A stretch of 64,000 nucleotides of DNA from Seleniivibrio woodruffii (GTDB lineage: Bacteria > Chrysiogenota > Deferribacteres > Deferribacterales > Geovibrionaceae): positions 310,001-374,000 of the forward strand of contig NZ_SMGG01000004.1 in NCBI RefSeq assembly GCF_004339245.1, given 5' to 3'. The notes below the pieces were generated by a model, which saw nothing but the letters and a program-made list of their open reading frames with translations, was not told where the DNA came from and ran no database searches. Numbering within the stretch: position 1 is the stretch's first letter; every line of letters starts with the position of its first letter. Shown piece by piece: positions 1 through 64,000 of this stretch. Both the position numbers and the translations under genes were made by a program.

Positions 1-1
1 G

Positions 2-895
2 ATAGAGCATTTTTCAGTTGATTCGGCTGTAACAAAGCTTATAAATGACGGCTATGAGATAACCAAGCTCAGAGTCGACAACACAGGCCTTGTTAACCCT
101 GACGACCTGAAAAAAGCCCTCAGAAAAGATACTGTGCTGGTTTCCATTCAGCATACGAACCCTGAGATCGGTACTGTTCAGTACACAGACGCTCTGGGCG
201 CAATATGCCGGGAGAACAACGTTGCTTTCCATGTTGACGCAGTTGCGGCTGCGGGTTTTTCTGAGCTGGATGTCAAAGCGCTTAACTGCGATATGCTCTC
301 CATTGCATCGCAGAATTTCTACGGACCCAAAGGTGCGGGCGCACTCTACATAAGAGACGGCATCAAACTCAGCGGACTGCTTGACGGCGGACATCAGGAA
401 AGAGGCTACAGAAGCGGAACAGAGAACGTTCCAGCTATAGTTGGAATGGGTGAGGCGGCTCGCATCGCAAAGGCCGAAATGGGCGTTTGGGTTCCCGAGC
501 TTGTAAGCCTCCAGAAAAAACTCTGGGACGGGCTGGGCGGAATGTTCGACTTCCTGCACTTCACAGGAAACAAGGACAGACGCAGACCCGGACACGTCAG
601 CTTCTGGATTGAGTATATCGAAGGCGAATCACTGCTCATGTGGCTGTCGCTTAAAGGCTTCGCATGCGCCAGCGGATCTGCCTGCTCCTCCAACATTCTG
701 GCGGAGGACGAGGAAGATCTCGCCGCATCATACGTTCTTACAGCGGTAGGCGTTCCCAACGACATCTGCGCAGGTTCGCTCGGTATGTCTATGTCGAAAT
801 ATAATACTCAAGACGACATCGAAAACGTCCTGAAAGTTATGCCGGAAACGGTTCAGAGACTGTGCGAAATGTCGCCTATGTACAACAGAAAGTAG
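2..895 (+). CDS. IscS/NifS-like cysteine desulfurase homologue lacking the PLP lysine (5' end outside window)
   Basis: The reading frame is open from base 2, so the N-terminus lies upstream. The protein is a class V aminotransferase-fold homologue of IscS/NifS. It keeps NPEIGTVQ, the FHVDA motif, YGPKGAGALY, the GGHQERGYRSGTENV segment and the mobile-loop cysteine in ASGSACSS. The usual S-x-H-K site that holds PLP reads A-S-Q-N, so the Schiff-base lysine, the neighbouring histidine and a phosphate-binding serine are all absent. The late Arg-x-Ser is Gly-Met-Ser. Classical PLP-dependent desulfuration is therefore doubtful. iscU and nfu follow directly, which points to a role in Fe-S assembly, perhaps as a scaffold partner or sulfur carrier (inference). 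A catalytically normal paralogue could lie just upstream. Confidence 0.85.
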   Translation: MEHFSVDSAVTKLINDGYEITKLRVDNTGLVNPDDLKKALRKDTVLVSIQHTNPEIGTVQYTDALGAICRENNVAFHVDAVAAAGFSELDVKALNCDMLSIASQNFYGPKGAGALYIRDGIKLSGLLDGGHQERGYRSGTENVPAIVGMGEAARIAKAEMGVWVPELVSLQKKLWDGLGGMFDFLHFTGNKDRRRPGHVSFWIEYIEGESLLMWLSLKGFACASGSACSSNILAEDEEDLAASYVLTAVGVPNDICAGSLGMSMSKYNTQDDIENVLKVMPETVQRLCEMSPMYNRK

Positions 896-922
896 TTTTC
901 CTAATTACAGGAGGAGAGAACA

Positions 923-1357
923 ATGGCTAAAGGACCTTACAGCGATAAAGTTATGGATCATTTCATGAACCCCAGAAACATGGGCGAAATAGAGGGAGCA
1001 AACGGAGTAGGGGAAGTCGGCAACCCCGCATGCGGCGACGTCATGAAGATCTTCCTTAAGATAAATGACGACCAGATAGTTGAGGATGTTAAATTCAAAA
1101 CTTTCGGCTGCGGCGCGGCTATCGCATCCAGCTCCATGGCAACAGAGCTTATGAAAGGCAAAAAAGTTGAGGAACTGCTCGCCCTGACAAATCAGGCCAT
1201 CGTAGATGCCCTTGACGGACTGCCCCCCGCTAAGATACACTGTTCTGTAATGGCTGAAGAGGCCATCGAAGACGCACTTAAAAACTACTTCATATCAAAG
1301 GGTCAGGATCCTGCGATTATTGAAGAGATGAAAGCAAAAATAAAGAAAGAGAATTAA
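923..1357 (+). CDS. iscU: IscU/NifU-type Fe-S cluster scaffold
   Basis: 144-residue scaffold protein on which [2Fe-2S] clusters are built before transfer to apoproteins. The three ligand cysteines are visible at Cys37 (NPACGDV, with the conserved Asp39), Cys63 (TFGCGAA) and Cys107 (KIHCSVM). The length is that of a short IscU with no NifU C-terminal extension. A strong AGGAGG ribosome site lies 4-13 bases before the ATG. It sits 27 bases after the IscS-like gene and 13 bases before nfu, so the three are one transcription unit. The usual LPPVK chaperone-contact motif is replaced by LPPAK, so recognition by HscA would be weaker or absent; no hscA/hscB is seen here. Confidence 0.93.
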
Positions 1358-1370
1358 CGGAGGATACAAA

Positions 1371-1598
1371 ATGAGCCTTAGAGAAAGAGTAGAAGAAGTT
1401 CTGGATCAGGTTAGACCCACCCTTCAGGCTGACGGCGGAGATATCACTCTGCTTGACGTTTCAGAAGACGGCGTAGTAAAAGTTCAGCTGACAGGCGCTT
1501 GCGGCTCCTGCCCCTTCAGCACCATGACACTGAAACACGGTGTTGAGGCAAGACTGAAAGACATGATTCCTGAAGTTAAGGAAGTTCTTTCCATATAA
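1371..1598 (+). CDS. nfu: Nfu-type Fe-S cluster carrier (NifU C-terminal domain)
   Basis: 75-residue stand-alone Nfu domain. The CGSC motif (Cys44, Cys47) would bridge a [4Fe-4S] cluster between two subunits. The N-terminal LQADGGDI segment is typical of the family. In many bacteria this domain is fused to the end of NifU; here it is a separate gene right after iscU, with its own GGAGG site at the junction. It is last in the operon and is followed by a clear intrinsic terminator. Role: delivery of clusters to target proteins (family knowledge). Confidence 0.92.
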
Positions 1599-1602
1599 TC
1601 TT

Positions 1603-1633
1603 AAAGGGGTGCCCGCAAGGCACCCCTTTTTTT
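1603..1633 (+). terminator. Intrinsic terminator of the iscU-nfu operon
   Basis: An 11-bp perfect stem, AAAGGGGTGCC paired with GGCACCCCTTT, closes a 5-base loop and runs into a T tract. It lies 5 bases after the nfu stop codon. Confidence 0.92.
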
Positions 1634-1717
1634 ATCGTTTATAACGCATCGCATTTCTTCCTTGTTCTGATTGTATCTAAAAACCAAGTTTTTTTATCAC
1701 CCATAGGCATATATTTT

Positions 1718-1830
1718 TCGTCACTGCGAGGGCTTTAGCCCGTGGCAGTCTTCCAACTTTAGATATCATATCGCCTTAGTTCGTCTGTGTTTGGAAGCTT
1801 GCTTCACCTCTTCGAGGTTCGCAAAGACGA
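1718..1830. repeat. Palindromic intergenic repeat, GTCACTGCGAG family
   Basis: The left arm (1718-1756) starts TCGTCACTGCGAGG and ends GCAGTCTTCCAA. The right arm (1791-1830), read on the other strand, starts TCGTCTTTGCGAACCTC and ends GCTTCCAA. Together they form an imperfect inverted repeat without a coding frame. Related arms occur at 45724-45810 and 57147-57187, so this is a dispersed MITE-like or REP-like family. Confidence 0.75.
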
Positions 1831-1841
1831 ATAACCATTTC

Positions 1842-1960
1842 TGAGATTCTTCACTTCGTTCAAAATGACTTTTATGACGTATTCGTAGTGTACAAATATT
1901 TTCTGAGAAAATGAGAAAGGATATATATTCCTGTCACTCTGAGTGCAACGAAGAGTCTCG
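1842..1960. repeat. Palindromic intergenic repeat, GTCATTCTGAG family
   Basis: The left arm, 1842-1870, reads GAGATTCTTCACTTCG and onward. The right arm, 1933-1959, reads GTCACTCTGAGTGCAACGAA and onward. The arms are imperfect reverse complements separated by about 60 AT-rich bases. A second copy lies at 34056-34115. With the previous element it fills the 415-base gap between nfu and the CBS gene; no gene is seen there. Confidence 0.72.
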
Positions 1961-1984
1961 TAGAATGACGTGACTGAAAATACA

Positions 1985-2010
1985 TAAAAAAAGGGGCTTT
2001 TCAGCCCCTT
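1985..2010 (-). terminator. Intrinsic terminator downstream of the CBS gene
   Basis: On the minus strand an 8-bp stem (AAGGGGCT/AGCCCCTT) with a 4-base loop is followed by a run of T (A run at 1985-1992 on the plus strand). It lies just after the stop codon of the CBS-domain gene. Confidence 0.88.
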
Positions 2011-2014
2011 GGTT

Positions 2015-2431
2015 TTATAATTTGTTCAGCAGTGCTTTCAGAATGTCGCCGAGAGACACAAGCCCCACCAACTTTCCTGTTTCGTCCACAACGGGGAGTC
2101 TGTGGCGGTATTTTTCGAGAACGACTGTTGCCGCTTCCTCAACCGTGGCATCGGGAGAGATGGTTACAGCGGGCATATGCATAACCCTTTTAACAGGTTC
2201 CGCAGTAAGCTCACGCACGTCTATCAGGGGGATAAACTGCGCTTCGTTCAGGATATCCGGCAGTGCCTTTGCGATATCCGCTTCGCTGAAAGTTCCCAGA
2301 ACCTTGTTGTTTTTATCGACAACAGGCAGTCCTGAGATATTTTTTCTGCGTATTCTTAATATAACTTCCTTAATGGTCTCGTCAGGACCTGCGGTGACTA
2401 TGTTAGTCGCCATAATGTCACGAACTTTCAT
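2015..2431 (-). CDS. Tandem CBS-domain protein
   Basis: 138-residue soluble protein made of two CBS motifs and nothing else. Each half shows the pattern DIM...I..V...GLPVVD (or HRLPVVD) followed by LGTFSEADI or LVGLVSLGDI. Such pairs form a Bateman module that binds adenine nucleotides such as AMP, ATP or SAM. The ATG at 2431 is preferred because AGGAG lies 5 bases before it; an upstream GTG at 2437 abuts the same site. It lies 13 bases after the stop of the acetyl-CoA-synthetase-like gene, so the two are cotranscribed. An adenylate sensor next to a (decaying) adenylate-forming enzyme suggests a functional link; the partner is unknown. Confidence 0.85.
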   Translation of the reverse strand: MKVRDIMATNIVTAGPDETIKEVILRIRRKNISGLPVVDKNNKVLGTFSEADIAKALPDILNEAQFIPLIDVRELTAEPVKRVMHMPAVTISPDATVEEAATVVLEKYRHRLPVVDETGKLVGLVSLGDILKALLNKL

Positions 2432-2444
2432 TCTCACTCCTATG

Positions 2445-4332
2445 CTACATCTGCATGGCGATCTCTTTCAGAAGGTCACGCAGAATGACCCCGTCCGGAG
2501 ACTTGGGGATGGTTCTGGTGAACCTGATATCGCTGGGCATTGCGATTTCGCCTATTTCGTTCAGTATTGTTTCTTTGATTTCTCTTATAATCTGGTCGTG
2601 GTAGCTTTCGTCCTTTTTGTCTTTAAGAACGCAGAAGGCTATCAGTTTTTCTCCCCGTTTTTCGTCTGTGACGTTGATCAGGGCAAAATCCTTTATCTTA
2701 GGATATGTTCTGACTGCTTCTTCGATTTCCACCAGGCTCATTCTTTTCCCTCCGATATGCATAACATCATCGAGACGGCCTGTTAGAACCATATTATAAT
2801 TGTTGTCGTACTGCCCCCCCGTCACCCGTACTGAAGTAGGGTTTTGAGTGAGCATTTTTTTTCCAATAGATTTTTTCGAATAAGCCCGGCTGTCCGTGGA
2901 CAGATTTCGCAAGGGGTGCGAAAGGGGCATTTAATACTATTTCACCTTGAGTATTGATAGTATCTATAACATGTTTTGAAGTTTTGTCCAGTAAAACCGC
3001 AGGCACTCCCGGTAAATGTTTTCCGACGGTTCCATATTCGATGTCGGAATATCCTGCCAGTGAAGAGAAAATTGCTCCTCCCGCTTCTGTTAAAGAATAT
3101 ATGTCGAAAATGACCGCTCTGTTGGAACAGAGTTTTGCTGACGTCCACTCTAAAACTTCGGCGGGCATTTTCTCTCCGCCGGATGCAACCATCTCAATAG
3201 CGGGCAGATCGAGGAAGATGTTTTTCTTCTGGCTGGCGTTCATGAGCGACCGGAGAGCGGAAGGCGTTGTATAGAGCTTATTAACGCTGTATTTTCTGCA
3301 TATATCGAAGAAATCTTTTGCATTCTCAATATTTACGGTGTCTTCGAAAACCAGAACCGTCTGGCCGGACATGAGAGGCCCGTAAACTATGTATGAATGG
3401 CCTGTAACCCAAGAGATATCTGCCGTACACCAGTAGGTGTCGGTCTCCTTTTTGTCGAACATCATAAGGTAAGACATATATGCCCAGAGCAGAAATCCGC
3501 CGTAGGAATAGGTCAGGGCATGAGGTTCGCCCATTGCTGTTGAGGTGTAGAGCATGAACATTGTGTCGTCAGCGTTCATAGGCTCCAGCTTCAGCTCGGA
3601 TGCGTCGGTGTGCACTTCGTCTGAAATAAGGTCGTGATACCAGAGGTCACGCAGGGGTTTCATGTGGACACGTTTTCCCGTGCGGCTGACTATTATGCAG
3701 TATTTCGGGTTGTGTTCGCTTTTGTGAAGGGCGTTGTCCAGCTTTTCTTTCATGTTGACGTGGCCGCCTGTGACGGATTCGTCCGATGTCACCACTATTG
3801 AAGGCTTGCAGTTGGCGATCCTTCCGGCCAGTGATTCCGCAGAGTAGCTGGCATGGTAGAGAACGTGAACTGCGCCGATGCTGGAGCAGGCAAGCATAAG
3901 AATTATGAGTTCCGGTGTGTTGGGCAGGTGGATGAGCACCCTGTCGCCTTTTTTTATGCCCAGCTTTATGAGTGCGGCGGAGCACTTGACCACTTCGGAG
4001 TAGAGCGACTGGTATGTATAGACACTCTGGGTTCCGTCGCTGCCGACCCATATTATAGCCGCTTTGTTCTTGGCGTTGGTTTTGAGGTGTTTGATGAGGA
4101 TATTTTTCAGGGGGCAGAGCCTTCCGCCTTTGAAAAAGGTGTATCCACCTGTCAGATCAGGGGTTACAGACTGCTTGAATTTGTCTTCCCAGATAAGGAA
4201 GCGGCTGCCCAGATAATCGTACATTTCTGCATGATCTTTGAAGGACTCGATACGTTTAAGCTCGTGTTCTGTTATTTCCGAGCGGATATAATGGGAAAAA
4301 TTATGTTTAAGTTTTTCAACTATCTTGCTCAT
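2445..4332 (-). pseudogene. Acetyl-CoA-synthetase-like gene with frameshift and degenerate active site
   Basis: Two minus-strand frames together make one ANL-superfamily protein of about 630 residues. The 5' part (from ATG at 4332, behind GGAG) encodes 512 residues, including WCTADISWVTGHSYIVYGPL, which is diagnostic of acetyl/propionyl-CoA synthetases. The 3' part (to 2445) carries GRLDDVMHIGGKRMS and the C-terminal lid. They join at a run of seven G (plus-strand C at 2814-2820): with six G the frame reads TGDGGQYDNN without a break. Independently of that, the P-loop TSGSTGKPKG is TSTAMGEPHA and the lid lysine motif PKTRSGK is PKSPDGV. Both catalytic lysines are therefore missing. It is either a pseudoenzyme with a slippery or mis-sequenced G tract, or a decaying gene. 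Confidence 0.8.
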
Positions 4333-4442
4333 TCTGGACTCCGGCGGTATCTTTCGAATATAACATTATTTCGGAAAGTACCCATAAAATCAAATAAAAA
4401 TTTAACGTTAGTGAACATAGTCTTATAATAGCATATTGATTG

Positions 4443-4473
4443 TAAAAAGAAAGGCAGACCTTTCGGCCTGCCT
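4443..4473 (-). terminator. Intrinsic terminator of the heme/quinone operon
   Basis: Minus-strand stem AGGCAGGCC/GGTCTGCCT with a GAAA loop, followed by TTTCTTTTT. It lies directly after the lipoprotein gene and ends the hemE-to-lipoprotein operon. Confidence 0.88.
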
Positions 4474-4479
4474 CATTGA

Positions 4480-4953
4480 TTATTTATCAAAATACAGTGT
4501 TATAGTTCCCGTTATGGGTTCCACATCGACGTGTCCCACAGGAACGTCACGGTTGAGGAATCCGTCCTCAAGAACGGGGACGAAGTTGTATTCCAGTTTA
4601 AGGGACTGGAAGTTCTCTTTCGGCAGTGCGATAGAAAGCTCTTTCACGCTTCTGTTTTTCAGGCTGCCCAGACTTTTGTAGTTATATCCGGCGGTGCGCA
4701 TTACCTGCGCCTCGTCAAAAACAATGCTGAGATTCCGCATAAAGATGCTGCCGGTGTTCTTTACACTCATCATCAGAAGCTTGCCGTCAGGTCCTTCCTT
4801 CAGCTCATAATAGACTGTGAGATAGTCGTCTTTGACATAGTTGTCATATTTAGCCATGAGGTCGGATGTCGGGCGGTACTTCATTGAGGTGTCTATGCAC
4901 CCTGAGAGAAGAAGCACGGCGGAAAGCGTCAGGAACAGGAAATATTTTTTCAT
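4480..4953 (-). CDS. Predicted lipoprotein of unknown function
   Basis: 157-residue protein. It starts MKKYFLFLTLSAVLLLSGC, a signal peptide with a lipobox LSGC, so Cys19 should be lipidated and the protein anchored in a membrane facing the periplasm. The frame stays open for 66 codons upstream, but the ATG at 4953 is chosen because it starts the signal peptide and has AAGGAG before it. The mature part is beta-rich and resembles no family I can name; it ends in a short strand (GTITLYFDK). Last gene of the hemE operon, 13 bases after the coiled-coil protein gene. Confidence 0.8.
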   Translation of the reverse strand: MKKYFLFLTLSAVLLLSGCIDTSMKYRPTSDLMAKYDNYVKDDYLTVYYELKEGPDGKLLMMSVKNTGSIFMRNLSIVFDEAQVMRTAGYNYKSLGSLKNRSVKELSIALPKENFQSLKLEYNFVPVLEDGFLNRDVPVGHVDVEPITGTITLYFDK

Positions 4954-4966
4954 ATCAGGCTCCTTA

Positions 4967-5392
4967 TCAGCCCGGTCGGTTGATGTAGTCCTCGTGGGGG
5001 TCTTTGTCGTCGTCTTCGTTATCCTGTCTGACAACAGCGGCAGGGGCTGGCAGCTGAGTATGCTCCTTTGCGGGGTCTGCGGGCTGTGCGGACGCTGTTT
5101 GAGCAGGTCTCTCTTCGTGGTATACGGCGGTGTCGCCGTCTGTGAGTTCACGCTCTTTCAGTTCGATCTTTTTGTCCATCTCAAGGATGTATGAATAATC
5201 GGGTTCGAAAGTTTCTGCTTTCAGCTCTCCGGTGCGGATCATCTCCAGCACCTTGTTGCCGATGAGCTTAACACGCTCGTCCCGCTTCTTCTTCAGGTTT
5301 GTGATGTCGATCTTGATGCTTCCGGTCTTTGCCAGTTTCTGAATCTCTTCGACACCCTTTTCAAAAGTCTCTTTCAGCCAGCTCGTGGGCAT
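4967..5392 (-). CDS. Hypothetical charged coiled-coil protein
   Basis: 141 residues with no signal peptide or membrane segment. Residues about 1-85 are charged and helical (KKKRDERVKLIGNKVLEMI; MDKKIELKERELTDGD) and could form a coiled coil. Residues about 90-141 are Ala/Pro-rich and end very acidic (NEDDDKDPHEDY). The ATG follows AAAGGGGG at good spacing. It lies between ubiX and the lipoprotein gene in the same operon. Family not recognised. Confidence 0.7.
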   Translation of the reverse strand: MPTSWLKETFEKGVEEIQKLAKTGSIKIDITNLKKKRDERVKLIGNKVLEMIRTGELKAETFEPDYSYILEMDKKIELKERELTDGDTAVYHEERPAQTASAQPADPAKEHTQLPAPAAVVRQDNEDDDKDPHEDYINRPG

Positions 5393-5403
5393 GGTTTCCC
5401 CCT

Positions 5404-5994
5404 TTACACGCTTTGGGGCTCATCGCCCCATCTCTTATATAAATTATGCTCTATTCCTATTATATCAAATATTTTTCCGGTTACGAAAGAGATAAGTTCA
5501 TCAATTCCCGACGGATTGTGATAAAAACCGGGGGCGGCGGGTAAAATTACCGCTCCGGCACGGGTCAGCAGGGTCAGATTTTCCAGATGGATGAGGTTCA
5601 GCGGCATCTCACGGAACAGAATCAGAAGTTTTCTGCGCTCTTTCAGTGCCACGTCGGCGCATCTTTCTATTAGGTTCGAGCTTATTCCGCCTGCCGCTCT
5701 TCCGACAAAACCCATGGATGCGGGTGCGATTATGTATGAATCAACCATAAAGGAACCGCTGGAAACGGGAGCCGCAAAGTTTTTATAATCGTGCAGAACA
5801 GCTTTTGCATCGATATCGTTTATAAACTGCTGAGGAGTCAGGTATTCCTTTTTCAGTTCAAGGTTTATGTTGGTCAGTGCATCGGGGGTGATGCACAGAT
5901 GCAGTTCGCAGTCGTGTTCGGGCAGACGGGTAATGAGGTCTTTTGCATAAACCGCACCGCTTGCTCCCGTAACACCCAGAAAAACACGTCTCAT
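5404..5994 (-). CDS. ubiX: UbiX-type flavin prenyltransferase
   Basis: 196 residues. UbiX joins dimethylallyl phosphate to FMN, making the prenyl-FMN cofactor of UbiD-type decarboxylases. Visible family signs are the N-terminal GVTGASGA nucleotide loop, SGSF, the segment APASMGFVGRAAGGISSNL, the LLILFREMPLN stretch and PAAPGFYHNP. It overlaps ubiA by 4 bases (ATGA), so the two are translated together. Since no chorismate lyase or ubiquinone methylases are seen, the pair may serve menaquinone made by the futalosine route (mqnM/mqnP roles) rather than ubiquinone; that is inference. Confidence 0.92.
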   Translation of the reverse strand: MRRVFLGVTGASGAVYAKDLITRLPEHDCELHLCITPDALTNINLELKKEYLTPQQFINDIDAKAVLHDYKNFAAPVSSGSFMVDSYIIAPASMGFVGRAAGGISSNLIERCADVALKERRKLLILFREMPLNLIHLENLTLLTRAGAVILPAAPGFYHNPSGIDELISFVTGKIFDIIGIEHNLYKRWGDEPQSV

Positions 5995-6851
5995 ATCATC
6001 CTCTTGACCATGATGTCCACAAAAGTAAAGATACAGATGGTAACGCTAATATATGCGTTGAGATTGAAAAACGCCATGCCGAGTCTGGAGAGGTCGGACG
6101 GTTTTATTATTGCGTGCTGATAGACCATGAATCCGCCCGAAAGGAGTATTCCCGCCAGATAGATGAAGCCCATCTGAAAATAGTGCCATGTGTAGAAGAA
6201 CAGTCCGAAGGCCGTGAGGTGGAACAGTCTGGCGAGCATCAGGGATCTTGAAAGCCCCAGAAAACGGGGGATGCTGAACAGTCCTTCACTTTTGTCGAAC
6301 TCAATGTCCTGACATGCGTAAACTATATCGAATCCGGAGACCCAGAAGAGAACTGCAAGCCCCAGAAGGCTGATTCCGAGGTTTATATCACCAGTGACAG
6401 CTGCCCATGCGCCTATGGGGGCAATCCCCAAAGCAACGCCCAATACTATATGGCAGAGGAATGTGAATCTCTTAGTGTATGAATAGAGTATGAAAACGAT
6501 GAACGGTACGGGGGAAAGGTAGAAACACAGGGGATTAAGCAGGTATGCCGCAAGGAAATAGAGTGCGAAAGAGAGAACAGTGTAAAGCGATGCCTCAACA
6601 ACGGAAATTTTTCCGGCGGGGATATCTCTTTTTTCGGTGCGTGGGTTGCGTGCGTCTATCTTTGCATCAGCTATGCGGTTGAAACCCATTGCGCCGCTTC
6701 TGGCTCCCAGAACGGCAAGAGCTATCAGACCCACAGTGCGCAGGTCGGGCAGTCCGTCCGCCGCCAGAAACATGCCAGTGAAGGCGAAGGGCAGGGCGAA
6801 CAGGGTGTGTTCAACCTTTATCATGCTTAAGAAAGTTTTTAATTTTTCCAA
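5991..6851 (-). CDS. ubiA: UbiA-family polyprenyltransferase
   Basis: 286-residue integral membrane protein with about eight hydrophobic helices. It transfers a polyprenyl chain to an aromatic acid in quinone synthesis. Both Mg-diphosphate Asp motifs are present: NRIADAKIDARNPRT at residues 58-72 and YACQDIEFDKSEG near residue 180. It is the third gene of hemE-hemH-ubiA-ubiX. The acceptor may be 4-hydroxybenzoate (UbiA) or a dihydroxynaphthoate (MqnP-type); sequence alone does not decide this. About 115 bases holding a palindromic repeat separate it from hemH. Confidence 0.92.
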   Translation of the reverse strand: MEKLKTFLSMIKVEHTLFALPFAFTGMFLAADGLPDLRTVGLIALAVLGARSGAMGFNRIADAKIDARNPRTEKRDIPAGKISVVEASLYTVLSFALYFLAAYLLNPLCFYLSPVPFIVFILYSYTKRFTFLCHIVLGVALGIAPIGAWAAVTGDINLGISLLGLAVLFWVSGFDIVYACQDIEFDKSEGLFSIPRFLGLSRSLMLARLFHLTAFGLFFYTWHYFQMGFIYLAGILLSGGFMVYQHAIIKPSDLSRLGMAFFNLNAYISVTICIFTFVDIMVKRMI

Positions 6852-6875
6852 CTGCGTTACTCCGAAACATCTTTT

Positions 6876-6963
6876 TCCCCCTTTTACAAAGGGGGATTAA
6901 GGGGGATTTACATTGACCGTTGAAGAAAATCCACCCCGACCCTCCTTTATTAAAGGAGGGAGG
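6876..6963. repeat. Palindromic intergenic repeat, CCCCCTTT/AAAGGGGG type
   Basis: The left arm contains CCCCCTTTTACAAAGGGGG followed by ATTAAGGGGGATTT. The right arm, reversed, contains CCCTCCTTTAATAAAGGAGGG followed by a GGTGGATTTT-like end. Each arm is itself a small palindrome and the two arms pair with each other. It fills the gap between hemH and ubiA inside one operon, so it would be transcribed as a large hairpin and could lower or protect downstream message. Confidence 0.75.
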
Positions 6964-6967
6964 AAGA

Positions 6968-7915
6968 CTAGTTTAGTATTATATCCAGTATGGCCTCTGC
7001 GAAATCGTCGCTGTCGTTGAGGCTTTCTATGCGGACAATGTTCAGACCGCTCTTTTCGTATTCGGGGATGTACTGCTCGTCCAGCTCGATAAGGGTCTCT
7101 ATGTGGTCTGAAACGAAAGAGATAGGCACAACGATGACGTTGTCCACCTTCTCCTGTGCCAGCCTGACAAGCTCCTGATCGGTGTAGGGGGATACCCATT
7201 TGACAGGCCCCGTGCGGCTCTGGTATGCCAGTCCGGATGACCTCGGATTGGTCTTTGATATGAGATAATTCGCCTGCTCCCTGATATGCATGGTATATTC
7301 GTCACCCTTTTTCACGGTGTATTCCGGCAGGGAGTGCGCTGAGAACAGAATATGGCACTCGGACAGAGGTTTGCCAAGCTTTTCAGCCGCTTTGAAAATC
7401 CTGTCGGTTATGCATTTGTTATATTTTTCGTTCATGTGCCAGAATTTTTTAATGACCATGTTTCCGCGTGGCTTAGGAAGCGGGTTAAATCTGTCGAAGC
7501 ATGCGCCTGTGGTGGTGTATGAATACTGGGGATACATGGTTGTGACGTAGATATTTTCAAACTCACGCCCTTCCAGTTCCTTCAGCGAGTCTTTTATGTA
7601 CGGATGGTAGTAGCACATGCCGATGGAGGTCTCAAGCTCTCTGCCTGTGATGCGCTGATATTCGGGGCGTATCTTCTCAAGTAGTGACTTTAAATGAGGA
7701 AGCTGGGGGGATTGCCCGCCCAGCTTCATATATTCCGGTGCTACCTTTTTGGAGCGTTTTTTCGCTATTTTTTTCGCAATGAAATTCTGCAGCATCCCGC
7801 CCACATGAAAGTCTATTATCGTGCGGTCGGAAAAGAGGTTATAAAGAAACTCCTCTATGCCCTCAATGCTGTCCGGCCCGCCCATATACATTATATAGAG
7901 CAGGTCTTTCTTCAT
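6968..7915 (-). CDS. hemH: Ferrochelatase
   Basis: 315 residues, the usual bacterial length. HemH inserts Fe2+ into the porphyrin ring, the last step of classical heme synthesis. The catalytic His194 lies in LFSAHSLP, and Glu273 is in VSDHIETLIELDEQY. The YQSRTGPVKWVSPYTD segment is also a family hallmark. No Cys-rich [2Fe-2S] tail is present. It overlaps hemE by 4 bases, so decarboxylation and chelation enzymes are made together. The frame cannot tell proto- from coproporphyrin as substrate; a Gram-negative setting favours protoporphyrin IX. Confidence 0.94.
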   Translation of the reverse strand: MKKDLLYIMYMGGPDSIEGIEEFLYNLFSDRTIIDFHVGGMLQNFIAKKIAKKRSKKVAPEYMKLGGQSPQLPHLKSLLEKIRPEYQRITGRELETSIGMCYYHPYIKDSLKELEGREFENIYVTTMYPQYSYTTTGACFDRFNPLPKPRGNMVIKKFWHMNEKYNKCITDRIFKAAEKLGKPLSECHILFSAHSLPEYTVKKGDEYTMHIREQANYLISKTNPRSSGLAYQSRTGPVKWVSPYTDQELVRLAQEKVDNVIVVPISFVSDHIETLIELDEQYIPEYEKSGLNIVRIESLNDSDDFAEAILDIILN

Positions 7916-8925
7916 GCCTGACCTTTCACCAGTTTAACGAGGTAGTCCACGTTTTCAACGGGTGTTGTGGGGAGGATTCCGTGGCCGAGGTTGAATATAT
8001 GCCCTTTAAGGGTTTTGCCTTCGGCAAGGATCTGGTCAGCCTGCTCTTTTATGGCCTCTTTTGTGCCGAAGAGCAGAACCGGGTCAAAGTTACCCTGAAG
8101 AACGTATTTTCCTGCGCCGAGTTTCGCATCCGCATCGACCAGTTTTGTTTTCCAGTCAACGCCCATTCCTGCACAGTTCAGCTTGCCCATGGTGTCGGAG
8201 AAGCTGTAGCTGTCTTTTGCGAAGTAGATCATGGGTGCGCCTTTGATGTTGTCCACGATATATTTAACGTAGGGGAACACGAATTTTTCATAGTCGTAGG
8301 GCGACAGAATGCCTGCCCATGTGTCGAACATCTGAACAACGTGTGCGCCTGCGTCAACCTGTGCCTGAAGGTATTTCAGGGTTGAGTTGGTAAGTTTTTC
8401 CATAAGCACAGCGTATGCCTTAGGCTCTGTGTGCATCATTATTTTAATATGCTCGAAGTTTTTGGAACCTTTGCCCTCGACCATATAGCATGCGAGGGTG
8501 AAGGGTGCGCCGGAGAAACCGATGAGCGGAACGTCCAGAGCCTTGACCAGCATTTTCACTGTTTCAAGAACAAAGGGAACGTCCTTCGCAGGGTCGATCT
8601 CACGGAGTTTATCTGCATCCGCCAGTGTGCGGACGGGGTTCGCTATTAAGGGTGCGGGGTTGAAATCCAGCTCTATTCCCATAGGTTCCACGGGAATCAG
8701 AATGTCTGAAAAAAGAATGGCGTTGTCAAACCCGAAAGCTCTGATGGGCTGCAGCGTAACTTCTGTGCAGAGCTCGGGTGATTTGCAGAGTTCCAGAAAG
8801 GTCACTTTGCTGCGCACCTCTCTGTATTCTTTCATATATCGGCCTGCCTGACGCATGAACCACACAGGGGGTCTGTCCGTTTTTTCGCCGTTGAGAGTTC
8901 TGAGTAATAAATCGTTGAAAGCCAT
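7912..8925 (-). CDS. hemE: Uroporphyrinogen III decarboxylase
   Basis: 337-residue cytoplasmic enzyme that removes four acetate carboxyls from uroporphyrinogen III to give coproporphyrinogen III. It shows the N-terminal RPPVWFMRQAGRYM signature, the ILFSDIL aspartate motif, GFSGAPFTLA and the C-terminal GHGILPTTP. The ATG at 8925 is chosen because GGAG lies 6 bases before it; an in-frame ATG at 8937 has no ribosome site. First gene of the hemE-hemH-ubiA-ubiX operon, divergent from serA across 178 bases. Confidence 0.95.
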   Translation of the reverse strand: MAFNDLLLRTLNGEKTDRPPVWFMRQAGRYMKEYREVRSKVTFLELCKSPELCTEVTLQPIRAFGFDNAILFSDILIPVEPMGIELDFNPAPLIANPVRTLADADKLREIDPAKDVPFVLETVKMLVKALDVPLIGFSGAPFTLACYMVEGKGSKNFEHIKIMMHTEPKAYAVLMEKLTNSTLKYLQAQVDAGAHVVQMFDTWAGILSPYDYEKFVFPYVKYIVDNIKGAPMIYFAKDSYSFSDTMGKLNCAGMGVDWKTKLVDADAKLGAGKYVLQGNFDPVLLFGTKEAIKEQADQILAEGKTLKGHIFNLGHGILPTTPVENVDYLVKLVKGQA

Positions 8926-9042
8926 CTTTTGCTCCATATTTATGATAGTATATAGATTCCTTAATTACCGTTCACTGTCAAGTTCTTTTACAATATTAAC
9001 CCCTAAAAAGGAAAAGATTCCTAGAAAATTAGTATGTTATTG

Positions 9043-9071
9043 TTGCGTAATCCACCGCCCTTTGGTATTAT
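9043..9071 (+). promoter_or_regulatory. Likely sigma-70 promoter of serA
   Basis: TTGCGT and TATTAT are separated by 17 bases and lie about 30 bases before the serA start. The hexamers match the consensus only in part, so this is a reading of pattern rather than proof. Confidence 0.45.
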
Positions 9072-9103
9072 CATTTTCCTAAATCTTCATATAGAGGGAT
9101 ATG

Positions 9104-10726
9104 ATGGCTAAATTCAAAGTTCTGGTTACCGACCACATCTCACAGGACGGTATAGACATTTTGAGAGCGGACAGTGATATTCAGGTCGATATAATGGCGG
9201 GAATCAAAAACGCCGAACTCAAGAAGATAATCGGCGAATATGACGCAATAATCACGAGAAGCGGCACAACCGTTGACGCTGAACTTATTGAAAATCCGGG
9301 GAAACTGAAGATTATCGGCCGTGCGGGTGTCGGGCTTGACAACGTAGACATCGAAGCCGCCAGCATGAAGGGCATTATCGTTATGAACGCTCCCACCGGC
9401 AACACTCTTGCCGCCTGCGAGCTGACAATGGGTATGATGCTTTCCGTGGTGCGCAAGATACCCACCGCAAACCAGATCACAAAAGCCGGCGAATGGGACA
9501 GAAAGAGGTTCATGGGCATCCAGCTCTACAAGAAGACCCTCGCTGTCATCGGTCTCGGCCGTATCGGCGGAAACGTGGCAAAAAGATGCAGAGCTTTCGA
9601 AATGAAAGTTGTTGCGTTTGACCCCTATATCAAAAAATCAAGAGCCGAATCTCTCGGCGTTGAGCTTTGCGACACTCTGGAAGAGGCTATCGCTCAGGCG
9701 GATGTTATCACATTCCACACTCCCCTGACTGATGAGACGAAGAACCTCATAACTTCCAAAGAGATCGCCAAGATGAAGGACGGAGTTGTAATAATCAACT
9801 GCGCAAGGGGCGGCATAGTAAACGAGCTTGACCTCGTTGAAGCATGTAAGTCCGGCAAGGTTGCGGCGGCAGGTCTGGACGTTTTCGTTACAGAACCCCC
9901 CGTTAACCATCCTTTCTTCGATGTGGACAACATCTATGTTACACCCCATATAGGAGCGAACACTCACGAAGGTCAGTACGGCGTTGCCGTTATTATCGCA
10001 GAGCAGGTCAAAAACGCCCTCCACGGACGTTCATACCGCAATGCAGTGAATATCCCCTTCATGAAATCTCAGCTTCCCGAAGAGATGCAGAAATATTTCG
10101 AGCTGATGGAGAGCATGGGACATCTTGCTGCGCAGGTTGTTAAAGGCAGACCCGAAAGCATCGAATTTACAATGGTGGGCCCCAAGTTTGAAGAGGATTT
10201 CGGCGAAAGAACCTTCGACACCCCCTTCAACTTCCAGCCCTTCTCAATTGCAGGTCTGAAAGGCTTCATGGAAGTGGCTGTGAAAGAGAACGTGTCTTTC
10301 ATCAACGCACCCTATGTTGCCAAAGAGCGCAGCATCGACGTGCTTGAAACAAAAACTCATTCCTATGGCAAGTTCAACGACCTCGTGGTTATCAAGGTCA
10401 AAACCGACAAAGAAGAAAAAACCCTCGGCGGTACTGTCTTCAATGACGGCATAGGACGCATTCTTACATACGACAACTACTATCTCGACCTTATCGGCGA
10501 AGGTACTTTCCTGTACTTCAAAAACATGGACAGACCCGGCATGATAGGCAAACTGGGAACCATACTCGGCAACAACAGCATAAACATTGCCGACTTCGAG
10601 CTTTCCAGAGTAGACGATGGTACGGCTGTGGGCTTTGTCCGTGTGGACAACAAGATCCCCGCAGATGTTGTCAAAGAGATACTCGCACTTGACGGTATGA
10701 TAGAAGCAAAAACCGTCACCCTTTAA
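9104..10726 (+). CDS. serA: D-3-phosphoglycerate dehydrogenase
   Basis: 540 residues, the long form of the enzyme. It oxidises 3-phosphoglycerate to 3-phosphohydroxypyruvate, the first step of serine synthesis. The order is substrate domain, Rossmann NAD domain (GLGRIGGNVAKR), catalytic Arg (CARGGIVNE), Glu (VTEPP) and His (TPHIGANTHEGQ), then an intervening domain (about 320-450) and a C-terminal ACT domain (FKNMDRPGMIGKLGTIL) for serine feedback. Two ATGs are adjacent (9101, 9104); AGAGGG spacing favours the second. yjbQ overlaps its stop codon (TAATG). Confidence 0.96.
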   Translation: MAKFKVLVTDHISQDGIDILRADSDIQVDIMAGIKNAELKKIIGEYDAIITRSGTTVDAELIENPGKLKIIGRAGVGLDNVDIEAASMKGIIVMNAPTGNTLAACELTMGMMLSVVRKIPTANQITKAGEWDRKRFMGIQLYKKTLAVIGLGRIGGNVAKRCRAFEMKVVAFDPYIKKSRAESLGVELCDTLEEAIAQADVITFHTPLTDETKNLITSKEIAKMKDGVVIINCARGGIVNELDLVEACKSGKVAAAGLDVFVTEPPVNHPFFDVDNIYVTPHIGANTHEGQYGVAVIIAEQVKNALHGRSYRNAVNIPFMKSQLPEEMQKYFELMESMGHLAAQVVKGRPESIEFTMVGPKFEEDFGERTFDTPFNFQPFSIAGLKGFMEVAVKENVSFINAPYVAKERSIDVLETKTHSYGKFNDLVVIKVKTDKEEKTLGGTVFNDGIGRILTYDNYYLDLIGEGTFLYFKNMDRPGMIGKLGTILGNNSINIADFELSRVDDGTAVGFVRVDNKIPADVVKEILALDGMIEAKTVTL

Positions 10727-11121
10727 TGCTTACACTGAATATCAATACATCGGCCCGCTGCCAGTTTGTGGATATCACCCGTGATATCGAAAGCAGACTG
10801 GCAGCCCACGGGCTGTCCGACGGTATACTGGTCGTCTTCACTCCACACACCACATCAGCAATCACCATAAATGAGAATGCAGATCCGGACGTTCAGACGG
10901 ATATGAACGCATTTTTGTCAAAACTTATTCCTGCTGCTAAAGAATTTCGTCACTATGAAGGTAATTCGGACAGTCATATAAAATCGTCGCTGGTGGGTGC
11001 ATCGGAGACAATTATTGTCGAGAATGGGAAGATGTTGCTGGGAACGTGGCAGGGGATATATTTCTGCGAGTTCGACGGCCCCAGACAGAGAAAGGTCTAC
11101 CTTAAGTTCATCGGCTCCTAG
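10726..11121 (+). CDS. yjbQ: YjbQ/UPF0047 family protein
   Basis: 131-residue single-domain protein. Family hallmarks are HTTSAITINENADPDVQTD, the HYEGNSDSHIKSSL segment with its metal-type histidines and the C-terminal LGTWQGIYFCEFDGPR. Some family members show weak thiamine-phosphate synthase activity, but the true role is unsettled. The TAATG overlap with serA implies translational coupling. Convergent with the diguanylate cyclase gene; the two 3' ends overlap by 4 bases. Confidence 0.9.
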   Translation: MLTLNINTSARCQFVDITRDIESRLAAHGLSDGILVVFTPHTTSAITINENADPDVQTDMNAFLSKLIPAAKEFRHYEGNSDSHIKSSLVGASETIIVENGKMLLGTWQGIYFCEFDGPRQRKVYLKFIGS

Positions 11122-12068
11122 CCGCAGACGTCCTCGCCTGTAAGTACGGTAAACTTGTTCCTTCCGGTGGATTTGCTCAGATAGAGAGCTTTGTCCGCCA
11201 CTCCTACCATAAACTCAACATCATGATAGCATTTGTGAAAGGGCGTTATGCCTGCGCTGAAGGTTATTTTGAATTTTTCGCCGCCGCTTTCAAAATAGGT
11301 GGCCGCAAGTTTTGTGCGTATCCTTTCGATGGCCATTATTGCGTGTTCAAGGTCGGTTTCGGTGAAGATTATCGCAAACTCCTCGCCGCCGTAGCGTGAC
11401 GCAAGGTCGGTTGTGCGGATGGAGTCCTTAATGGTTGCCGCAAAAGACTTGAGAACCTCGTCACCTTTGAGGTGTCCGTAGTTATCGTTAACCTTTTTGA
11501 AGAAGTCGATATCAAGAAGCGCAAGGCAGAAATGGTTGTTGTACCTTTCCGAGCGCAGGAGTTCGTCTTTCAGTTTGTCTTTGAAATATGAATGGTTATA
11601 GAGAAGGGTGAGGCCGTCTTTCTTGGCCATCTGCTCAAGGAACTCGTTCTGTTCCAGAACGTTTGTGGATGCGAAAGCCAGTTCGAATATCGTGGATTCC
11701 AGTTCTTCCGATTTGGTCTCCAGTTCCAGCTTTATGCTTCTGTGCTGAAGCAGGGTGTTGAATCGTATCTCTATTTCGGTCATGGGGTCTTCTTTCAGAC
11801 AGAAAACAAAGTAGTACTCTCTGGAAAGTTCCAGAAGAAGCTCATCGTGGAGCATATCGGAAATGAACAGAAAAAAGTTGTTGGTTTTCAGCAGTTCTTT
11901 GATGGAGTCTGCGCTGTCTTCGCCGTTCAGTTCGAAGACAACTATCTCCCTGTTCAGATCCTCAATCTCTCTGACGGACTTAAAGTCCGCCAGAGGAAAG
12001 ATATTTTCAATATAAGTCTTAATGCTCTCTGTTTTGGCTCTTGCAACTACTTTTGTGTTATTCGGCAT
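11118..12068 (-). CDS. Cytoplasmic diguanylate cyclase (GGDEF)
   Basis: 316 residues. The C-terminal GGDEF domain (about 145-316) makes cyclic di-GMP from two GTP. The active-site loop is GGEEF at 227-231, and an RTTD inhibitory site lies at 218-221, so product feedback is expected. Residues 1-110 show no recognisable sensor sequence and no membrane helix; residues about 110-145 look like a coiled-coil linker. The start overlaps the lysS stop by 11 bases and its ribosome site (GAGG) lies inside lysS, so it is the second gene of that operon. Confidence 0.9.
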   Translation of the reverse strand: MPNNTKVVARAKTESIKTYIENIFPLADFKSVREIEDLNREIVVFELNGEDSADSIKELLKTNNFFLFISDMLHDELLLELSREYYFVFCLKEDPMTEIEIRFNTLLQHRSIKLELETKSEELESTIFELAFASTNVLEQNEFLEQMAKKDGLTLLYNHSYFKDKLKDELLRSERYNNHFCLALLDIDFFKKVNDNYGHLKGDEVLKSFAATIKDSIRTTDLASRYGGEEFAIIFTETDLEHAIMAIERIRTKLAATYFESGGEKFKITFSAGITPFHKCYHDVEFMVGVADKALYLSKSTGRNKFTVLTGEDVCG

Positions 12069-13527
12069 CCTCTGGCCTCATATGGGGAAATAATACAACG
12101 TCCCTTATTGACTGGCTGTCGGTGAAGAGCATAACGAGCCTGTCGATACCCAGACCTGCGCCCGCTGTGGGGGGCAGACCGTACTCAAGGGCACGGATAT
12201 AGTCGGTATCCATCATACAGGCTTCCTCGTCTCCGGCTTCTTTCGCCGCAACCTGTTTTGCAAATCTTTCGTACTGGTCGATGGGGTCGTTAAGTTCGTT
12301 GAAGCCGTTGGCAAGCTCAAATCCGCCCATGAAAAGTTCGAACCTTTCAGTGGTTTCAGGATCATCCTTTTTGGACTTCGCCAGCGGGGAGACCTCTTTG
12401 GGATAGTCTATAATGAATGTAGGGTTGATGAGGGTGTGCTCAATCAGTTCCTCAAAAATCTCCATTATTATCTTGCCTTTGCCCCATTCCTTCTGAACTT
12501 TGACACCAATTTTGGCCGCAGCAGCTTCGGCAGAAGCCCTGTCTTTCAGCATATCATCAGTGATGTTGCTGCCTTTGACGATGGCCTCCTGCATTGTGAG
12601 TCTCGGCCAGTTACCGCTTAAGTCTATCACGTTTCCGTTAAAGGTTATCTCTTTTTTGCCATAGAGCTTTTCAGCTATTCCCTGGCACATTTCCTGAATC
12701 ATGTCCATAAGACCGTGATAGTCATTGTAAGCATTATACCACTCAATCATGGTAAATTCAGGATTATGTCGTGTTGATAATCCTTCATTTCTAAAATTTC
12801 GGTTTATTTCAAAAATTCTCTCGAATCCGCCCACCACCAGACGCTTAAGATAAAGCTCCGGAGCGATGCGCAGATAGAGGGGCATGTCGAGTGCATTGTG
12901 GTGTGTTATGAAGGGTTTGGCCGTTGCGCCGCCCACAATGGGGTGCATCATTGGCGTTTCCACTTCAAAGAAATCCCTGTTCAGGAAGAATTTTCTGACC
13001 TCGTTAACAATTAAGCTTCTTTTTTTGAAAGTTTCTTTAACGTCCTCATTAACTATAAGGTCGACATATCTCTGGCGGTAGCGGGTCTCAATGTCTTTGA
13101 GACCGTGCCATTTTTCGGGCAGGTCGCGCAGAGCTTTGGTAAGCAGGCGGAATTCCTTTGCGCAGATGGTCAGTTCGCCTGTTTTTGTTTTGAAAAGGAA
13201 GCCTTTGATGCCGACTATATCGCCGACGTCGGTGAGATCGAACACAGCGTACTGCTCGTCGGATATCTCTCCTTTTTTAACATATACCTGAATGATGTCG
13301 GTGCGGTCCTTTATGGTGATGAAAGCCGCTTTTCCGAAGGGGCGCAGAGCCATGATCCTTCCTGCAACGTCGAACCATACGTCCTGTGCGGGGAGGTTTT
13401 CTTTTTCGGTTTCGGCATATTTTGCAGTCACTTCGGCTATATCATGCTCAACTTTATGATAATTGACAAACGGCTGCTCAGAAAGCTCTTTCAGCTTCTG
13501 CATTTTATCAAGACGGTGCTGTTCCAT
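12058..13527 (-). CDS. lysS: Lysyl-tRNA synthetase, class II
   Basis: 489 residues, close to the E. coli length. It charges tRNA-Lys with lysine. The N-terminal OB anticodon domain runs to about residue 150. Class II motif 2 is visible in FRNEGLSTRHNPEFTMIEWY, and motif 3 in GAGLGIDRLVML. The frame is open 25 codons further upstream, but the ATG at 13527 begins the usual N-terminal helix and has AGGAG some 11 bases before it. The GGDEF gene follows with an 11-base overlap. Confidence 0.95.
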   Translation of the reverse strand: MEQHRLDKMQKLKELSEQPFVNYHKVEHDIAEVTAKYAETEKENLPAQDVWFDVAGRIMALRPFGKAAFITIKDRTDIIQVYVKKGEISDEQYAVFDLTDVGDIVGIKGFLFKTKTGELTICAKEFRLLTKALRDLPEKWHGLKDIETRYRQRYVDLIVNEDVKETFKKRSLIVNEVRKFFLNRDFFEVETPMMHPIVGGATAKPFITHHNALDMPLYLRIAPELYLKRLVVGGFERIFEINRNFRNEGLSTRHNPEFTMIEWYNAYNDYHGLMDMIQEMCQGIAEKLYGKKEITFNGNVIDLSGNWPRLTMQEAIVKGSNITDDMLKDRASAEAAAAKIGVKVQKEWGKGKIIMEIFEELIEHTLINPTFIIDYPKEVSPLAKSKKDDPETTERFELFMGGFELANGFNELNDPIDQYERFAKQVAAKEAGDEEACMMDTDYIRALEYGLPPTAGAGLGIDRLVMLFTDSQSIRDVVLFPHMRPEDAE

Positions 13528-13704
13528 TGAATCGATAGTCTCCTGATAAGTTGATTTGTTTTGACTGATTATACAATAACTATATATGGGCTGATTGTGC
13601 AATTAAAAAATGCATCAAATATGCTTTTATTTATTTGACACAGTATTTAAAAATTACTAATCTAAACCGACACATAAATTCTTGCGCCGGACTTATTAAT
13701 TCTC

Positions 13705-13733
13705 TTGAAATCTGTCTGCGTATAGTCTAGATT
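13705..13733 (+). promoter_or_regulatory. Likely promoter of the mre operon
   Basis: TTGAAA and TAGATT are separated by 17 bases, about 50 bases before mreB. An alternative -10 (TATAGT at 13721) overlaps it. The region is AT-rich and lies between divergent lysS and mreB. Confidence 0.45.
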
Positions 13734-13756
13734 ATCGTGTTCGAATAAACAAATAA

Positions 13757-14800
<1,044 letters not shown>

Positions 14801-14820
14801 GGTAATCGGCAGCGGGGCAG

Positions 14821-15615
14821 ATGAAACTTTGGAAAAAATCCCTTATTGCTTTTATCGCCCTGCTGATCCTTGTTATCATTCAGGCGAGAAATCCTGAGAT
14901 AAAAGGACCTTTCAGGGGCATAATAGGCAATTTTGTCAATCCCCTCGTATATTACACTGAAAAGAGCTTCAGCTTTTTCAGCGATATATGGAGCGGGTAT
15001 ATCAATCTGGTGGACGTGCGCAGGCAGAACGACAGGCTGAAAGAGGCCAACGGTCAGCTCATGCTCGAAAATTCACTTCTGCGTGAGCAGGTGAAGGAGC
15101 ACGGACGCATAGCCAGACTCCTCAAGTTCAAAGACTATTCAGATCTTGACTTTGTTCCCACAACAGTCATCGGACGTAACGTTAAAGGTTATCTCAAGTT
15201 CATAGTCATAGACAGGGGCAGCCGTGACGGGATCAAACGTCAGGATCCGGTCATCAGCTTCAACGGTCTGGTGGGCATGGTTCGTGAGGTATATCCGGAC
15301 AGTGCCGAGGTTGAGGTTGTGCTCAGCCCCGCCAGCAACGTATCCGTTATGAACAACAGAACCCGCACTGTGGGTATGGTTCGCGGAAACGGCCACGGCG
15401 GAATGACGGTGGATTTTTACGACAGGCTTGACGGAGTTAAAAAAGGCGACACAATGGTAACATCCGGTCTGGGCGGGGTATATCCCAAAGGGCTTGTGGT
15501 GGGCTACGTTGACAACGTTAAAACTGCGGAAACCGGACTTTTCAAGATCATGACCATCAGTTCGAAGGTCAGGTTTGAAAAACTTGAGAATGTTCTGGTG
15601 ATCAGACAGCAATGA
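14821..15615 (+). CDS. mreC: Rod-shape protein MreC
   Basis: 264 residues. One N-terminal membrane helix (about 8-23) is followed by a periplasmic coiled coil (about 60-100, RQNDRLKEANGQLMLENSLLREQVK) and beta domains. MreC links the MreB filament to PBP2. Late motifs GLVGMVREVYP and KGDTMVTSGLGGVYPKGLVVG are family typical. It starts 20 bases after mreB and overlaps mreD by 4 bases. Confidence 0.94.
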   Translation: MKLWKKSLIAFIALLILVIIQARNPEIKGPFRGIIGNFVNPLVYYTEKSFSFFSDIWSGYINLVDVRRQNDRLKEANGQLMLENSLLREQVKEHGRIARLLKFKDYSDLDFVPTTVIGRNVKGYLKFIVIDRGSRDGIKRQDPVISFNGLVGMVREVYPDSAEVEVVLSPASNVSVMNNRTRTVGMVRGNGHGGMTVDFYDRLDGVKKGDTMVTSGLGGVYPKGLVVGYVDNVKTAETGLFKIMTISSKVRFEKLENVLVIRQQ

Positions 15616-16082
15616 AAGGGTTTAAGTACACATACCTGATCCTTTTTCTGATCATAATCCTTTTTCATGTGCTTTCTCTGGTGGCGGATCTTGTATTTTC
15701 CAGATTCGACTTTCTGGTTGTGCTCTTCCTGCTTATCTATGAAATGATAGACGATGATAACTACATCTGGCTTTCGGTGCTCTTCGGAATCTATACCGAC
15801 TATGCCAGAAACGGTTTTTTCGGCCCCGGGGTAATGCTGTTTCTGCTGTTTTCCATAGCCAGATTCAAAGCGGATATAGTTATGGATATGACCAAGTTCA
15901 ACTCAAAGGTTCTTCTTTATACGGCCATTTCGCTGGTCTACTGTGTTTTCAATGCCGGACTTTCGGGATATGATGCGGACTCAACAGCAATAATGGCTGT
16001 CAGCAGGACAATCCTCAACGTCCTTATAATCATAGGAATTGTGAAGTTCATGGAGTACAGACGTGCTTTTAAGAACGCTTAA
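15612..16082 (+). CDS. mreD: Rod-shape membrane protein MreD
   Basis: 156 residues, almost entirely hydrophobic with about five membrane helices. MreD is a poorly conserved partner of MreC. The sequence is recognised mainly by size, topology and its position between mreC and mrdA; the FGIYTDYARNGFFGPGVM segment matches the family's short conserved patch. ATGA overlap with mreC. Confidence 0.88.
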   Translation: MKGFKYTYLILFLIIILFHVLSLVADLVFSRFDFLVVLFLLIYEMIDDDNYIWLSVLFGIYTDYARNGFFGPGVMLFLLFSIARFKADIVMDMTKFNSKVLLYTAISLVYCVFNAGLSGYDADSTAIMAVSRTILNVLIIIGIVKFMEYRRAFKNA

Positions 16083-17904
16083 AGACGAAATTCTTGAATA
16101 TTTTAAAAAGCGTGCAATGTTCGGCTATGTTTTTCTGGGGCTTTTCTTCGCCTTCCTTGCCCTGCGTCTTTTCTATATGCAGGTGGTGAGCTATGAAAAG
16201 TTCAAGCAGCTCTCCGAGAACAACCGTATCCGTATCGTCCGCACTAAGGCCGACAGAGGCTTCATAAAGGACATAAAGGGACGTCTTCTGGTCAAAAACT
16301 CCCCCAGCTACGAGCTGAAGATAGTGAAAGAGGACGTGCAGGATCTGAACGCTATTCTGGATAAGCTGGAAAAGGTTCTGCCCATCGATAAGAAATACGC
16401 CATCAAGCAGGTTGAGAAATCGTATCTGTACGAGCCGGCGGTTATCCTGAGAGGGCTTTCCTTTAATCAGGTGGCCGAGATACTGGAACACTCCGACGAC
16501 TATGCGGGGGTGGAGATAGGTCTTGAGGCTGTGAGAAGCTACATGGACAGCGACGCTTTCAGCCACGTTCTGGGCTATATGTCCGAAGTGAACGAGCAGG
16601 AGCTTCAGGGAAGCGACTATTATCGCTCCGGCGATATGATAGGCAAGACCGGAGTTGAAAAGGTATATGAGAAGCAGCTGAGAGGTGTTGACGGTGCGAA
16701 GCAGGTGGAGGTCGATTCCTACGGCCGCCCTGTGGAGATCCTCTCCGAAAAGCAAAGCATTCCGGGCGAAAACATCACCCTTACAATAGATTATGAAATA
16801 CAGACCTTTCTGCACAGGCTTATGGATGGCAAAAAAGGTGCTGTGGTGGTCATGGATGTCAACAACTTCGATGTCCTTTCACTCTATTCAGCCCCCACGT
16901 TCAACCTTATGTCGTTCACTCCCTTTGCGACCTCTCAGGAGAGGCTTTCCATCATAAAAGATCCCACAAAACCCCTGCTCAACAGAGCCATTGAGGGACG
17001 CTATCCCCCCGGTTCGGTCTATAAGATTCTTATGGCCGTCATGGGGCTTATGGAGAAAAAGATCAATCCGGACAGCAGATTCACCTGCACAGGCGAAATG
17101 CAGTACGGTAACTTCAAATATAAATGCTGGAAAAAGGACGGACACGGAACAATCAACCTCGTGCAGGCCATTGAGGAATCATGCGACGTGTACTTCTATA
17201 ATCTCGGTCTCATACTTGGTATAGACACCATTTACGACTATTCCAACAAGCTCTCTCTGGGACACAAGACGGGAATAGCACTGCCCAACGAAAAAGCAGG
17301 ATTTTTTCCCAGCAGACAGTGGAAGAGGGATGTGCGGAAAGAGGGCTGGTATCCCGGCGAAACCATCATCACATCCATCGGTCAGGGCTATATAGCAACC
17401 ACTCCGATCCAGATTGCCGTCATGCTCGGCGGTATCTTCAACGGCGGAAACATCTATACCCCTAATCTGGTGAGATATCTTGAAAATCCCGCCACAGGGC
17501 ATACCAGAGTGCCGGAGCATGATCCGGTTCAGAAAGTGCATATCGACAAATGGGCGGCGGGTGTAGCCATGAAGGGTATGGTGAAGGTTGTGGACGGCGA
17601 CAGAGCAACCGGCTACCGTGCTAAGGTTCCCGGCGTGACAATAGGCGGAAAAACCGGTACTGCGCAGGTGGTGAGCCTTAAGCGTACCGAGGATATGAAT
17701 GAGGACGATATCCCCGAGCATTACAGAGACCACTCGTGGTTTGCGGCGGTCTTCCCTGCGGACAACCCGAAATACGTTGCCGTGGCGATGATAGAACACG
17801 GCGGAGCGGGCAGTAAAGGTGCGGCGCCCATAGTTGGCGCATTAGTAAATAAAATGGCGGATCTGGGCTATGTTAAGCGTGAAACTGGACAGGAAACACA
17901 TTGA
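16063..17904 (+). CDS. mrdA: Penicillin-binding protein 2 (elongasome transpeptidase)
   Basis: 613 residues. It cross-links side-wall peptidoglycan in the periplasm. One N-terminal helix (about 18-38) anchors it, followed by the pedestal domain (RADRGFIKD-like) and transpeptidase domain. The active site shows SxxK at about 317 (PGSVYK), SxN-equivalent SCD at about 372 and KTG at about 528 (GGKTGTAQV). The start is GTG at 16063, behind GGAG with 7-base spacing and inside the last codons of mreD. rodA starts inside its 3' end. Confidence 0.95.
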   Translation: MLLRTLKDEILEYFKKRAMFGYVFLGLFFAFLALRLFYMQVVSYEKFKQLSENNRIRIVRTKADRGFIKDIKGRLLVKNSPSYELKIVKEDVQDLNAILDKLEKVLPIDKKYAIKQVEKSYLYEPAVILRGLSFNQVAEILEHSDDYAGVEIGLEAVRSYMDSDAFSHVLGYMSEVNEQELQGSDYYRSGDMIGKTGVEKVYEKQLRGVDGAKQVEVDSYGRPVEILSEKQSIPGENITLTIDYEIQTFLHRLMDGKKGAVVVMDVNNFDVLSLYSAPTFNLMSFTPFATSQERLSIIKDPTKPLLNRAIEGRYPPGSVYKILMAVMGLMEKKINPDSRFTCTGEMQYGNFKYKCWKKDGHGTINLVQAIEESCDVYFYNLGLILGIDTIYDYSNKLSLGHKTGIALPNEKAGFFPSRQWKRDVRKEGWYPGETIITSIGQGYIATTPIQIAVMLGGIFNGGNIYTPNLVRYLENPATGHTRVPEHDPVQKVHIDKWAAGVAMKGMVKVVDGDRATGYRAKVPGVTIGGKTGTAQVVSLKRTEDMNEDDIPEHYRDHSWFAAVFPADNPKYVAVAMIEHGGAGSKGAAPIVGALVNKMADLGYVKRETGQETH

Positions 17905-18991
17905 AAATTTCGATGTAGTCCTGCTCGTACTTCTCTTTATAATTACGACCATGGGCATTTTTGCCATCTACAGCGCAGGTTTCGATCCTGTTGACGGTAA
18001 GGTGCGCACATTTTACCTGAAGCAGTTCTATTTCCTGATTCTGGGATACGTTCTCTTTTTCGGTTTCAGCGCAATCGGCTATAAAAGGCTTGTAAAATAT
18101 TCGTATGTATTATATTTTTTCGGGATTCTAATTCTGGTCGCAGTGCTTTTGATGGGGCACGAAGGGAAGGGTGCGGTTCGCTGGATATCCGTTGCGGGAA
18201 TACGTATTCAGCCTTCGGAGTTCTTCAAATTCATCTGGGTAATAGTTCTGGCGAGGCTCTATATCGACTTCACCATGAACAAATACGGCATGCTTGACAT
18301 AATAAAGAAACTGTTCATGTCCATGCCTCCTTTCCTGCTGGTTTTCCTCCAGCCCGACCTTGGCACGGGCGGAACCTATCTGGCTGTGTGGGGTATCGTC
18401 CTGCTTTTCATAGGCATCAAAAGGGTGACGCTGATGATCATCCTCGCAAGCCTCGTTTTTGCCGCTCCGCTTCTCTGGACTCACATGAAGCCCTATCAGA
18501 AGCAGAGGGTTGAAACATTTCTTAATCCCGAGGCCGATCCTTTCGGTTCGGGATATCACGTTATTCAGTCAAAGATCGCCATAGGTTCGGGCGGACTTTT
18601 CGGCAAGGGTTTCATGAACGGAACCCAGTCGCACCTTAAGTTCATCCCCGAACGCCATACAGACTTTATTTTCGCCGTTATTGCCGAGGAGTTCGGCTTT
18701 GTCGGAGGATGTGTGGTGATACTCATATTCTCCGGTCTGGTCTTCAGAATAATCTATATCGGGGTGAACTCCAAGGAGTCAGCGGGAAAGCTGGTCTGTG
18801 TTGCGGCTGCATCGCTCTTCTTCTTCCAGTTTTTCGTGAATATGGCTATGACGGTGGGCATGATGCCTGTTGTGGGTATCCCCATGCCTATGGTCAGCTA
18901 CGGAGGTTCGTCCCTTGTTACATTCATGGCTATCTTGGGAATAGTGAACAGTGTTGCCATGAGGCGTTTTGACAGTCCCAGTGAGGAATAA
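17870..18991 (+). CDS. rodA: Peptidoglycan glycosyltransferase RodA
   Basis: 373-residue SEDS membrane protein with about ten helices that polymerises lipid II together with PBP2. Family motifs are LILGY near the start, GAVRWISVAGIRIQPSEFFK, QPDLGTG, the large-loop segment SKIAIGSGGLFGKGF, and PERHTDFIFAVIAEEFG. The start overlaps mrdA by 35 bases; GTG at 17879 is an alternative. The stop overlaps the next ATG (TAATG). Confidence 0.95.
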   Translation: MLSVKLDRKHIENFDVVLLVLLFIITTMGIFAIYSAGFDPVDGKVRTFYLKQFYFLILGYVLFFGFSAIGYKRLVKYSYVLYFFGILILVAVLLMGHEGKGAVRWISVAGIRIQPSEFFKFIWVIVLARLYIDFTMNKYGMLDIIKKLFMSMPPFLLVFLQPDLGTGGTYLAVWGIVLLFIGIKRVTLMIILASLVFAAPLLWTHMKPYQKQRVETFLNPEADPFGSGYHVIQSKIAIGSGGLFGKGFMNGTQSHLKFIPERHTDFIFAVIAEEFGFVGGCVVILIFSGLVFRIIYIGVNSKESAGKLVCVAAASLFFFQFFVNMAMTVGMMPVVGIPMPMVSYGGSSLVTFMAILGIVNSVAMRRFDSPSEE

Positions 18992-21405
18992 TGAAAGATT
19001 ACAAAAAGCTCCTTAAAATTTCCAGACCCGCCAGATACATCAACGGCGAAATCAACTCAATCCATAAGACGCACGAGGGCAGGACATCATTTTGTCTTGT
19101 CTTTCCCGATGTTTATGAGGTCGGTATAAGCCATATCGGCTTTAAAATGCTCTATGAAAGGCTGAATCTCTGCGATGAGATTGTCTGCGAGCGGTTTTTT
19201 ATGCCCTGGCCGGACGCCATCACCGAATATGGAAAGGAGATGTTCGTCAGCCTTGAATCCACAACAGATCTGAAAGACTTCGATGCGGTGGGTTTCAGCT
19301 TCCAGTATGAGCTTGCATACACCAACATGCTCAAAACCCTTAAAATGGCTGATATCGCCGTGCGCAGTGCGAACAGAGGCGAGTCCGACCCTATAATAAT
19401 CGCAGGCGGCCCCTGCGTGGTCAACCCCATGCCCATTTCGGCTTTTGTTGACGTGTTTTTTGTCGGCGAATCCGAAGTGACACTGCCCGAAGCCATGAAG
19501 GCTATCCACGGCATGAAGGGTGCAACGAGGGCTGAAAAGATAGCCTATCTGAATACTCTTCCTTTCACATATGTGCCTGAAATAGACCCCGACAAGCATG
19601 TGAAGCGTTCCATACACACAGGCTTTTCGGACGACTACACCATAAAGGATCTTATAGTTCCCGCAATCCCTGCCGTTCAGGACAGGGTGGCGGTTGAAAT
19701 ATCCAGAGGGTGCACCAGAGGGTGCAGGTTCTGTCAGGCGGGAATAATCTATCGCCCCAACCGTGAGCGCAGTGTGGACAGCGTCGCCTGCGATGCTCTC
19801 TATCAGTTGGATAAGACCGGATATCTGGAAACGTCCCTTCTGTCCCTTTCCGCCTCTGACTACAGCAGGCTGGAAGAGCTGCTGGTGACCATGGCGCAGC
19901 TTACTCAGGAGCGCAAGGTCTCTCTGGCTCTGCCCTCAATCCGTGCGGACAGAATAAAGGAATATATCTTCCGTGAGCTTTCAAAGGTGCGCAAGGCGGG
20001 ATTTACAATAGCCCCCGAGGCCGGCTCGCAGCGTATGCGTGATTCCATTAACAAAGGACTGACCGAGGAGACCATTCTGGAAGCTGTTCATAAGGCATCC
20101 GATGCCGGATGGAACGGTGCAAAGCTCTATTTTATGATGGGACTTCCCGGTGAGACACTTGAGGACGTTCTGGCCATTGCAGAGCTTGCCAGAAAAGCGA
20201 AATATCTGCGAAAGGGCAGGTTCGCAATAAAGGTCTCTGTGTCCAACTTCGTTCCGAAACCCCATACTCCTTATCAGTGGTGGGGACAGAACAGCGGCGA
20301 CGAATTTTATGAAAAACGCCAGAAGCTCAAAGAACTTCTGTTAAAGTACAAGATTCCCCATGCCTTCCACGGCATCAAAACAAGCGTTCTTGAGGGAGCG
20401 TTCGCCAGAGGCTCAAAAGAGCTTTGTGATGTCATTGAATACGCCTCTGAAAAGGGTGCTATGTTCGATGCATGGACGGAGTTCTTCAACTTCTCCATCT
20501 GGGAGGAGGCTTTCGCCAAGTTTGGCTTTACCGTTGCCGACTTCGCCCAGCGCTCATACAAGCGCACGGAGAGACTCCCCTGGGAGAATATCGATTCCGG
20601 TGTTACGAACGATTTCCTGTGGGATGAGTATCTGAAATCACAGTCTCTGGAGCTGACCTCCGACTGTACGGACGGCCAGTGCCACATGTGCGGTGTATGC
20701 GATTTCAAAGAGATAAAGAACACCTTTGCGGATAAGTCCGAACGAGTGTTCGAACCTGCACAGGAGACGGATGATCAGAAATTCACCAGATATGCCATGG
20801 TGTTTTCCAAGACTGAGAGGCTGAGCCTTCTGTCGGCTATCGAAACCCAGAGGCTGTTCACTCACGTTCTGACCATTTCAAAGTTCGGGCTGAAATTCAC
20901 TCAGGGATTCAATCCCCAGCCGAAACTCAGCTACGTTCAGGCGGCTTCAACAGGTCTTGAGGGGCTGAACGAGGTGCTGATATTCGAGTCTGAAAAGATC
21001 GACGACGTTCAGGCGGCGATAGATAAACTGAATGATATTCTACCCAGATGGGTGCGCATAAAGAGTATGACGGAGTTCCCTGTGAACCCCAGACATTTTG
21101 ACGTATACGTCCGTTTCGGCTTCGGAAAGGAGTTTATGGACATCTTCCGTGCAAAATTTGAAGCGGGCGAAGCAAAATATGATAAACTCAACAAGAAGGG
21201 TCTGCCGAAGGTGATGGACTCCAAAGATTTCGTTGCGCACATGGGTGAAGACTACGTTGTGTTTAAAACCGAAACCACGGGCAACTTCAACTGTTTCGAA
21301 TATTTCGAAAGCCTCGGCTATGAGCGTCCGGCGGTTGATATAGTCCGCAGAAACGTGTATCTGGTGCCGAAAGAGGGGGACGATGCGGTCGGAACCGATA
21401 TATAA
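18991..21405 (+). CDS. B12-binding-type radical SAM protein fused to DUF2344 (TIGR03960/TIGR03936)
   Basis: 804 residues. The N-terminal part (about 1-200) is a B12-binding-like fold. The radical SAM core starts near residue 240 with CTRGCRFC, the CxxxCxxC ligand set of a [4Fe-4S] cluster that cleaves SAM. A second cysteine group (CTDGQCHMCGVCDF) lies near residue 560-575. The rest (about 595-804, RYAMVFSKTERLSLLS, FTQGFNPQPKLSY) is DUF2344. The reaction is unknown; relatives often lie next to ribonuclease G or cell-shape genes. Here it follows rodA with a TAATG overlap, so it is made with the elongasome. Confidence 0.88.
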   Translation: MKDYKKLLKISRPARYINGEINSIHKTHEGRTSFCLVFPDVYEVGISHIGFKMLYERLNLCDEIVCERFFMPWPDAITEYGKEMFVSLESTTDLKDFDAVGFSFQYELAYTNMLKTLKMADIAVRSANRGESDPIIIAGGPCVVNPMPISAFVDVFFVGESEVTLPEAMKAIHGMKGATRAEKIAYLNTLPFTYVPEIDPDKHVKRSIHTGFSDDYTIKDLIVPAIPAVQDRVAVEISRGCTRGCRFCQAGIIYRPNRERSVDSVACDALYQLDKTGYLETSLLSLSASDYSRLEELLVTMAQLTQERKVSLALPSIRADRIKEYIFRELSKVRKAGFTIAPEAGSQRMRDSINKGLTEETILEAVHKASDAGWNGAKLYFMMGLPGETLEDVLAIAELARKAKYLRKGRFAIKVSVSNFVPKPHTPYQWWGQNSGDEFYEKRQKLKELLLKYKIPHAFHGIKTSVLEGAFARGSKELCDVIEYASEKGAMFDAWTEFFNFSIWEEAFAKFGFTVADFAQRSYKRTERLPWENIDSGVTNDFLWDEYLKSQSLELTSDCTDGQCHMCGVCDFKEIKNTFADKSERVFEPAQETDDQKFTRYAMVFSKTERLSLLSAIETQRLFTHVLTISKFGLKFTQGFNPQPKLSYVQAASTGLEGLNEVLIFESEKIDDVQAAIDKLNDILPRWVRIKSMTEFPVNPRHFDVYVRFGFGKEFMDIFRAKFEAGEAKYDKLNKKGLPKVMDSKDFVAHMGEDYVVFKTETTGNFNCFEYFESLGYERPAVDIVRRNVYLVPKEGDDAVGTDI

Positions 21406-22171
21406 GGCATTTCTGGAAGAGATCTATCAAAAATACAATAATATAAAATATATCGACACCGATCCTGTGTTCTTTCCTCATGCATATGAGGGAAACAGAG
21501 AATACGTTGCACTGACGGCGGCAGTGTTCGCCTACGGCAACGTAAAGGCCATAAAGGGCTTCATAAGGTCATATCTGGACTATTACGGCACAGACCCTCT
21601 GGCGGCGGCAAAACCCTCCGGCGGTCTGTATTACAGGTTTCAGAAGAAGAACGACATCGAGTATTATGCGGAGCTTATGCGCAGGCTTTACGGCGAATAC
21701 GGCTCCATCGAGAATATTTTCGCATACAGGGACACGCTGGAGGAGGGGATCCTCCTTTTCCATGAGCTTATAAAGAAGTATGCGGCGGATGCTGACTCCG
21801 GTTTCCATTTCCTGTTCCCTAATCCGGTGACATCCGGTTCAAAGCGTCTGAGGATGTTTCTGCGCTGGATGATACGCAAGGACGAGGTGGACTTCGGACT
21901 CTGGACAAAATTCAGCTCGTCTGAACTTATGATGATAATAGATACCCACATTCTGCGGTTTGCGAAGAACAACGGAATTTTAACTAACGACTCGGCAACG
22001 AGGGCAAATCTGGAAAAAGTGAGTGCTTTTTTCAGGAATATGAACCCCGAAGACCCTGCAAAATATGACTTTGCTCTCACCCGTCTGGGGATAGTTTCCG
22101 GCTGTAAGTATCTGAGCAGTATAGCTTGCGGAACATGCGGTCATAACGCCGGATGTGTATTCAAAGATTGA
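21383..22171 (+). CDS. TIGR02757/DUF2400 family protein
   Basis: 262 residues. Family signs are DPVFFPHAYEGNREYVALTAAVFAYGNV near the N-terminus, then SGSKRLRMFLRWMIRKDEVDFGLW, IDTHILRFA and a C-terminal cysteine group (CKYLSSIACGTCGHNAGC) that may hold a metal or Fe-S cluster. The helical layout and the late HhH-like segment recall DNA glycosylases of the endonuclease III type, but no function is established. It starts 23 bases inside the radical SAM gene and ends the mre operon. Confidence 0.85.
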   Translation: MRSEPIYKAFLEEIYQKYNNIKYIDTDPVFFPHAYEGNREYVALTAAVFAYGNVKAIKGFIRSYLDYYGTDPLAAAKPSGGLYYRFQKKNDIEYYAELMRRLYGEYGSIENIFAYRDTLEEGILLFHELIKKYAADADSGFHFLFPNPVTSGSKRLRMFLRWMIRKDEVDFGLWTKFSSSELMMIIDTHILRFAKNNGILTNDSATRANLEKVSAFFRNMNPEDPAKYDFALTRLGIVSGCKYLSSIACGTCGHNAGCVFKD

Positions 22172-22202
22172 TATATAGTCATTTAAAATGTGCTCTCATG
22201 CA

Positions 22203-22230
22203 TTGACAAAGCATGAAAAAAGTATAGTAT
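22203..22230 (+). promoter_or_regulatory. Likely trxA promoter
   Basis: A perfect TTGACA at 22203 and TAGTAT at 22225 are spaced by 16 bases, about 30 bases before trxA. This suggests trxA has its own strong transcript apart from the mre operon. Confidence 0.6.
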
Positions 22231-22261
22231 AAAACTTGAACGTATCTTATGGAGGATTGCG

Positions 22262-22579
22262 ATGGCAGCAGAACTTAACGAAGCTAGTTTTCAAACTGAA
22301 GTGATTGATTCAGGCATGCCTGTTCTTGTGGATTTCTGGGCTGTTTGGTGCGGACCTTGCAGAATGCTGACTCCCACAATAGAATCTCTCGCTTCAGAAT
22401 ACGCAGGCAAAGTCAAAGTTGCTAAGGTCAACGTTGACGAAAATCAGCAGCTTGCAGCCAAATACGGCATCATGAGCATACCCACAGTTATGGTTTTCAA
22501 AGACGGCAAAGTCGTTGAACAGTTCATCGGTGTTCAGCCCAAAGGCGTATACGAAGACGCTCTCAAAAGGTACATATAA
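22262..22579 (+). CDS. trxA: Thioredoxin
   Basis: 105 residues, a complete thioredoxin fold and nothing more. The redox centre is WCGPC (Cys30, Cys33), and the cis-proline motif MSIPTVMVF is present. It reduces disulfides in cytoplasmic proteins. The ATG follows GGAGG at 7 bases. The gene stands between its own promoter and a strong terminator. Confidence 0.96.
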   Translation: MAAELNEASFQTEVIDSGMPVLVDFWAVWCGPCRMLTPTIESLASEYAGKVKVAKVNVDENQQLAAKYGIMSIPTVMVFKDGKVVEQFIGVQPKGVYEDALKRYI

Positions 22580-22584
22580 CCTTT

Positions 22585-22670
22585 AACGGATCCCATCCGT
22601 TTTAAATCCGCATATAAGGCACCTGCGGGTGCTTTCATGAAGGCAGTTTTGCAGAAAACTGCCTTTTTTT
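22585..22670 (+). terminator. Hairpin cluster and intrinsic terminator after trxA
   Basis: The small hairpin AACGGAT/ATCCGTT (22585-22601) and a GCACC/GGTGC hairpin precede the main terminator at 22640-22670. That one has an 11-bp stem AAGGCAGTTTT/AAAACTGCCTT with a GCAG loop and seven T. Confidence 0.9.
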
Positions 22671-22748
22671 CGTTTATCAGCTGAATTTTTATCTTATTGA
22701 TGCAGGTCAAAGAATTATTAATTTTTTGAACATATTCTACAGTTGAAT

Positions 22749-22767
22749 GATAATGAATATCATTTTC
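22749..22767 (+). promoter_or_regulatory. Fur box 1 upstream of feoA
   Basis: The 19-base GATAATGAATATCATTTTC matches the Fur consensus GATAATGATAATCATTATC at most positions. It lies just before a TTGACG -35-like hexamer (22770-22775). Fe2+-bound Fur would shut off feoAB when iron is plentiful (established for Fur; inferred here). Confidence 0.82.
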
Positions 22768-22784
22768 CCTTGACGCACTGTCGT

Positions 22785-22803
22785 GATAATGATAATTGTT
22801 TTC
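22785..22803 (+). promoter_or_regulatory. Fur box 2 upstream of feoA
   Basis: The 19-base GATAATGATAATTGTTTTC has a perfect left half and a weaker right half. Its position overlaps the probable -10 area after the TTGACG hexamer, the usual place for repression. It is 49 bases before the feoA ATG. Confidence 0.82.
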
Positions 22804-22851
22804 ATCATACTTAGTGTGTTTTTAATTTTATAATAGATGAGGGAGATCGAA

Positions 22852-23085
22852 ATGATTATTTCCATGAGAAAGATGAAGGACAATCAAAAGGGCAGGATTG
22901 TCAAGGTCAACTGCGAAGGCGAACTTCGTCAGCGGATCAACGACATGGGTCTGACCTCAGGAGCAGAGTTTAAAGTTATCGGCCGTGCACCGCTTTTTGA
23001 CCCTGTTGCTCTCAAAATAAGGGGATTCACCATCACCCTGCGGAACAACGAAGCGGATCATATTGAAGTGGAGGTTATTGATTAA
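22852..23085 (+). CDS. feoA: Ferrous iron transport protein A
   Basis: 77-residue SH3-like cytoplasmic protein that aids FeoB. It shows LRQRINDMGLTSGAEFKVIGRAPLFDPVALKIRG, the typical FeoA core. The ATG at 22852 is chosen because GGGAG lies 7 bases before it; an in-frame ATG at 22837 overlaps that ribosome site. The stop overlaps the feoB start (TAATG). Two Fur boxes lie upstream. Confidence 0.93.
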   Translation: MIISMRKMKDNQKGRIVKVNCEGELRQRINDMGLTSGAEFKVIGRAPLFDPVALKIRGFTITLRNNEADHIEVEVID

Positions 23086-25271
23086 TGAAAAGCGTTGCAA
23101 TTGCGGGCAACCCGAACTGCGGGAAAACATCCCTCTTTAACAACATCACCGGAGCTAACTACCACGTTGCAAACTATCCCGGTGTGACGGTTGAGAAAAA
23201 GGAAGCGAAGATCAAACATAACGGCGAAGAGTTCGTTATTGTGGATCTTCCCGGAACCTACAGCCTCAGCCCTTATTCTCTGGAAGAAAAAGTAGCCAGA
23301 GACTATGTGGTGAACGAAAAACCGGACGTAATCATAAACGTTCTGGATGCTTCAAACCTAGAAAGAAACCTTTATATGTTCGTTCAGTTCATGGAGATGG
23401 GCGCACCCGTTATGGCCGCTCTGAACATGGTGGACGTTGCGAAACTCAGAAAGATTAACATCGATATCAAAGCACTGGGCGAAAAACTGAACGTTCCGGT
23501 GATAGAGACAGTTGCCCGTGAGAACAAGGGTACGAAAGAGCTTCTGGATGAGGTTGCCAAGTTCGGCGCAAGCCAGAAGAAATCATCTCCCCTTGATATA
23601 TCCTACGGTCCCGACATCGACGAAGTTCTCGTTAAAATGGAGACCAAGATCAAAGATGCAGGCTTCATGACTGCGAAATACCTTCCCAGATGGGTTGCTC
23701 TGAAATACCTTGAGAACGATGAGCAGATCGTTTCCGAGGGTGCGGAGACTGGCGGCGTTCACCATGAGCTTTCCGCAATGGCAGAAAAACTGAACAGCCA
23801 CATCAAAACCACTCAGAAGACAACGGCTGAAAACCTTATTGCCGACTACAGATACGGCTATATCAGCTCAATCCTCAAGTCTGTGGTTAGCCATGAGGAT
23901 TCACCCCTTGACAGGCTTTACCTCAGCGACCGCATAGATCAGGTGCTCACCAACAAGGTGCTCGGCCCCATGATCATGCTCGGTTTCCTTTACCTTATAT
24001 ATGAGTTCACATTCTGGGCGAGCGAATATCCCGTTATGTGGCTTGAAAGCCTGTTCGGCTGGCTCGGCGGTGTTGCAGATGCAGGCATGTCCGAAGGGCT
24101 GCTTAAATCCCTTGTAACCTCCGGTATCATCGACGGTGTGGGCGGGGTTCTGGGCTTTGCGCCTCTGATCCTCTTCATGTTCTTTGCGATAGCGTTCCTT
24201 GAGGACTCAGGCTATATGGCAAGAACTGCCTATATGCTTGACAGGGTGTTCCGTATTTTCGGTCTTCAGGGGAACTCGGTTGTTTCATACATCGTTTCCG
24301 GCGGTATCGCAGGAGGATGTGCAGTTCCCGGTGTTATGGCGGCCAGAACCATCAAAGGCGAAAAAGAACGGCTTATAACAATTCTTACGGCACCTTTCAT
24401 GCCTTGCGGCGCAAAACTTCCCGTTTATGCACTGCTTATAAAAGCTTTCTTCCCTGAGAACGAAGCCGGAGCAATGCTCGGCATAACTCTTCTCAGCTGG
24501 CTTCTTGCTCTCAGTATAGCAAGGATCCTCGGAACGTTCTTTGTTAAAGAACCCGATTCGGCGTTCGTAATGGAGCTTCCTCCCTACAGAATGCCCACTC
24601 TGAAAGGCCTTACCATCCATGCATGGGAAAGATGCTGGATGTACGTCAGAAAGGCGGGTACAGTTATCCTTGCCATCTCTATCCTTCTTTGGGCAATGAT
24701 GACCTTTCCCCAGCTTTCAGAAAAACAGCTTGAAGTATATGAGAACCAGCGTCAGGAGATCGCCGCACAGCTCGACCCCGCAGTTGTGGAAGAGGGCAGC
24801 TCCGATGCTGAGGAAGTGTCTGCCCCTGCTCAGGAATATCGAGACCTTATCGCAGAGGTTGACGCAAGGGAAGCCGGAGACGGACTGGCGAACTCTCTTG
24901 CCGGACGTCTCGGAAAATCTTTCGAACCTGTAACTCAGTTTGCAGGATTTGACTGGAGAACCAATATTGCTCTTATAGCGGGTATTGCCGCAAAAGAGGT
25001 CGTGGTTGCGTCTCTCGGAACCGCATACTCACTGGGAGAGGTTGACCCCGAAGAGACAGATTCGCTGGCAGACAAGCTGGTTAAATCCGGCTGGACAACC
25101 GCCAATGCGATATCTCTTCTGGTGTTCACAATGCTGTACTCTCCGTGTTTTGTAACTGTTGTTGCAATACGCAAGGAGACAGGCTCAACCAAGTGGGCGA
25201 TGTTCTCGCTGGTGGTGTATACACTGGTGGCGTTCATAGCGTCGATAGCAGCGTTCCAGATTCTGTCGTAA
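23085..25271 (+). CDS. feoB: Ferrous iron transporter FeoB
   Basis: 728 residues. The N-terminal G domain has G1 GNPNCGKTSLFN, G3 DLPGTYSL and G4 NMVD. Then come a helical spacer and about eight or more membrane helices. The Gate motifs GCAVPG and PCGAKLPVY with their conserved cysteines and the late SPCFVT cysteine are present. It brings Fe2+ across the inner membrane. It is followed 17 bases later by the small Cys-rich FeoB-associated gene. Confidence 0.95.
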   Translation: MKSVAIAGNPNCGKTSLFNNITGANYHVANYPGVTVEKKEAKIKHNGEEFVIVDLPGTYSLSPYSLEEKVARDYVVNEKPDVIINVLDASNLERNLYMFVQFMEMGAPVMAALNMVDVAKLRKINIDIKALGEKLNVPVIETVARENKGTKELLDEVAKFGASQKKSSPLDISYGPDIDEVLVKMETKIKDAGFMTAKYLPRWVALKYLENDEQIVSEGAETGGVHHELSAMAEKLNSHIKTTQKTTAENLIADYRYGYISSILKSVVSHEDSPLDRLYLSDRIDQVLTNKVLGPMIMLGFLYLIYEFTFWASEYPVMWLESLFGWLGGVADAGMSEGLLKSLVTSGIIDGVGGVLGFAPLILFMFFAIAFLEDSGYMARTAYMLDRVFRIFGLQGNSVVSYIVSGGIAGGCAVPGVMAARTIKGEKERLITILTAPFMPCGAKLPVYALLIKAFFPENEAGAMLGITLLSWLLALSIARILGTFFVKEPDSAFVMELPPYRMPTLKGLTIHAWERCWMYVRKAGTVILAISILLWAMMTFPQLSEKQLEVYENQRQEIAAQLDPAVVEEGSSDAEEVSAPAQEYRDLIAEVDAREAGDGLANSLAGRLGKSFEPVTQFAGFDWRTNIALIAGIAAKEVVVASLGTAYSLGEVDPEETDSLADKLVKSGWTTANAISLLVFTMLYSPCFVTVVAIRKETGSTKWAMFSLVVYTLVAFIASIAAFQILS

Positions 25272-25288
25272 CCTCACGGAGGTGAGAT

Positions 25289-25444
25289 ATGGTATCTAAC
25301 ATAATACTGCTCGTGATAGTTGCATGGGCGGCTGGCTATGCCGGATATAAGGTCTGGCAGGCTTATAAACAGGCCAGAAGCGACAAGTCGATGACATGTG
25401 CATGCAGCGGTTGTTCAAGCAGCTGTTCGGCAGCAAAAAAATAA
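25289..25444 (+). CDS. FeoB-associated Cys-rich membrane peptide
   Basis: 51 residues. One membrane helix (MVSNIILLVIVAWAAGYAGY, residues 1-20) is followed by a basic stretch and a cysteine cluster CACSGCSSSC at residues 37-46. A GGAGG ribosome site precedes the ATG. This size, topology and position match the FeoB-associated Cys-rich family (Pfam FeoB_associated), a FeoC-like accessory found after feoB in many bacteria. The cysteines could hold Fe2+ or an Fe-S cluster, which is inference. It is followed by an intrinsic terminator. Confidence 0.88.
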   Translation: MVSNIILLVIVAWAAGYAGYKVWQAYKQARSDKSMTCACSGCSSSCSAAKK

Positions 25445-25447
25445 TTT

Positions 25448-25474
25448 GGGGGAGCGAAAGCTCCCTCTTTTTTT
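25448..25474 (+). terminator. Intrinsic terminator of the feo operon
   Basis: GGGAGC and GCTCCC pair across a GAAA tetraloop and are followed by CTCTTTTTTT. It starts 4 bases after the FeoB-associated gene. Confidence 0.9.
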
Positions 25475-25528
25475 GTCCGAATGAATAAGTAGTTATAAGT
25501 TAATGATTTTTTATATATGTCATATACT

Positions 25529-25559
25529 TGTGGCAATCCGAACGCATTTTGTGTATAAT
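25529..25559 (+). promoter_or_regulatory. Probable promoter of the luxR leader
   Basis: A perfect TATAAT (25554-25559) is preceded by TTGTGG at 19 bases. If used, the transcript starts near 25566, and the luxR gene has a leader of about 220 bases. The AGCAAAAGTTTGC and ACTAC/GTAGT inverted repeats just after it could be operators. Confidence 0.5.
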
Positions 25560-25630
25560 CTTTTCCGAGGATAGCAAAAGTTTGCCACTACTTCTGGTAG
25601 TATCAAAATGTTGTTAAACGGAGTATACCA

Positions 25631-25792
25631 ATGTTAGCTAAAACTTCACCAAAACCAAGTTTTTGCAAAAGTCATACACGGTGCAAACCGTGTCCCGCAA
25701 TTGGCCGTTGGTGGCAACATTTTCCGGGCTTTGCTTCCAACGGCATTTTTTTATGCCTTATCACATTAAACGGAAATTTTATATATGCTTAA
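25631..25792 (+). CDS. Possible 53-residue leader peptide upstream of luxR
   Basis: An ATG with CGGAG 7 bases before it opens a frame of 53 codons. The product has three closely set cysteines after an early one (SFCKSHTRCKPCP), a tryptophan pair and a hydrophobic end (GIFLCLITL). Its stop codon lies inside the luxR start (ATGCTTAA), an 8-base overlap that would couple translation. The frame runs through two strong hairpins, so it may be a leader whose translation controls them rather than a functional protein. No family is recognised. Confidence 0.4.
   Translation: MLAKTSPKPSFCKSHTRCKPCPAIGRWWQHFPGFASNGIFLCLITLNGNFIYA
25676..25752 (+). promoter_or_regulatory. Structured leader with attenuator-like terminator before luxR
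   Basis: The first hairpin is ACACGGT/ACCGTGT around a GCAA (GNRA) tetraloop, 25676-25693. The second has an 8-bp outer stem GCCGTTGG/CCAACGGC (25704-25711, 25737-25744) and an inner GCAA/TTGC stem, followed by A and seven T (25745-25752). The second is a full intrinsic terminator placed 32 bases before luxR, so luxR expression requires read-through. The RNA class is not recognised. Confidence 0.65.
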
Positions 25793-26498
25793 ACGTAAAG
25801 AGCTGACATCCATACTGGATTTTTCTCTCGAACTGCTCAACCTGCGCACATATTCCGGATTCACGTCCACTGTGATGGGGCTTAAGGGGCTTTTCGAATT
25901 CGACTTTGTCCACATCGGCGCCGTGTATTTTTCGGAAGAATGGAAAATGCAGACCTTCTACACCAACCTGAACGTTATGAAGGAATGGTCGCCCTATCAG
26001 TATTCAACCAGCCACGCACCCAACGATCCGGTCTATCACATGGTGAGTGCCGGAAAGACAATGATGTGGTGGGAGGAGCTTCCTCCGGCCATAACTACTG
26101 CTGTGGGCACTGAAAGCAGCCTACCTAACCTTTGCGGCTACAGTTTCAGCAAAGTGGCTCCGGATAAATCCAGAACAGCGGTCATCTCGTTCGGCGGCAG
26201 AGAGTTTTTTAAAAACGAAAGAACAGAGGAACTCCTCTACTATATATATCCCCACCTTGCAAACGCCTATTACAGACTCAGCGAAATGAACGATATCGAC
26301 CCCGGACTGATCAGCGGGCGTGAGATGGATGTTCTGAGATGGCTTAAGGCAGGCAAAACATCATGGGAAATATCAAAAATTCTTGATATCAGCGAAAATA
26401 CGGTCAACTTCCACATAAAGAATATTAAGAGAAAACTGAACGCCACAAACCGCCAGCATGCGGTGGCGATCGCAATAGCCAACAGCATAATCTCTTAG
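25785..26498 (+). CDS. LuxR-family regulator with autoinducer-type domain
   Basis: 237 residues. The N-terminal part (about 15-165) resembles an acyl-homoserine-lactone-binding domain: an aromatic run (EWSPYQYSTSHAPNDPVYHM) with the conserved Asp, then WWEEL. The C-terminal LuxR HTH (about 178-235) reads SGREMDVLRWLKAGKTSWEISKIL...TVNFHIKNIKRKLNA. No luxI-type synthase is in the window, so this is a LuxR solo that may read a foreign or non-AHL signal. Its own ribosome site is weak (CGGAA). Its 3' end overlaps the convergent diguanylate cyclase gene by 4 bases. Confidence 0.88.
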   Translation: MLKRKELTSILDFSLELLNLRTYSGFTSTVMGLKGLFEFDFVHIGAVYFSEEWKMQTFYTNLNVMKEWSPYQYSTSHAPNDPVYHMVSAGKTMMWWEELPPAITTAVGTESSLPNLCGYSFSKVAPDKSRTAVISFGGREFFKNERTEELLYYIYPHLANAYYRLSEMNDIDPGLISGREMDVLRWLKAGKTSWEISKILDISENTVNFHIKNIKRKLNATNRQHAVAIAIANSIIS

Positions 26499-28381
26499 AC
26501 TTCGCTGTCTTCGTGAAGTGTGACCCTGTTTCTGCCTTGCTGCTTTGAGATATACAGAGCGGCATCCGCCTTTGAAAAGGTGCTGTTAGCCGTGTCATCC
26601 GGCGAAGGGACAGCGCTGTAAACACCTGCCGATATTGTCAGATATTCATCAGCTCCGCTTGCCGCATGTTCAATCTTGAGATTATAGATATGCTCTCTTA
26701 TTGTTTCAAAAAATTCAAACGATTCCTTCGGTGACATGTCGATGCATATGACGGCAAACTCCTCGCCGCCTATGCGGAATGCATGATCCCCCGCACGTTT
26801 CAGGAGCATTTTCAGCGTCATTGCAACTCTTCTGAGGACTTTATCCCCCTTAAGGTGGCCGTAGGTGTCGTTATAATCCTTGAAGTAGTCAACGTCGATT
26901 ATGGCCAGAGTCAGGAATGACCTGTTGCGCTGTGCTCTGCGAACCTCGTTTTCAAGGAGCCTGTTGAAGTGGCTTTTGTTGAAAAGGGTAGTGTGTTCGT
27001 CTGTGATAGTCAGTTCCTCGACCCGTTTTCTGTCGGTTATATCTGTTATGATGGATGAATAGCCGATGAAATTGCCCTTATCGTCCATTCTGGGGATAAT
27101 ATTGGCATTGACCCAGAAGACAGTTCCGTCCTTTTTAATGTTCTTTATGTCGCCGTTCCATGAGTTTCCGCTGACAACGGCGTTCCATATCTGTCGGGAC
27201 TGGTTCTGGTCGATATCCGGATGTTTTATGATAGTGTGTGCAGCTCCGATCAGCTCATCTCTGGTGTAGCCGGAGATATCGCAGAATGCAGTGCTGACAC
27301 CCGTAAGTGTTCCGTTTGCGTCAGCTTCTGAATATATCACATACTGATCGATAATATTATGGGTATATGTAAGTTCGTCGATCGCCTGTTTCAGGGTTTC
27401 GTTGGTCTTATCCAGCTTCCGTATGTATATGTTGAAGCCCATATTTGTGATCAGAAGTATCACAGCGGCTGCCAGAATACTGAAAATGATAAGTATTAAT
27501 ATGTCATAGCGGATCTCATCCACATCGGACGTAATGTCGATTGCGGCAACCAGTGTGGCAATATTCTTTCCTTCATAGCTGTTCAGTTTGAGAACAGGGG
27601 CTATCATATAATTGCGCCCGTCCTCTTTGTATGTTCCGAATTTTTTGTCCTGCATTTCGGGCAGGGCTTTCCTGAAAAAATTATTGTAATCGGATAAGAG
27701 GTAACCGTTTCCGAATTTTATCAGCTCATCCTTCTCCTCAAGATTTTTCAGAGAAGAGGCTGTGAAAACAAATGCCAGTTTCTTGTCTCCGTGCTGGCTT
27801 CCCAGCAGGTGAGTGAAATATGTAGGGTCTATTCCGAATTCCACAGAGCCGATATGCTTGCCCTTTCCGTTGAAAACTGGCTGAACGATACGGTAGTATA
27901 TTCCGTGGAATCCCGATTCCAGTCCGCTCTGGGGTATCTTTTCCCTGTTTGTTCTGGCGATGAGAGGCCGTGTTTTTGTGAGATCGTCTCCGTATTCCTC
28001 AGGCAGGTGAACCCGCAGAAGAGTGATGTTCTTTTCCGTATGGAAATGCATGTTCTTAAAAAAACTGCTTTCGCTTGCGAAAAGGTCAAAGTTTCTTTTT
28101 ACCAGCGTGTAAAGCTTTATGCGGTCTCCGGACTCGATGGCGTCTATGACCTCTGTGTTGTCCAGGAGGTTGTATATGCGGGTGAAGTTGAGAACGTTCA
28201 GACTGCTCAGTTCGGAATTGTAAAAGGAGCGCAGGTGGTCGGTTTCGTGGGAGAGTTTATTTTCCAGTTTCTCTTTGAAACCAAGGTATGAAGCGAATAT
28301 GAATGCGGCGAGAAGGAATACAAGTGTTACCGCCAGCCTTAATAAAGTGGTGTTTTTGATATTCCTGTATTGCTCTGTCAT
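26495..28381 (-). CDS. Membrane-bound sensor diguanylate cyclase (Cache-PAS-GGDEF)
   Basis: 628 residues. A first membrane helix (about 13-30) and a second (about 293-315) enclose a periplasmic sensor of about 260 residues that looks like a double Cache domain (GSVEFGIDPTYFTHLLG; NYMIAPVLKLNSYEGK). A PAS domain follows (about 340-455, ISGYTRDELIG...GTVFWVNANI) and then GGDEF (about 460-628). The active loop is GGEEF and a RAGD inhibitory site lies just before it. It would turn an outside ligand into cyclic di-GMP. Ligand unknown. Confidence 0.9.
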   Translation of the reverse strand: MTEQYRNIKNTTLLRLAVTLVFLLAAFIFASYLGFKEKLENKLSHETDHLRSFYNSELSSLNVLNFTRIYNLLDNTEVIDAIESGDRIKLYTLVKRNFDLFASESSFFKNMHFHTEKNITLLRVHLPEEYGDDLTKTRPLIARTNREKIPQSGLESGFHGIYYRIVQPVFNGKGKHIGSVEFGIDPTYFTHLLGSQHGDKKLAFVFTASSLKNLEEKDELIKFGNGYLLSDYNNFFRKALPEMQDKKFGTYKEDGRNYMIAPVLKLNSYEGKNIATLVAAIDITSDVDEIRYDILILIIFSILAAAVILLITNMGFNIYIRKLDKTNETLKQAIDELTYTHNIIDQYVIYSEADANGTLTGVSTAFCDISGYTRDELIGAAHTIIKHPDIDQNQSRQIWNAVVSGNSWNGDIKNIKKDGTVFWVNANIIPRMDDKGNFIGYSSIITDITDRKRVEELTITDEHTTLFNKSHFNRLLENEVRRAQRNRSFLTLAIIDVDYFKDYNDTYGHLKGDKVLRRVAMTLKMLLKRAGDHAFRIGGEEFAVICIDMSPKESFEFFETIREHIYNLKIEHAASGADEYLTISAGVYSAVPSPDDTANSTFSKADAALYISKQQGRNRVTLHEDSEV

Positions 28382-28417
28382 AGAGCAATTATACCTATAT
28401 TTTTGTAGTTTTTGAAA

Positions 28418-28448
28418 TAAAAAAGCCGGACATTGTGTGTCCGGCTTT
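28418..28448 (-). terminator. Intrinsic terminator of the first RRM gene
   Basis: Minus-strand stem AAAGCCGGACA/TGTCCGGCTTT with a 5-base loop, followed by T-rich sequence. It lies 24 bases after the stop codon. Confidence 0.88.
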
Positions 28449-28471
28449 CAAAAAGGTTTGTAAAAACCTGA

Positions 28472-28792
28472 TTAATATCTTTTTCCGCCGAAGCCGCCTC
28501 TGCCGCCGCCTCTGTTGCCGCCGAAACCGCCGCCTCTGTTGCCACCCTCTTCACGGGGTTTAGCTTCGTTAACAGTGATGTTTCTGCCGCCGAAATCAGC
28601 GCCGTTGAACTGCTCGATAGCTGCTTTAGCTTCGTCGTTGTTTGACATTTCTACGAAACCGAAGCCTTTAGAACGGCCAGTCTCTCTGTCTGTGATGATG
28701 CGAGCGGAGTCAACGCTGCCAACGCCGCCGAAAAGAGCCGTAAGATCGTCTTCAGTTGTTCCGTAGCTAAGGTTTCCTACATAAATGTTCAT
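28472..28792 (-). CDS. RRM RNA-binding protein, copy 1
   Basis: 106 residues. One RNA-recognition motif with RNP2 (IYVGNL, residues 3-8) and RNP1 (KGFGFVEM, 42-49) is followed by a Gly/Arg-rich tail that ends GGKRY. Single-RRM glycine-tail proteins of this type bind single-stranded RNA and are cold-induced in cyanobacteria (family knowledge). The frame is open upstream, but the ATG at 28792 starts the RRM and has GAGGAA before it. It has its own promoter, a long leader and a terminator, so it is monocistronic. Confidence 0.92.
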   Translation of the reverse strand: MNIYVGNLSYGTTEDDLTALFGGVGSVDSARIITDRETGRSKGFGFVEMSNNDEAKAAIEQFNGADFGGRNITVNEAKPREEGGNRGGGFGGNRGGGRGGFGGKRY

Positions 28793-28994
28793 ATTAAATT
28801 CCTCAAAAATATTATTTGTCAAAACTTTCTCTGGGGGTGTGCAAAACGGACGTTTCACAGATCAACGGAACTTATGAACAATTATGCGGGTTAATATTGA
28901 GAACTCAATAGACAACGGCACTAAAACTGATCAGGGTCCGGTTCAAAATCCGGGTCAATTTGCAAACAACCATCAACCAAAATATCGGTCTGAC
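28793..28994 (-). promoter_or_regulatory. Conserved structured 5' leader of RRM gene 1
   Basis: About 200 untranslated bases closely resemble the leader of RRM gene 2 (29450-29654). Shared blocks on the minus strand include GTCAGACCGA, TTGCAAATT or TCGCAAATT, and GAACCGGACCCTGATCAGT. The hairpin GACCGA-TATT-TTGGTT near the 5' end keeps pairing although bases differ from the other copy. The proteins are similar, but noncoding conservation this strong argues for a functional RNA, such as a cold-responsive or autoregulatory leader. Confidence 0.7.
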
Positions 28995-29000
28995 ATACTA

Positions 29001-29028
29001 ACTATACATCTTAAAAAATAAATAGCAA
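29001..29028 (-). promoter_or_regulatory. Promoter of RRM gene 1
   Basis: On the minus strand TTGCTA and TATAGT are separated by 16 bases. The same arrangement with nearly the same spacer (TTTATTTTTTA...) stands before RRM gene 2, which supports both. Confidence 0.72.
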
Positions 29029-29068
29029 TAGAAAAATTAACATTATCAATATGCCCGTGAATTTGGGC

Positions 29069-29096
29069 AAAAAAAAGCGGGTCGTTAGACCCGCTT
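29069..29096 (-). terminator. Intrinsic terminator of RRM gene 2
   Basis: Minus-strand stem AAGCGGGTC/GACCCGCTT with a 4-base loop and eight T. Nearly the same stem ends RRM gene 3. Confidence 0.9.
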
Positions 29097-29104
29097 AGTT
29101 GTTG

Positions 29105-29449
29105 TTAGTATCTTTTGCCGCCGAAACCGCCTCTGCTGTTTCCGCCGCCGAAGCCGCCTCTGCTGCTGCCGCCGCCTCTGTTGAAGCCGCCGCTTCTGCC
29201 ACCCTCTTCACGGGGTTTAGCTTCGTTAACTGTGATGCTTCTGTTGTCAAACTCAACGCCGTTGAATTTTTCGATAGCTGCTTTAGCTTCGTCGTTGTTA
29301 GACATTTCTACGAAGCCGAAGCCTTTTGAACGGCCGGTTTCTCTGTCAGTAACGATGCGTGCTGTGTCAACGCTGCCTGCTTTGCTGAAAAGTGATGTGA
29401 GATCGTCTTCTGTTGTGTTGTAGCTAAGGTTTCCTACATAAATGTTCAT
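29105..29449 (-). CDS. RRM RNA-binding protein, copy 2
   Basis: 114 residues with the same plan as copy 1: RNP2 IYVGNL, RNP1 KGFGFVEM, then a longer Gly/Ser/Arg tail with RGGFGG repeats ending GGKRY. The RRM is nearly identical to copy 1 outside the tail, so the two arose by recent duplication that included promoter and leader. AGAGGG precedes the ATG. Likely an RNA chaperone. Confidence 0.92.
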   Translation of the reverse strand: MNIYVGNLSYNTTEDDLTSLFSKAGSVDTARIVTDRETGRSKGFGFVEMSNNDEAKAAIEKFNGVEFDNRSITVNEAKPREEGGRSGGFNRGGGSSRGGFGGGNSRGGFGGKRY

Positions 29450-29654
29450 TTTGAACCCTCTAAAATATTTATTTTGTCAAAACTGTAAACGGGAATGGTG
29501 TGCAAAGACTTTCATCGTACTTAGAAACGGGATGGTGAACAATTCTGACGATAAATATTGAAGGATCAATAGAAAGCGGCATACTGATCAGGGTCCGGTT
29601 CAAAAATCCGGTTTAAATTTGCGAACAACCTGCAACCGATGTTTCGGTCTGACA
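29450..29654 (-). promoter_or_regulatory. Conserved structured 5' leader of RRM gene 2
   Basis: About 205 bases, homologous to 28793-28994. The 5' hairpin is GACCGA-AACA-TCGGTT: the loop differs from copy 1 and one stem pair changes between G-C and G-T, so base pairing is kept. A second stem, CCGG around ATTTTTGAA, is also kept, with a loop one base longer than in copy 1. Confidence 0.7.
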
Positions 29655-29660
29655 GTGCTT

Positions 29661-29688
29661 ACTATACAGAGTAAAAAATAAATAGCAA
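29661..29688 (-). promoter_or_regulatory. Promoter of RRM gene 2
   Basis: Minus-strand TTGCTA, 16-base spacer, TATAGT; the same as upstream of RRM gene 1. Confidence 0.72.
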
Positions 29689-29712
29689 GGGGAAAATAAA
29701 AAAATATCAATA

Positions 29713-29744
29713 AAATAAAAAAGCGGGTCGAAATGACCCGCTTT
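29713..29744 (-). terminator. Intrinsic terminator of RRM gene 3
   Basis: Minus-strand stem AAAGCGGGTC/GACCCGCTTT with a 5-base loop, followed by a T-rich stretch. Confidence 0.9.
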
Positions 29745-29765
29745 AAAGACTCTTTTATCAGAGAA

Positions 29766-30074
29766 TTAATATCTTCTGTTTCCGCCGCCGCCGAAGCCGC
29801 CGCCTCTGGGTCCGCGTCCTGCGGGTCTTTCCTCTTTAGGCTTGGCTTCGTTGACAGTTATGTTTCTGCTTAAAAATTCGGTTCCGTTGAATTTTTCGAT
29901 AGCCGCCTTAGCTTCTTCGTTGTTGGGCATTTCAACAAAGCCGAAACCTTTTGAACGTCCGGTTTCTCTGTCTTTGATGATGCGTGCTGAGTCCACCGCT
30001 CCGGCAGTGGAGAAAAGCTCTACCAGATCCTCTTCTTTTGTCTGATAGCTGATGTTACCTACATAAATGTTCAT
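29766..30074 (-). CDS. RRM RNA-binding protein, copy 3
   Basis: 102 residues: the same RRM fold (IYVGNI; KGFGFVEM) with a shorter tail rich in Arg/Gly/Pro (AGRGPRGGGFGGG). It is more diverged than copies 1 and 2 and has a different, shorter upstream region. ATG at 30074 is preferred over the in-frame ATG at 30080 because of AAAGGG at 6 bases. Monocistronic. Confidence 0.9.
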   Translation of the reverse strand: MNIYVGNISYQTKEEDLVELFSTAGAVDSARIIKDRETGRSKGFGFVEMPNNEEAKAAIEKFNGTEFLSRNITVNEAKPKEERPAGRGPRGGGFGGGGNRRY

Positions 30075-30082
30075 ATACAACC

Positions 30083-30120
30083 CTTTGACCGCATAAGGTC
30101 ATTTAATGTGATGGTCAAAG
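30083..30120 (-). promoter_or_regulatory. Inverted repeat upstream of RRM gene 3
   Basis: CTTTGACC and GGTCAAAG form an 8-bp perfect inverted repeat with a 22-base loop; the 3' arm touches the AAAGGG ribosome site. If both arms are transcribed the hairpin would mask the site. A possible promoter (TTGATT, 16 bases, TATTCT; 30119-30146) would start inside the repeat, in which case it is more likely a protein-binding operator. Confidence 0.4.
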
Positions 30121-30281
30121 AATAACCTAAAAAACAGACAAATCAAGAGGAAAATTCCGAACTGAAAGCCTCTTTGAGAAAAAAATAGCCGTTTAACATC
30201 TTTAACGTTGAAAAATCCTTTGGGGCTGTTAATGTATTGTGTTATACATGATTTTATTAATGAATTACGGAGCTTAAAAAT

Positions 30282-31352
30282 ATGGCTGAAAAGATCTGGG
30301 ACCTGAAATGGATGGCATGGGAGATAACCTCCAAATGCAACCTGAAATGTGTGCACTGCCGTTCATCCTCAGGCATACATTCCGCTGTGGGTGACTTCAC
30401 CCTTGAGAAGGCGAAAAAATTTGTCGACGAACTGACAGAGTTCGCCAAGCCTGTGGTGGTGCTCACTGGCGGAGAGCCTCTTATGCGTGAGGATGTCTTC
30501 GACATCGCCGCATACGGCACAGAAAAGGGATTGCGCATGGCTATGGCCACCAACGGAACCCTTGTTAATGATGAGACCTGCGAAAAGATCAAAGCGGCAG
30601 GGATACGCATAGTATCGCTCAGCCTCGACGGTTCCACTCCTGCGGTTCACGATGACTTCCGTCAGCAGGAAGGCTCTTTTCAGGCGGTTATGGACGCAGC
30701 GGCATACTTCCGCAAGCACGATATCAAATTTATAATCAACTCGTCATTCGCTAAAAGAAACCAGCACGACATAGTGGCAACATACAGGCTGGCAAAATCA
30801 CTTAAGCCCACGGCATGGTACATGTTCCTTATCGTACCCACAGGCAGAGGCGAAGAGCTGATGAAAGAGCTTATCAGCAAAGAGGACTACGAAGAGATCC
30901 TTAACTGGCACTATGAAATGGAGAGGGGAGAGGACGAGATCATGGTTCGTCCCACCTGTGCACCTCAGTATTACAGAATATGGGCCGACCGCAGCAAAGA
31001 GGCTGGGCTGGACAAAGAGCGCAGAAACCTCAGCTTCGGAACAGGCGGCGGAAAAGGCTGTATCGCCGGCCAGACAATCGCACTGGTCAACTCCAAAGGC
31101 GACGTGCTTCCCTGCTCATATTTCCCTGTTACGGCGGGCAACGTTTTCGAAACCCCCTTCAAGGAGATTTGGGACGGTTCAAAACTCATGAACGACATGA
31201 GAAACTTTAAGGAATACGAAGGCAAATGCGGCGTCTGCAAACACCTCGGCGTTTGCGGCGGATGCCGTGCGAGAGCCTATGCCGTTTCCGGTGACTACAT
31301 GGCGGAAGAACCCTTCTGCGACTACATCCCTGCCAATTATATCTGCAAATAA
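30282..31352 (+). CDS. Radical SAM/SPASM protein (AhbD/NirJ-like)
   Basis: 356 residues. The N-terminal CNLKCVHC (Cys19, 23, 26) binds the SAM-cleaving [4Fe-4S] cluster, and LTGGEPL is the SAM-side motif. The C-terminal SPASM part carries [29 protein letters not shown] and [19 protein letters not shown], ligands for extra clusters. This layout is shared by AhbC/AhbD (alternative heme synthesis), NirJ and peptide-modifying enzymes; AhbD is the nearest fit by feel. Since hemE and hemH are present, a heme-related role is not needed, and the substrate remains open. It stands alone, followed by a hairpin. Confidence 0.75.
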
Positions 31353-31361
31353 AAATTTTCT

Positions 31362-31392
31362 GCGGGTGTTTTATAATTGATAAGACACCCGC
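31362..31392. terminator. Weak hairpin after the radical SAM gene
   Basis: An 8-bp stem GCGGGTGT/ACACCCGC has a 15-base AT-rich loop but no clean T run on the plus strand. It may be a weak or factor-assisted terminator. Confidence 0.45.
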
Positions 31393-31460
31393 ACCCCTTA
31401 CCATTCCTAAACTTTCACACCACACGCTCTTTTATATCCCAATAATGAACATTTACTGTC

Positions 31461-31489
31461 TTGACATGGTACAAATTATGTTTTAAAAT
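31461..31489 (+). promoter_or_regulatory. Promoter of the nitrilase gene
   Basis: A perfect TTGACA and TAAAAT are separated by 17 bases, 22 bases before the start codon. Confidence 0.65.
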
Positions 31490-31511
31490 CCCGAAGACTT
31501 AGGGGAGTCGT

Positions 31512-32279
31512 ATGAAGATAATTTCGCTCCAGCTTCCTGTAAGCCTTTCAAGGGTCGATGAAAACCTTCGGAGATTTAAAGAAGGCATATCGCAAGTGGT
31601 TGATAATGAAGATTCTATTATCATCCTGCCTGAGATGTGGGCATGCGGTTTCGACTATGGCAGACTGGTTGAAATTTCCGAAAGAACACTCTCTGTAGTT
31701 GAGGAGATACAAGGTATCATAAATGATAATACGCTTGTAATCTCATCGCTACCTGAAAGAAATCAAAACAAGGTTTTTAATGCTGTGTATGCGGTGACAA
31801 AAAACGGAATCGCCGCAACCTACAGAAAGAACTTCCTTTTTTCTCCCACCAGGGAGGATGAATACATAGATAGGGGCAGGGGGGTTACGGTCTTCGACTT
31901 TAAAGGATCGAAGATCGGCCTGCTCTTATGTTATGAAGTCAGATTCCCCGAGATGTTTCGTATGACGGCGTTTGCCGGAGCGGATATAATAGCCGTGCCA
32001 GCAATCTGGCCTCAGATGAAAAAGGAACACTGGCTCACGCTTATGCGCGCACGGGCAATTGAAAACCAGTGCTATGTGGCAGGAGCAAACACCAGCGTGA
32101 TGCAGGGGAAAAAAGATATGCCGTGCGGTTTTTCCGCTGCATTCGACCCATGGGGTGAACCGCTGTTTGAACCCGTTGCGGAAGAAGGAATATTTTGTGC
32201 CTATGCAGATAAAAATATAGTTGAGGATGTTAGAACAAAAATTCCCAGTTTCTATGATGCCAGGGAGTTTTTCGGTTAA
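31512..32279 (+). CDS. Carbon-nitrogen hydrolase (nitrilase superfamily, omega-amidase-like)
   Basis: 255 residues. The Glu-Lys-Cys triad is complete: Glu41 (LPEMW), Lys106 (YRKNFLF) and Cys140 (LLLCYEVRFPE). The enzyme cuts an amide C-N bond; the wording is nearest to omega-amidase/YafV-type proteins that hydrolyse 2-oxoglutaramate-like amides. No signal peptide, so cytoplasmic. AGGGGAG precedes the ATG. The CoA-transferase gene follows 41 bases later, perhaps on the same transcript. Confidence 0.88.
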   Translation: MKIISLQLPVSLSRVDENLRRFKEGISQVVDNEDSIIILPEMWACGFDYGRLVEISERTLSVVEEIQGIINDNTLVISSLPERNQNKVFNAVYAVTKNGIAATYRKNFLFSPTREDEYIDRGRGVTVFDFKGSKIGLLLCYEVRFPEMFRMTAFAGADIIAVPAIWPQMKKEHWLTLMRARAIENQCYVAGANTSVMQGKKDMPCGFSAAFDPWGEPLFEPVAEEGIFCAYADKNIVEDVRTKIPSFYDAREFFG

Positions 32280-32320
32280 AATGTAATAACGGTTGATACT
32301 ACTCAAATATGGAGGAAGAA

Positions 32321-33901
32321 ATGTCCGAATTAGAGTCACGCATCAGATGTAAAAGTCTTCTCAGCAAAGTTGTTAAAGTTGAGGAAACTATCCAGTATTT
32401 TAAAGACGGAATGAACCTCGGCTGGTCAGGCTTCACCCCCGCAGGCTACCCCAAGGCTGTTCCGATAGCTCTGGCTGATCACGTTGAAAAGAACAACCTT
32501 CAGGGCAAACTGAGATTCAACCTCTTCATCGGCGCATCCGTCGGTGCGGAAACTGAAAACAGATGGGCTCAGCTTGACATGATAGACCGCAGATGGCCCT
32601 ATCAGACAGGTAAAGACATCGCAAAAGGAATCAACGAAGGCCGCATCCGCATGGGCGACAAACACCTTTCTCTCTTCGCTCAGGACCTCGGATACGGATT
32701 CTATACTAAAGACACTCCCACAGGAAAACTTGACCTCGCTATCATCGAAGTTTCAGCTATCACTGAAGACGGCGGACTCGTTCCCACTTCTTCTTGCGGT
32801 GTTATCCCTGAAATCCTTATGATCTGCGACAAGGTTATCGTTGAGGTTAACACCGGCCAGCCCTCTTTCGAAGGCATGCACGACATCATCGTTCCCGGAA
32901 CACCCCCCAACAGACAGGTTTTCAACATCACTAAAGCTGACAGCCGCATCGGTACAACTTACTGCCCTTGCGACCCCAATAAAATCATCGCCATCGTTGA
33001 GTCTAAACACCTCGACAAAGGCCGTGCGTTCGCTGAGCAGGATGACACTTCAGAAGCTATCGCAAACCACATCATGGATTTCTTCCAGTATGAAGTTAAA
33101 TGCGGCAGACTTCCCAAAAACCTGCTCCCCATCCAGTCCGGCGTTGGTTCAATCGCTAACGCAGTTGTGGGCGGACTTGCAAAAGGCCCCTTCAGCAACC
33201 TTACCGTTTACACTGAAGTTCTTCAGGACACAATGCTTGACCTGTTCGACTCCGGTAAACTGGATGCCGCTTCTTCTTGCTCTCTGTCACTTTCAGAGAA
33301 CCCCGGCTTCCCCAGATTTTTCGCTAACTTCGAAAAATATGCTCCGAAGATCACTCTTCGTCCCCTGTCAATCTCAAACGCTCCCGAGCCTATCCGCCGC
33401 TTAGGCTGTATAGCTATGAACACTCCCGTTGAGTTTGACATCTATGCACACGCTAACTCAACACTGGTTGGCGGTACAAGAATGATCAACGGTCTGGGCG
33501 GTTCCGGCGACTTCCTGAGAAACGCTTTCCTGTCTATCATGCACACTCCCTCAACCCGTCCCAGCAAGACAGACCCCCACGGTATCACTTGTGTGGTTCC
33601 CAAAGCGCCCCACATCGACCATACAGAGCACGACCTTGACGTTCTCGTTACAGAGCAGGGTCTTGCCGACCTCAGAGGTCTCGCACCCAAAGACAGAGCA
33701 CAAATGCTCATCGACAAGTGCGTACACCCCGAGTACAAGCCGATCATGCAGGAATACTTCGACATGGCTAAGAAAGAGTGCCTGAGCAAAGGCATCGGCC
33801 ACGAACCTCAGCTGTTCGACAGATGCTTCAAAATGCAGATGAACCTTGCAAAACACGGCACAATGAAGATCAAAGACTGGAACGTTCCGGATATAGTTTA
33901 A
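32321..33901 (+). CDS. Acetyl-CoA hydrolase/succinyl-CoA:acetate CoA-transferase family
   Basis: 526 residues. The family moves CoA between acetate and succinyl-CoA or similar acids. The catalytic glutamate is near residue 299 (VYTEVLQD), preceded by the oxyanion/CoA segment [25 protein letters not shown] is a later hallmark. ATG at 32321 is preferred because GGAGGA stands 4 bases before it; the in-frame ATG at 32309 overlaps that site. It would let the cell use or release acetate through a TCA cycle that bypasses succinyl-CoA synthetase. A strong terminator follows. Confidence 0.9.
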
Positions 33902-33915
33902 TCGTTCTATCGTTA

Positions 33916-33951
33916 AAAAGGGAGCCCCGCCGTTTGTGCGGGGCTTTTTTT
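33916..33951 (+). terminator. Intrinsic terminator after the CoA-transferase gene
   Basis: AGCCCCGC and GCGGGGCT pair across a 7-base loop and run into seven T; an upstream AAAAAG also gives a plausible reverse terminator. Confidence 0.92.
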
Positions 33952-34055
33952 GTTTTTCATTCTCCTTTCCTGTCACTGTACATGAATGCTGACTGTACAA
34001 ATATAGTCACTCTATTTGACAATTAGTTGAAAGTTGACTCATACAGCCTTCGGCT

Positions 34056-34115
34056 AGTGAGTGTCAGCGAAGAGTCTCAACAATACAGAGATTCTTCGTT
34101 TCACTCAGAATGACT
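34056..34115. repeat. Palindromic intergenic repeat, GTCATTCTGAG family, copy 2
   Basis: The left arm AGTGTCAGCGAAGAGTCTC (34060-34078) faces the right arm GAGATTCTTCGTTTCACTC and onward to 34115. It is the compact form of the element at 1842-1960. The rest of the gap 33952-34285 is AT-rich and shows no gene. Confidence 0.72.
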
Positions 34116-34285
34116 TGTTATTGGATACTAAGATTCTCTTTCCCCGTGACTCTATTGGGCAATTATCATATGACGTTAGCTGTGCAATTGTAAAATTTAC
34201 CCCTCCTTAAGAAATTATAGTATTGAAAAACTAATGATTTTGACTATTAATACCTTTGTGGTATGATATTTCAGAGGTGAATCCC

Positions 34286-34735
34286 ATGAATCGTTTAAGA
34301 ATGGCTGTTGGGGTGATTTCTTTCCTTCTTGCCGTATTCTGTCTTACTGCCCCCAGCTTTGCAGCCGAAAAGTTTGTTATAAATTATGATAAGAAACTGG
34401 ATCTGACTGAAAATCCCGTTACTATTTCTCAGGACGGCTATCTGATCAAAATAGATATGAACCGCCCTGCAAAGCCTTTTGAGGAGCTTGTTCTGCGTGT
34501 TCATATCGACAAGGACGGAAAGCCTGTGAACATTTCTCAGGGCAGTGTTCTGTTTAATATGTCCATGGATATGGGGCTTTATAAATCCCCTTTGCAGAAG
34601 GCAAGCACAGGCTACACAGCGAAAGCTACCCTCCCAAAATGCATAATGGGCGGCAAAACCTGGTACGGTAAACTCTCCTTCGGTCATGAAGGCGCACAGA
34701 TAGAAAAAGTCTTTCTCTTTAACATGAAGGATTAA
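34286..34735 (+). CDS. Secreted FixH/YtkA-like protein
   Basis: 149 residues with a signal peptide cut after SFA (MNRLRMAVGVISFLLAVFCL...), so periplasmic. The mature part is an Ig-like beta sandwich like FixH/YtkA proteins, with MSMDMGLY and a late GKTWYGKLSF segment. The ATG at 34286 has GAGGTG before it; the longer frame from 34256 would hide the signal peptide. It is one base from the TauE/SafE-type gene and next to the cbb3 assembly cluster, so a role in oxidase maturation or metal supply is likely but unproven. Confidence 0.65.
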   Translation: MNRLRMAVGVISFLLAVFCLTAPSFAAEKFVINYDKKLDLTENPVTISQDGYLIKIDMNRPAKPFEELVLRVHIDKDGKPVNISQGSVLFNMSMDMGLYKSPLQKASTGYTAKATLPKCIMGGKTWYGKLSFGHEGAQIEKVFLFNMKD

Positions 34736-34736
34736 T

Positions 34737-35396
34737 GTGGAGGAGCTTTCCTATATAGGGTTTCTTACCCTTGGCTTCTCCGTGGGGTTTGGGCACTGTC
34801 TGGCAATGTGCCATCCGTTTGTTCTGTATATCTCAGGCCGTTTCGTTAAAGGCAAAAAGGGCTATGTGCCCCTGTTTCTTCCTCATCTCAAATATAATCT
34901 CGGCAGAATAACAACTTACAGCATTCTTGGACTTATAGCCGGACTTGCAGGAAGTGTTGTACAGGTTTTCGGCAACCTTATGGGCATACAGAAGGCGGCG
35001 GCGGTCATTGCCGGAGTATTTCTGGTGCTTTACGGTGTCTTTGCTTTTTCCGGTTATAATTTCATGAACAAGCTGGAGAGCAGGATAGGGCGGGTTGATG
35101 TGGGCGAACAGCTTAAGCGGTTTCAGCCGAAAACCCCTTATCTGACAGGCGTTGTTCTGGGACTGCTTCCCTGCGGCCCTCTTTACGGGGTCATAATTGC
35201 CTCTGCATCCTCCGCAGATGCTCTCAGAGGGCTTCTCTCAATGATGTTTTACGGCATAGGTACGATGGGAGCAATGCTCACAGCGGCAATATTCGGTAAC
35301 TTCCTCATGGCTCGCCGTGGCTTTTTCAATGCACTTTCACTGGTTATAATGATTGTTATGGGAGTCTTTTTCATCTGGTCGGGATTCAGAATGTAG
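34737..35396 (+). CDS. TauE/SafE-type membrane protein linked to cbb3 assembly
   Basis: 219 residues with about six membrane helices. It belongs to the sulfite-exporter/cytochrome-biogenesis transmembrane group: FGHCLAMCHPF near the N-terminus and LPCGPLYGVIIAS near residue 145 carry the paired-Cys motifs. Such genes commonly stand beside ccoGHIS and may handle copper or thiol chemistry. The start is GTG at 34737 behind AAGGA. It ends one base before the stop of the convergent ccoI. Confidence 0.82.
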   Translation: MEELSYIGFLTLGFSVGFGHCLAMCHPFVLYISGRFVKGKKGYVPLFLPHLKYNLGRITTYSILGLIAGLAGSVVQVFGNLMGIQKAAAVIAGVFLVLYGVFAFSGYNFMNKLESRIGRVDVGEQLKRFQPKTPYLTGVVLGLLPCGPLYGVIIASASSADALRGLLSMMFYGIGTMGAMLTAAIFGNFLMARRGFFNALSLVIMIVMGVFFIWSGFRM

Positions 35397-37811
35397 CTAT
35401 TTTCCTATGCGCAGGGAATTGAACACCACCAGAAGACTGCTGATGCTCATAAGTGCGGCACTGGTCACAGGGTGTATCATCCCCGCCATTGCCAGAGGAA
35501 CCATGATTATATTATACGAAAATGCCCAGAACAGGTTTTCTTTTATTACCCGCAATGTTTTAACCGATGTTTGATGCAGTGTGGTCAGAAGCCCAAGCTC
35601 ATCACGCATAAGCACAATGTCTGAGCTTTCAATGGCTATATCCGTTCCCTGACCGATGGCAACTCCCACGTCTGCCGTTGTGAGGGCAGGGGCATCGTTT
35701 ATACCGTCTCCCACCATAACGCATATTTTGTTATCTTTCTGATAGTGCTTAACTATATCCGCTTTTTGAAAAGGTGTGACGTCTGATACGAACTCAAGAC
35801 CTTTTATGCCGAGCTTTTCCACCAGTTTTTCAGCCGCAGACCTGTTGTCGCCGGTTATTATGACAGCCTTAATGCCTTTTCCGCTCAGATATTTAAGAAC
35901 GTCTGCCGCACTCTCTTTTATGCTGTCGGAAAGGGCTATCATTCCCGCATATTTGCCGTCAACCGCAACGCATGCCACAGTATGACCGGTATCCGGCACC
36001 TGAGGTAATGTCACGCCGCTTTCCGTCAGGAAAACTTTTGTGCCTACCATTACACTTTGACCGTCAACAACCCCGGTGACGCCTTTCCCAGGTATCTCGG
36101 AGAAGTCGGAAACAGACAGAAAATCATCCTGATAAGCTGAAGTTATGGCTTTTGCTATAAGGTGCGAGGAGTTTCTTTCCAAAGATGCCGCCAGAGCATG
36201 AAGACGGGTTTTGTCCTCTGCTATGATGTCCTCTATTTTTAGTGCGCCCTGAGTTATTGTGCCTGTCTTGTCGAACAGGAATACGTCAGCCTTGCTGTAT
36301 CTCTCTATGATATCGCCGGATTTTGCAACTGCGCCCAGTCTGGTTATTTTTGAGGTGGCTATCAGTATTGCCAGAGGTGTTGCCAGTCCCAGTGCACAGG
36401 GGCAGGCGACCACAAGAACCGCCACAGCGGTCATTACAGACGCAAGTATTTGACCTGTGTAGATATACCATCCGATGAAAGTTGCGGCGGCAACTGCCAG
36501 AATGAAAGGCACGAACCATTCCACCACCTTGTCGGCTACGTTCTGTATCGATGCTTTGGACGACTGGGCATCCTCAACAGCCTGAACAATCTTTGAAAGG
36601 GTAGTTGTGGCTCCGACCTGTTCAACCTGAACAATTATACTGCCGTTGATGTTTATTGTTCCTGCGAAAACCTTGTCTCCGGCGGTTTTGTATTTCGGGT
36701 TTGCTTCTCCGGTGAGCATGGCTTCGTTTATCTCCGTACCGCCGCTGACTATTATTCCGTCAGCCGGAACGGAATCTCCCGGAAGAACTTCAAGAAAATT
36801 CCCTGAACGAACCTGCTTAACATGAACCATGACCGATTCATAGGGCTTTTCGGGCTGATAGTTTTCAATCAGACGCACCTGAGTGGGCTGGTATGTGAGC
36901 AGTTTTGACACCGCATTGGATGTTCTGACCTTTGCGCCCGCCTCAATGTAGCGTCCCAGAAGGATAAGTGCGATGATGTTGGCAGTGGTGTCGAAATATA
37001 TCTCTTTGTCCATGAAAAGGGCGAAGATGCTGTAGACATAGGCTGTGAACGACCCCAGAAAAATGAGGGTGTCCATGGTGGTGTGGCCTCTGCGGATCGC
37101 CTGAAAAGAGCTTTTTATGAACGGCCAGCCGGAATAGAACATTACAGGGGTGCATAGAGCCCATGCCGTGTACTCAAAGAAGTCCTTGAGTCCGGCAGTG
37201 ATCCCCTGAAAATAGCCCGCATAGAGGGCTACGGTATATATCATCAGCTGCATTGTGAAGAATGCGGCTATGGAAAATCTGTAGAAATAGTCCTTTTTCT
37301 CGTTTTCGTAGATGGTCTCTGTGGATGAACTGCTGATGGGAAGAGGGCAATAGCCGATGGATGTTATCCTGTCAATTATCTCGCCGAGGGTTATTTTTCC
37401 TTTTGTCCAGCGGATACGGGCTTTGTGGGTGGCGTAGTTCAGGCGAACGTACTCCACCCCTTCAGCCTTTGAAATATAGGTTTCTATAAGCCAGATACAT
37501 GCGGCGCACCGCACGCCGCTGAGGGCAATATCGACCTCGTAGCCTGTTTCCGTCTCCTTTATAGTGTCGAAGAAAAGATCTTCGGACACTCTGGCAGCGG
37601 ATACGGCTCCGGCCTCCCATTCACCCTCACGTTTAATGTAAAACCTGCTGAGCCCTTCGGATTGCAGTATCTTATAAGCTCCTGCACAGCCGTGGCAGCA
37701 GAACCAGACATCATGCCCGTCAATACGCTCCTGTATTGCCTGATTTCTGTTAACCTCAGAAAGACAATGGGCGCATTGAATTTTTTTGTCATTTGTCGTC
37801 GTCATCATCAT
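35397..37811 (-). CDS. ccoI: Copper-exporting P-type ATPase CcoI/FixI
   Basis: 804 residues. N-terminal Cys-rich metal domain (CAHCLSEVN...CCHGCAGAY), HMA domain with CAAC, about eight membrane helices with the CPC ion site (VACPCALGLATPLA), phosphorylation site DKTGTIT and hinge GDGINDAPAL. This P1B type moves Cu+ to the periplasm to build the CuB site of cbb3 oxidase rather than to detoxify copper. It overlaps ccoS by 23 bases. Several Met codons cluster at the start (MMM), and the ribosome site is weak. Confidence 0.94.
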   Translation of the reverse strand: MMMTTTNDKKIQCAHCLSEVNRNQAIQERIDGHDVWFCCHGCAGAYKILQSEGLSRFYIKREGEWEAGAVSAARVSEDLFFDTIKETETGYEVDIALSGVRCAACIWLIETYISKAEGVEYVRLNYATHKARIRWTKGKITLGEIIDRITSIGYCPLPISSSSTETIYENEKKDYFYRFSIAAFFTMQLMIYTVALYAGYFQGITAGLKDFFEYTAWALCTPVMFYSGWPFIKSSFQAIRRGHTTMDTLIFLGSFTAYVYSIFALFMDKEIYFDTTANIIALILLGRYIEAGAKVRTSNAVSKLLTYQPTQVRLIENYQPEKPYESVMVHVKQVRSGNFLEVLPGDSVPADGIIVSGGTEINEAMLTGEANPKYKTAGDKVFAGTININGSIIVQVEQVGATTTLSKIVQAVEDAQSSKASIQNVADKVVEWFVPFILAVAAATFIGWYIYTGQILASVMTAVAVLVVACPCALGLATPLAILIATSKITRLGAVAKSGDIIERYSKADVFLFDKTGTITQGALKIEDIIAEDKTRLHALAASLERNSSHLIAKAITSAYQDDFLSVSDFSEIPGKGVTGVVDGQSVMVGTKVFLTESGVTLPQVPDTGHTVACVAVDGKYAGMIALSDSIKESAADVLKYLSGKGIKAVIITGDNRSAAEKLVEKLGIKGLEFVSDVTPFQKADIVKHYQKDNKICVMVGDGINDAPALTTADVGVAIGQGTDIAIESSDIVLMRDELGLLTTLHQTSVKTLRVIKENLFWAFSYNIIMVPLAMAGMIHPVTSAALMSISSLLVVFNSLRIGK

Positions 37812-37938
37812 CCATCATGCGGTATTTCGGGCCTTCCATGTCTTCAAATTCTCCCGTTTTGCCCGCCCACAGAAAAATGAGCAGAACTATCACTCCCAGA
37901 ATCAGGGAGACGGGAATCATGATGTAGAGCGCACCCAT
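37789..37938 (-). CDS. ccoS: cbb3 oxidase maturation protein CcoS
   Basis: 49 residues, below the size most gene finders keep. One membrane helix (PVSLILGVIVLLIFLWA), then GKTGEFEDMEGPKYRMMDDDD. The aromatic-small-E-F-D/E-D-x-E-G-P-x-Y-R-M/I pattern is diagnostic of CcoS, which is needed for heme insertion into CcoN. Its ATG shares a base with the stop of the microprotein before it (TGATG), and its end overlaps ccoI. Confidence 0.92.
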   Translation of the reverse strand: MGALYIMIPVSLILGVIVLLIFLWAGKTGEFEDMEGPKYRMMDDDDDDK

Positions 37939-38024
37939 CAGTTAGCGTATTTAAGAGCAAAAAGAAGGGGAATGCCTATCATCGTTATGAGGGATACGAT
38001 CATTACAATTGTTCCGAGTTTCAT
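37938..38024 (-). CDS. 28-residue membrane microprotein in the cco assembly operon
   Basis: A frame of 28 codons has a textbook AAGGAGG site 8 bases before its ATG. The product starts MKLGTIVMIVSLITMIGIPLL and ends LKYAN: one hydrophobic helix with a short basic end. It lies 18 bases after fixH and its stop overlaps the ccoS start, so it is coupled to both. No known Cco subunit matches it; CcoQ and CcoS are both present separately. A helper of assembly is a reasonable guess. Confidence 0.72.
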   Translation of the reverse strand: MKLGTIVMIVSLITMIGIPLLFALKYAN

Positions 38025-38042
38025 AATAAAATCCTCCTTACG

Positions 38043-38480
38043 TCACTGATTGATATAAAAGTTCTTTCTGAGAGCAACTTCGTCCGATGCTACTTTCGCA
38101 CGAAGCTCAAGAACATAATTGCCGTAACCGCTGGTGCTGAACTCAGCCTTATAGAGGCCGTTTGCGTCAGTCTGAGGAGCAAGTTCCGTCTGCTCCTGAT
38201 TGGATGCAGGTCTGCCCACTGTGAATCTTTCGGGCACAAGCTGAACTCTGCCCGCATTTGCCACTGCGAACTCAATGAAAACCTTGTCGCCGTTCTTCTG
38301 CGCTTTGATGTTTTCAAGGGCAAGTCCGGCATCCTTTATTATCTTTTCGCTCTTGTCATACTCCAGCCCGGTTTCATATGGGCTTTCGGTGATCTTGCCG
38401 TCGAAATACTTCACGCCGAGGTATATGCAGGGCGCAATGGTGAGCAGGGCAATAAAGATAATTATGAGAGATACTTTCAT
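38043..38480 (-). CDS. ccoH: cbb3 maturation protein FixH/CcoH
   Basis: 145 residues. One N-terminal membrane helix, then GVKYFDGKITESPYETGLEYDK, the FixH signature, and a periplasmic Ig-like domain. CcoH stays bound to the oxidase and is needed for stable assembly. It overlaps ccoG by 4 bases. Confidence 0.9.
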   Translation of the reverse strand: MKVSLIIIFIALLTIAPCIYLGVKYFDGKITESPYETGLEYDKSEKIIKDAGLALENIKAQKNGDKVFIEFAVANAGRVQLVPERFTVGRPASNQEQTELAPQTDANGLYKAEFSTSGYGNYVLELRAKVASDEVALRKNFYINQ

Positions 38481-39694
38481 TCAGTCACCTTTCTTTTCGC
38501 TTTTATGGGTCTGCGGAAACTGAACTCACTTTCGATGGGTTTCATCTCCGCATTATCCGATTTTGCCGACATTTTCAGAGACAATATGGGGAAATCTTCC
38601 AGTTCGTCCTCCTCAATGAAAAGGAACGCAGTGCGCTTGACTGTTTCCGCAGGCTTAACGCTGAAGGGCTTTTCGTATTGAAGCTCGTAATCGTCTGTGC
38701 CTTCCACGGAAATATCAAAAGTAAGTTCTTTATCGGAAATATTCTTTATTATCAGTTCATATGAGTTGATTATCCGGTCGTCCTTCTCTCTGGGCATAAA
38801 CTGCTGGTTGGGGAGCACCTGAAACTCGAAAGGTTTTGTGGTGGCAGCCATCCAGACGAAAATGGAGAGGAACACCAGTGTAACGATTCCGGTTATCAGC
38901 ACATTCACACGGAAAGGTTTTTTCTCTTTTTCGAATCCGTAAATGTAATGCACCAAACTGGGGTGCTCTTTTTTCTGCATTACCTTTGCGCAGGCTGTGA
39001 TGCATCTGCCGCAGTTTATACAGGCGGAAACAAGCCCTTTGCGGATATCAAGCCCCACGGGGCAGGTCTTTACACAGGCGTTGCATTTGATGCATCTGTC
39101 CGCTGTCGCAGGGTCGAATGCCACTATCAGCGTGTTCTTGTCGAACATGATCGACTGTAGCTTTGAATAGGGGCATACGGTGGTGCAGAATTTATAACGG
39201 ATGAGCACGAAGCTCAGGTAGGTTATGGCGGTTATGACTATGCAGAACCATGCAGTAACGGGGCTTAATGTCCCCGCCGCAAGGTCTCTGAAAAAGTCAT
39301 ACGGCGACACGAAGTAGAAAACTATTGTGACGCTTATCACTGTGCTGATCGCAAAAACAAGTATATGGCTTATGACCTTCTGAATGAGGGTCTGTTTTTT
39401 CCTGTCAAAGAACCACGTGAGGTTTATCATCACCGTGTGTGGGCAGAACCATCCGCACCATATGCGGCCGTAAAGCTGGGTAACGAGTATTCCGAGGAAA
39501 GTAATGAAAAATGTAAATATAAGTACGATAAAGAAATTTTCTATCCAGACGGATGTCCCGAAGAAAAAGAGACGAAGAGACGGTATGTCAAAACGCAGTG
39601 CACTCTGACCGTTTATCGTGATGAAAGGGAGAAGGATAAAAAGGGCAGTGTTGAAAAGCCTCACCGCCCATCTGTATCTTTGCAGATTAATCAT
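38477..39694 (-). CDS. ccoG: cbb3 accessory iron-sulfur protein CcoG/FixG
   Basis: 405 residues. About five membrane helices with WCGWFCPHTVMINLTW, a ferredoxin part with two [4Fe-4S] cysteine sets (CIKCNACVKTCP; CINCGRCITACAK), and a C-terminal periplasmic Ig-like domain. CcoG reduces Cu2+ for CcoI. ATG at 39694 is chosen over 39730 because the family starts near the first helix and GGAAG lies 6 bases before. It shares 8 bases with the ccoQ end (ATGATTAA), a sign of translational coupling. Confidence 0.93.
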   Translation of the reverse strand: MINLQRYRWAVRLFNTALFILLPFITINGQSALRFDIPSLRLFFFGTSVWIENFFIVLIFTFFITFLGILVTQLYGRIWCGWFCPHTVMINLTWFFDRKKQTLIQKVISHILVFAISTVISVTIVFYFVSPYDFFRDLAAGTLSPVTAWFCIVITAITYLSFVLIRYKFCTTVCPYSKLQSIMFDKNTLIVAFDPATADRCIKCNACVKTCPVGLDIRKGLVSACINCGRCITACAKVMQKKEHPSLVHYIYGFEKEKKPFRVNVLITGIVTLVFLSIFVWMAATTKPFEFQVLPNQQFMPREKDDRIINSYELIIKNISDKELTFDISVEGTDDYELQYEKPFSVKPAETVKRTAFLFIEEDELEDFPILSLKMSAKSDNAEMKPIESEFSFRRPIKAKRKVTE

Positions 39695-39833
39695 CGTCGT
39701 CTTCCAGCATTCTGTATTTTGCCTTCTCAACTTCGTCTTTTCTCTTTTTAGAGTAGTAATAGAAGATGATCACGGCGAAGATTGCTGTCAGTGAGAGACC
39801 GTAGAAAAGAAAAGAATAAGCGCTTCCAATCAT
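39687..39833 (-). CDS. ccoQ: CcoQ-like small subunit of cbb3 oxidase
   Basis: 48 residues. One membrane helix (about 10-27) is followed by YYYSKKRKDEVEKAKYRMLEDDDD. Size, topology, the K/R cluster after the helix and the acidic end agree with CcoQ/FixQ. The KYRML-acidic end is also strikingly like the end of CcoS here. AAGGAG precedes the ATG. It lies after a terminator-like hairpin and couples to ccoG. Confidence 0.8.
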   Translation of the reverse strand: MIGSAYSFLFYGLSLTAIFAVIIFYYYSKKRKDEVEKAKYRMLEDDDD

Positions 39834-39850
39834 GTGAATCTCCTTGTGTT

Positions 39851-39881
39851 AAAAAGGAAAGGGAGCTGAAGCCCCCTTTCC
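39851..39881 (-). terminator. Terminator-like hairpin inside the cco cluster
   Basis: On the minus strand GGAAAGGG pairs with CCCTTTCC around an AGC-rich apex, followed by TTTTT. It stands between the structural genes (ccoN, ccoO-fusion, FixP_N) and ccoQ-G-H-S-I. It probably lets only part of the transcript run on, giving less assembly factor than subunit. Confidence 0.75.
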
Positions 39882-39894
39882 GTATCAGATAGGT

Positions 39895-40089
39895 TTACTT
39901 GGGCTGAGTCTGCATTGCCTCTTCAAGGGCTTTTTCCTGGGTCCAGCCTGTGAAGGCGGGTGTGTAGGAATATGTGTAATAGATACCGAACACTATAAGT
40001 CCGATGAAGAGTATCAGCCATCCGAGGGGAAGTGCATTTTCCGTGTCTTCCCTTGTGAATTCTTCAAAATTATCGAATTCCTCTTTCAT
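39895..40089 (-). CDS. Stand-alone FixP N-terminal domain (split CcoP)
   Basis: 64 residues. EDTENALPLGWLILFIGLIVFG is the helix region found at the N-terminus of CcoP/FixP, here without any heme-binding CxxCH. In most bacteria this segment is fused to two cytochrome c domains. The c-type domain that would belong to it is instead on the end of the neighbouring CcoO. It lies 15 bases after that gene. It probably anchors or packs the complex. Confidence 0.8.
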   Translation of the reverse strand: MKEEFDNFEEFTREDTENALPLGWLILFIGLIVFGIYYTYSYTPAFTGWTQEKALEEAMQTQPK

Positions 40090-40104
40090 GTCTGCACCTC
40101 CGTC

Positions 40105-40989
40105 TTATTTAAGGCTGTTGATGTATGCAACAACAGACCAGATCTTCTCTTTGCTCAGCTGTCCTGCGAAAGCGGGCATTGCGCCTTCAAGACCGTTTGC
40201 AAGGGTTATGAAGGTATCGGCATCAGCTGCGCCTGTTTTGGCATAGTCAGAGATGGAACCGCCGATGTTGCCCTCTGCGTTCTGACCGTGGCAGCCTGCG
40301 CATTCAGCTTTATAGATAGCCTGACCTGCGGCAACAGCTTCAGCTTTGCCGGCAAAGGGGTTTGCTGCTTCAACGTTTGCAGGGTCGTAAACAATAGCCT
40401 CTTTCTTGGCTACGGAAGTTCCGATGACCTGCATATAGGCTACCATAGCGTCAAGCTGGGTTGCTTTTGCCAGTGCCGCTTCATCTTCGGGAGTGTAGGG
40501 GAAGCCGAGGGCTTTCATTCCCGCCAGAGTGCCTTTAACGTTGACAGGCTTATTTGCCAGCCATGTGTATTTAGGCATGTTTGACTTGGGGAAGAACGCC
40601 TGAGGGTTCATAAAGTGCTGAACATGCCACTCGTCGGGATATTTTCCGCCGATTCTCGCAAGGTCGGGGCCTGTACGCTTTGAGCCCCAGAGGAAGGGTC
40701 TGTCATAGGCAAATTCGCCTGCTTTAGAGTATTCGCCATACCTGAGAACGTCGGCCTTGAGGGGACGAACTGTCTGGGTGTGGCAGTTTACGCAGCCTTC
40801 CGCCTGATAGATATCACGGCCTGCCAGTTGGAGAGCTGTGAAGGGCTGAAGGTTGTCTGTTTTAGGGTGCATTCCCGCTGTAAACATGGGAACGAATACC
40901 GTAACTATTGTACCGATAAGCACTGTTACCGCAGCAACAACTGCGAACAGGACGGCTTTGCTGTAAAGTGAGTTTTCGTGATTGCTCAT
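40105..40989 (-). CDS. ccoO: cbb3 oxidase subunit CcoO fused to a CcoP-like cytochrome c domain
   Basis: 294 residues. An N-terminal membrane helix (about 11-34) is followed by CcoO with heme site CVNCH at 66-70 (EGCVNCHTQTVRP) and MPKYTW with the axial Met. After a linker near 195-215 a second cytochrome c domain has CAGCH at 230-234 and GAMPAFAGQLS for the axial Met. Ordinary CcoO is about 200 residues with one heme. This is a fusion of CcoO with one CcoP-type domain, so the complex may carry fewer hemes than the usual CcoP adds. ccoN lies just upstream. Confidence 0.9.
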   Translation of the reverse strand: MSNHENSLYSKAVLFAVVAAVTVLIGTIVTVFVPMFTAGMHPKTDNLQPFTALQLAGRDIYQAEGCVNCHTQTVRPLKADVLRYGEYSKAGEFAYDRPFLWGSKRTGPDLARIGGKYPDEWHVQHFMNPQAFFPKSNMPKYTWLANKPVNVKGTLAGMKALGFPYTPEDEAALAKATQLDAMVAYMQVIGTSVAKKEAIVYDPANVEAANPFAGKAEAVAAGQAIYKAECAGCHGQNAEGNIGGSISDYAKTGAADADTFITLANGLEGAMPAFAGQLSKEKIWSVVAYINSLK

Positions 40990-41000
40990 CTTGTGCCTCC

Positions 41001-42401
41001 CTACGCTGCCTGTTTGGCAAGGTCGTTGCCTTTTTTGATTGTCATGAGTACGTTATAAACGAAGAACAGCATACCCACAACGAATATCACACCGGCAACG
41101 GTTCTCATCTGCCAGTAGGGGTAGTTGCGGACGAGGGTTTCCATAAAGGTGTACTGAAGAGAGCCGTCTGCGGCTGTCATCTTCCACATAGCACCCTGCT
41201 GAATACCTGTGATCCACATTGTTATAGAGAACATAAGCTGACCGACAAGAACGATCCAGAAGTGGATGTTTGCCAGTTTTTCGCTGTAGATCTCGGTTTT
41301 ATACATAGCGGGGATCATGTAGTACACTGATGCGCAGATAACCATTGTTACCCAGCCCATAGTACCCATGTGAACGTGTCCGGGAACCCAGTCTGTATAG
41401 TGGATCAGCGAGCTGATAACCCTGATACCCTGAGAGGGACCCTGAATGGTCTGAAGACCATAGAACGTTATACCCACGATGAAGAACTTTGTAAGATACT
41501 GAGTTCTCATCTTAGACCAGTCTCTGTCCACTGTGAAATAGCCGTTCACAACGGAACCCCACGACGGAGCGATGAGGAACAGAGTGAAGGCGATGCCCAG
41601 CGTCTGAATCCAGTCGGGCAGGGGAGTGTAAACAAGGTGGTGTGCGCCTGTCCAGAGATAAGCGAATATCAAAGACCAGAAGGAGATGATGGACAGTCTG
41701 TGGCTGTATATGGGCAGCCCGGTTGATTTGGGGAGGAAGTAGTAGAACATTGCCAGAATGGGCGTTGTGAAAAGGAAGCCCACGGCGTTGTGTCCGTACC
41801 ACCACTCAACGTTCGCACTGTTTACGCCTGCGAAAAGGTGATAAGACTTTGTAAGTGTTGCGGGAATTGCAAGGTTGTTCACTATGTAGAGAATGGCGAC
41901 CGTAATGATTGTCGCAATGATGTACCACAGGGATACATACATGTTTTTCTCTTTTCTGGTGAAAACGTTGCCGAGCACGTTAATTGCGAAAAGAACCCAG
42001 AGGATAACTATCGCAATGTCGATGGGCCACTCGAACTCCGCATATTCAAGAGACTGGTTCATACCTGCGAAGAGTGAAAGCGTAGCCAGAACCATGCCCA
42101 CGTTGAAGAGCCAGAGATGGAAACGTGCCAGTTTGGGCAGAACAAGCGGTTTTTTCGTCAGTCTCATAACGAGATAGTAGAAAATACCGAATTCCGCACC
42201 GATGCCCAGACCGTATGCCAGAACATTGACGTGAAGGGTTCTGAGTCTGCCGTATGAGAAATACTCACCAAAATTAAGGTCAGCATTCCAAAGCTGGGCA
42301 GAAATCAGAAGACCCATCACAAGACCAATAACACCCCAGAAGATGGCAGAGAGAACGAATCCCTGCACAGTCTTGTAGTCATAATGAAACTCTTGGTTCA
42401 T
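41001..42401 (-). CDS. ccoN: cbb3 cytochrome c oxidase catalytic subunit CcoN
   Basis: 466 residues with about twelve membrane helices. Heme-copper oxidase core of the C type: HVNVLAYG, WWYGHNAVGFLFTTP (CuB histidine region), HHLVYTPLPDW, and HYTDWVPGHVHMGTMGW near heme b3. It reduces O2 to water at high affinity. GGAGG precedes the ATG and lies within the end of the rrf2 gene, which is directly adjacent. Confidence 0.96.
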   Translation of the reverse strand: MNQEFHYDYKTVQGFVLSAIFWGVIGLVMGLLISAQLWNADLNFGEYFSYGRLRTLHVNVLAYGLGIGAEFGIFYYLVMRLTKKPLVLPKLARFHLWLFNVGMVLATLSLFAGMNQSLEYAEFEWPIDIAIVILWVLFAINVLGNVFTRKEKNMYVSLWYIIATIITVAILYIVNNLAIPATLTKSYHLFAGVNSANVEWWYGHNAVGFLFTTPILAMFYYFLPKSTGLPIYSHRLSIISFWSLIFAYLWTGAHHLVYTPLPDWIQTLGIAFTLFLIAPSWGSVVNGYFTVDRDWSKMRTQYLTKFFIVGITFYGLQTIQGPSQGIRVISSLIHYTDWVPGHVHMGTMGWVTMVICASVYYMIPAMYKTEIYSEKLANIHFWIVLVGQLMFSITMWITGIQQGAMWKMTAADGSLQYTFMETLVRNYPYWQMRTVAGVIFVVGMLFFVYNVLMTIKKGNDLAKQAA

Positions 42402-42845
42402 TCAGACCTCCTGCATTGATTTGGATTTTGTAAAAAGTTCGTTACCGTTAAAAAGGAACTCTTTTATCTTAGCCCTTTTCAGCCGTTCCTCGATTTCTCG
42501 CTGAATGTCGCCGAAAAGTCTGTTGATTTTGCAGATGGGCAGAAGCTGGCAGGCGGCGTGATCTGATGTGCAGGCGTTCACTTTTCCTGTGAACCCCATG
42601 CAGGACAGAATGTCGAACATGCTCGCCTCGGGTGTGGATTCGCTGATGGTGAGGCCGCCGTCTTTGCCTGTTTTGGTGACTATGAAGCCGCCGGATTTAA
42701 GTTTGTTGATTATTTTGACAACGATAGGGCGGGAGAGATAAAGGGATTTGCAGATCTCGTCTGTTTTAACCTGTCTGCCAACGGTCGCCAGGAACACAAT
42801 TATGCGTATGGCGTAGTCTTCTTCACGCAGTATAAACGAATCCAA
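42402..42845 (-). CDS. Rrf2-family regulator with cysteine cluster
   Basis: 147 residues. An N-terminal winged helix (ILREEDYAIRIIVFL...LSRPIVVKIINKLKSGG) is followed by cysteines at CMGFTGKVNACTSDHAACQLLPIC, the pattern that binds an Fe-S cluster in Rrf2 regulators such as IscR, NsrR or RsrR. It starts with TTG (behind GAGG at 7 bases) and abuts ccoN. It probably senses O2, NO or Fe-S state and sets cco expression and its own; a target site was not identified. Confidence 0.88.
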   Translation of the reverse strand: MDSFILREEDYAIRIIVFLATVGRQVKTDEICKSLYLSRPIVVKIINKLKSGGFIVTKTGKDGGLTISESTPEASMFDILSCMGFTGKVNACTSDHAACQLLPICKINRLFGDIQREIEERLKRAKIKEFLFNGNELFTKSKSMQEV

Positions 42846-42864
42846 TTGTATACCTCACAGGTAA

Positions 42865-42894
42865 ACAATACCGCTTGTATATGTGCCTTGTCAA
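42865..42894 (-). promoter_or_regulatory. Promoter of the rrf2-cco operon
   Basis: Minus-strand TTGACA (42889-42894) and TATTGT (42865-42870) are separated by 18 bases, about 20 bases before the TTG start. Confidence 0.68.
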
Positions 42895-42923
42895 CAAAAG
42901 ATACAAAAAATATCTAAATAGTC

Positions 42924-43196
42924 CTATTGGGAATTTCTATCAAGCAGGAGCATGTCGCCGGATTCTTTCAGATTCCCAAAGGCTTTTGCGAGTCTGTCCA
43001 TGATGAATTGATAACTGTTCTCATCATGATTTTTCACGCAGTCGGAGCAATCTTTGACATTTCCCCGCCATTTCGCATCGCCGCCGCAGTCTTTGAAAAA
43101 ATAGAGAGGGCAGTAGCAGAAGAGGCAGTTTTGTCCTTCTAAACGATGGCAGGGGAAATATTCGCACTTGTCGTTGGTAAAATGCTTATAACTCAA
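42924..43196 (-). CDS. Cysteine-rich small domain protein (Cys_rich_small, PF04071-like)
   Basis: 90 residues with at least nine cysteines: CEYFPCHRLEGQNCLFCYCPLYFF, then CGG and KDCSDCVKNHDENSYQFI. This is the family of short Cys/His proteins often found with cobalamin or anaerobic metabolism genes; it likely binds zinc or an Fe-S cluster. No operon partner is evident here. Confidence 0.8.
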   Translation of the reverse strand: MSYKHFTNDKCEYFPCHRLEGQNCLFCYCPLYFFKDCGGDAKWRGNVKDCSDCVKNHDENSYQFIMDRLAKAFGNLKESGDMLLLDRNSQ

Positions 43197-43259
43197 AAAA
43201 ATGCTCCGGACACTTCAATATCTAAGTGTAACACTCTTGATTCGTTTTTCCAGTGAAAC

Positions 43260-43946
43260 TTAATATCTTTTCTTTTTAAATTTGTCTTTATTCTCTTTAC
43301 TGTTTACTTCGTTCAGAACCTCGGTTGCGGTTGATTTTGCACTTTTTGAGCCGGAGTCACGCATAACCTTTGCAACCTTGACAGCTCGCTTGAGGTTGTC
43401 CTCATCACGTTTACCGATATTGCGCAGCGCCCAGCTTACCGCTTTGCGTACATAGTTTCTGCTGTCGTCGCATTCGTTAAGGATAAGTGTACAAAAACTG
43501 TCGATCTCCGCATCGGTGAGGGTCTCGTCTTTCGCCGCAAAATTTGCAATAAGTGCAAATCCGGCTCTTTTAACATATGTCTCGTTCTGAACAGCCCACT
43601 CATAGGCCTTCATTTTGCCTGTGGCTGTCTTGTATGCCAGATTTGTGCAGAAGTTGTCGCAGAGATCCCATGAGTTTATCTGCATGACCCATTTTTCGAG
43701 CAGGTCGTCGTCCATCTGGTTTTTGTCGGCTATGAAAGTTGCAAGTATCCTTGCCTCGTGCACTTCTGTTTCCCAAAGCTCAAGAGCAAGTGTGTGGTTC
43801 TTTCTAAGTGCCTTGCTCAGCTCTTTTATAGCGGCGAGTGGAACTCCGTATGCGTTGGTAACGTTCACTCCGGCCTTAGCCATCGCCTCTTTGGTCTCTT
43901 CAGAGCTTTTTTCTTTGAGCAGGGTAAGTATTTCGTCTTTTGTCAT
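43260..43946 (-). CDS. AlkD-like DNA alkylation repair protein
   Basis: 228 residues built of HEAT-like helical repeats. WVMQINSWDLCDNFC and NYVRKAVSWALRNIGKRD are typical of the AlkD family, with the Trp and Asp that face the DNA backbone. AlkD-type glycosylases remove bulky alkylated bases. It overlaps the DUF255 gene by 4 bases, so they form an operon. AlkD homologues also occur with no known activity. Confidence 0.85.
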   Translation of the reverse strand: MTKDEILTLLKEKSSEETKEAMAKAGVNVTNAYGVPLAAIKELSKALRKNHTLALELWETEVHEARILATFIADKNQMDDDLLEKWVMQINSWDLCDNFCTNLAYKTATGKMKAYEWAVQNETYVKRAGFALIANFAAKDETLTDAEIDSFCTLILNECDDSRNYVRKAVSWALRNIGKRDEDNLKRAVKVAKVMRDSGSKSAKSTATEVLNEVNSKENKDKFKKKRY

Positions 43947-45622
43947 TTATTCATGTACCTCTTGAATGTAAGAAACAGGGTCGGGTGACCGCTTGCATAT
44001 TTTATGAGTCTGTCGGCGGCAAAATCGAACAGTCTGCTGTCGATATCTTCGTCGATAAGTTCTTTGTAGTTCAGCAGTATATCTATGAAAACCGCTATTG
44101 GGCTGGGCATTGAATCGTCGAATGTGTCAACAACGGTTCTGTCTGTATCCAAATAGAGCAGACCGTCGTTCACGAAAAGCTCGTTTGCCCTTCGGATAAG
44201 TTTCACGGCCTCTGCAAGGAAGGCTCTCTCCTTTGTGATGCTGAGGAATGTCAGCAGAGTGTCTACGGTTTGGGCATAGTCTTCAAGGGTGACATGGCTC
44301 ATTATGTCGCCGTGGTAGCCTATGCGGAAGAGGTTATCGTCCTCCATGTGGAAATGGCGCAGTTTGCCCAGCAGTGCTGTGGCCTGCTCCAGATAATACT
44401 CCCTGCCGGAAACCTCGAACATTTTAAGCAGTGCCTTACAGAAAAGCATGTTCTGTGAAAGTATTACCTTGGTGTCCTTCTGAGGCTTTTCACGGGTGTT
44501 TGTCTCTCTCAGCCGCTCAAAATACTGCTCCAGACGGATGTATCCCTCATAATCTGCGTCATTAATATTAATAACGCCTTCGTGAAGGGTGATTCTGCTG
44601 TCAACCTGCTCAGTGCTTCCGGAGGTGAAGAGATAATAATACCCTTCAATGAGTTTACCGTTGTCCGAAAGGCTGTCGGCATCCATTGCGGATATCAGCC
44701 CGAACTCGGTGCTGAACTCATTTAGTATGAAATCTATTGTCTTCTCTGCTATGCGGAAATAGAGCATATTGTCCGTACGTTCGTACATATCCAGAAGAAA
44801 AAGCGAGTTCTGGGCGTTGTCGTAAAGCATTTTTTCGAAGTGGGGCACTGTCCATTGCCTGTCCACGGCATATCTGAAAAATCCGCCGTTAACATGGTCG
44901 TAAATGCCAGACGTGCAGAGCTTGTCAGCCGTCAGATTAAGAAAATCACGGACGAAAAGGTCAGTGTCATAATATTCGAGCATGGCGTTCATAACGGGAG
45001 TGTTGGGGAACTTGGCATCTTTTCCCAGTCCGCCGAACTCCGTGTCGAACATTTTTGAAAAATCCTCTGACGCAGTATGGAAATCGAACAGTTCAAGATC
45101 GTCCATACGTTTGTCATAGGAGCTGAATTTCTGCATGAAAGCATCGAAATTATTGGCGAATTTTTCCGCCTCTTGCGGTGTTTCCCTGTAGAGCTTGCCC
45201 AGTTGAACCACTATCTCGCTGAATGCGGGGATTCCGTGGCGGGGCTTGGGGGGGAAATAGGTTCCGCCGAAAAAGGGTCTTCCGTCCGGCAGGGCAAAGA
45301 TTGACAGCGGCCAGCCGCCCCTTTTACCTGTGGCATGGAGGTAGAACTGATATCTTTTGTCCACACCTGGAAATTCCTCACGGTCTATCTTTATGCATAT
45401 GAAATATTTATTGAGTATCTCCGCCGCAACTTCGTTTTCGAAGGTTTCGTGTGCCATAACGTGGCACCAGTGGCAGGAAGAATAGCCGATGCTTATGAAT
45501 ATGGGCATATTAAGCTGTCTGGCTTTTTCAAAGACCTCGGGTGAGTATGCCTGCCACAGCACAGGGTTATTTTCGTGCTGTTTCAGGTAGAGGCTCTTCT
45601 GTTTGGAGAGTTCGTTCTGCAT
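43943..45622 (-). CDS. Thioredoxin-fold DUF255 protein (YyaL/SSP411-like)
   Basis: 559 residues. The N-terminal thioredoxin-like domain (about 1-160) shows IGYSSCHWCHVMAHETFEN with a CHWC redox centre and KRGGWPLSIFALPDGRPFFGGTYFP. The rest is an alpha-alpha barrel like cellobiose epimerases (GGFFRYAVDRQWTVPHFEKMLYDNA). Family members are usually about 650-700 residues, so the C-terminus is short here. Function is unsettled. Confidence 0.88.
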   Translation of the reverse strand: MQNELSKQKSLYLKQHENNPVLWQAYSPEVFEKARQLNMPIFISIGYSSCHWCHVMAHETFENEVAAEILNKYFICIKIDREEFPGVDKRYQFYLHATGKRGGWPLSIFALPDGRPFFGGTYFPPKPRHGIPAFSEIVVQLGKLYRETPQEAEKFANNFDAFMQKFSSYDKRMDDLELFDFHTASEDFSKMFDTEFGGLGKDAKFPNTPVMNAMLEYYDTDLFVRDFLNLTADKLCTSGIYDHVNGGFFRYAVDRQWTVPHFEKMLYDNAQNSLFLLDMYERTDNMLYFRIAEKTIDFILNEFSTEFGLISAMDADSLSDNGKLIEGYYYLFTSGSTEQVDSRITLHEGVININDADYEGYIRLEQYFERLRETNTREKPQKDTKVILSQNMLFCKALLKMFEVSGREYYLEQATALLGKLRHFHMEDDNLFRIGYHGDIMSHVTLEDYAQTVDTLLTFLSITKERAFLAEAVKLIRRANELFVNDGLLYLDTDRTVVDTFDDSMPSPIAVFIDILLNYKELIDEDIDSRLFDFAADRLIKYASGHPTLFLTFKRYMNK

Positions 45623-45723
45623 TAATCCACCATTTCTGTTTAATCAATAAAAACAATATAGGCTCAGGGAGGATAGGGCAAGTATTTTGTTTTTTTGAGT
45701 GGTTCGAAACGACAATAAGCATC

Positions 45724-45840
45724 CCGTCACTGCGAACGGATGTGAAGCAGTCTTCCAAGTGTAGCTGAACGTGGAAGTTCGCCACGTCGTGAGACTCCTC
45801 GCGAAGACGGTAAAGAGTCACTAATAAGGCTTGCGATGAC
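45724..45840. repeat. Palindromic intergenic repeat, GTCACTGCGAG family, copy 2
   Basis: Left arm CCGTCACTGCGAAC ... GCAGTCTTCCAA (45724-45758) and right arm (45771-45810), which reversed begins CCGTCTTCGCGAGGAG and ends near ACTTCCAC. A further GTCATCGCAAGCC-type end follows to 45840. With the terminator below it accounts for the 326-base gap 45623-45948; no gene is seen. Confidence 0.72.
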
Positions 45841-45843
45841 ATA

Positions 45844-45869
45844 TAAAAGGGGCAGCCGAAGCTGCCCCT
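45844..45869 (-). terminator. Terminator downstream of maeB
   Basis: Minus-strand AGGGGCAGC/GCTGCCCCT stem with a TTCG loop (very stable) followed by TTTTATAT. A second small hairpin (ATGGT/ACCAT, 45884-45898) lies between it and the gene. Confidence 0.85.
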
Positions 45870-45948
45870 GCGATAAGAGAGGTATGGTTTTTTACCATAA
45901 AAAGGTTTTGCAAACGCTGTTTATAATCTGTCTTACGACCGGGAGACC

Positions 45949-48234
45949 TTATTTGTGCTTCTGTTTCGCCTTTTCAATTGCGTCAACAACTGCGATTGCG
46001 CCGAGGTTGACTATCTCGTTAACGTCGCTGCCCCTCTGAAGGACATGAACAGAGCTCTGGAATCCCTGAAGGATGGGGCCTATTGCGATTCCGCCGCCGA
46101 GTCTCCAGAGAAGTTTGTATGCACTGTTGCCCGCTTCAAGGTTGGGGAACACAAGCACTGATGCATCGCCCTTGATGTCGGAGAAGGGGAAAGCCTCTTC
46201 CGCAATGGGTCTGTAGAGTGCTGTGTCGGCCTGCATGTCGCCGTCGATTATCAGTTTAGGATACTTGTCTTTAACCTTTTTGATAGCCTCGACAATTTTT
46301 GTTGTTCTGGGCAGTTTCACAGAGCCGAAGTTTGTGAAGGAGATCATGGCAACTTTAGGCTCGATCTCGAACTTGGCGCATGTGTCCGCAGACTGCATGG
46401 CTATCTGAGCCAGAACTTCCGCATCGGGATCAATGTTGACCGTGGTGTCTGCACAGAGAACTATTCTGTCCTTGAACACCATGAAATATGCGCCTGAGGG
46501 GCTGGTGTAGCCTTCCTGCATGGGCATTATCTCAAGCAGGGGCTTGATTGCATCGGGATAGTTGCGTGAATATCCGTTAAGCAGACAGTCCGCATCGCCG
46601 CAGTAGACCATCATTGCCGCATAATAATCGCTGATGCGCACCAGACGTCTCTGAGCTTCGTCCAGTGTCATTCCTTTTCTCTGTCTCATCTCGTGGAGGA
46701 TCTTCGCATATTTGTCCCTTGTGGGAGATATTGCGGGGTTGATGATCTCGCATTCGGAGATATCGATGTTGTGGCGTTCCGCCATTTCTCTGATAACATC
46801 CTCTTCGCCCAGCAGGATGGGTTTTGCGATTCCTTCCTCCACCATTTTCTGAGCGGCACGAAGAACTTTCTCATGTTTACCTTCGGGCAGAACCAGTCTT
46901 TTCGGTTTCTGTCTGGCAACGCTGATGATCTGTCTGGTGAACTCTTTTGCGAAGGAGAGTCTTGATTCCAGATAATCCTTATATTTATCAAAGTTGGGAA
47001 TAGTTTTCTGAGCCACGCCGGTGTCGATGGCGGCCTTTGCAACAGCGGGTGCTACCCATGTAAGCACTCTGGGGTCAAAGGGTTTGGGGATGATATATTC
47101 GGGGCCGAACTCGATTCTGTCAACGCCGTATGCCTTGCAGACCGATTCCGGAACTTCCTGTCTGGCCAGTTGAGCCAGTGCGTGAACGGCGGCGAGCTTC
47201 ATCTCTTCGTTGATCGCTTTGGCACGAACGTCCAGTGCGCCGCGGAAGATGAAGGGGAAGCCGAGAACGTTGTTAACCTGATTCGCATAGTCTGAGCGGC
47301 CTGTTGCCATGATGGCATCGCCTCTGACCTCAGCAACCTCTTCGGGAGTGATCTCCGGATCGGGGTTAGCCATAGCCATGATGATGGGGTTTCTGGCCAT
47401 AGCCTTTACCATTGCTTTTGAAACGGCATCCTTCTGGGAAAGACCGAGGAAGATATCCGCTCCGTCCATGGCCTCTTCAAGGGTTCTTTTCTCGGTGACG
47501 AGTGCGAACTCCTCTTTATATTTGTTCATGCCCTCAGTGCGGCCTCTGTAGATGATACCTTTCGTGTCGCACATATAGATGTTTTCAAGTTTTGCACCGA
47601 TAAGGAGCATCAGCTTGCCGATGGCGATACCTGCTGCGCCGGCACCGTTAACAACGATGACAACCTCTTCAATCTTCTTGCCGACTATTTCAAGGGCGTT
47701 TATGAGTGCCGCAACGGCGATGATGGCCGTTCCGTGCTGGTCGTCATGAAAAACGGGAATGTTGAGTCTCTCTTTCAGAGTCTCTTCGATATAAAAACAG
47801 TCGGGAGCTTTGATGTCCTCAAGGTTGATTCCGCCGAATGTGGGCTCCATCAGCTCGCATGCTTTTATGACGTCGTCAGGGTTTTTGGTGTTAAGCTCAA
47901 TGTCGAAAACATCAACATCTGCAAATCTTTTGAAAAGAACGCCTTTTCCTTCCATAACGGGTTTTCCCGCCGCAGCGCCGATGTCGCCGAGACCCAGAAC
48001 AGCTGTTCCGTTTGAAACCACAGCCACCAGATTACCTTTAGATGTATATTCATAAACCAGTTCAGGATTAGCTTCGATTTCAAGACAGGGCTGAGCAACC
48101 CCGGGGGTGTAGGCGAGAGAGAGGTCTCTCTGGGTGTAACACGCTTTAGTAGGAACTACCTCTATCTTTCCGCATCTCGGAAACTTATGATAGTCAAGCG
48201 CTTCTTCTTTTGTTATCGCTTTTCTGTTCTTCAT
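45949..48234 (-). CDS. maeB: NADP-type malic enzyme fused to phosphotransacetylase-like domain
   Basis: 761 residues. Residues about 1-420 are malic enzyme (malate to pyruvate and CO2): [31 protein letters not shown] for NAD(P), and [12 protein letters not shown]. Residues about 430-761 resemble phosphate acetyltransferase, which in MaeB-type enzymes is regulatory (acetyl-CoA inhibition). It is monocistronic with its own promoter. It can supply pyruvate and NADPH when the cell grows on acetate or C4 acids. Confidence 0.95.
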
Positions 48235-48263
48235 ATACAGTCCTCCGTCTTAAGTACATCCTG

Positions 48264-48292
48264 AGAATAAGGCATGTTAAACTATAAGTCAA
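48264..48292 (-). promoter_or_regulatory. Promoter of maeB
   Basis: Minus-strand TTGACT, 17 bases, TATTCT, ending about 30 bases before the start; GGAGG precedes the ATG. Confidence 0.65.
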
Positions 48293-48538
48293 CTTAAAAT
48301 GTAATGCTCTACTTTTTCAGGATTAAAAATTAAATTTGACCAAACAAAAAGTTAGTGAAATTGAAATAGAAATTATCGATTATGAAATCCAATATTTCAA
48401 ATGAATTATTGGAATAGAAAATAGTATTAAAATAAACCATCTGTTTGATATAGGTATTTCAAATATGTCAATTGGCTTTATACAGGCCTTTAAATTAGCT
48501 TGATGTGAGATATGGATTATTATTATAGGAGTGACTAT

Positions 48539-48625
48539 ATGTGGTGTTTCTATACAATAGTAATCCTATGGATATGGGTTATATATTTTTCATATACCTG
48601 CTTTTGGGATGGTTTGGGAATGTAA
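48539..48625 (+). CDS. Possible 28-residue Trp-rich membrane peptide
   Basis: An ATG with AGGAG 7 bases before it opens 28 codons. The product is very hydrophobic with four tryptophans (begins MWCFYTIVILWIWVIYFSY) and could span a membrane once. It sits in the AT-rich 500-base gap between maeB and the recombinase gene, where nothing else is coded. Short peptides of this kind include type I toxins and small membrane regulators; the short frame alone proves little. Confidence 0.35.
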   Translation: MWCFYTIVILWIWVIYFSYTCFWDGLGM

Positions 48626-48738
48626 CTGAAATTTAACTTAAGTGGCTAAAAATTTATTTTGCCGATCTTAAGAAATTGAAATACTCCGCCCGAAGGTGTA
48701 TAAATATGTCAGACTAATTTTAGCACTAAAGGTATTAA

Positions 48739-49626
48739 TTGGATAACGGAAAACTGATCTTTAATTTCAAAGCATGGATGAAGCACGAACAGGGACTCTC
48801 GGACAACACCGTTGCCGCCTATGAATCCGACATATCCATTTATGCCGACTTCACTCAGAAATTGCTCTCCGACTGCTCTGCACAGGAGCTGATAGCCTTT
48901 ATGACCCGCATGCGCAAAGAGGGGTACAGTATTGAAACTGTTCTCCGCAGGCTTTCGGGCATATCGGCATTCTATGATTTTCTCATTCAGGAACGGATAA
49001 TCAAAACCAATCCGTGCGGGTTCATTTCCAAACCGTCAAAGTGGGATAAGCTTCCGGTGTTTCTTAATTTTGACGAAATAGACATGCTGCTGGACGCTCC
49101 GGATGTCAATACCGGCCTCGGATTCAGGGACAGAGTGATATTCGAGACTCTATATTCAACGGGAATGAGGATAAGCGAGCTGACGGGACTGAAGGTTGCC
49201 GAACTGGACATGAACCGTGAAATTATGCGGGTCACAGGGAAGGGCGGTAAGCAGCGTTTTGTGCCTATGTACAGCTCTCTGGCAGAGAAAATGAGGGCTT
49301 ATCTGGGAGTGAGAAGAGATTATTTTGTTAAAGACAGGGATGAGGGCTGGCTTTTTCTCAGTAAAAACGGTAAACAATTGGACAGGGAGCTGGTTTTTAT
49401 GCTTGTAAAGAAATATGCCGCTAAGGCCGGAATACAGAAGAACATTTCGCCGCACACACTGCGCCATTCGTTTGCCACTCATCTGCTGACAAACGGTGCG
49501 GATCTGCGCACCATACAGATTTTCCTTGGCCACTCAGATCTTTCCACAACCGAGCGTTACACCCATGTCACCGATGACAAGACCAGAAACGTGCTCCTTA
49601 ACTGCCATCCGAGATTCCGCAAATGA
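48739..49626 (+). CDS. XerC/XerD-type tyrosine recombinase
   Basis: 295 residues, usual Xer length. N-terminal SAM-like DNA-binding domain (about 1-95), then a catalytic domain with Arg in STGMRISELTGL, Lys in TGKGGKQRFVP, HTLRHSFATHLL, the GH in FLGHSDLSTTERYTHV and the nucleophile Tyr there. Xer enzymes resolve chromosome dimers at dif. C or D cannot be told from one copy. The start is TTG at 48739 behind AAAGG. It overlaps the next gene by 4 bases; no att sites or cargo suggest an integrase. Confidence 0.9.
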   Translation: MDNGKLIFNFKAWMKHEQGLSDNTVAAYESDISIYADFTQKLLSDCSAQELIAFMTRMRKEGYSIETVLRRLSGISAFYDFLIQERIIKTNPCGFISKPSKWDKLPVFLNFDEIDMLLDAPDVNTGLGFRDRVIFETLYSTGMRISELTGLKVAELDMNREIMRVTGKGGKQRFVPMYSSLAEKMRAYLGVRRDYFVKDRDEGWLFLSKNGKQLDRELVFMLVKKYAAKAGIQKNISPHTLRHSFATHLLTNGADLRTIQIFLGHSDLSTTERYTHVTDDKTRNVLLNCHPRFRK

Positions 49627-52262
49627 AGAGGATAGCAGTCACACATAAAATGCCTGATTTCGATGCAATAGCAAGCGCATATGCCGCCTACAGGCTGTAT
49701 GACCTTGATGCCATTGTCACAGCAACTTCATATGACACAGCGGTCAACGAATACGTTTCCACCCTTGAAACACCTTTGCCTATAGTAAGAATGAAGGAGA
49801 AGGATATCGAAAATATAGACTCCCTCGACCTTCTGGTGGTGACGGACTGCAAACTGGCAAACAGGCTTGAGCCTCTGGATGTGCTTCTTCCCAAAGCTAA
49901 AAAGACCATAGTGTTCGATCATCATCCCGCCCACGGACAGGATATCGAGGCGGACGAGATATATGTTGAGGAGATAGGCTCCTGTTCCGCTGTTCTTGTG
50001 CACAAAATGAAGGCGGCGGGGCTGACCCTTTCCCCCGAGGAAGCCACACTCATAATGACAGGAATTTATGAGGACACCGGAATGCTCACCTTCGGCAGTA
50101 CGACAGTAAAGGATATGGAGGCTGCCGCATGGCTGCTTTCGTTCGGGGCGAATCTGCACGAGGTCAGCGATTACGTTAAGCGGGAACTGAGCCGTGACCA
50201 TGTTTTTATCCTGAACGAGCTTCTGACCAATATGCATACGCTGACCATCGGTTCGGTGCGTGTTGGTGTTTCAAATGCAAGTAACGACAAATATATAGAT
50301 GATATAGCTCATCTTGCGCATAAGATAATGGATATAGAGACTCTGGATGCGCTTTTCATTCTGGTGCGCACAGGCGACCGCATTGTTCTGGTGGGCAGAA
50401 GCCGCACGGACGATGTTGATGCGGCGGAGATTGCGGCATCTTTCGGCGGCGGCGGGCACTACACAGCGGCCAGTGCCGTCATAAAAGATCAGATGCTCCA
50501 CGAGTGCGTAGCAAAGCTTGAGATGATCCTTTCCGAATCGGTTAAGCCTGCGAAAACAGCCAGAGACATAATGACATCACCCGTCAAAACCCTTGAAGCT
50601 GATGTAACCTTTGCCAGCGCAATAGATATCTTCATGAAGCATAACCTGAACATAATGCCGGTGGTGCAGGGTGCAGTTCCTGTGGGTATAGTGTCCAGAA
50701 GGGATATTTTGCAGGGGCTTAAGCACGGGCTGAACAACGAACCCGTGAGCTCCATCATGCAGGTTGAGTTCATGCGGATTCCTCCGGATATGCCTTATTA
50801 CACCATCGAGGAGACCATGCTTGCGGGCAGTTATAAGATGGTGATGGTGACAGAGGATGAAAAACTTCTGGGTGTCATAACCCGTACCGACCTTCTGCGC
50901 CTTATTCATGATGAAATTGCCAAAATGCCGAAATTCAGCGACGGCAGACTTATGAAGGCGGAGAACAACAGGAACAAGAACATAACCGGAATGATAGAGA
51001 ACATTCTGCCTGAGCGGGTTTTCAAAACCCTGCTGGACGTTGGCGCAATGGCCGATGAGCTTGGCTTCAAGTGCTATCTGGTGGGCGGAGTTGTTCGTGA
51101 TATATTGCTCAGAAAAACCAATGAGGACATAGATATAGTCGTTGAGGGCAGTGCGCCTGAGTTTGCTAAATCCTTTGCCGACAGGCACGGGGCGAGGGCG
51201 GCAGTACATGCCAAATTCAAGACGGCGGTTGTCATCTTTCCCGACGGTTTCAGGGTGGATTTTGCCACCAGCCGCACGGAATATTACCATTTTCCGGCAT
51301 CAGCGCCGATGGTTGAGGATGCTTCCATCAAAAACGACCTTTTCCGCAGGGATTTTTCCATAAACGCCATGGCCGTTAAGCTGAATAAGCGGGAGTTCGG
51401 CACACTTCTGGACTTTTTCGGCGGCCAGAGGGACTTGCAGGATAAAAAAATAAGGGTTCTGCACTCTTTAAGCTTTGTTGACGATCCTTCAAGGGCTTTG
51501 AGGGCTGTTCGTTTTGCCGTGCGGTTCGATTTCATGATAGGCCCCCACACCGACAGGCTTTTCAGACACGCTGTGAACCTTGACCTTTTCGAAAGGGTTC
51601 AGGGACAGCGGATGTTCTTAGAATTAAAGTACATTCTCAGTGAGAAGAACTATAAAAAAGCTCTGAGGATGATGCGCAAATATGACCTGCTGAAATTCTT
51701 TCATAAGGATCTGCGGCTGGACGAGCGCAAAGAGGCTCAGTTTGACAGTCTGGAGATGATTCTGGATTGGTACAGGTTCCAGTTTGACGAGGAGCCGGAA
51801 CTTTATATCGCCAGAATGGCGGTTCTGTTCAGCGATCTGGAAAAATCGGCAGTGAAGGATATTCTTGAACGTTTTCAGCTGGATGAGCACAAGACACTTG
51901 AGCATTCGGAATGCTTTAAACAGGTGAAAGATTCTCTGGCATGGCTGAAACGGTCTAAAAAAATGCCTAATTCAGTCTTCACAAGACACATGAGCAGAAT
52001 GGCCACGCCCTGTGCGCTGGCGGTTTCCGCACTGGTGGGCGAGATTTTTGAAAAGCAGGTAAAAGATTACTTCTCGGTTTACAGGTACGTTAAGCCGGAT
52101 ATCGGCGGAAACGACCTGCTTGCCATGAAAATTGAACCGAAAACTGAGTATTCTAACCTGCTTTCGGCTGTTAAGGATGCGAAAATAGACGGAAAATGCA
52201 CTGACAGAGAGAGTCAGCTCCGGTTTGTTGCGGAACTGGCACTAAAAAACGGTGAAAAATGA
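49623..52262 (+). CDS. DHH-CBS-tRNA nucleotidyltransferase fusion
   Basis: 879 residues in three parts. Residues about 1-305: DHH/DHHA1 phosphoesterase (HKMPDFDAIASA, TDCKLANR, DHHPAHG, FGGGGHYTAAS). About 310-430: two CBS motifs. About 470-879: class II nucleotidyltransferase with CYLVGGVVRDILL and DIDIVVEG (the two metal Asp), plus the RRDFSINAMA segment. The last part is a CCA- or A-adding enzyme or poly(A) polymerase. Such fusions occur in Aquificae, Geobacter and relatives. Pairing a DHH phosphodiesterase with a CCA/A polymerase suggests tRNA 3'-end repair with control by a nucleotide. Confidence 0.9.
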   Translation: MKRIAVTHKMPDFDAIASAYAAYRLYDLDAIVTATSYDTAVNEYVSTLETPLPIVRMKEKDIENIDSLDLLVVTDCKLANRLEPLDVLLPKAKKTIVFDHHPAHGQDIEADEIYVEEIGSCSAVLVHKMKAAGLTLSPEEATLIMTGIYEDTGMLTFGSTTVKDMEAAAWLLSFGANLHEVSDYVKRELSRDHVFILNELLTNMHTLTIGSVRVGVSNASNDKYIDDIAHLAHKIMDIETLDALFILVRTGDRIVLVGRSRTDDVDAAEIAASFGGGGHYTAASAVIKDQMLHECVAKLEMILSESVKPAKTARDIMTSPVKTLEADVTFASAIDIFMKHNLNIMPVVQGAVPVGIVSRRDILQGLKHGLNNEPVSSIMQVEFMRIPPDMPYYTIEETMLAGSYKMVMVTEDEKLLGVITRTDLLRLIHDEIAKMPKFSDGRLMKAENNRNKNITGMIENILPERVFKTLLDVGAMADELGFKCYLVGGVVRDILLRKTNEDIDIVVEGSAPEFAKSFADRHGARAAVHAKFKTAVVIFPDGFRVDFATSRTEYYHFPASAPMVEDASIKNDLFRRDFSINAMAVKLNKREFGTLLDFFGGQRDLQDKKIRVLHSLSFVDDPSRALRAVRFAVRFDFMIGPHTDRLFRHAVNLDLFERVQGQRMFLELKYILSEKNYKKALRMMRKYDLLKFFHKDLRLDERKEAQFDSLEMILDWYRFQFDEEPELYIARMAVLFSDLEKSAVKDILERFQLDEHKTLEHSECFKQVKDSLAWLKRSKKMPNSVFTRHMSRMATPCALAVSALVGEIFEKQVKDYFSVYRYVKPDIGGNDLLAMKIEPKTEYSNLLSAVKDAKIDGKCTDRESQLRFVAELALKNGEK

Positions 52263-53209
52263 TAAAAAAGACACTGGAAGTCGCTAAAATTCTTGTTCCG
52301 TCCGTTGTCGGACACAAAGATACCCATATCCGGATGATAAATTCCGAATTTTCGGTGAACGTCAGCGTTCTGGGCGGGGCAATCACCATCGAGGGCAAGG
52401 CCGAAGATGTGCGTCTGGCGGCAAAGGTTCTTGAAGAGATGATAAAAATAGCCGCTGAGGACGATCTGGACACGTCAAAGACAGCGGATATAATCCGCAT
52501 GGTCTCCGACAACACGGAAGATGCCTACGACATTATGAAGGACGGGATACCCGTCTCCGGCCGTGTTAAAAAGGTTGCGGCAAAATCCGCCATCCAGCGA
52601 GATTACGTGAACGCTATCCGCAACAACGACATGGTGTTCGGCATAGGTCCTGCGGGTACCGGCAAGACATATCTGGCCATGGCGATGGGTGTGCATTACT
52701 TTCTGCGCAGAAAATACGGAAAGATAATCCTGACCCGTCCGGCGGTGGAGGCAGGGGAGAACCTCGGATTCCTTCCCGGCGACATCAGCGACAAGATAAA
52801 CCCCTATCTGCGGCCGCTCTATGACGCTATGTACAGCATGATGGACTACGGCAGGGTGAACGCCCTGATAGAGGACGGCATAATAGAGGTGGCTCCGCTG
52901 GCTTTTATGCGTGGGCGGACGCTGAACGATGCGTTCATAATCCTTGATGAGGCGCAGAACACCACCGAGGAGCAGATGAAAATGTTCCTTACCCGCATGG
53001 GTTTTCAGTCGAAGGTGGTCATTACGGGGGACATAACCCAGATAGACCTGCCCACGTCCAGAAACAGCGGTCTGGTGCAGGCTCGTAAAATTCTGGGGGA
53101 TGTCAACGGTATAAAATTCGTACAGTTCACAGAGAAGGACGTTGTGCGCAACACTCTGGTGCAGAAGATAGTTCAGGCATACGATAAATTTCACGGAGAT
53201 ACACATTGA
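52259..53209 (+). CDS. phoH: PhoH-like ATPase (YbeZ type)
   Basis: 316 residues. An N-terminal KH-like segment (about 1-65) precedes the P-loop domain: Walker A GPAGTGKT near residue 128 and Walker B FIILDEAQN. TGDITQIDLP is the later helicase-like motif. YbeZ-type PhoH acts with YbeY in rRNA and ribosome quality control. It overlaps the genes on both sides by 4 bases. Confidence 0.93.
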   Translation: MIKKTLEVAKILVPSVVGHKDTHIRMINSEFSVNVSVLGGAITIEGKAEDVRLAAKVLEEMIKIAAEDDLDTSKTADIIRMVSDNTEDAYDIMKDGIPVSGRVKKVAAKSAIQRDYVNAIRNNDMVFGIGPAGTGKTYLAMAMGVHYFLRRKYGKIILTRPAVEAGENLGFLPGDISDKINPYLRPLYDAMYSMMDYGRVNALIEDGIIEVAPLAFMRGRTLNDAFIILDEAQNTTEEQMKMFLTRMGFQSKVVITGDITQIDLPTSRNSGLVQARKILGDVNGIKFVQFTEKDVVRNTLVQKIVQAYDKFHGDTH

Positions 53210-53661
53210 AAGCGGAAATACTTATAACGGACGAAGTTGAAAGCGGTCTTGCGGAGGAGCTTTTCAGGCAGGCGGCGGATGCTGTTTTTGAAGAACTGGA
53301 AATCGAGTTCGAAGAGTGCGAGGTCTCGCTTCTGATATGCGATGACGCTCAGATAAAAGAACTGAACAGGGAATACAGGCAGAAGGACTATGCCACCGAC
53401 GTTCTGTCGTTCCCTATGACGGAAGACCCCTATACCGAAGGGGGTATGCTGGGCGACATCGTTATTTCCCTTGATACGGCCAAAAAACAGGCCTCAGAGG
53501 CCGATATTGCTCTTGAACGAGAGATCAGCTTTCTTTTCATCCACGGTCTGCTTCATCTGATGGGATTCGACCATGAGCTTGGGCAGGAGGAAGAGGAGGA
53601 GATGTTCACTCTTCAGGAGGAAATTTTACTTAAACTTGTTAAATCGGGAAAAGTGGCTTGA
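53206..53661 (+). CDS. ybeY: Endoribonuclease YbeY
   Basis: 151 residues. The zinc site HGLLHLMGFDHE gives three histidines. NREYRQKDYATDVLSFP is a second family hallmark. It acts in 16S rRNA 3'-end maturation and 70S quality control. The start is TTG at 53206, with GGAG 8 bases before it, overlapping the phoH stop. Confidence 0.93.
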   Translation: MKAEILITDEVESGLAEELFRQAADAVFEELEIEFEECEVSLLICDDAQIKELNREYRQKDYATDVLSFPMTEDPYTEGGMLGDIVISLDTAKKQASEADIALEREISFLFIHGLLHLMGFDHELGQEEEEEMFTLQEEILLKLVKSGKVA

Positions 53662-53795
53662 TATTGTTCCATCGCCATGGTATTTAACCGAGAATGAGGC
53701 GGGATTTTCCTGCTGAAATAATTATTTTTAACTGAGGTAATATACACTTCAATGGACTCGGACAGTTCGTGTTACTTTTCTGAAAGGAGCGCATC

Positions 53796-55086
53796 GTGAG
53801 TGAAGCTTTAGTTTTAGAGTTGCTTGCGATTGGCGTTTGTATCGTTTTATCATCATTTTTTTCGGGCAGCGAAACTACCCTGACGTCTCTCAGCGAGATG
53901 AAAATCCGTCACATGGTGGAAGAAGACCCGAAGTACAAGCCTTTGATTCTCTGGCTTGATCACCCCAATAAAGTGCTTAACACCATACTGATAGGCAACA
54001 ATCTTGTGAACATTCTGGCGTCGGTTCTGGCGACTGATTTCACCGCCAAAGTGGTCGGAAACACAAGCATTGCCCTTGTAACAGGAATAATGACCTTCGC
54101 ACTGCTTATCTTCGGAGAGATAACTCCCAAGACATATGCAAAGCATAATGCCGAAAAACTTGCCCTGATAGTGATTAAGCTCATAAAAATTCCCTTTGTG
54201 ATCTTCTATCCCTTCTCTTTTGCACTCAACAAGCTCGTTAAGGCAATAATCGTTCTTTCCGGCGGAAATCTGGAGAAGTCCAAGCACAAGCTGACAGAGG
54301 ACGAGCTTGAGTTTTATATAACAGAGAGCAGCAAAGAGGGGAGTCTGGAGAACAATAAGAGCAAAATGCTCCAGAATATCTTCGATATCAGCGAGATATA
54401 CGTTAAAGAGGTCATGGTTCCCAGAACGGACATGGTGGCCGTTGAAATAGACACCCCCGCAGGGGAGTATCTTGACAGGATTCTGGCATCGGAATTCTCC
54501 CGCATCCCTGTATACGAAGACAGCGTTGACAAGATCGTGGGGATTCTTTATGTCAAAGACCTGCTCAAGTTCGTTAAAGAGGACGGAGTCAATTTTGATC
54601 TGAGAAAAGTCATCAGAAAACCGTTCTTTGTCCCCGAAACAAAAAAGATAGACGCTATGATGGGCGAGTTCCAGAAGAGCCGCAACCACATGGCGGTTGT
54701 TATAGACGAATACGGCGGTGTTGCGGGAATCGTCACCCTTGAGGATATCCTTGAGGAGATAGTGGGCGAGATCTGGGACGAATATGACACCGAGGAACAC
54801 GAAGTGGTTCAGACATCTGATGATACCTATATCGTTGATGTGCGTATGGATATTGACGACTTCTGCGAGAAGTTCGTGATATTTAAGACCCACGATATGG
54901 ACGAATATGAGACGCTGGGCGGGCTTGTTTTCGACATAGCAGGTAAGATCCCCGAGGTTGGCGAAGTCTATAAATTTGAAGGATATGCATTTAAAATATT
55001 GAACAAACACGAAAGAAGACTTGACAAGGTGGAGTTAACAAGGCTACACAGAGAGCCTGATAACAAAGAGGAGAACTCCGCCGAAA

Positions 55087-55103
<17 letters not shown>
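53796..55103 (+). CDS. CorC/HlyC-type CNNM membrane protein
   Basis: 435 residues. DUF21 membrane domain with about four helices (1-190; SGSETTLTSLSEMKIR, FGEITPKTYA), two CBS motifs (about 205-330; VMVPRTDMVAV, RNHMAVVIDEYGGVAGIVT) and a CorC_HlyC C-terminal domain. Members move or sense Mg2+/Co2+; the name hemolysin is historical. It starts with GTG behind AAAGGAG and overlaps era by 17 bases. corA is close downstream, which supports a metal-ion role. Confidence 0.9.
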
Positions 55104-55977
<874 letters not shown>

Positions 55978-55978
55978 G

Positions 55979-56110
55979 ATGACAAGAATCTCTGTGAAAA
56001 CCAAAAACAGACAGTTTGGTATGAAGGCTGTGAAACACCCCCAAAGGCGTGTGCGCAGACAATATTTCACAGAGATGGAACAGCAGCCCTCCGACCCGCG
56101 AACGAGCTGA
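55979..56110 (+). CDS. Possible small basic protein after era
   Basis: An ATG two bases after the era stop opens 43 codons. The product is strongly basic (VKTKNRQFGMKAVKHP and QRRVRRQYFTEMEQ). The only ribosome-site candidate is AGGGG about 13 bases upstream. It could be translated by termination-reinitiation from era. No family recognised; it may be chance. Confidence 0.3.
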   Translation: MTRISVKTKNRQFGMKAVKHPQRRVRRQYFTEMEQQPSDPRTS

Positions 56111-56160
56111 TTTACTAAACCCGTTTTAGTACTAATGCTTTTTGTGAGAGGAGTAATGCA

Positions 56161-57117
56161 ATGGTTAAGATATACACACGAATCAACTCCAGATTAAAAA
56201 TATTTGACATTGACGAATATTTTTCCAATACCGATAACCTCGAAAACGACGTTCTCTGGATAGATATGATTTCGCCCTCCCAGGACGATATAAACCATGT
56301 TGCCAGAGTGTTTGAGATAGAGTTTCCGTCAAAGCAGGAAACCGAGGAGATCGAGATAAGCTCCCGTTTCTGGGAATCTGAAAAAGACATCACCATCAAC
56401 AGTTATTTCCTTGTGGTTGACGGCGAGGCGGTATACAACGAGACCGTAACTTTCATTCTTCAGAATAATCTCCTTGTGACAATGAGATACCGTGAACTGA
56501 AAGTTTTCAACGAGTGCGTCAAAAAACTCGTTTCAAGCCCCGGGATATTCCGTGACGGCTCTTTTATCCTGAGCTACATATTTGAAACCCGCATCGACCT
56601 TGATGCCGACATCATCGAAGGTCTGTCACGCAACATATCCGGTCTGCGCAAGAAACTGTCTGCAAACGACATCGACAACGAAGACATACTGGACTACATC
56701 TACCACTACGAAAACTTAAACACCAACATCCGAGACAGCTTGATAGACAAGCAGCGCATAATCTCCGCACTGCTTAAATCCCACAAGCTGGCGGAGCTTA
56801 TAAAAGCGAACTTCCGTATCATGATCAAAGACGTTAACTCGCTTATAGATTATGCAAAATATAACTTCGACCGTATGGATTACATCCAGAACATAGTTCT
56901 CGGTTTCGTAAACATTGAGCAGAACAAGGTTATCAAGATCTTCACCGTTGTAAACGTTATCTTCCTGCCGCCAACTCTGGTGGCCAGCATCTACGGAATG
57001 AACTTCAAGCATTTCCCTGAGCTTGGGCTGAAATATGGCTACGGGCTTTCGTGGGTGCTGATGATAGTTTCGGCGATTCTGCCCGTACTTATTTTCCGTA
57101 AGAAAAGGTGGCTTTAA
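56161..57117 (+). CDS. corA: CorA family Mg2+/Co2+ transporter
   Basis: 318 residues. A long cytoplasmic N-terminal domain is followed by two C-terminal membrane helices joined at YGMNFKHFPEL, which holds the GMN selectivity motif. It forms a pentameric channel for Mg2+. GAGGAG precedes the ATG. It follows the corC-like gene and era. Confidence 0.94.
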   Translation: MVKIYTRINSRLKIFDIDEYFSNTDNLENDVLWIDMISPSQDDINHVARVFEIEFPSKQETEEIEISSRFWESEKDITINSYFLVVDGEAVYNETVTFILQNNLLVTMRYRELKVFNECVKKLVSSPGIFRDGSFILSYIFETRIDLDADIIEGLSRNISGLRKKLSANDIDNEDILDYIYHYENLNTNIRDSLIDKQRIISALLKSHKLAELIKANFRIMIKDVNSLIDYAKYNFDRMDYIQNIVLGFVNIEQNKVIKIFTVVNVIFLPPTLVASIYGMNFKHFPELGLKYGYGLSWVLMIVSAILPVLIFRKKRWL

Positions 57118-57129
57118 TTTCATATCAGG

Positions 57130-57190
57130 GTTCGTGAAGACAACTAAACGTCTCTGCGAGAAGCGTAGCGACGAAGCAGTCTTCCACCTT
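57130..57190. repeat. Partial GTCACTGCGAG-family repeat
   Basis: GTCTCTGCGAGAAGCGTAGC... GAAGCAGTCTTCCA (57149-57186) is one arm of the element found at 1718 and 45724. A short TTCGTGAAGAC upstream may be what is left of the other arm. It lies between corA and recO. Confidence 0.6.
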
Positions 57191-57287
57191 AAAAAATTGC
57201 AATATAAATTATGCCAAACATTCCTTGGAATTACGCCATTCTAAAATTATCTCTTTGCTTTCTGCGGAATTTGAGTAATGTATCTGC

Positions 57288-57989
57288 ATGAGCAGAGAAA
57301 AAAGCCAGGCAATCCTTTACCGTATGGTGAAATATTCCGACAGTTCCGCTATCGCAATGGCGTTTTCCAGGGATTTCGGCAAACTGAAACTCTTCATTCC
57401 GAAAGCATACACAAAAAAGGGCGGGGTTATGACCTTTATCCCCGGCAATCTTGATTTCGGGAAAAAGGATTCCGACCTCAGCCGCTATTATTCTTTCGAA
57501 CCCGACACCGCATTTTATAAATATCTGAACAGCCACGAAATAGTTCTGCGGCTCCATCTTCTATTCGAGATTTATGACGGGCTTTATCAGGCTGATATGC
57601 CCGACGACAGGCTCTATGAGCTGATGCTTAAGATTGACGATGAGAACTACAGAAAGATAACCCCATATATAATCTATTTCATGCTTCGTCGTGCGGGTCT
57701 GATGTATGATACTGAAAACTGTGCAAACTGCTCGTCAGACGAGGATATTTTTACCGTGGCATCCGGCGGGATGTATTGCCCGCACTGTACTCAGGAGCTT
57801 GATCTGGACAGTTTCTGCGACAGGGAATCGGCGTACATCATCCGCTGTTTCGGCAATGCCCCGCTCTATAAGGCTCTTACCATCAACCGCAAACAGGAGA
57901 TACAGATTCTGACCGCTTTGGGAGCATATGCTTCGACAATATTCGAACGGCCGCTCAAAAGCCTGAAAACCATTTTGGATATTATATAA
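57288..57989 (+). CDS. recO: DNA repair protein RecO
   Basis: 233 residues. An N-terminal OB fold (KSQAILYRMVKYSDSSAIAMAFSRDFGKL) precedes a helical domain with a four-cysteine zinc finger (CANC ... CPHC, residues about 145-165). RecO helps load RecA on SSB-coated DNA. Ribosome-site match is weak. It stands apart from its neighbours. Confidence 0.88.
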   Translation: MSREKSQAILYRMVKYSDSSAIAMAFSRDFGKLKLFIPKAYTKKGGVMTFIPGNLDFGKKDSDLSRYYSFEPDTAFYKYLNSHEIVLRLHLLFEIYDGLYQADMPDDRLYELMLKIDDENYRKITPYIIYFMLRRAGLMYDTENCANCSSDEDIFTVASGGMYCPHCTQELDLDSFCDRESAYIIRCFGNAPLYKALTINRKQEIQILTALGAYASTIFERPLKSLKTILDII

Positions 57990-58110
57990 TCAACCCATAG
58001 ATAAAATTAATACATGTTATTTTCTTTACATTTTCATGACTAATGGCTACACTTAATAAGTGCTTCACACATAACATAAAACATAGGTATATAAATTCCA
58101 AGAGGTTACA

Positions 58111-59112
58111 ATGGAAAAGGGTGCTACCAATCTTAACAGATTCCTTATTGAAGAGCAGAGAGCGTTTCCCGAAGCAACGGGCGACTTTACGATGCTCATT
58201 GAATCCATAGCGTTCGCCTCAAAGATAATCAGCCGTGAGGTGAACAAAGCGGGAATAGTGAACATCATAGGCAAAGCCCAGTCTGTGAACGTTCACGGTG
58301 AAGAACAGCAGAAACTTGACGTTTATGCCGACAGAAAGATGATCGAAGCGATGGATCACCTCGGCAAACTCTGCGCAATGGCTTCCGAAGAGAACGACGA
58401 AGTCATTCAGGTTCCCAAGGAATATCCCAAGGGCAAATATCTTGCCGTGTTCGACCCGCTGGACGGCTCAAGCAACATTGACGTCAATATCAGCATCGGC
58501 ACTATTTTCGGTATCTACAAAAGACAGGACGGCGAGACCGGAACTCCCTGCTGCAAAGACTTTATGCAGCCCGGACGCAAGATTGTTGCCGCCGGATACG
58601 TTATCTACGGTTCATCAACAATGATGGTATATTCCGCAGGAAACGGGGTTCACGGTTTCACCCTCGACCCCAGCATCGGCGAATACATCCTCAGCCACCC
58701 CTATATGAAAATCCCTGAAACCGGAAAGATATACAGCATTAACGAAGCGAACTACCACAAGTGGGACGAACCCACACGCAAGTTTGTGGAGCATATTAAA
58801 AACCACTCCGAAAGAGAATACACAGCCAGATATATCGGCTCTCTGGTGGCGGATTTCCACAGAAATCTGCTTAAGGGCGGCGTTTTCCTCTATCCCGGCG
58901 ACGAGAAGAACAAGCGTGGCAAACTGCGTCTGCTCTATGAGTGCGCACCCCTTGCGTATATCATCGAAAACGCAGGCGGAATGGCCACAAACGGCGTTCA
59001 GGATATTCTGGACATAGTACCTGAAACACTCCACCAGAAAGAACCGCTCATCATCGGCTCGAAATATGAGGTCGAAACCTATCTGAAATATCAGAGGGGC
59101 GAACTCAAGTAA
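58111..59112 (+). CDS. fbp: Fructose-1,6-bisphosphatase, class I
   Basis: 333 residues. The metal and active site DPLDGSSNIDVNISIGTIF is clear, and the AMP-site N-terminus, YTARYIGSLVADFHRNLL and ECAPLAYIIENAGG are typical. It makes fructose 6-phosphate in gluconeogenesis, which fits growth on acetate. AGAGG precedes the ATG. nfo starts 3 bases after it. Confidence 0.95.
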   Translation: MEKGATNLNRFLIEEQRAFPEATGDFTMLIESIAFASKIISREVNKAGIVNIIGKAQSVNVHGEEQQKLDVYADRKMIEAMDHLGKLCAMASEENDEVIQVPKEYPKGKYLAVFDPLDGSSNIDVNISIGTIFGIYKRQDGETGTPCCKDFMQPGRKIVAAGYVIYGSSTMMVYSAGNGVHGFTLDPSIGEYILSHPYMKIPETGKIYSINEANYHKWDEPTRKFVEHIKNHSEREYTARYIGSLVADFHRNLLKGGVFLYPGDEKNKRGKLRLLYECAPLAYIIENAGGMATNGVQDILDIVPETLHQKEPLIIGSKYEVETYLKYQRGELK

Positions 59113-59115
59113 CCG

Positions 59116-59940
59116 ATGCTGATAGGCGCACATAAATCTATTGTCGGTTCCATAGACAAAAGTATAGAGAGGGCACTTGCAGACGGCTGTGAGTGCCTTC
59201 AGATTTTTGTGAAGAACAAGAACAGATGGGAGGGCAAGCCACTTGCGGATACTGATGCTCTTGCCTTCGTATCTGCCCTTGAACAGAGCGGCCTCAAGGT
59301 CTGCTCCCATGCCTCATATCTCATAAATCCTGCTTCGGTGGTTCCTGAAACCGCTGATAAATCAATTATTTCTTTTATGGACGAGCTTTCAAGATGCGAC
59401 AGGCTGAACGTTCCCTATCATGTGATCCATCCCGGTGCGCACATGAAGCAGGGCGTGGATTCGGGCATTGAGACAGTTGCAAAGTTTCTGGACAGAGCCT
59501 ATGACCAGGGCGGGTTCAGAGCTGTGACGCTCCTTGAGACAACTTCCGGAATGGGAACCTGTCTGGGGCACAAAGCGGAGGAGATTGCCCGTATAATTGA
59601 AAAATGCAGGCATTCGGATAAAATAGGCGTATGTCTCGATTCCTGTCACATTTTTGCCGCCGGATATGATATAGTCGGGGCATATGAACAGGTTTTTGAT
59701 GATTTTTTCCGCATTTTCGGGGATAAGATAAAGGTATTCCATCTCAACGACAGCAAAAAGCCTCTGGCATCCAGACTGGACAGGCACGAGCTTATCGCCG
59801 AAGGGGAGATCGGAGAGGAATTTTTCAGAAAAGTTGTTAATGACAAGCGGTTTAAAAATGTACTTGGCATCCTTGAGACGCCTGTTGAAGATACATATAA
59901 AGACGAGATAGCAAAACTGAAATCATACAGGGGGATATAG
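59116..59940 (+). CDS. nfo: Endonuclease IV
   Basis: 274 residues. A zinc-dependent AP endonuclease of base-excision repair. It shows GAHKSI at the start, QIFVKNKNRW, the HPGAH motif, LLETTSGMGTCLG, CLDSCHIFAAGYD and VFHLNDSK with the metal His/Asp/Glu ligands. Cotranscribed with fbp and with the kinase-like gene, which starts at the next base. Confidence 0.94.
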   Translation: MLIGAHKSIVGSIDKSIERALADGCECLQIFVKNKNRWEGKPLADTDALAFVSALEQSGLKVCSHASYLINPASVVPETADKSIISFMDELSRCDRLNVPYHVIHPGAHMKQGVDSGIETVAKFLDRAYDQGGFRAVTLLETTSGMGTCLGHKAEEIARIIEKCRHSDKIGVCLDSCHIFAAGYDIVGAYEQVFDDFFRIFGDKIKVFHLNDSKKPLASRLDRHELIAEGEIGEEFFRKVVNDKRFKNVLGILETPVEDTYKDEIAKLKSYRGI

Positions 59941-61485
59941 ATGGAGATCACCGAAACACCCGTTGTCACCGTTATGAAAGAACTGATTAAGCCGGAAAGG
60001 ATTGCGGAAACGCACATTTCCTATGTTTTTCTTAAAGGGGACGAGGTCTATAAGGTCAAAAAATCGGTGGATTTCGGATTCCTCGATTTCAGCTCGAAAA
60101 AGAAGCGTAAGGCCATGTGCATTCTGGAAAAAGAGCTGAACGAACGCTTCTGCAAAGGGATATATCTGGACGTGCTGAAAATTGTCCGCAAGGAGAAATC
60201 ATTCGACCTTGTGAAGTATGACAGCTCGCTGCTCACCATAGACTACTGCGTTAAAATGAAACGCATAGCAGACGACGCATTCCTTTCAACAAAGGTTGCC
60301 AAAGGACTTGTTAACGCCTCCGATGCCGTGCGAATCGGCGAAAACATCGCAAAACTCTTCAAAAATATCAAAACAGATCCCTATGCAGCTGAGGCCAACG
60401 GCAGCTACGATATAGTTAAATTCAACTGCGAGGAGAACTTTGCCCAGACGGAAGGGTACAAGGGCAATCTGATAGATCCGGCACAGTTCGATTTCATCAA
60501 AAAGCAGACCATGAGATTTCTGGCGGAGAATGAGGCTCTTTTCACCCGCAGGCTGAAAGAGGGCTACGTTGTGGACGGTCACGGCGACCTGCGCCTTGAG
60601 CATATCTACATGGACGGTGACGATTTCGGGCTTATCGACTGCATCGAGTTCAACCAGAGGTTCAGATTCAACGATGTCATTTCAGAAATAGGCTTCCTCA
60701 GCATGGAGGTCGACCAGATGGGCAGAACAGACTTCTCCGACGGCCTTCTGGAAGGATTTTTTAAAGTCTATGATGATGAAGATTCGAAGAAACTGCTGAA
60801 TTTTTACAGGTGCTACAGAGCCTATGTCAGGGCTAAGGTGACCTGTTTCCTCTTAAGCTCAAAGGACGAGAGCTGGGAGCATTATAAGAAGAACAAAGAC
60901 GATGTGACCAAGCTGATGAACATGGCCACGCTCTATGCTTCGAACATGTTCGAGACAAAAAGTCTGGTTTTCTACGGACTGATGGCATCAGGCAAAACTA
61001 AGAATGCGAAAGTTTTCGCCGAACTGCTCCCCGTCCGCCATGTCAATACAGATGTCGTGCGCAAGGTTATGCACGGTATTGACCCTGAAACCAAGGTCCA
61101 TGTGGATTTCGGTGTTGATATCTACTCAAAGGAGAATTCGCTGAAACTCTATGATGAACTTGGCAGAATTGCCGAGGCGAACAGAAAACTCGGCCGTATG
61201 ACGGTCGTTGACGGCAGCTTCAGCAAAACGGAATATCTGGACAGAATGAAGGCCGGATATACCGGAAAATTTCTTAAAATACGCTTTTTTGCCTCCGAAG
61301 ACGAGATTCTGGCACGTCTGGAGAAGCGCAAGAGCAGGGTATGCGTCACAGACGGCCGTGTTGAGATATACGAAAGCCAGAAAAAAACCGCTCAGGAAAT
61401 AGGTGCGGATTTCGAAGTGGAAACCACCGGCAGAGCGGAAGAGAACACAAAAGGGATTTTAAGGTTTTTAATTAATGAAGCATAA
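59941..61485 (+). CDS. Kinase-like fusion: APH domain plus P-loop domain
   Basis: 514 residues. The N-terminal part (about 1-330) is an aminoglycoside-phosphotransferase-like kinase (COG2187 type) with VVDGHGDLRLEHIYM and FGLIDCIEFNQR holding the catalytic Asp and metal Asp. The C-terminal part (about 340-514) has a Walker A GLMASGKTKNA and resembles COG0645 nucleotide kinases. The substrate is unknown; no resistance role is implied. It overlaps the MBL gene by 11 bases. Confidence 0.85.
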   Translation: MEITETPVVTVMKELIKPERIAETHISYVFLKGDEVYKVKKSVDFGFLDFSSKKKRKAMCILEKELNERFCKGIYLDVLKIVRKEKSFDLVKYDSSLLTIDYCVKMKRIADDAFLSTKVAKGLVNASDAVRIGENIAKLFKNIKTDPYAAEANGSYDIVKFNCEENFAQTEGYKGNLIDPAQFDFIKKQTMRFLAENEALFTRRLKEGYVVDGHGDLRLEHIYMDGDDFGLIDCIEFNQRFRFNDVISEIGFLSMEVDQMGRTDFSDGLLEGFFKVYDDEDSKKLLNFYRCYRAYVRAKVTCFLLSSKDESWEHYKKNKDDVTKLMNMATLYASNMFETKSLVFYGLMASGKTKNAKVFAELLPVRHVNTDVVRKVMHGIDPETKVHVDFGVDIYSKENSLKLYDELGRIAEANRKLGRMTVVDGSFSKTEYLDRMKAGYTGKFLKIRFFASEDEILARLEKRKSRVCVTDGRVEIYESQKKTAQEIGADFEVETTGRAEENTKGILRFLINEA

Positions 61486-62464
61486 TTTCAGCATAAAGCA
61501 GGTCAATTCGCCGTTTGAAGACACGGCATTTTTCGCAAGAAACGTATACAAGACCGAAGGCTTTCTTTTCGACTGCGGCAGGCTCGGCGGACTGACCAAC
61601 TCCGAAGTGCTCGCCATCAGCGAAATATTCATAAGTCATACTCATATAGATCATTTTTACGGATTTGACAGAATACTCAGAGGCACTCTGCTTTCTGGCA
61701 AAAGGTTCAGGGTGTTCGGTCCCGAAGGGATCATTAAGAACGTTCGGGGCAAGATAGATTCATACACATGGAACCTGATAAAAAGCTATCCCGTCAGCTA
61801 TGAGGTGATAGAGCTTAACAGCGGCAGAAAAGAGTATGAAACTGCTGTTTTCTCCGCCGCAGACGGCTTTGAGATGGTCAAAGGGTCCATAAAGCACGAA
61901 GATATCGTTCTGGGAGACGGATTCCGGTTCGATTTCGATATTTTCGATCACCGTGTACCCTCTGTCGGCTACAGGATATCCGAAAAGGAGATGGTCGCCT
62001 TTAAAAAGGATGTACTTGAGACCGAAGGCTTTATATCGGGCAAGTGGATAGGTCAGCTGAAAAAATGCGTTCTGGCGGGCGAACTGGACGGCACTGTCGA
62101 TGCTGAAAGCAGAGGCGGCGTTGTAACAATGAGCGTCCGTGAGGCGCAGGCAAGGTTTCTGGAGGATGTTAAGCCACAGTCGGTGACCTTCATAACCGAT
62201 ATCGCCCCCAGCGATGAAAATTTTGAGAAGGCTGTCGCTCTGGCGAAGGATACCAGCGTTCTGCTAATCGAGTGCGTCTTCCTTGAAGAGGACAAAGAAC
62301 ATGCCGATTTCAAAAAACACCTCACAATGACCCTCTCCAAAGAGATCTTCAGAAAGAGCGGTGCGGACAAAGTGCGGTTTTTCCACTTTGCGCCCCGATA
62401 TGACCAGTTCCGCAGAGAGTTTTATGACAGGCTCTACAGCGATATGGAAGGGTTTATTCTCTGA
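61475..62464 (+). CDS. Metallo-beta-lactamase-fold protein, RNase Z-like
   Basis: 329 residues. The metal site SHTHIDH at 54-60 fits the tRNase Z pattern (HxHxDH), and TDIAPSDENF and FFHFAPRY resemble late motifs of that family. Length is like RNase Z, but the sequence is diverged, so a tRNA 3'-end role is possible, not certain. No clear ribosome site; translation may depend on the upstream gene, which it overlaps. Confidence 0.75.
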   Translation: MKHNFSIKQVNSPFEDTAFFARNVYKTEGFLFDCGRLGGLTNSEVLAISEIFISHTHIDHFYGFDRILRGTLLSGKRFRVFGPEGIIKNVRGKIDSYTWNLIKSYPVSYEVIELNSGRKEYETAVFSAADGFEMVKGSIKHEDIVLGDGFRFDFDIFDHRVPSVGYRISEKEMVAFKKDVLETEGFISGKWIGQLKKCVLAGELDGTVDAESRGGVVTMSVREAQARFLEDVKPQSVTFITDIAPSDENFEKAVALAKDTSVLLIECVFLEEDKEHADFKKHLTMTLSKEIFRKSGADKVRFFHFAPRYDQFRREFYDRLYSDMEGFIL

Positions 62465-63294
62465 TGCTTAAACCATTTGTAGACCTCACGGAAGTTGAGG
62501 ACATAGAACTTCTTGATCTGGATTTCAAACGTGCCGAATCGGAGAACGTTGCGCTTCAGGCCAACTATCCGTCTTTTGTCAATAACGGCGGAATCGGCGT
62601 TCTGCTGGTGCACGGGTTCACATCCAGCCCCCTTGAAATGCAGCCTCTGGCGGACTATCTGGCAGGGCAGGGTTTCAGCGTGTATAACGCAAGGCTGGCC
62701 GGACACGGCTCCGACTACAGATATCTCAACGTGACGACCTTTGCCGACTGGTACGATTCGGTAAAATACGGGCTTCATCTTCTGAAACGGAACTGCAAAA
62801 ACGTTTTTGTTATAGGCTGTTCCATGGGCGGGCTTGTGTCGCTCATGACAGCGCATCTGAACGGGCTTGACGGTGCGGTTCTTCTGGCACCGTGCATCCG
62901 GATAAAAGCTCCTCTGGCATCCCTGACACCTCTGGTGGGCAGGTTTGTTCCTGCAATGCCTAAGATGGGATTCGACATGCAGTATGCGGATATTTTCTAT
63001 CCCTACTGGCCCATGAAGGGCGTTGCAAGTCTTTATAAGTTCACAAAGTACGTCGAATCGGTGAGTTCTGAGTTCAGAATGCCGCTGATGGGATTCCAGT
63101 TTCCCGGCGATAAGGTTGTCAGTGCTCAGGCTACGAAAGATTTTTTCGGGCGTGTCGGCTCAAAAGATAAATTATACGTTGAATTTCCGCCAAAAGACGG
63201 GCAAACTCATATATTGACGTCTCATCTGAACCAGCATAGGGACGAGATGTTTACGAATATTGCCGTATGGCTGAACCACAGAGGTGATAAATGA
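62464..63294 (+). CDS. Alpha/beta-hydrolase carboxylesterase
   Basis: 276 residues. Oxyanion segment VLLVHGFTSSPLEM, nucleophile Ser in GCSMGG near residue 120, late His in GQTHILTSH. This fits monoacylglycerol lipase/carboxylesterase (Est30-like) enzymes with a lid. The one-base overlap with the previous stop and the ATGA overlap with proC put it in the same operon. Confidence 0.85.
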   Translation: MLKPFVDLTEVEDIELLDLDFKRAESENVALQANYPSFVNNGGIGVLLVHGFTSSPLEMQPLADYLAGQGFSVYNARLAGHGSDYRYLNVTTFADWYDSVKYGLHLLKRNCKNVFVIGCSMGGLVSLMTAHLNGLDGAVLLAPCIRIKAPLASLTPLVGRFVPAMPKMGFDMQYADIFYPYWPMKGVASLYKFTKYVESVSSEFRMPLMGFQFPGDKVVSAQATKDFFGRVGSKDKLYVEFPPKDGQTHILTSHLNQHRDEMFTNIAVWLNHRGDK

Positions 63295-64000
63295 CGGGAC
63301 TTAAGATTGGATTCATCGGAGCGGGCAACATGGCCGAGGCGATGATAAAAGGAATACTCGCATCCGGAATAAAGGCCGAGCTTGCCGTCAGCGACTCCAG
63401 CGTGGAGAGGCTGGAGGTCATCCGCACGGTTTACGGTGTTGAAGCGGTCAGCAAGGACAACAAAAGAGTGTCCGATTTTGCGGATATAATTTTTCTGGCT
63501 GTAAAACCCCAGATACTTTCGGTAGTTCTGCGCCAGCTCAAGGGCAGGGTGCGTGACAAGCTCATCGTGTCCATCGCTGCGGGAAAAACCATTGAATACA
63601 TCGAGAGCATTCTCGGCGACGAAATCCGTATTGTCCGTGTTATGCCGAACACACCTGCGCTGGTTTTGAGCGGTGCTACGGCTGTATGCGGCGGGAAATC
63701 GGCTCTGGACGAAGATCTTGAGACGGTCAGATCACTTTTCAGCTCGGTGGGAAGCTGTGTCATTGTTGAAGAAGAGAAGATGGATGTGGTTACAGGTCTT
63801 TCCGGCAGCGGACCCGCATACGTTTATCAGTTCATAGAGGCTCTCAGCGATGCAGGGGTTAAAATGGGGCTTACAAGGGCGGATGCAACTCTCCTTGCGG
63901 CTCAGACAGTTCTTGGTGCGGCCAGAATGGTTATCGATACCGGAATCCACCCCGCACAGCTTAAAGACAACGTGACATCTCCCGGCGGAACGGCCATCTG
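63291..64000 (+). CDS. proC: Pyrroline-5-carboxylate reductase (3' end outside window)
   Basis: The frame is open to the window end, giving 236 residues of about 265-270. It makes proline from pyrroline-5-carboxylate with NAD(P)H. N-terminal Rossmann loop GFIGAGNMAEAMI, then LAVKPQ, VRVMPNTPALV, GLSGSGPAYVYQF and the start of the TSPGGTAI signature. GAGGTG precedes the ATG. It overlaps the esterase stop by 4 bases. Confidence 0.95.
   Translation, partial: MTGLKIGFIGAGNMAEAMIKGILASGIKAELAVSDSSVERLEVIRTVYGVEAVSKDNKRVSDFADIIFLAVKPQILSVVLRQLKGRVRDKLIVSIAAGKTIEYIESILGDEIRIVRVMPNTPALVLSGATAVCGGKSALDEDLETVRSLFSSVGSCVIVEEEKMDVVTGLSGSGPAYVYQFIEALSDAGVKMGLTRADATLLAAQTVLGAARMVIDTGIHPAQLKDNVTSPGGTAI

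Follow-up and report, generated by a model that had tools for sequence, protein, structure and literature searches.

A lysine-less IscS homologue encoded beside IscU in Seleniivibrio woodruffii represents a bacterial clade spread over many phyla

We analysed a 64,000-nucleotide stretch of the Seleniivibrio woodruffii genome (contig NZ_SMGG01000004.1, positions 310,001 to 374,000 of the forward strand), referred to here as the window. The window opens inside a gene for an IscS homologue, of which codons 99–395 lie at positions 2–895 on the plus strand and the 5′ end lies upstream, at G000:C4:309708; the full gene (G000:C4:309708-310895) is intact and encodes 395 amino acids. An initial annotation of this DNA had drawn attention to the loss of the PLP lysine, and the frame confirms what it described. 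At the S-G-H-K site the protein reads A-S-Q-N (305–316, plus strand), with Ala200 in place of Ser203 (family positions are given in Escherichia coli IscS numbering), Gln202 in place of His205 and Asn203, encoded by AAT at 314–316, in place of the PLP lysine Lys206. The glutamine of the HVDAxQ motif, Gln183, is replaced by Ala180 (GCG, 245–247, plus strand). As was also claimed, the catalytic-loop cysteine is retained: Cys326 (TGC, 683–685, plus strand) aligns with the persulfide-forming Cys328. Residue alignment revealed two changes beyond those described earlier, Pro152 for Asn155 (161–163, plus strand) and Gly359 for the conserved Arg354 (782–784, plus strand), and placed Ser103 (14–16, plus strand) at the position of Ala106. 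The equivalents of His104 (His101, 8–10, plus strand) and Asp180 (Asp177, 236–238, plus strand) are kept, as is that of Thr76. The Cys loop carries an acidic extension, NILAEDEEDLAAS (692–730, plus strand), which makes it about seven residues longer than in IscS and which was found in members of the Deferribacterota only.

The ATG of iscU follows the iscS stop after 27 bp, at position 923, the spacing given by the initial annotation. This gene (923–1357, plus strand) encodes the only IscU scaffold of the genome, with its three Cys ligands, the Asp and the His all kept, and it is followed by a gene for an Nfu-type cluster carrier, recognized by a match to the NifU C-terminal domain (1371–1598, plus strand). 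A search for SufB/D that was positive in 14 of 14 control genomes found neither in the window genome. Four lysine-bearing relatives are encoded elsewhere: C3:702731, with iscR and cysE; C5:113743, with mnmA; C5:333592; and C3:520202, which is CsdA-like and has YeeE/YedE-like and rhodanese-like genes close by. From the translations only, the region around the last of these (G000:C3:515000-526000) holds the CsdA-like gene, two YeeE/YedE-like transport genes, a rhodanese-like gene and a molybdopterin oxidoreductase-like gene, and is possibly an inorganic sulfur locus.

The initial annotation had proposed looking just upstream of the window for a normal nifS paralogue. The gene found there is a degenerate ASADH/USG-1-like one (L009:5903-6712, G000:C4), which overlaps iscS by 4 bp and whose product weakly matches the USG-1 homologue 2hjs. 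We rejected it as a candidate sulfur donor, because its product is a divergent ASADH/USG-1-like protein without a conserved Cys and the gene is missing in several relatives. TusA and DsrE2 are both missing from the isc operon of the window genome, and a TusA-family search of that genome gave a single match elsewhere, a longer YedF-like open reading frame at C3:1034865, which disposes of a TusA beside isc. The YedF-like frame (L144:3851-4438, G000:C3) is 195 amino acids long and lies a few genes from hydrogenase-maturation-like genes.

The best matches of the protein, both by fold and among PDB sequences, are IscS, NifS and Nfs1. A predicted model of L073, a close Seleniivibrio homologue that stands in for the window protein and scores like a 94%-identical homologue of the same genus, has an IscS fold (pLDDT 90.3; TM of about 0.9 to IscS/Nfs1) and matches the Nfs1–ISCU2, E. 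coli IscS–IscU, IscS–TusA and Archaeoglobus fulgidus IscS–IscU entries. The Cys loop, residues 326–340, is the only segment of the model with pLDDT below 50, and the acidic extension is its least confident part. With E. coli IscS, Nfs1 and NifS the window protein shares the fold, the loop Cys, His104, Asp180 and an IscU neighbour; they differ from it as PLP enzymes with Lys206, Gln183 and Arg354, all three present in 38 of 38 lysine-bearing sequences. Thus, of the hallmarks of group I cysteine desulfurases, the window protein has the IscS fold and the loop Cys, and lacks the PLP lysine together with His205, as well as Gln183 and Arg354. It also falls below the NCBIfam cut-offs (415 bits versus 531 for NifS, and 359 versus 643 for IscS). 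The curated models that best match lysine-less proteins all bear the name cysteine desulfurase, so the sulfur metabolism of genomes that carry such proteins is likely to be misread. On these features, the encoded protein, although IscS-like in fold, has very probably ceased to be a PLP cysteine desulfurase.

Close homologues occur in 43 of 51 Deferribacterota genomes; two others have nothing closer than a distant relative that bears the lysine, and the last six returned nothing above the cut-off. Whether the Asn is fixed in this group had been posed as a check, and the answer is clear: each of the 43 distinct Deferribacterota sequences that we examined has it at the PLP-lysine site (41 QN, 2 TN); these sequences were drawn from the 51-genome search and a genome-contig scan. 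Within the genus, dN is 0.03–0.10 and dS 1.0–1.6 (dN/dS 0.03–0.06), and these ratios indicate that the gene is under strong purifying selection. An assembly error or a pseudogene, for which we found nothing in favour, can hardly account for one residue in 43 of 43 sequences together with low dN/dS, and we reject it with near certainty. The gene order birA-coaX-rodZ-(ASADH-like)-iscS-iscU-nfu is largely kept in the order, with the ASADH-like gene present in much of it. Across the Deferribacterota, G049 and G050 alone gave SufB/D matches. IscU is a single-copy gene, except that some g15 genomes yielded additional weak matches and three genomes showed no IscU. Nearly all of the order shares the arrangement of a lysine-less IscS beside the only IscU in a genome without SufB/D. 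Within that order, genus g11 (G031 and G032; loci L176 and L060) has iscR-iscS-iscU with a lysine-bearing IscS in place of the lysine-less operon, indicating that the lysine-less form can be replaced.

The genome-contig scan, which returned 80 loci, also found lysine-less IscS beyond the Deferribacterota, ruling out a restriction to that group. Records come from the Chloroflexota, Thermodesulfobacteriota, Myxococcota, Elusimicrobiota, Nitrospirota, Actinomycetota, Omnitrophota, Margulisiibacteriota and Aminicenantes; outside the Deferribacterota they are mostly metagenome-assembled genomes, and with taxonomy taken as titled or classified, the protein is spread over about eight or more phyla. 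The initial annotation had suggested a bacterial case of a PLP-free IscS: bacterial it is, but a single case it is not, because the clade spans many phyla.

Alignment of lysine-less and lysine-bearing sequences exposed a consistent residue signature. His104 and Asp180 are invariant in 95 lysine-less and 38 lysine-bearing sequences, and the Thr76 equivalent is present in all 95 of the former. Position 328 is Cys in 38 of 38 lysine-bearing and 94 of 95 lysine-less sequences, the remaining one having a gap and no sequence having another residue. Gln183 and Arg354, by contrast, are kept in every lysine-bearing sequence (38/38) and survive in 2 and 0, respectively, of the 95 lysine-less ones; Asn155 and Ser203 are lost in most of these, and the losses at Lys206, His205, Gln183 and Arg354 co-occur. 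Position 106 is Ser in 57 of 57 bacterial lysine-less sequences and Ala in 32 of 32 lysine-bearing ones. Extra loci from one Chloroflexota order divide in the same way, into 18 lysine-less (the higher-scoring matches) and 9 lysine-bearing (the lower-scoring ones), leaving uncounted the frames L255, L270 and L271, which did not align; one lysine-less sequence of this set has Val at position 183. No substitute active-site lysine is conserved among the aligned lysine-less sequences, in which the only strongly conserved lysine, Lys84, is one that is common in normal IscS too and absent from A. fulgidus IscS.

In IscS, His104 and Asp180 contact PLP, and with both retained the protein may still bind a ligand of some kind, PLP held non-covalently included. 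One could accordingly suppose that the protein is still a PLP enzyme, working through non-covalent PLP or another lysine, and the equivalents of His104, Asp180 and Thr76 in all 95 sequences would fit this. In E. coli IscS, the K206A variant is reported to hold some PLP but to have no desulfurase activity (PMC9978102), which cuts both ways. The same source reports that variants at His104, Asp180, Gln183, Lys206 or Cys328 lose desulfurase activity, so loss of the lysine or of Gln183 should abolish desulfuration. The R354K variant was still active (PMC9978102), so that the Arg loss counts through the non-conservative nature of the residue that takes its place. Given the loss of Arg354 in all lysine-less sequences, of Gln183 in nearly all and of Asn155 and Ser203 in most, with no conserved lysine to take over, we regard a surviving PLP enzyme as very improbable. 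The proposal of the initial annotation that this is a PLP-free partner of IscU is supported in that the residue losses and the IscU adjacency agree with it; the absence of PLP is itself inferred from sequence.

Lysine-less IscS proteins were reportedly known before from two archaea. The initial annotation had compared the window gene with A. fulgidus IscS, and the comparison is sound: in IscS 2 of that archaeon (PDB 4eb5, 4eb7 and 4hvk; D199K mutant 4r5f), whose sequence we verified by an exact match to 4eb5, the lysine is likewise replaced, His205 is Asn, Gln183 is Ala, Arg354 is Leu and Ala106 is Ser, so that the losses at the Lys, His, Gln183 and Arg354 positions and the A106S change are common to both. 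Like it, the window gene has lost the lysine, kept the loop Cys and lies next to an IscU gene; the archaeal protein, too, pairs with an IscU. The A. fulgidus protein differs in having Asp at the lysine site, where the bacterial proteins have Asn or Gln, in being archaeal and in lacking the acidic loop extension. A tree built without the diagnostic columns recovered one bacterial lysine-less clade (support 99/95) with A. fulgidus IscS outside it; its rows had been reduced manually, and three lysine-bearing rows on long branches were omitted after a first quick tree. Forcing A. fulgidus IscS inside the bacterial clade gave an AU p of 0.285, so this constraint stands unrejected. A. fulgidus IscS is reported to be without desulfurase activity and to contribute a cysteine as ligand of the cluster on IscU (PMC7585200), and the same report describes Methanosarcina acetivorans IscS1 as lacking the lysine and encoded with an IscU; the likeness of the latter is known by description, and the protein went to inclusion bodies in that paper (PMC7585200).

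The archaeal precedent lends itself to a model, the one put forward for A. fulgidus, in which the bacterial loop Cys only ligates the IscU cluster and never carries sulfane sulfur, sulfide being the source. The shared residue signature, the reported behaviour of the A. fulgidus protein and the unrejected single origin all speak for it, as does a report that, in anaerobic E. coli lacking IscS, H2S can stand in for it in IscU-dependent assembly (PMC13015791). The gene neighbourhoods, however, weigh against it. Of 51 lysine-less loci outside the Deferribacterota, 45 have IscU nearby, 27 have TusA and 21 have DsrE2. Of 39 lysine-bearing loci, 17 have IscU, one has TusA (L081, which also holds a lysine-less gene) and none has DsrE2. 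The Fisher values of 1e-7 and 1e-6 assume more independence than there is, the loci being related and the sample non-random. An earlier count with a cruder gene caller had been lower (15 TusA and 10 DsrE2 genes). Pfam matches confirm the DrsE_2 and TusA identities, and the partner IscU proteins retain their cluster ligands, except in incomplete or misaligned frames. The linkage of these sulfur-carrier family members in many phyla is something that a sulfide-only model does not need, and we consider a purely ligating Cys rather unlikely. That the lysine-less IscS works with IscU is highly likely.

A further possibility is that the protein is a pseudoenzyme subunit or regulator that pairs with, or hands IscU to, a lysine-bearing IscS, which would charge the Cys or IscU. 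Lysine-bearing IscS proteins are indeed present in the window genome and in most lysine-less genomes, in some cases in the same gene cluster as the lysine-less gene (L081, L099, L106, L114 and L123). Yet in 5 of 30 lysine-less genomes the single IscS-type match is the lysine-less gene itself. A wider aminotransferase-V search brought up SGHK proteins in G057 and G065 and no lysine-bearing desulfurase in G053, G061 or G071, genomes for which completeness is not given. In the Chloroflexota order, G082 has the lysine-less gene only, G114 and G120 add just one aminotransferase-like protein, and G111 and G132 carry fragments that are possibly lysine-bearing IscS. Genome searches thus found no PLP cysteine desulfurase in G082, G053, G114 or G120 (completeness not given), of which G114 is nearly a single contig (1.12 Mb, for a genome listed as 1.1 Mb). 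The operon in G053, G082 and G114 consists of lysine-less IscS, IscU, DsrE2 and TusA. With several lysine-less genomes, G114 included, lacking a detected lysine-bearing relative, an accessory role of this kind seems improbable.

The explanation that we favour overall, with some reserve, is that the lysine-less IscS is a PLP-free platform whose Cys would carry sulfur to IscU or ligate the nascent cluster on IscU. Lysine-less IscS would dock IscU in the manner of IscS, and its loop Cys, unable to charge itself, would accept sulfur from another protein or from sulfide and relay it, or would alternatively ligate the cluster as it forms; the Cys probably has one of these two functions. IscS dimers are reported to bind IscU and TusA at the same time, each at a site of its own from which Cys328 can be reached (PMC11302665). 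The addition of DsrE2 and TusA to the operon in many Chloroflexota, Thermodesulfobacteriota and others makes it likely that, there, a DsrE2/TusA persulfide would pass to the lysine-less IscS Cys and on to IscU. Such a flow, if true, would reverse the usual direction from IscS to TusA. In the window organism, the operon has neither carrier gene, and the probable source of sulfur is therefore sulfide, or else a lysine-bearing IscS that is encoded at another locus and acts in trans; with four such relatives present, a relay route is only conjectural in this genome. The earlier idea of another sulfur donor thus gains from the TusA/DsrE2 linkage and from the genomes without a detected desulfurase, and loses in that neither gene is in the window operon. 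A broader generalization, that bacterial Fe–S assembly widely uses a DsrE2–TusA relay (or sulfide) to charge the Cys of a PLP-free IscS for IscU, with cysteine not the immediate source, we put forward tentatively.

Taken as a whole, the lysine-less IscS forms a bacterial clade over many phyla and is the operonic partner of the sole Fe–S scaffold in nearly a whole order, which suggests that Fe–S clusters are built there without cysteine desulfuration at the IscS step. The TusA/DsrE2 linkage offers a testable route for non-cysteine sulfur into the Fe–S clusters of anaerobes. Assembly without a dedicated cysteine desulfurase is likewise described for the sulfide-fed minimal system SMS (SmsCB; PMC12192291), which differs in using an unrelated SufBC-type scaffold, the window genome being without SufB/D. 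The archaeal proteins being already known, it is the bacterial clade and its DsrE2–TusA linkage that appear to be new; we found no account of either in the open-access papers searched, judged mainly by titles and the openings of abstracts, which is weak evidence of absence.

Other genes also recur near the lysine-less gene. In four Endomicrobia loci (L098, L101, L110 and L117), the lysine-less IscS–IscU pair adjoins flavodiiron-like and rubrerythrin-like genes, and three of the four have a desulfoferrodoxin-like gene. A gene for quinolinate synthase NadA, a [4Fe-4S] enzyme, lies near the lysine-less gene in L099, L104, L109, L123 and L128.

Follow-up and report, generated by a model that had tools for sequence, protein, structure and literature searches.

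The cbb3 oxidase is a high-affinity oxygen-consuming enzyme, and terminal oxidases as a whole are rich in small one-helix microproteins. To our knowledge, little is understood of how copper and haem enter the cbb3 oxidase, and neither CcoS nor CcoH has a settled role. Passages of PMC10433244 and PMC8267372 describe CcoM, with 36 aa, as a subunit of the Pseudomonas stutzeri cbb3 oxidase, and the latter source adds that in some Pseudomonas it is needed for stability and not for activity. Campylobacter jejuni, as treated in PMC8267372, has CcoX and CcoY, and the deletion of cj1485c, which encodes 33 residues with one helix, lowers oxidase activity. CioY, of 34 aa, is presented in parts of PMC11955535 as a small subunit of a bd-type oxidase, and a section of PMC7876108 tentatively places the CcoH helix beside helix 9 of CcoN in a Rhodobacter supercomplex.

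Here we describe a microprotein gene of 28 aa with one predicted transmembrane helix, located between ccoH and ccoS of Seleniivibrio woodruffii (phylum Deferribacterota; genome of 2.9 Mb). Its product, MKLGTIVMIVSLITMIGIPLLFALKYAN, is encoded at 37938..38024 on the minus strand (read from 38024 to 37938) of the window, that is, the whole stretch of 64,000 nucleotides that was analysed, and its identification draws on the list of open reading frames, its orthologues, purifying selection and the conservation of one helix face. As CcoM is described in PMC10433244 and PMC8267372, both are single-helix microproteins of a cbb3 oxidase; CcoM, however, is longer and known from the purified complex. 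The 33-aa CcoY (Cj1485) of PMC8267372 also has a single central helix and a gene in the cco cluster near ccoH, but according to the same description that gene has ccoX and ccoZ as its neighbours and is found upstream of ccoH, not between ccoH and ccoS. CydX and CioY, as covered in PMC11955535, are likewise conserved one-helix microproteins of oxidase operons, although the bd-type oxidases are another enzyme family and our microprotein has no Pfam or NCBIfam match to such families. CcoH and CcoS, finally, are single-helix assembly proteins of the same operon; CcoH differs in the domain that follows its helix and CcoS in its conserved acidic tail, both of which the microprotein lacks, and it shows helix homology to neither.

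The cco operon and the microprotein gene

The operon lies on the minus strand. It begins with a regulator-like ORF (42402..42845), putatively Rrf2-type, followed by ccoN (41001..42401; phmmer match to the cbb3 CcoN chain 3mk7_A, 7e-136), ccoO fused to a cytochrome c domain (40105..40989; Pfam FixO 2.9e-69 and Cytochrome_CBB3 5e-18; NCBIfam NF011054), a separate 64-aa CcoP N-terminal (FixP_N) protein (39895..40089; Pfam PF14715 4.5e-6) and ccoQ (FixQ; 39687..39833; Pfam PF05545 3e-7). Next come ccoG (38477..39730; NCBIfam TIGR02745 6.7e-73, with 246 bits against a cut-off of 317), whose start is uncertain (TTG listed), ccoH (FixH; 38043..38480; Pfam PF05751 1.5e-8), the microprotein gene, ccoS (FixS; 37789..37938; Pfam PF03597 4.6e-19; NCBIfam ccoS) and a ccoI-type copper P-type ATPase gene (35397..37811; Pfam E1-E2_ATPase and HMA; NCBIfam copper-translocating P-type ATPase). 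The first-pass annotation had considered CcoQ and CcoS to be already accounted for, and the FixQ, FixS and FixH matches do fall in distinct genes.

Several features of the surroundings deserve mention. The arrangement at 39895..40989 (minus strand), in which CcoO has a cytochrome c domain fused to its C-terminus and the membrane anchor of CcoP is a protein of its own, recurs at most loci of the phylum. The regulator-like ORF heads the operon in the loci of families f1 to f4 and in G001, and none was found at the f7 loci. A gene for a DsbD_2-type membrane protein, presumably SafE-like, is convergent with ccoI (34737..35396, plus strand) and occupies the same place in most f1 to f4 loci. Several f7 genomes carry an extra ORF of about 158-226 aa between ccoS and ccoI (L120, 7195..7671; L121, 7198..7674; L124, 7184..7771; and L127, a minus-strand locus counted from the other end, oriented coordinates 7115..7795); the one in L121 weakly matches CcoI (6e-4) and is perhaps a detached metal-binding domain.

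The microprotein frame starts with an ATG according to the ORF list of the window, 18 nt after the ccoH stop, and an AAGGAGG ribosome binding site (38033..38039, minus strand) lies 8 nt 5' of this ATG, with a duplex energy of -12.1 kcal/mol with the 16S 3' end. Its TGA stop has its last base in common with the ccoS ATG, giving a one-base overlap (TGATG). The site, the length, the single hydrophobic stretch and the overlap had all been claimed in the first-pass annotation and were recovered here. The site is strong in nearly all of the 23 microprotein copies that we found (median -11.4, range -7.4 to -17.3). Within the window it groups with those of ccoN (-11.5), ccoOP (-11.8) and the separate CcoP N-terminal protein (-13.2), while ccoG (-2.9), ccoS (0.0) and ccoI (-2.3) form a weak group; the medians across genomes for ccoN, ccoOP, ccoPn and ccoQ use the best ATG within the first 50 codons and are biased in favour of these genes. 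The carriers' ccoS is almost devoid of a ribosome site of its own (median -1.6, with one of the 23 ccoS starts, in G032, misplaced by the search pattern, and many ccoI starts uncertain). The ccoS site is likewise weak in the f7 genomes, which have no microprotein, so this weakness is general and the microprotein is not its cause.

Distribution in Deferribacterota and beyond

A protein search (E 1e-3 or better) found the microprotein in 23 of 50 Deferribacterota genomes, and a profile search returned the identical 23, all at E 8e-12 or better, with nothing else below 0.009. The first-pass annotation had proposed looking for the frame between ccoH and ccoS in relatives, and there it is conserved: all 23 copies lie directly 5' of ccoS, and 22 lie directly 3' of ccoH, with a gap of 3-22 nt. 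From the microprotein stop to the ccoS start there are -4 to +4 nt in 22 of the 23 copies and 18 nt in G029. CcoS is present in 38 of the 50 genomes, 23 of which have the microprotein; none of the 12 genomes that lack ccoS has it. The 15 remaining ccoS-containing genomes belong to families f7 (11), f9 (2) and f10 (2), and 14 of them, all except G005, were inspected at the locus. In the f7 genomes and in G001, ccoH ends no more than about 10 nt from where ccoS begins, so that the microprotein would not fit between them, and in G003 and G004, where it is also absent, ccoS lies 3' of ccoI. Absence in 15 of 38 genomes with ccoS indicates that the microprotein is no general need of cbb3 oxidases.

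Two carriers have unusual operons. G032 keeps the microprotein although no ccoG was detected in its operon. The split operon of G029 offers a natural test of which cco genes stay together: its cco genes are found on three contigs (L125, 5454..8103; L131, 605..1018; L132, 3675..6271), one group comprising ccoN, ccoOP and the CcoP N-terminal protein, another ccoH alone upstream of an unrelated gene, and the third a separate microprotein-ccoS-ccoI group headed by the microprotein and flanked by unrelated genes.

A CcoI tree of 32 rows implies two changes and places f6, whose members are carriers, outside a group of f7 non-carriers and the other carriers. With the warning that long branches may mislead, this topology favours an origin of the microprotein before f6 split from the rest, followed by loss in f7. 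The CcoN tree also implies two changes, but it places the long-branched outgroup G001 among the carriers and was set aside.

The microprotein was absent from the outgroups. Weak unlinked matches elsewhere were rejected, the best of them (E 0.009, in G016) being a frame with a stop and the others, many of which fall within longer frames, having E values no lower than 0.016. A scan of genome contigs with the pattern M[KR]xGT[IV][VI]MI gave 49 matches, of which 8 were confirmed; every one of these 8 came from a Deferribacterota genus or a Deferribacteraceae bin. Plasmids gave no match. Because this pattern misses many true copies even within Deferribacterota, the absence outside the phylum is weakly supported, and we can say with corresponding reserve that the microprotein has so far been seen only in Deferribacterota.

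Sequence constraint and family membership

The microprotein frame is a real gene that is constrained as a protein. In seven chosen pairs we observed 41 non-synonymous changes, compared with 89.7 +- 4.3 expected from randomly placed substitutions, and none of 2000 shuffles reached a count as low. Pooled pN/pS for the genus is 0.14; its family gives 0.28, and three further families give 0.14, 0.17 and 0.37. The low count relative to the shuffles, together with these ratios, shows that selection acts on the amino-acid sequence. The mean pairwise identity of the microprotein is 64%, compared with 59% for the CcoS helix, 42% for the CcoH helix and 33% for the whole CcoH, over 21 of the 23 copies (G030 and G031 were dropped since the CcoH search pattern missed them).

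The copies are 26-28 residues long, and their 19 distinct sequences share seven invariant residues: M1, G4, T5, M8, M15, P19 and L20. There is one hydrophobic stretch, with a maximum 19-residue Kyte-Doolittle mean of 2.68; position 2 is K or R in all 23 copies, and acidic residues occur in none. Column conservation is periodic at 100 degrees per residue (p = 0.0036), and a second test, scanning from 95 to 105 degrees, gave p = 0.0024. Thus, the helix has one conserved face, the pattern expected of a helix packed against another protein. By the same test, the periodicity of the CcoS helix is weaker (p = 0.013), and the CcoH helix shows none (p = 0.47).

Neither Pfam nor NCBIfam has a convincing match to the microprotein. 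Weak matches (DUF7550 0.032, Ycf9 0.041, CorA 0.1, YoaJ 0.1, PsbZ 0.13) were taken as chance because such scores are typical of short hydrophobic helices, that of DUF7550 being 13.4 bits against a cut-off of 27. Regarding the single-helix proteins of the operon, none of 14 microprotein members matches FixS (PF03597) or ccoS at E 10; there is no match to the FixH/CcoH model (PF05751), and the microprotein has only 28 aa with no domain after the helix; the FixQ/CcoQ model (PF05545) does not match either, CcoQ being a separate gene. No PDB chain matched at E 10, a search with little power for 28 residues, in a set that includes 3mk7 and 5djq through their CcoN, their CcoM chain being unconfirmed there. 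Among the titles and abstracts that were searched, none concerned a gene situated between ccoH and ccoS in this phylum. With under 50 aa, one hydrophobic helix and conservation with the oxidase operon, the microprotein has the features of the single-helix accessory microproteins of terminal oxidases, which are a kind and not a family. So far, then, it appears to be a new family of a known kind, unlisted in Pfam and NCBIfam and part of the cbb3 oxidase module.

Possible roles in the cbb3 oxidase

Our best reading, by analogy, is that the microprotein may work like CcoM, CcoY or CydX, with no homology to them implied. More specifically, we put at about even chances that it is an accessory microprotein with one helix, which serves the cbb3 oxidase and docks by a single face, the CcoS/CcoI step being the most likely place. 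With a strong ribosome site of its own, it would probably be produced at a high rate, and the TGATG overlap, together with the lack of a ribosome site at ccoS, suggests that the ribosomes that finish it may restart on ccoS. The microprotein would probably be inserted as one helix with its N-terminus inside, given the K or R that every copy has at position 2, and its conserved face (G4, M8, S11, M15, P19) could then dock onto a second helix in the membrane. As its partner, the CcoS/CcoI step of copper delivery and maturation, or a CcoN intermediate acted on there, seems most likely, and by docking the microprotein may stabilise a maturation intermediate in copper assembly. The microprotein-ccoS-ccoI group of G029 points to CcoS and CcoI as partners, a linkage to these two genes rather than to the whole operon that is seen in one draft genome.

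The same helix could also belong to a permanent small subunit of the mature oxidase, CcoM-like, with one helix on CcoN or CcoP that stabilises the complex; we regard this as possible, at somewhat under even chances. In ribosome-site strength the microprotein matches the structural subunits and not ccoG, ccoS and ccoI, as would be expected of a stoichiometric subunit at least as much as of an assembly factor; a single conserved face agrees with the subunit reading too, as do the small extra subunits described for cbb3 and bd oxidases in passages of PMC8267372 and PMC11955535. Yet the gene sits among assembly genes and does not adjoin ccoNOQP, in G029, where the operon is scattered, it has remained beside ccoS-ccoI, no PDB chain matched (though so short a query has little power), and the strong site may instead serve to drive ccoS by coupling. 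Another explanation is a translated leader that would mainly couple ccoS translation to the upstream genes and whose peptide would be of little import in itself. The weak ccoS site speaks for it, as does the close spacing of the microprotein stop and the ccoS start (-4 to +4 nt in 22 of 23 copies). We nevertheless consider it improbable: the amino acids are constrained along the 26-28 codons, seven residues being invariant, conservation is periodic by helix face, ccoS directly follows ccoH in the f7 operons, and the distance in G029 is 18 nt.

Even less probable is that the CcoH or CcoS helix was duplicated and truncated, the copy capping its parent or competing with it. The MK start resembles that of CcoH and S11-L12 are in register with CcoS, but this likeness by eye did not survive the comparison with column-shuffled microprotein profiles, which scored as well in 163 of 400 cases against CcoS and in 260 of 400 against CcoH, and homology to either helix was rejected. 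A further reading, in which the helix would be a copper relay that takes Cu(I) from the CcoI exporter and passes it within the membrane to CcoS or CcoN, is suggested by the invariant thioethers M8 and M15, seven residues apart on the one conserved face (M1 is a further invariant thioether, trivially so as the start residue). We hold this copper relay to be a long shot. If true, it would be a lineage-specific answer to Cu-B loading in cbb3 oxidases and the smallest copper-handling membrane protein known to us.

The assembly-partner and permanent-subunit readings are not mutually exclusive, and the microprotein may be an assembly factor, a permanent subunit or both. The first-pass view, that the assembly operon has an additional component which its small size hides from usual annotation, agrees with these results, yet that component is absent from the cco operons of f7 and the outgroups. 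Strict conservation in the relatives that carry it suggests that the microprotein is a real and overlooked helper of the cbb3 oxidase. Conserved, with seven invariant residues, and coupled to ccoS, it occurs in Deferribacterota genera with cultured members, such as Denitrovibrio, Seleniivibrio and Calditerrivibrio, and is thus a small and testable target; it also indicates that the oxidase operons of non-model phyla still conceal genes below the size limits of annotation.
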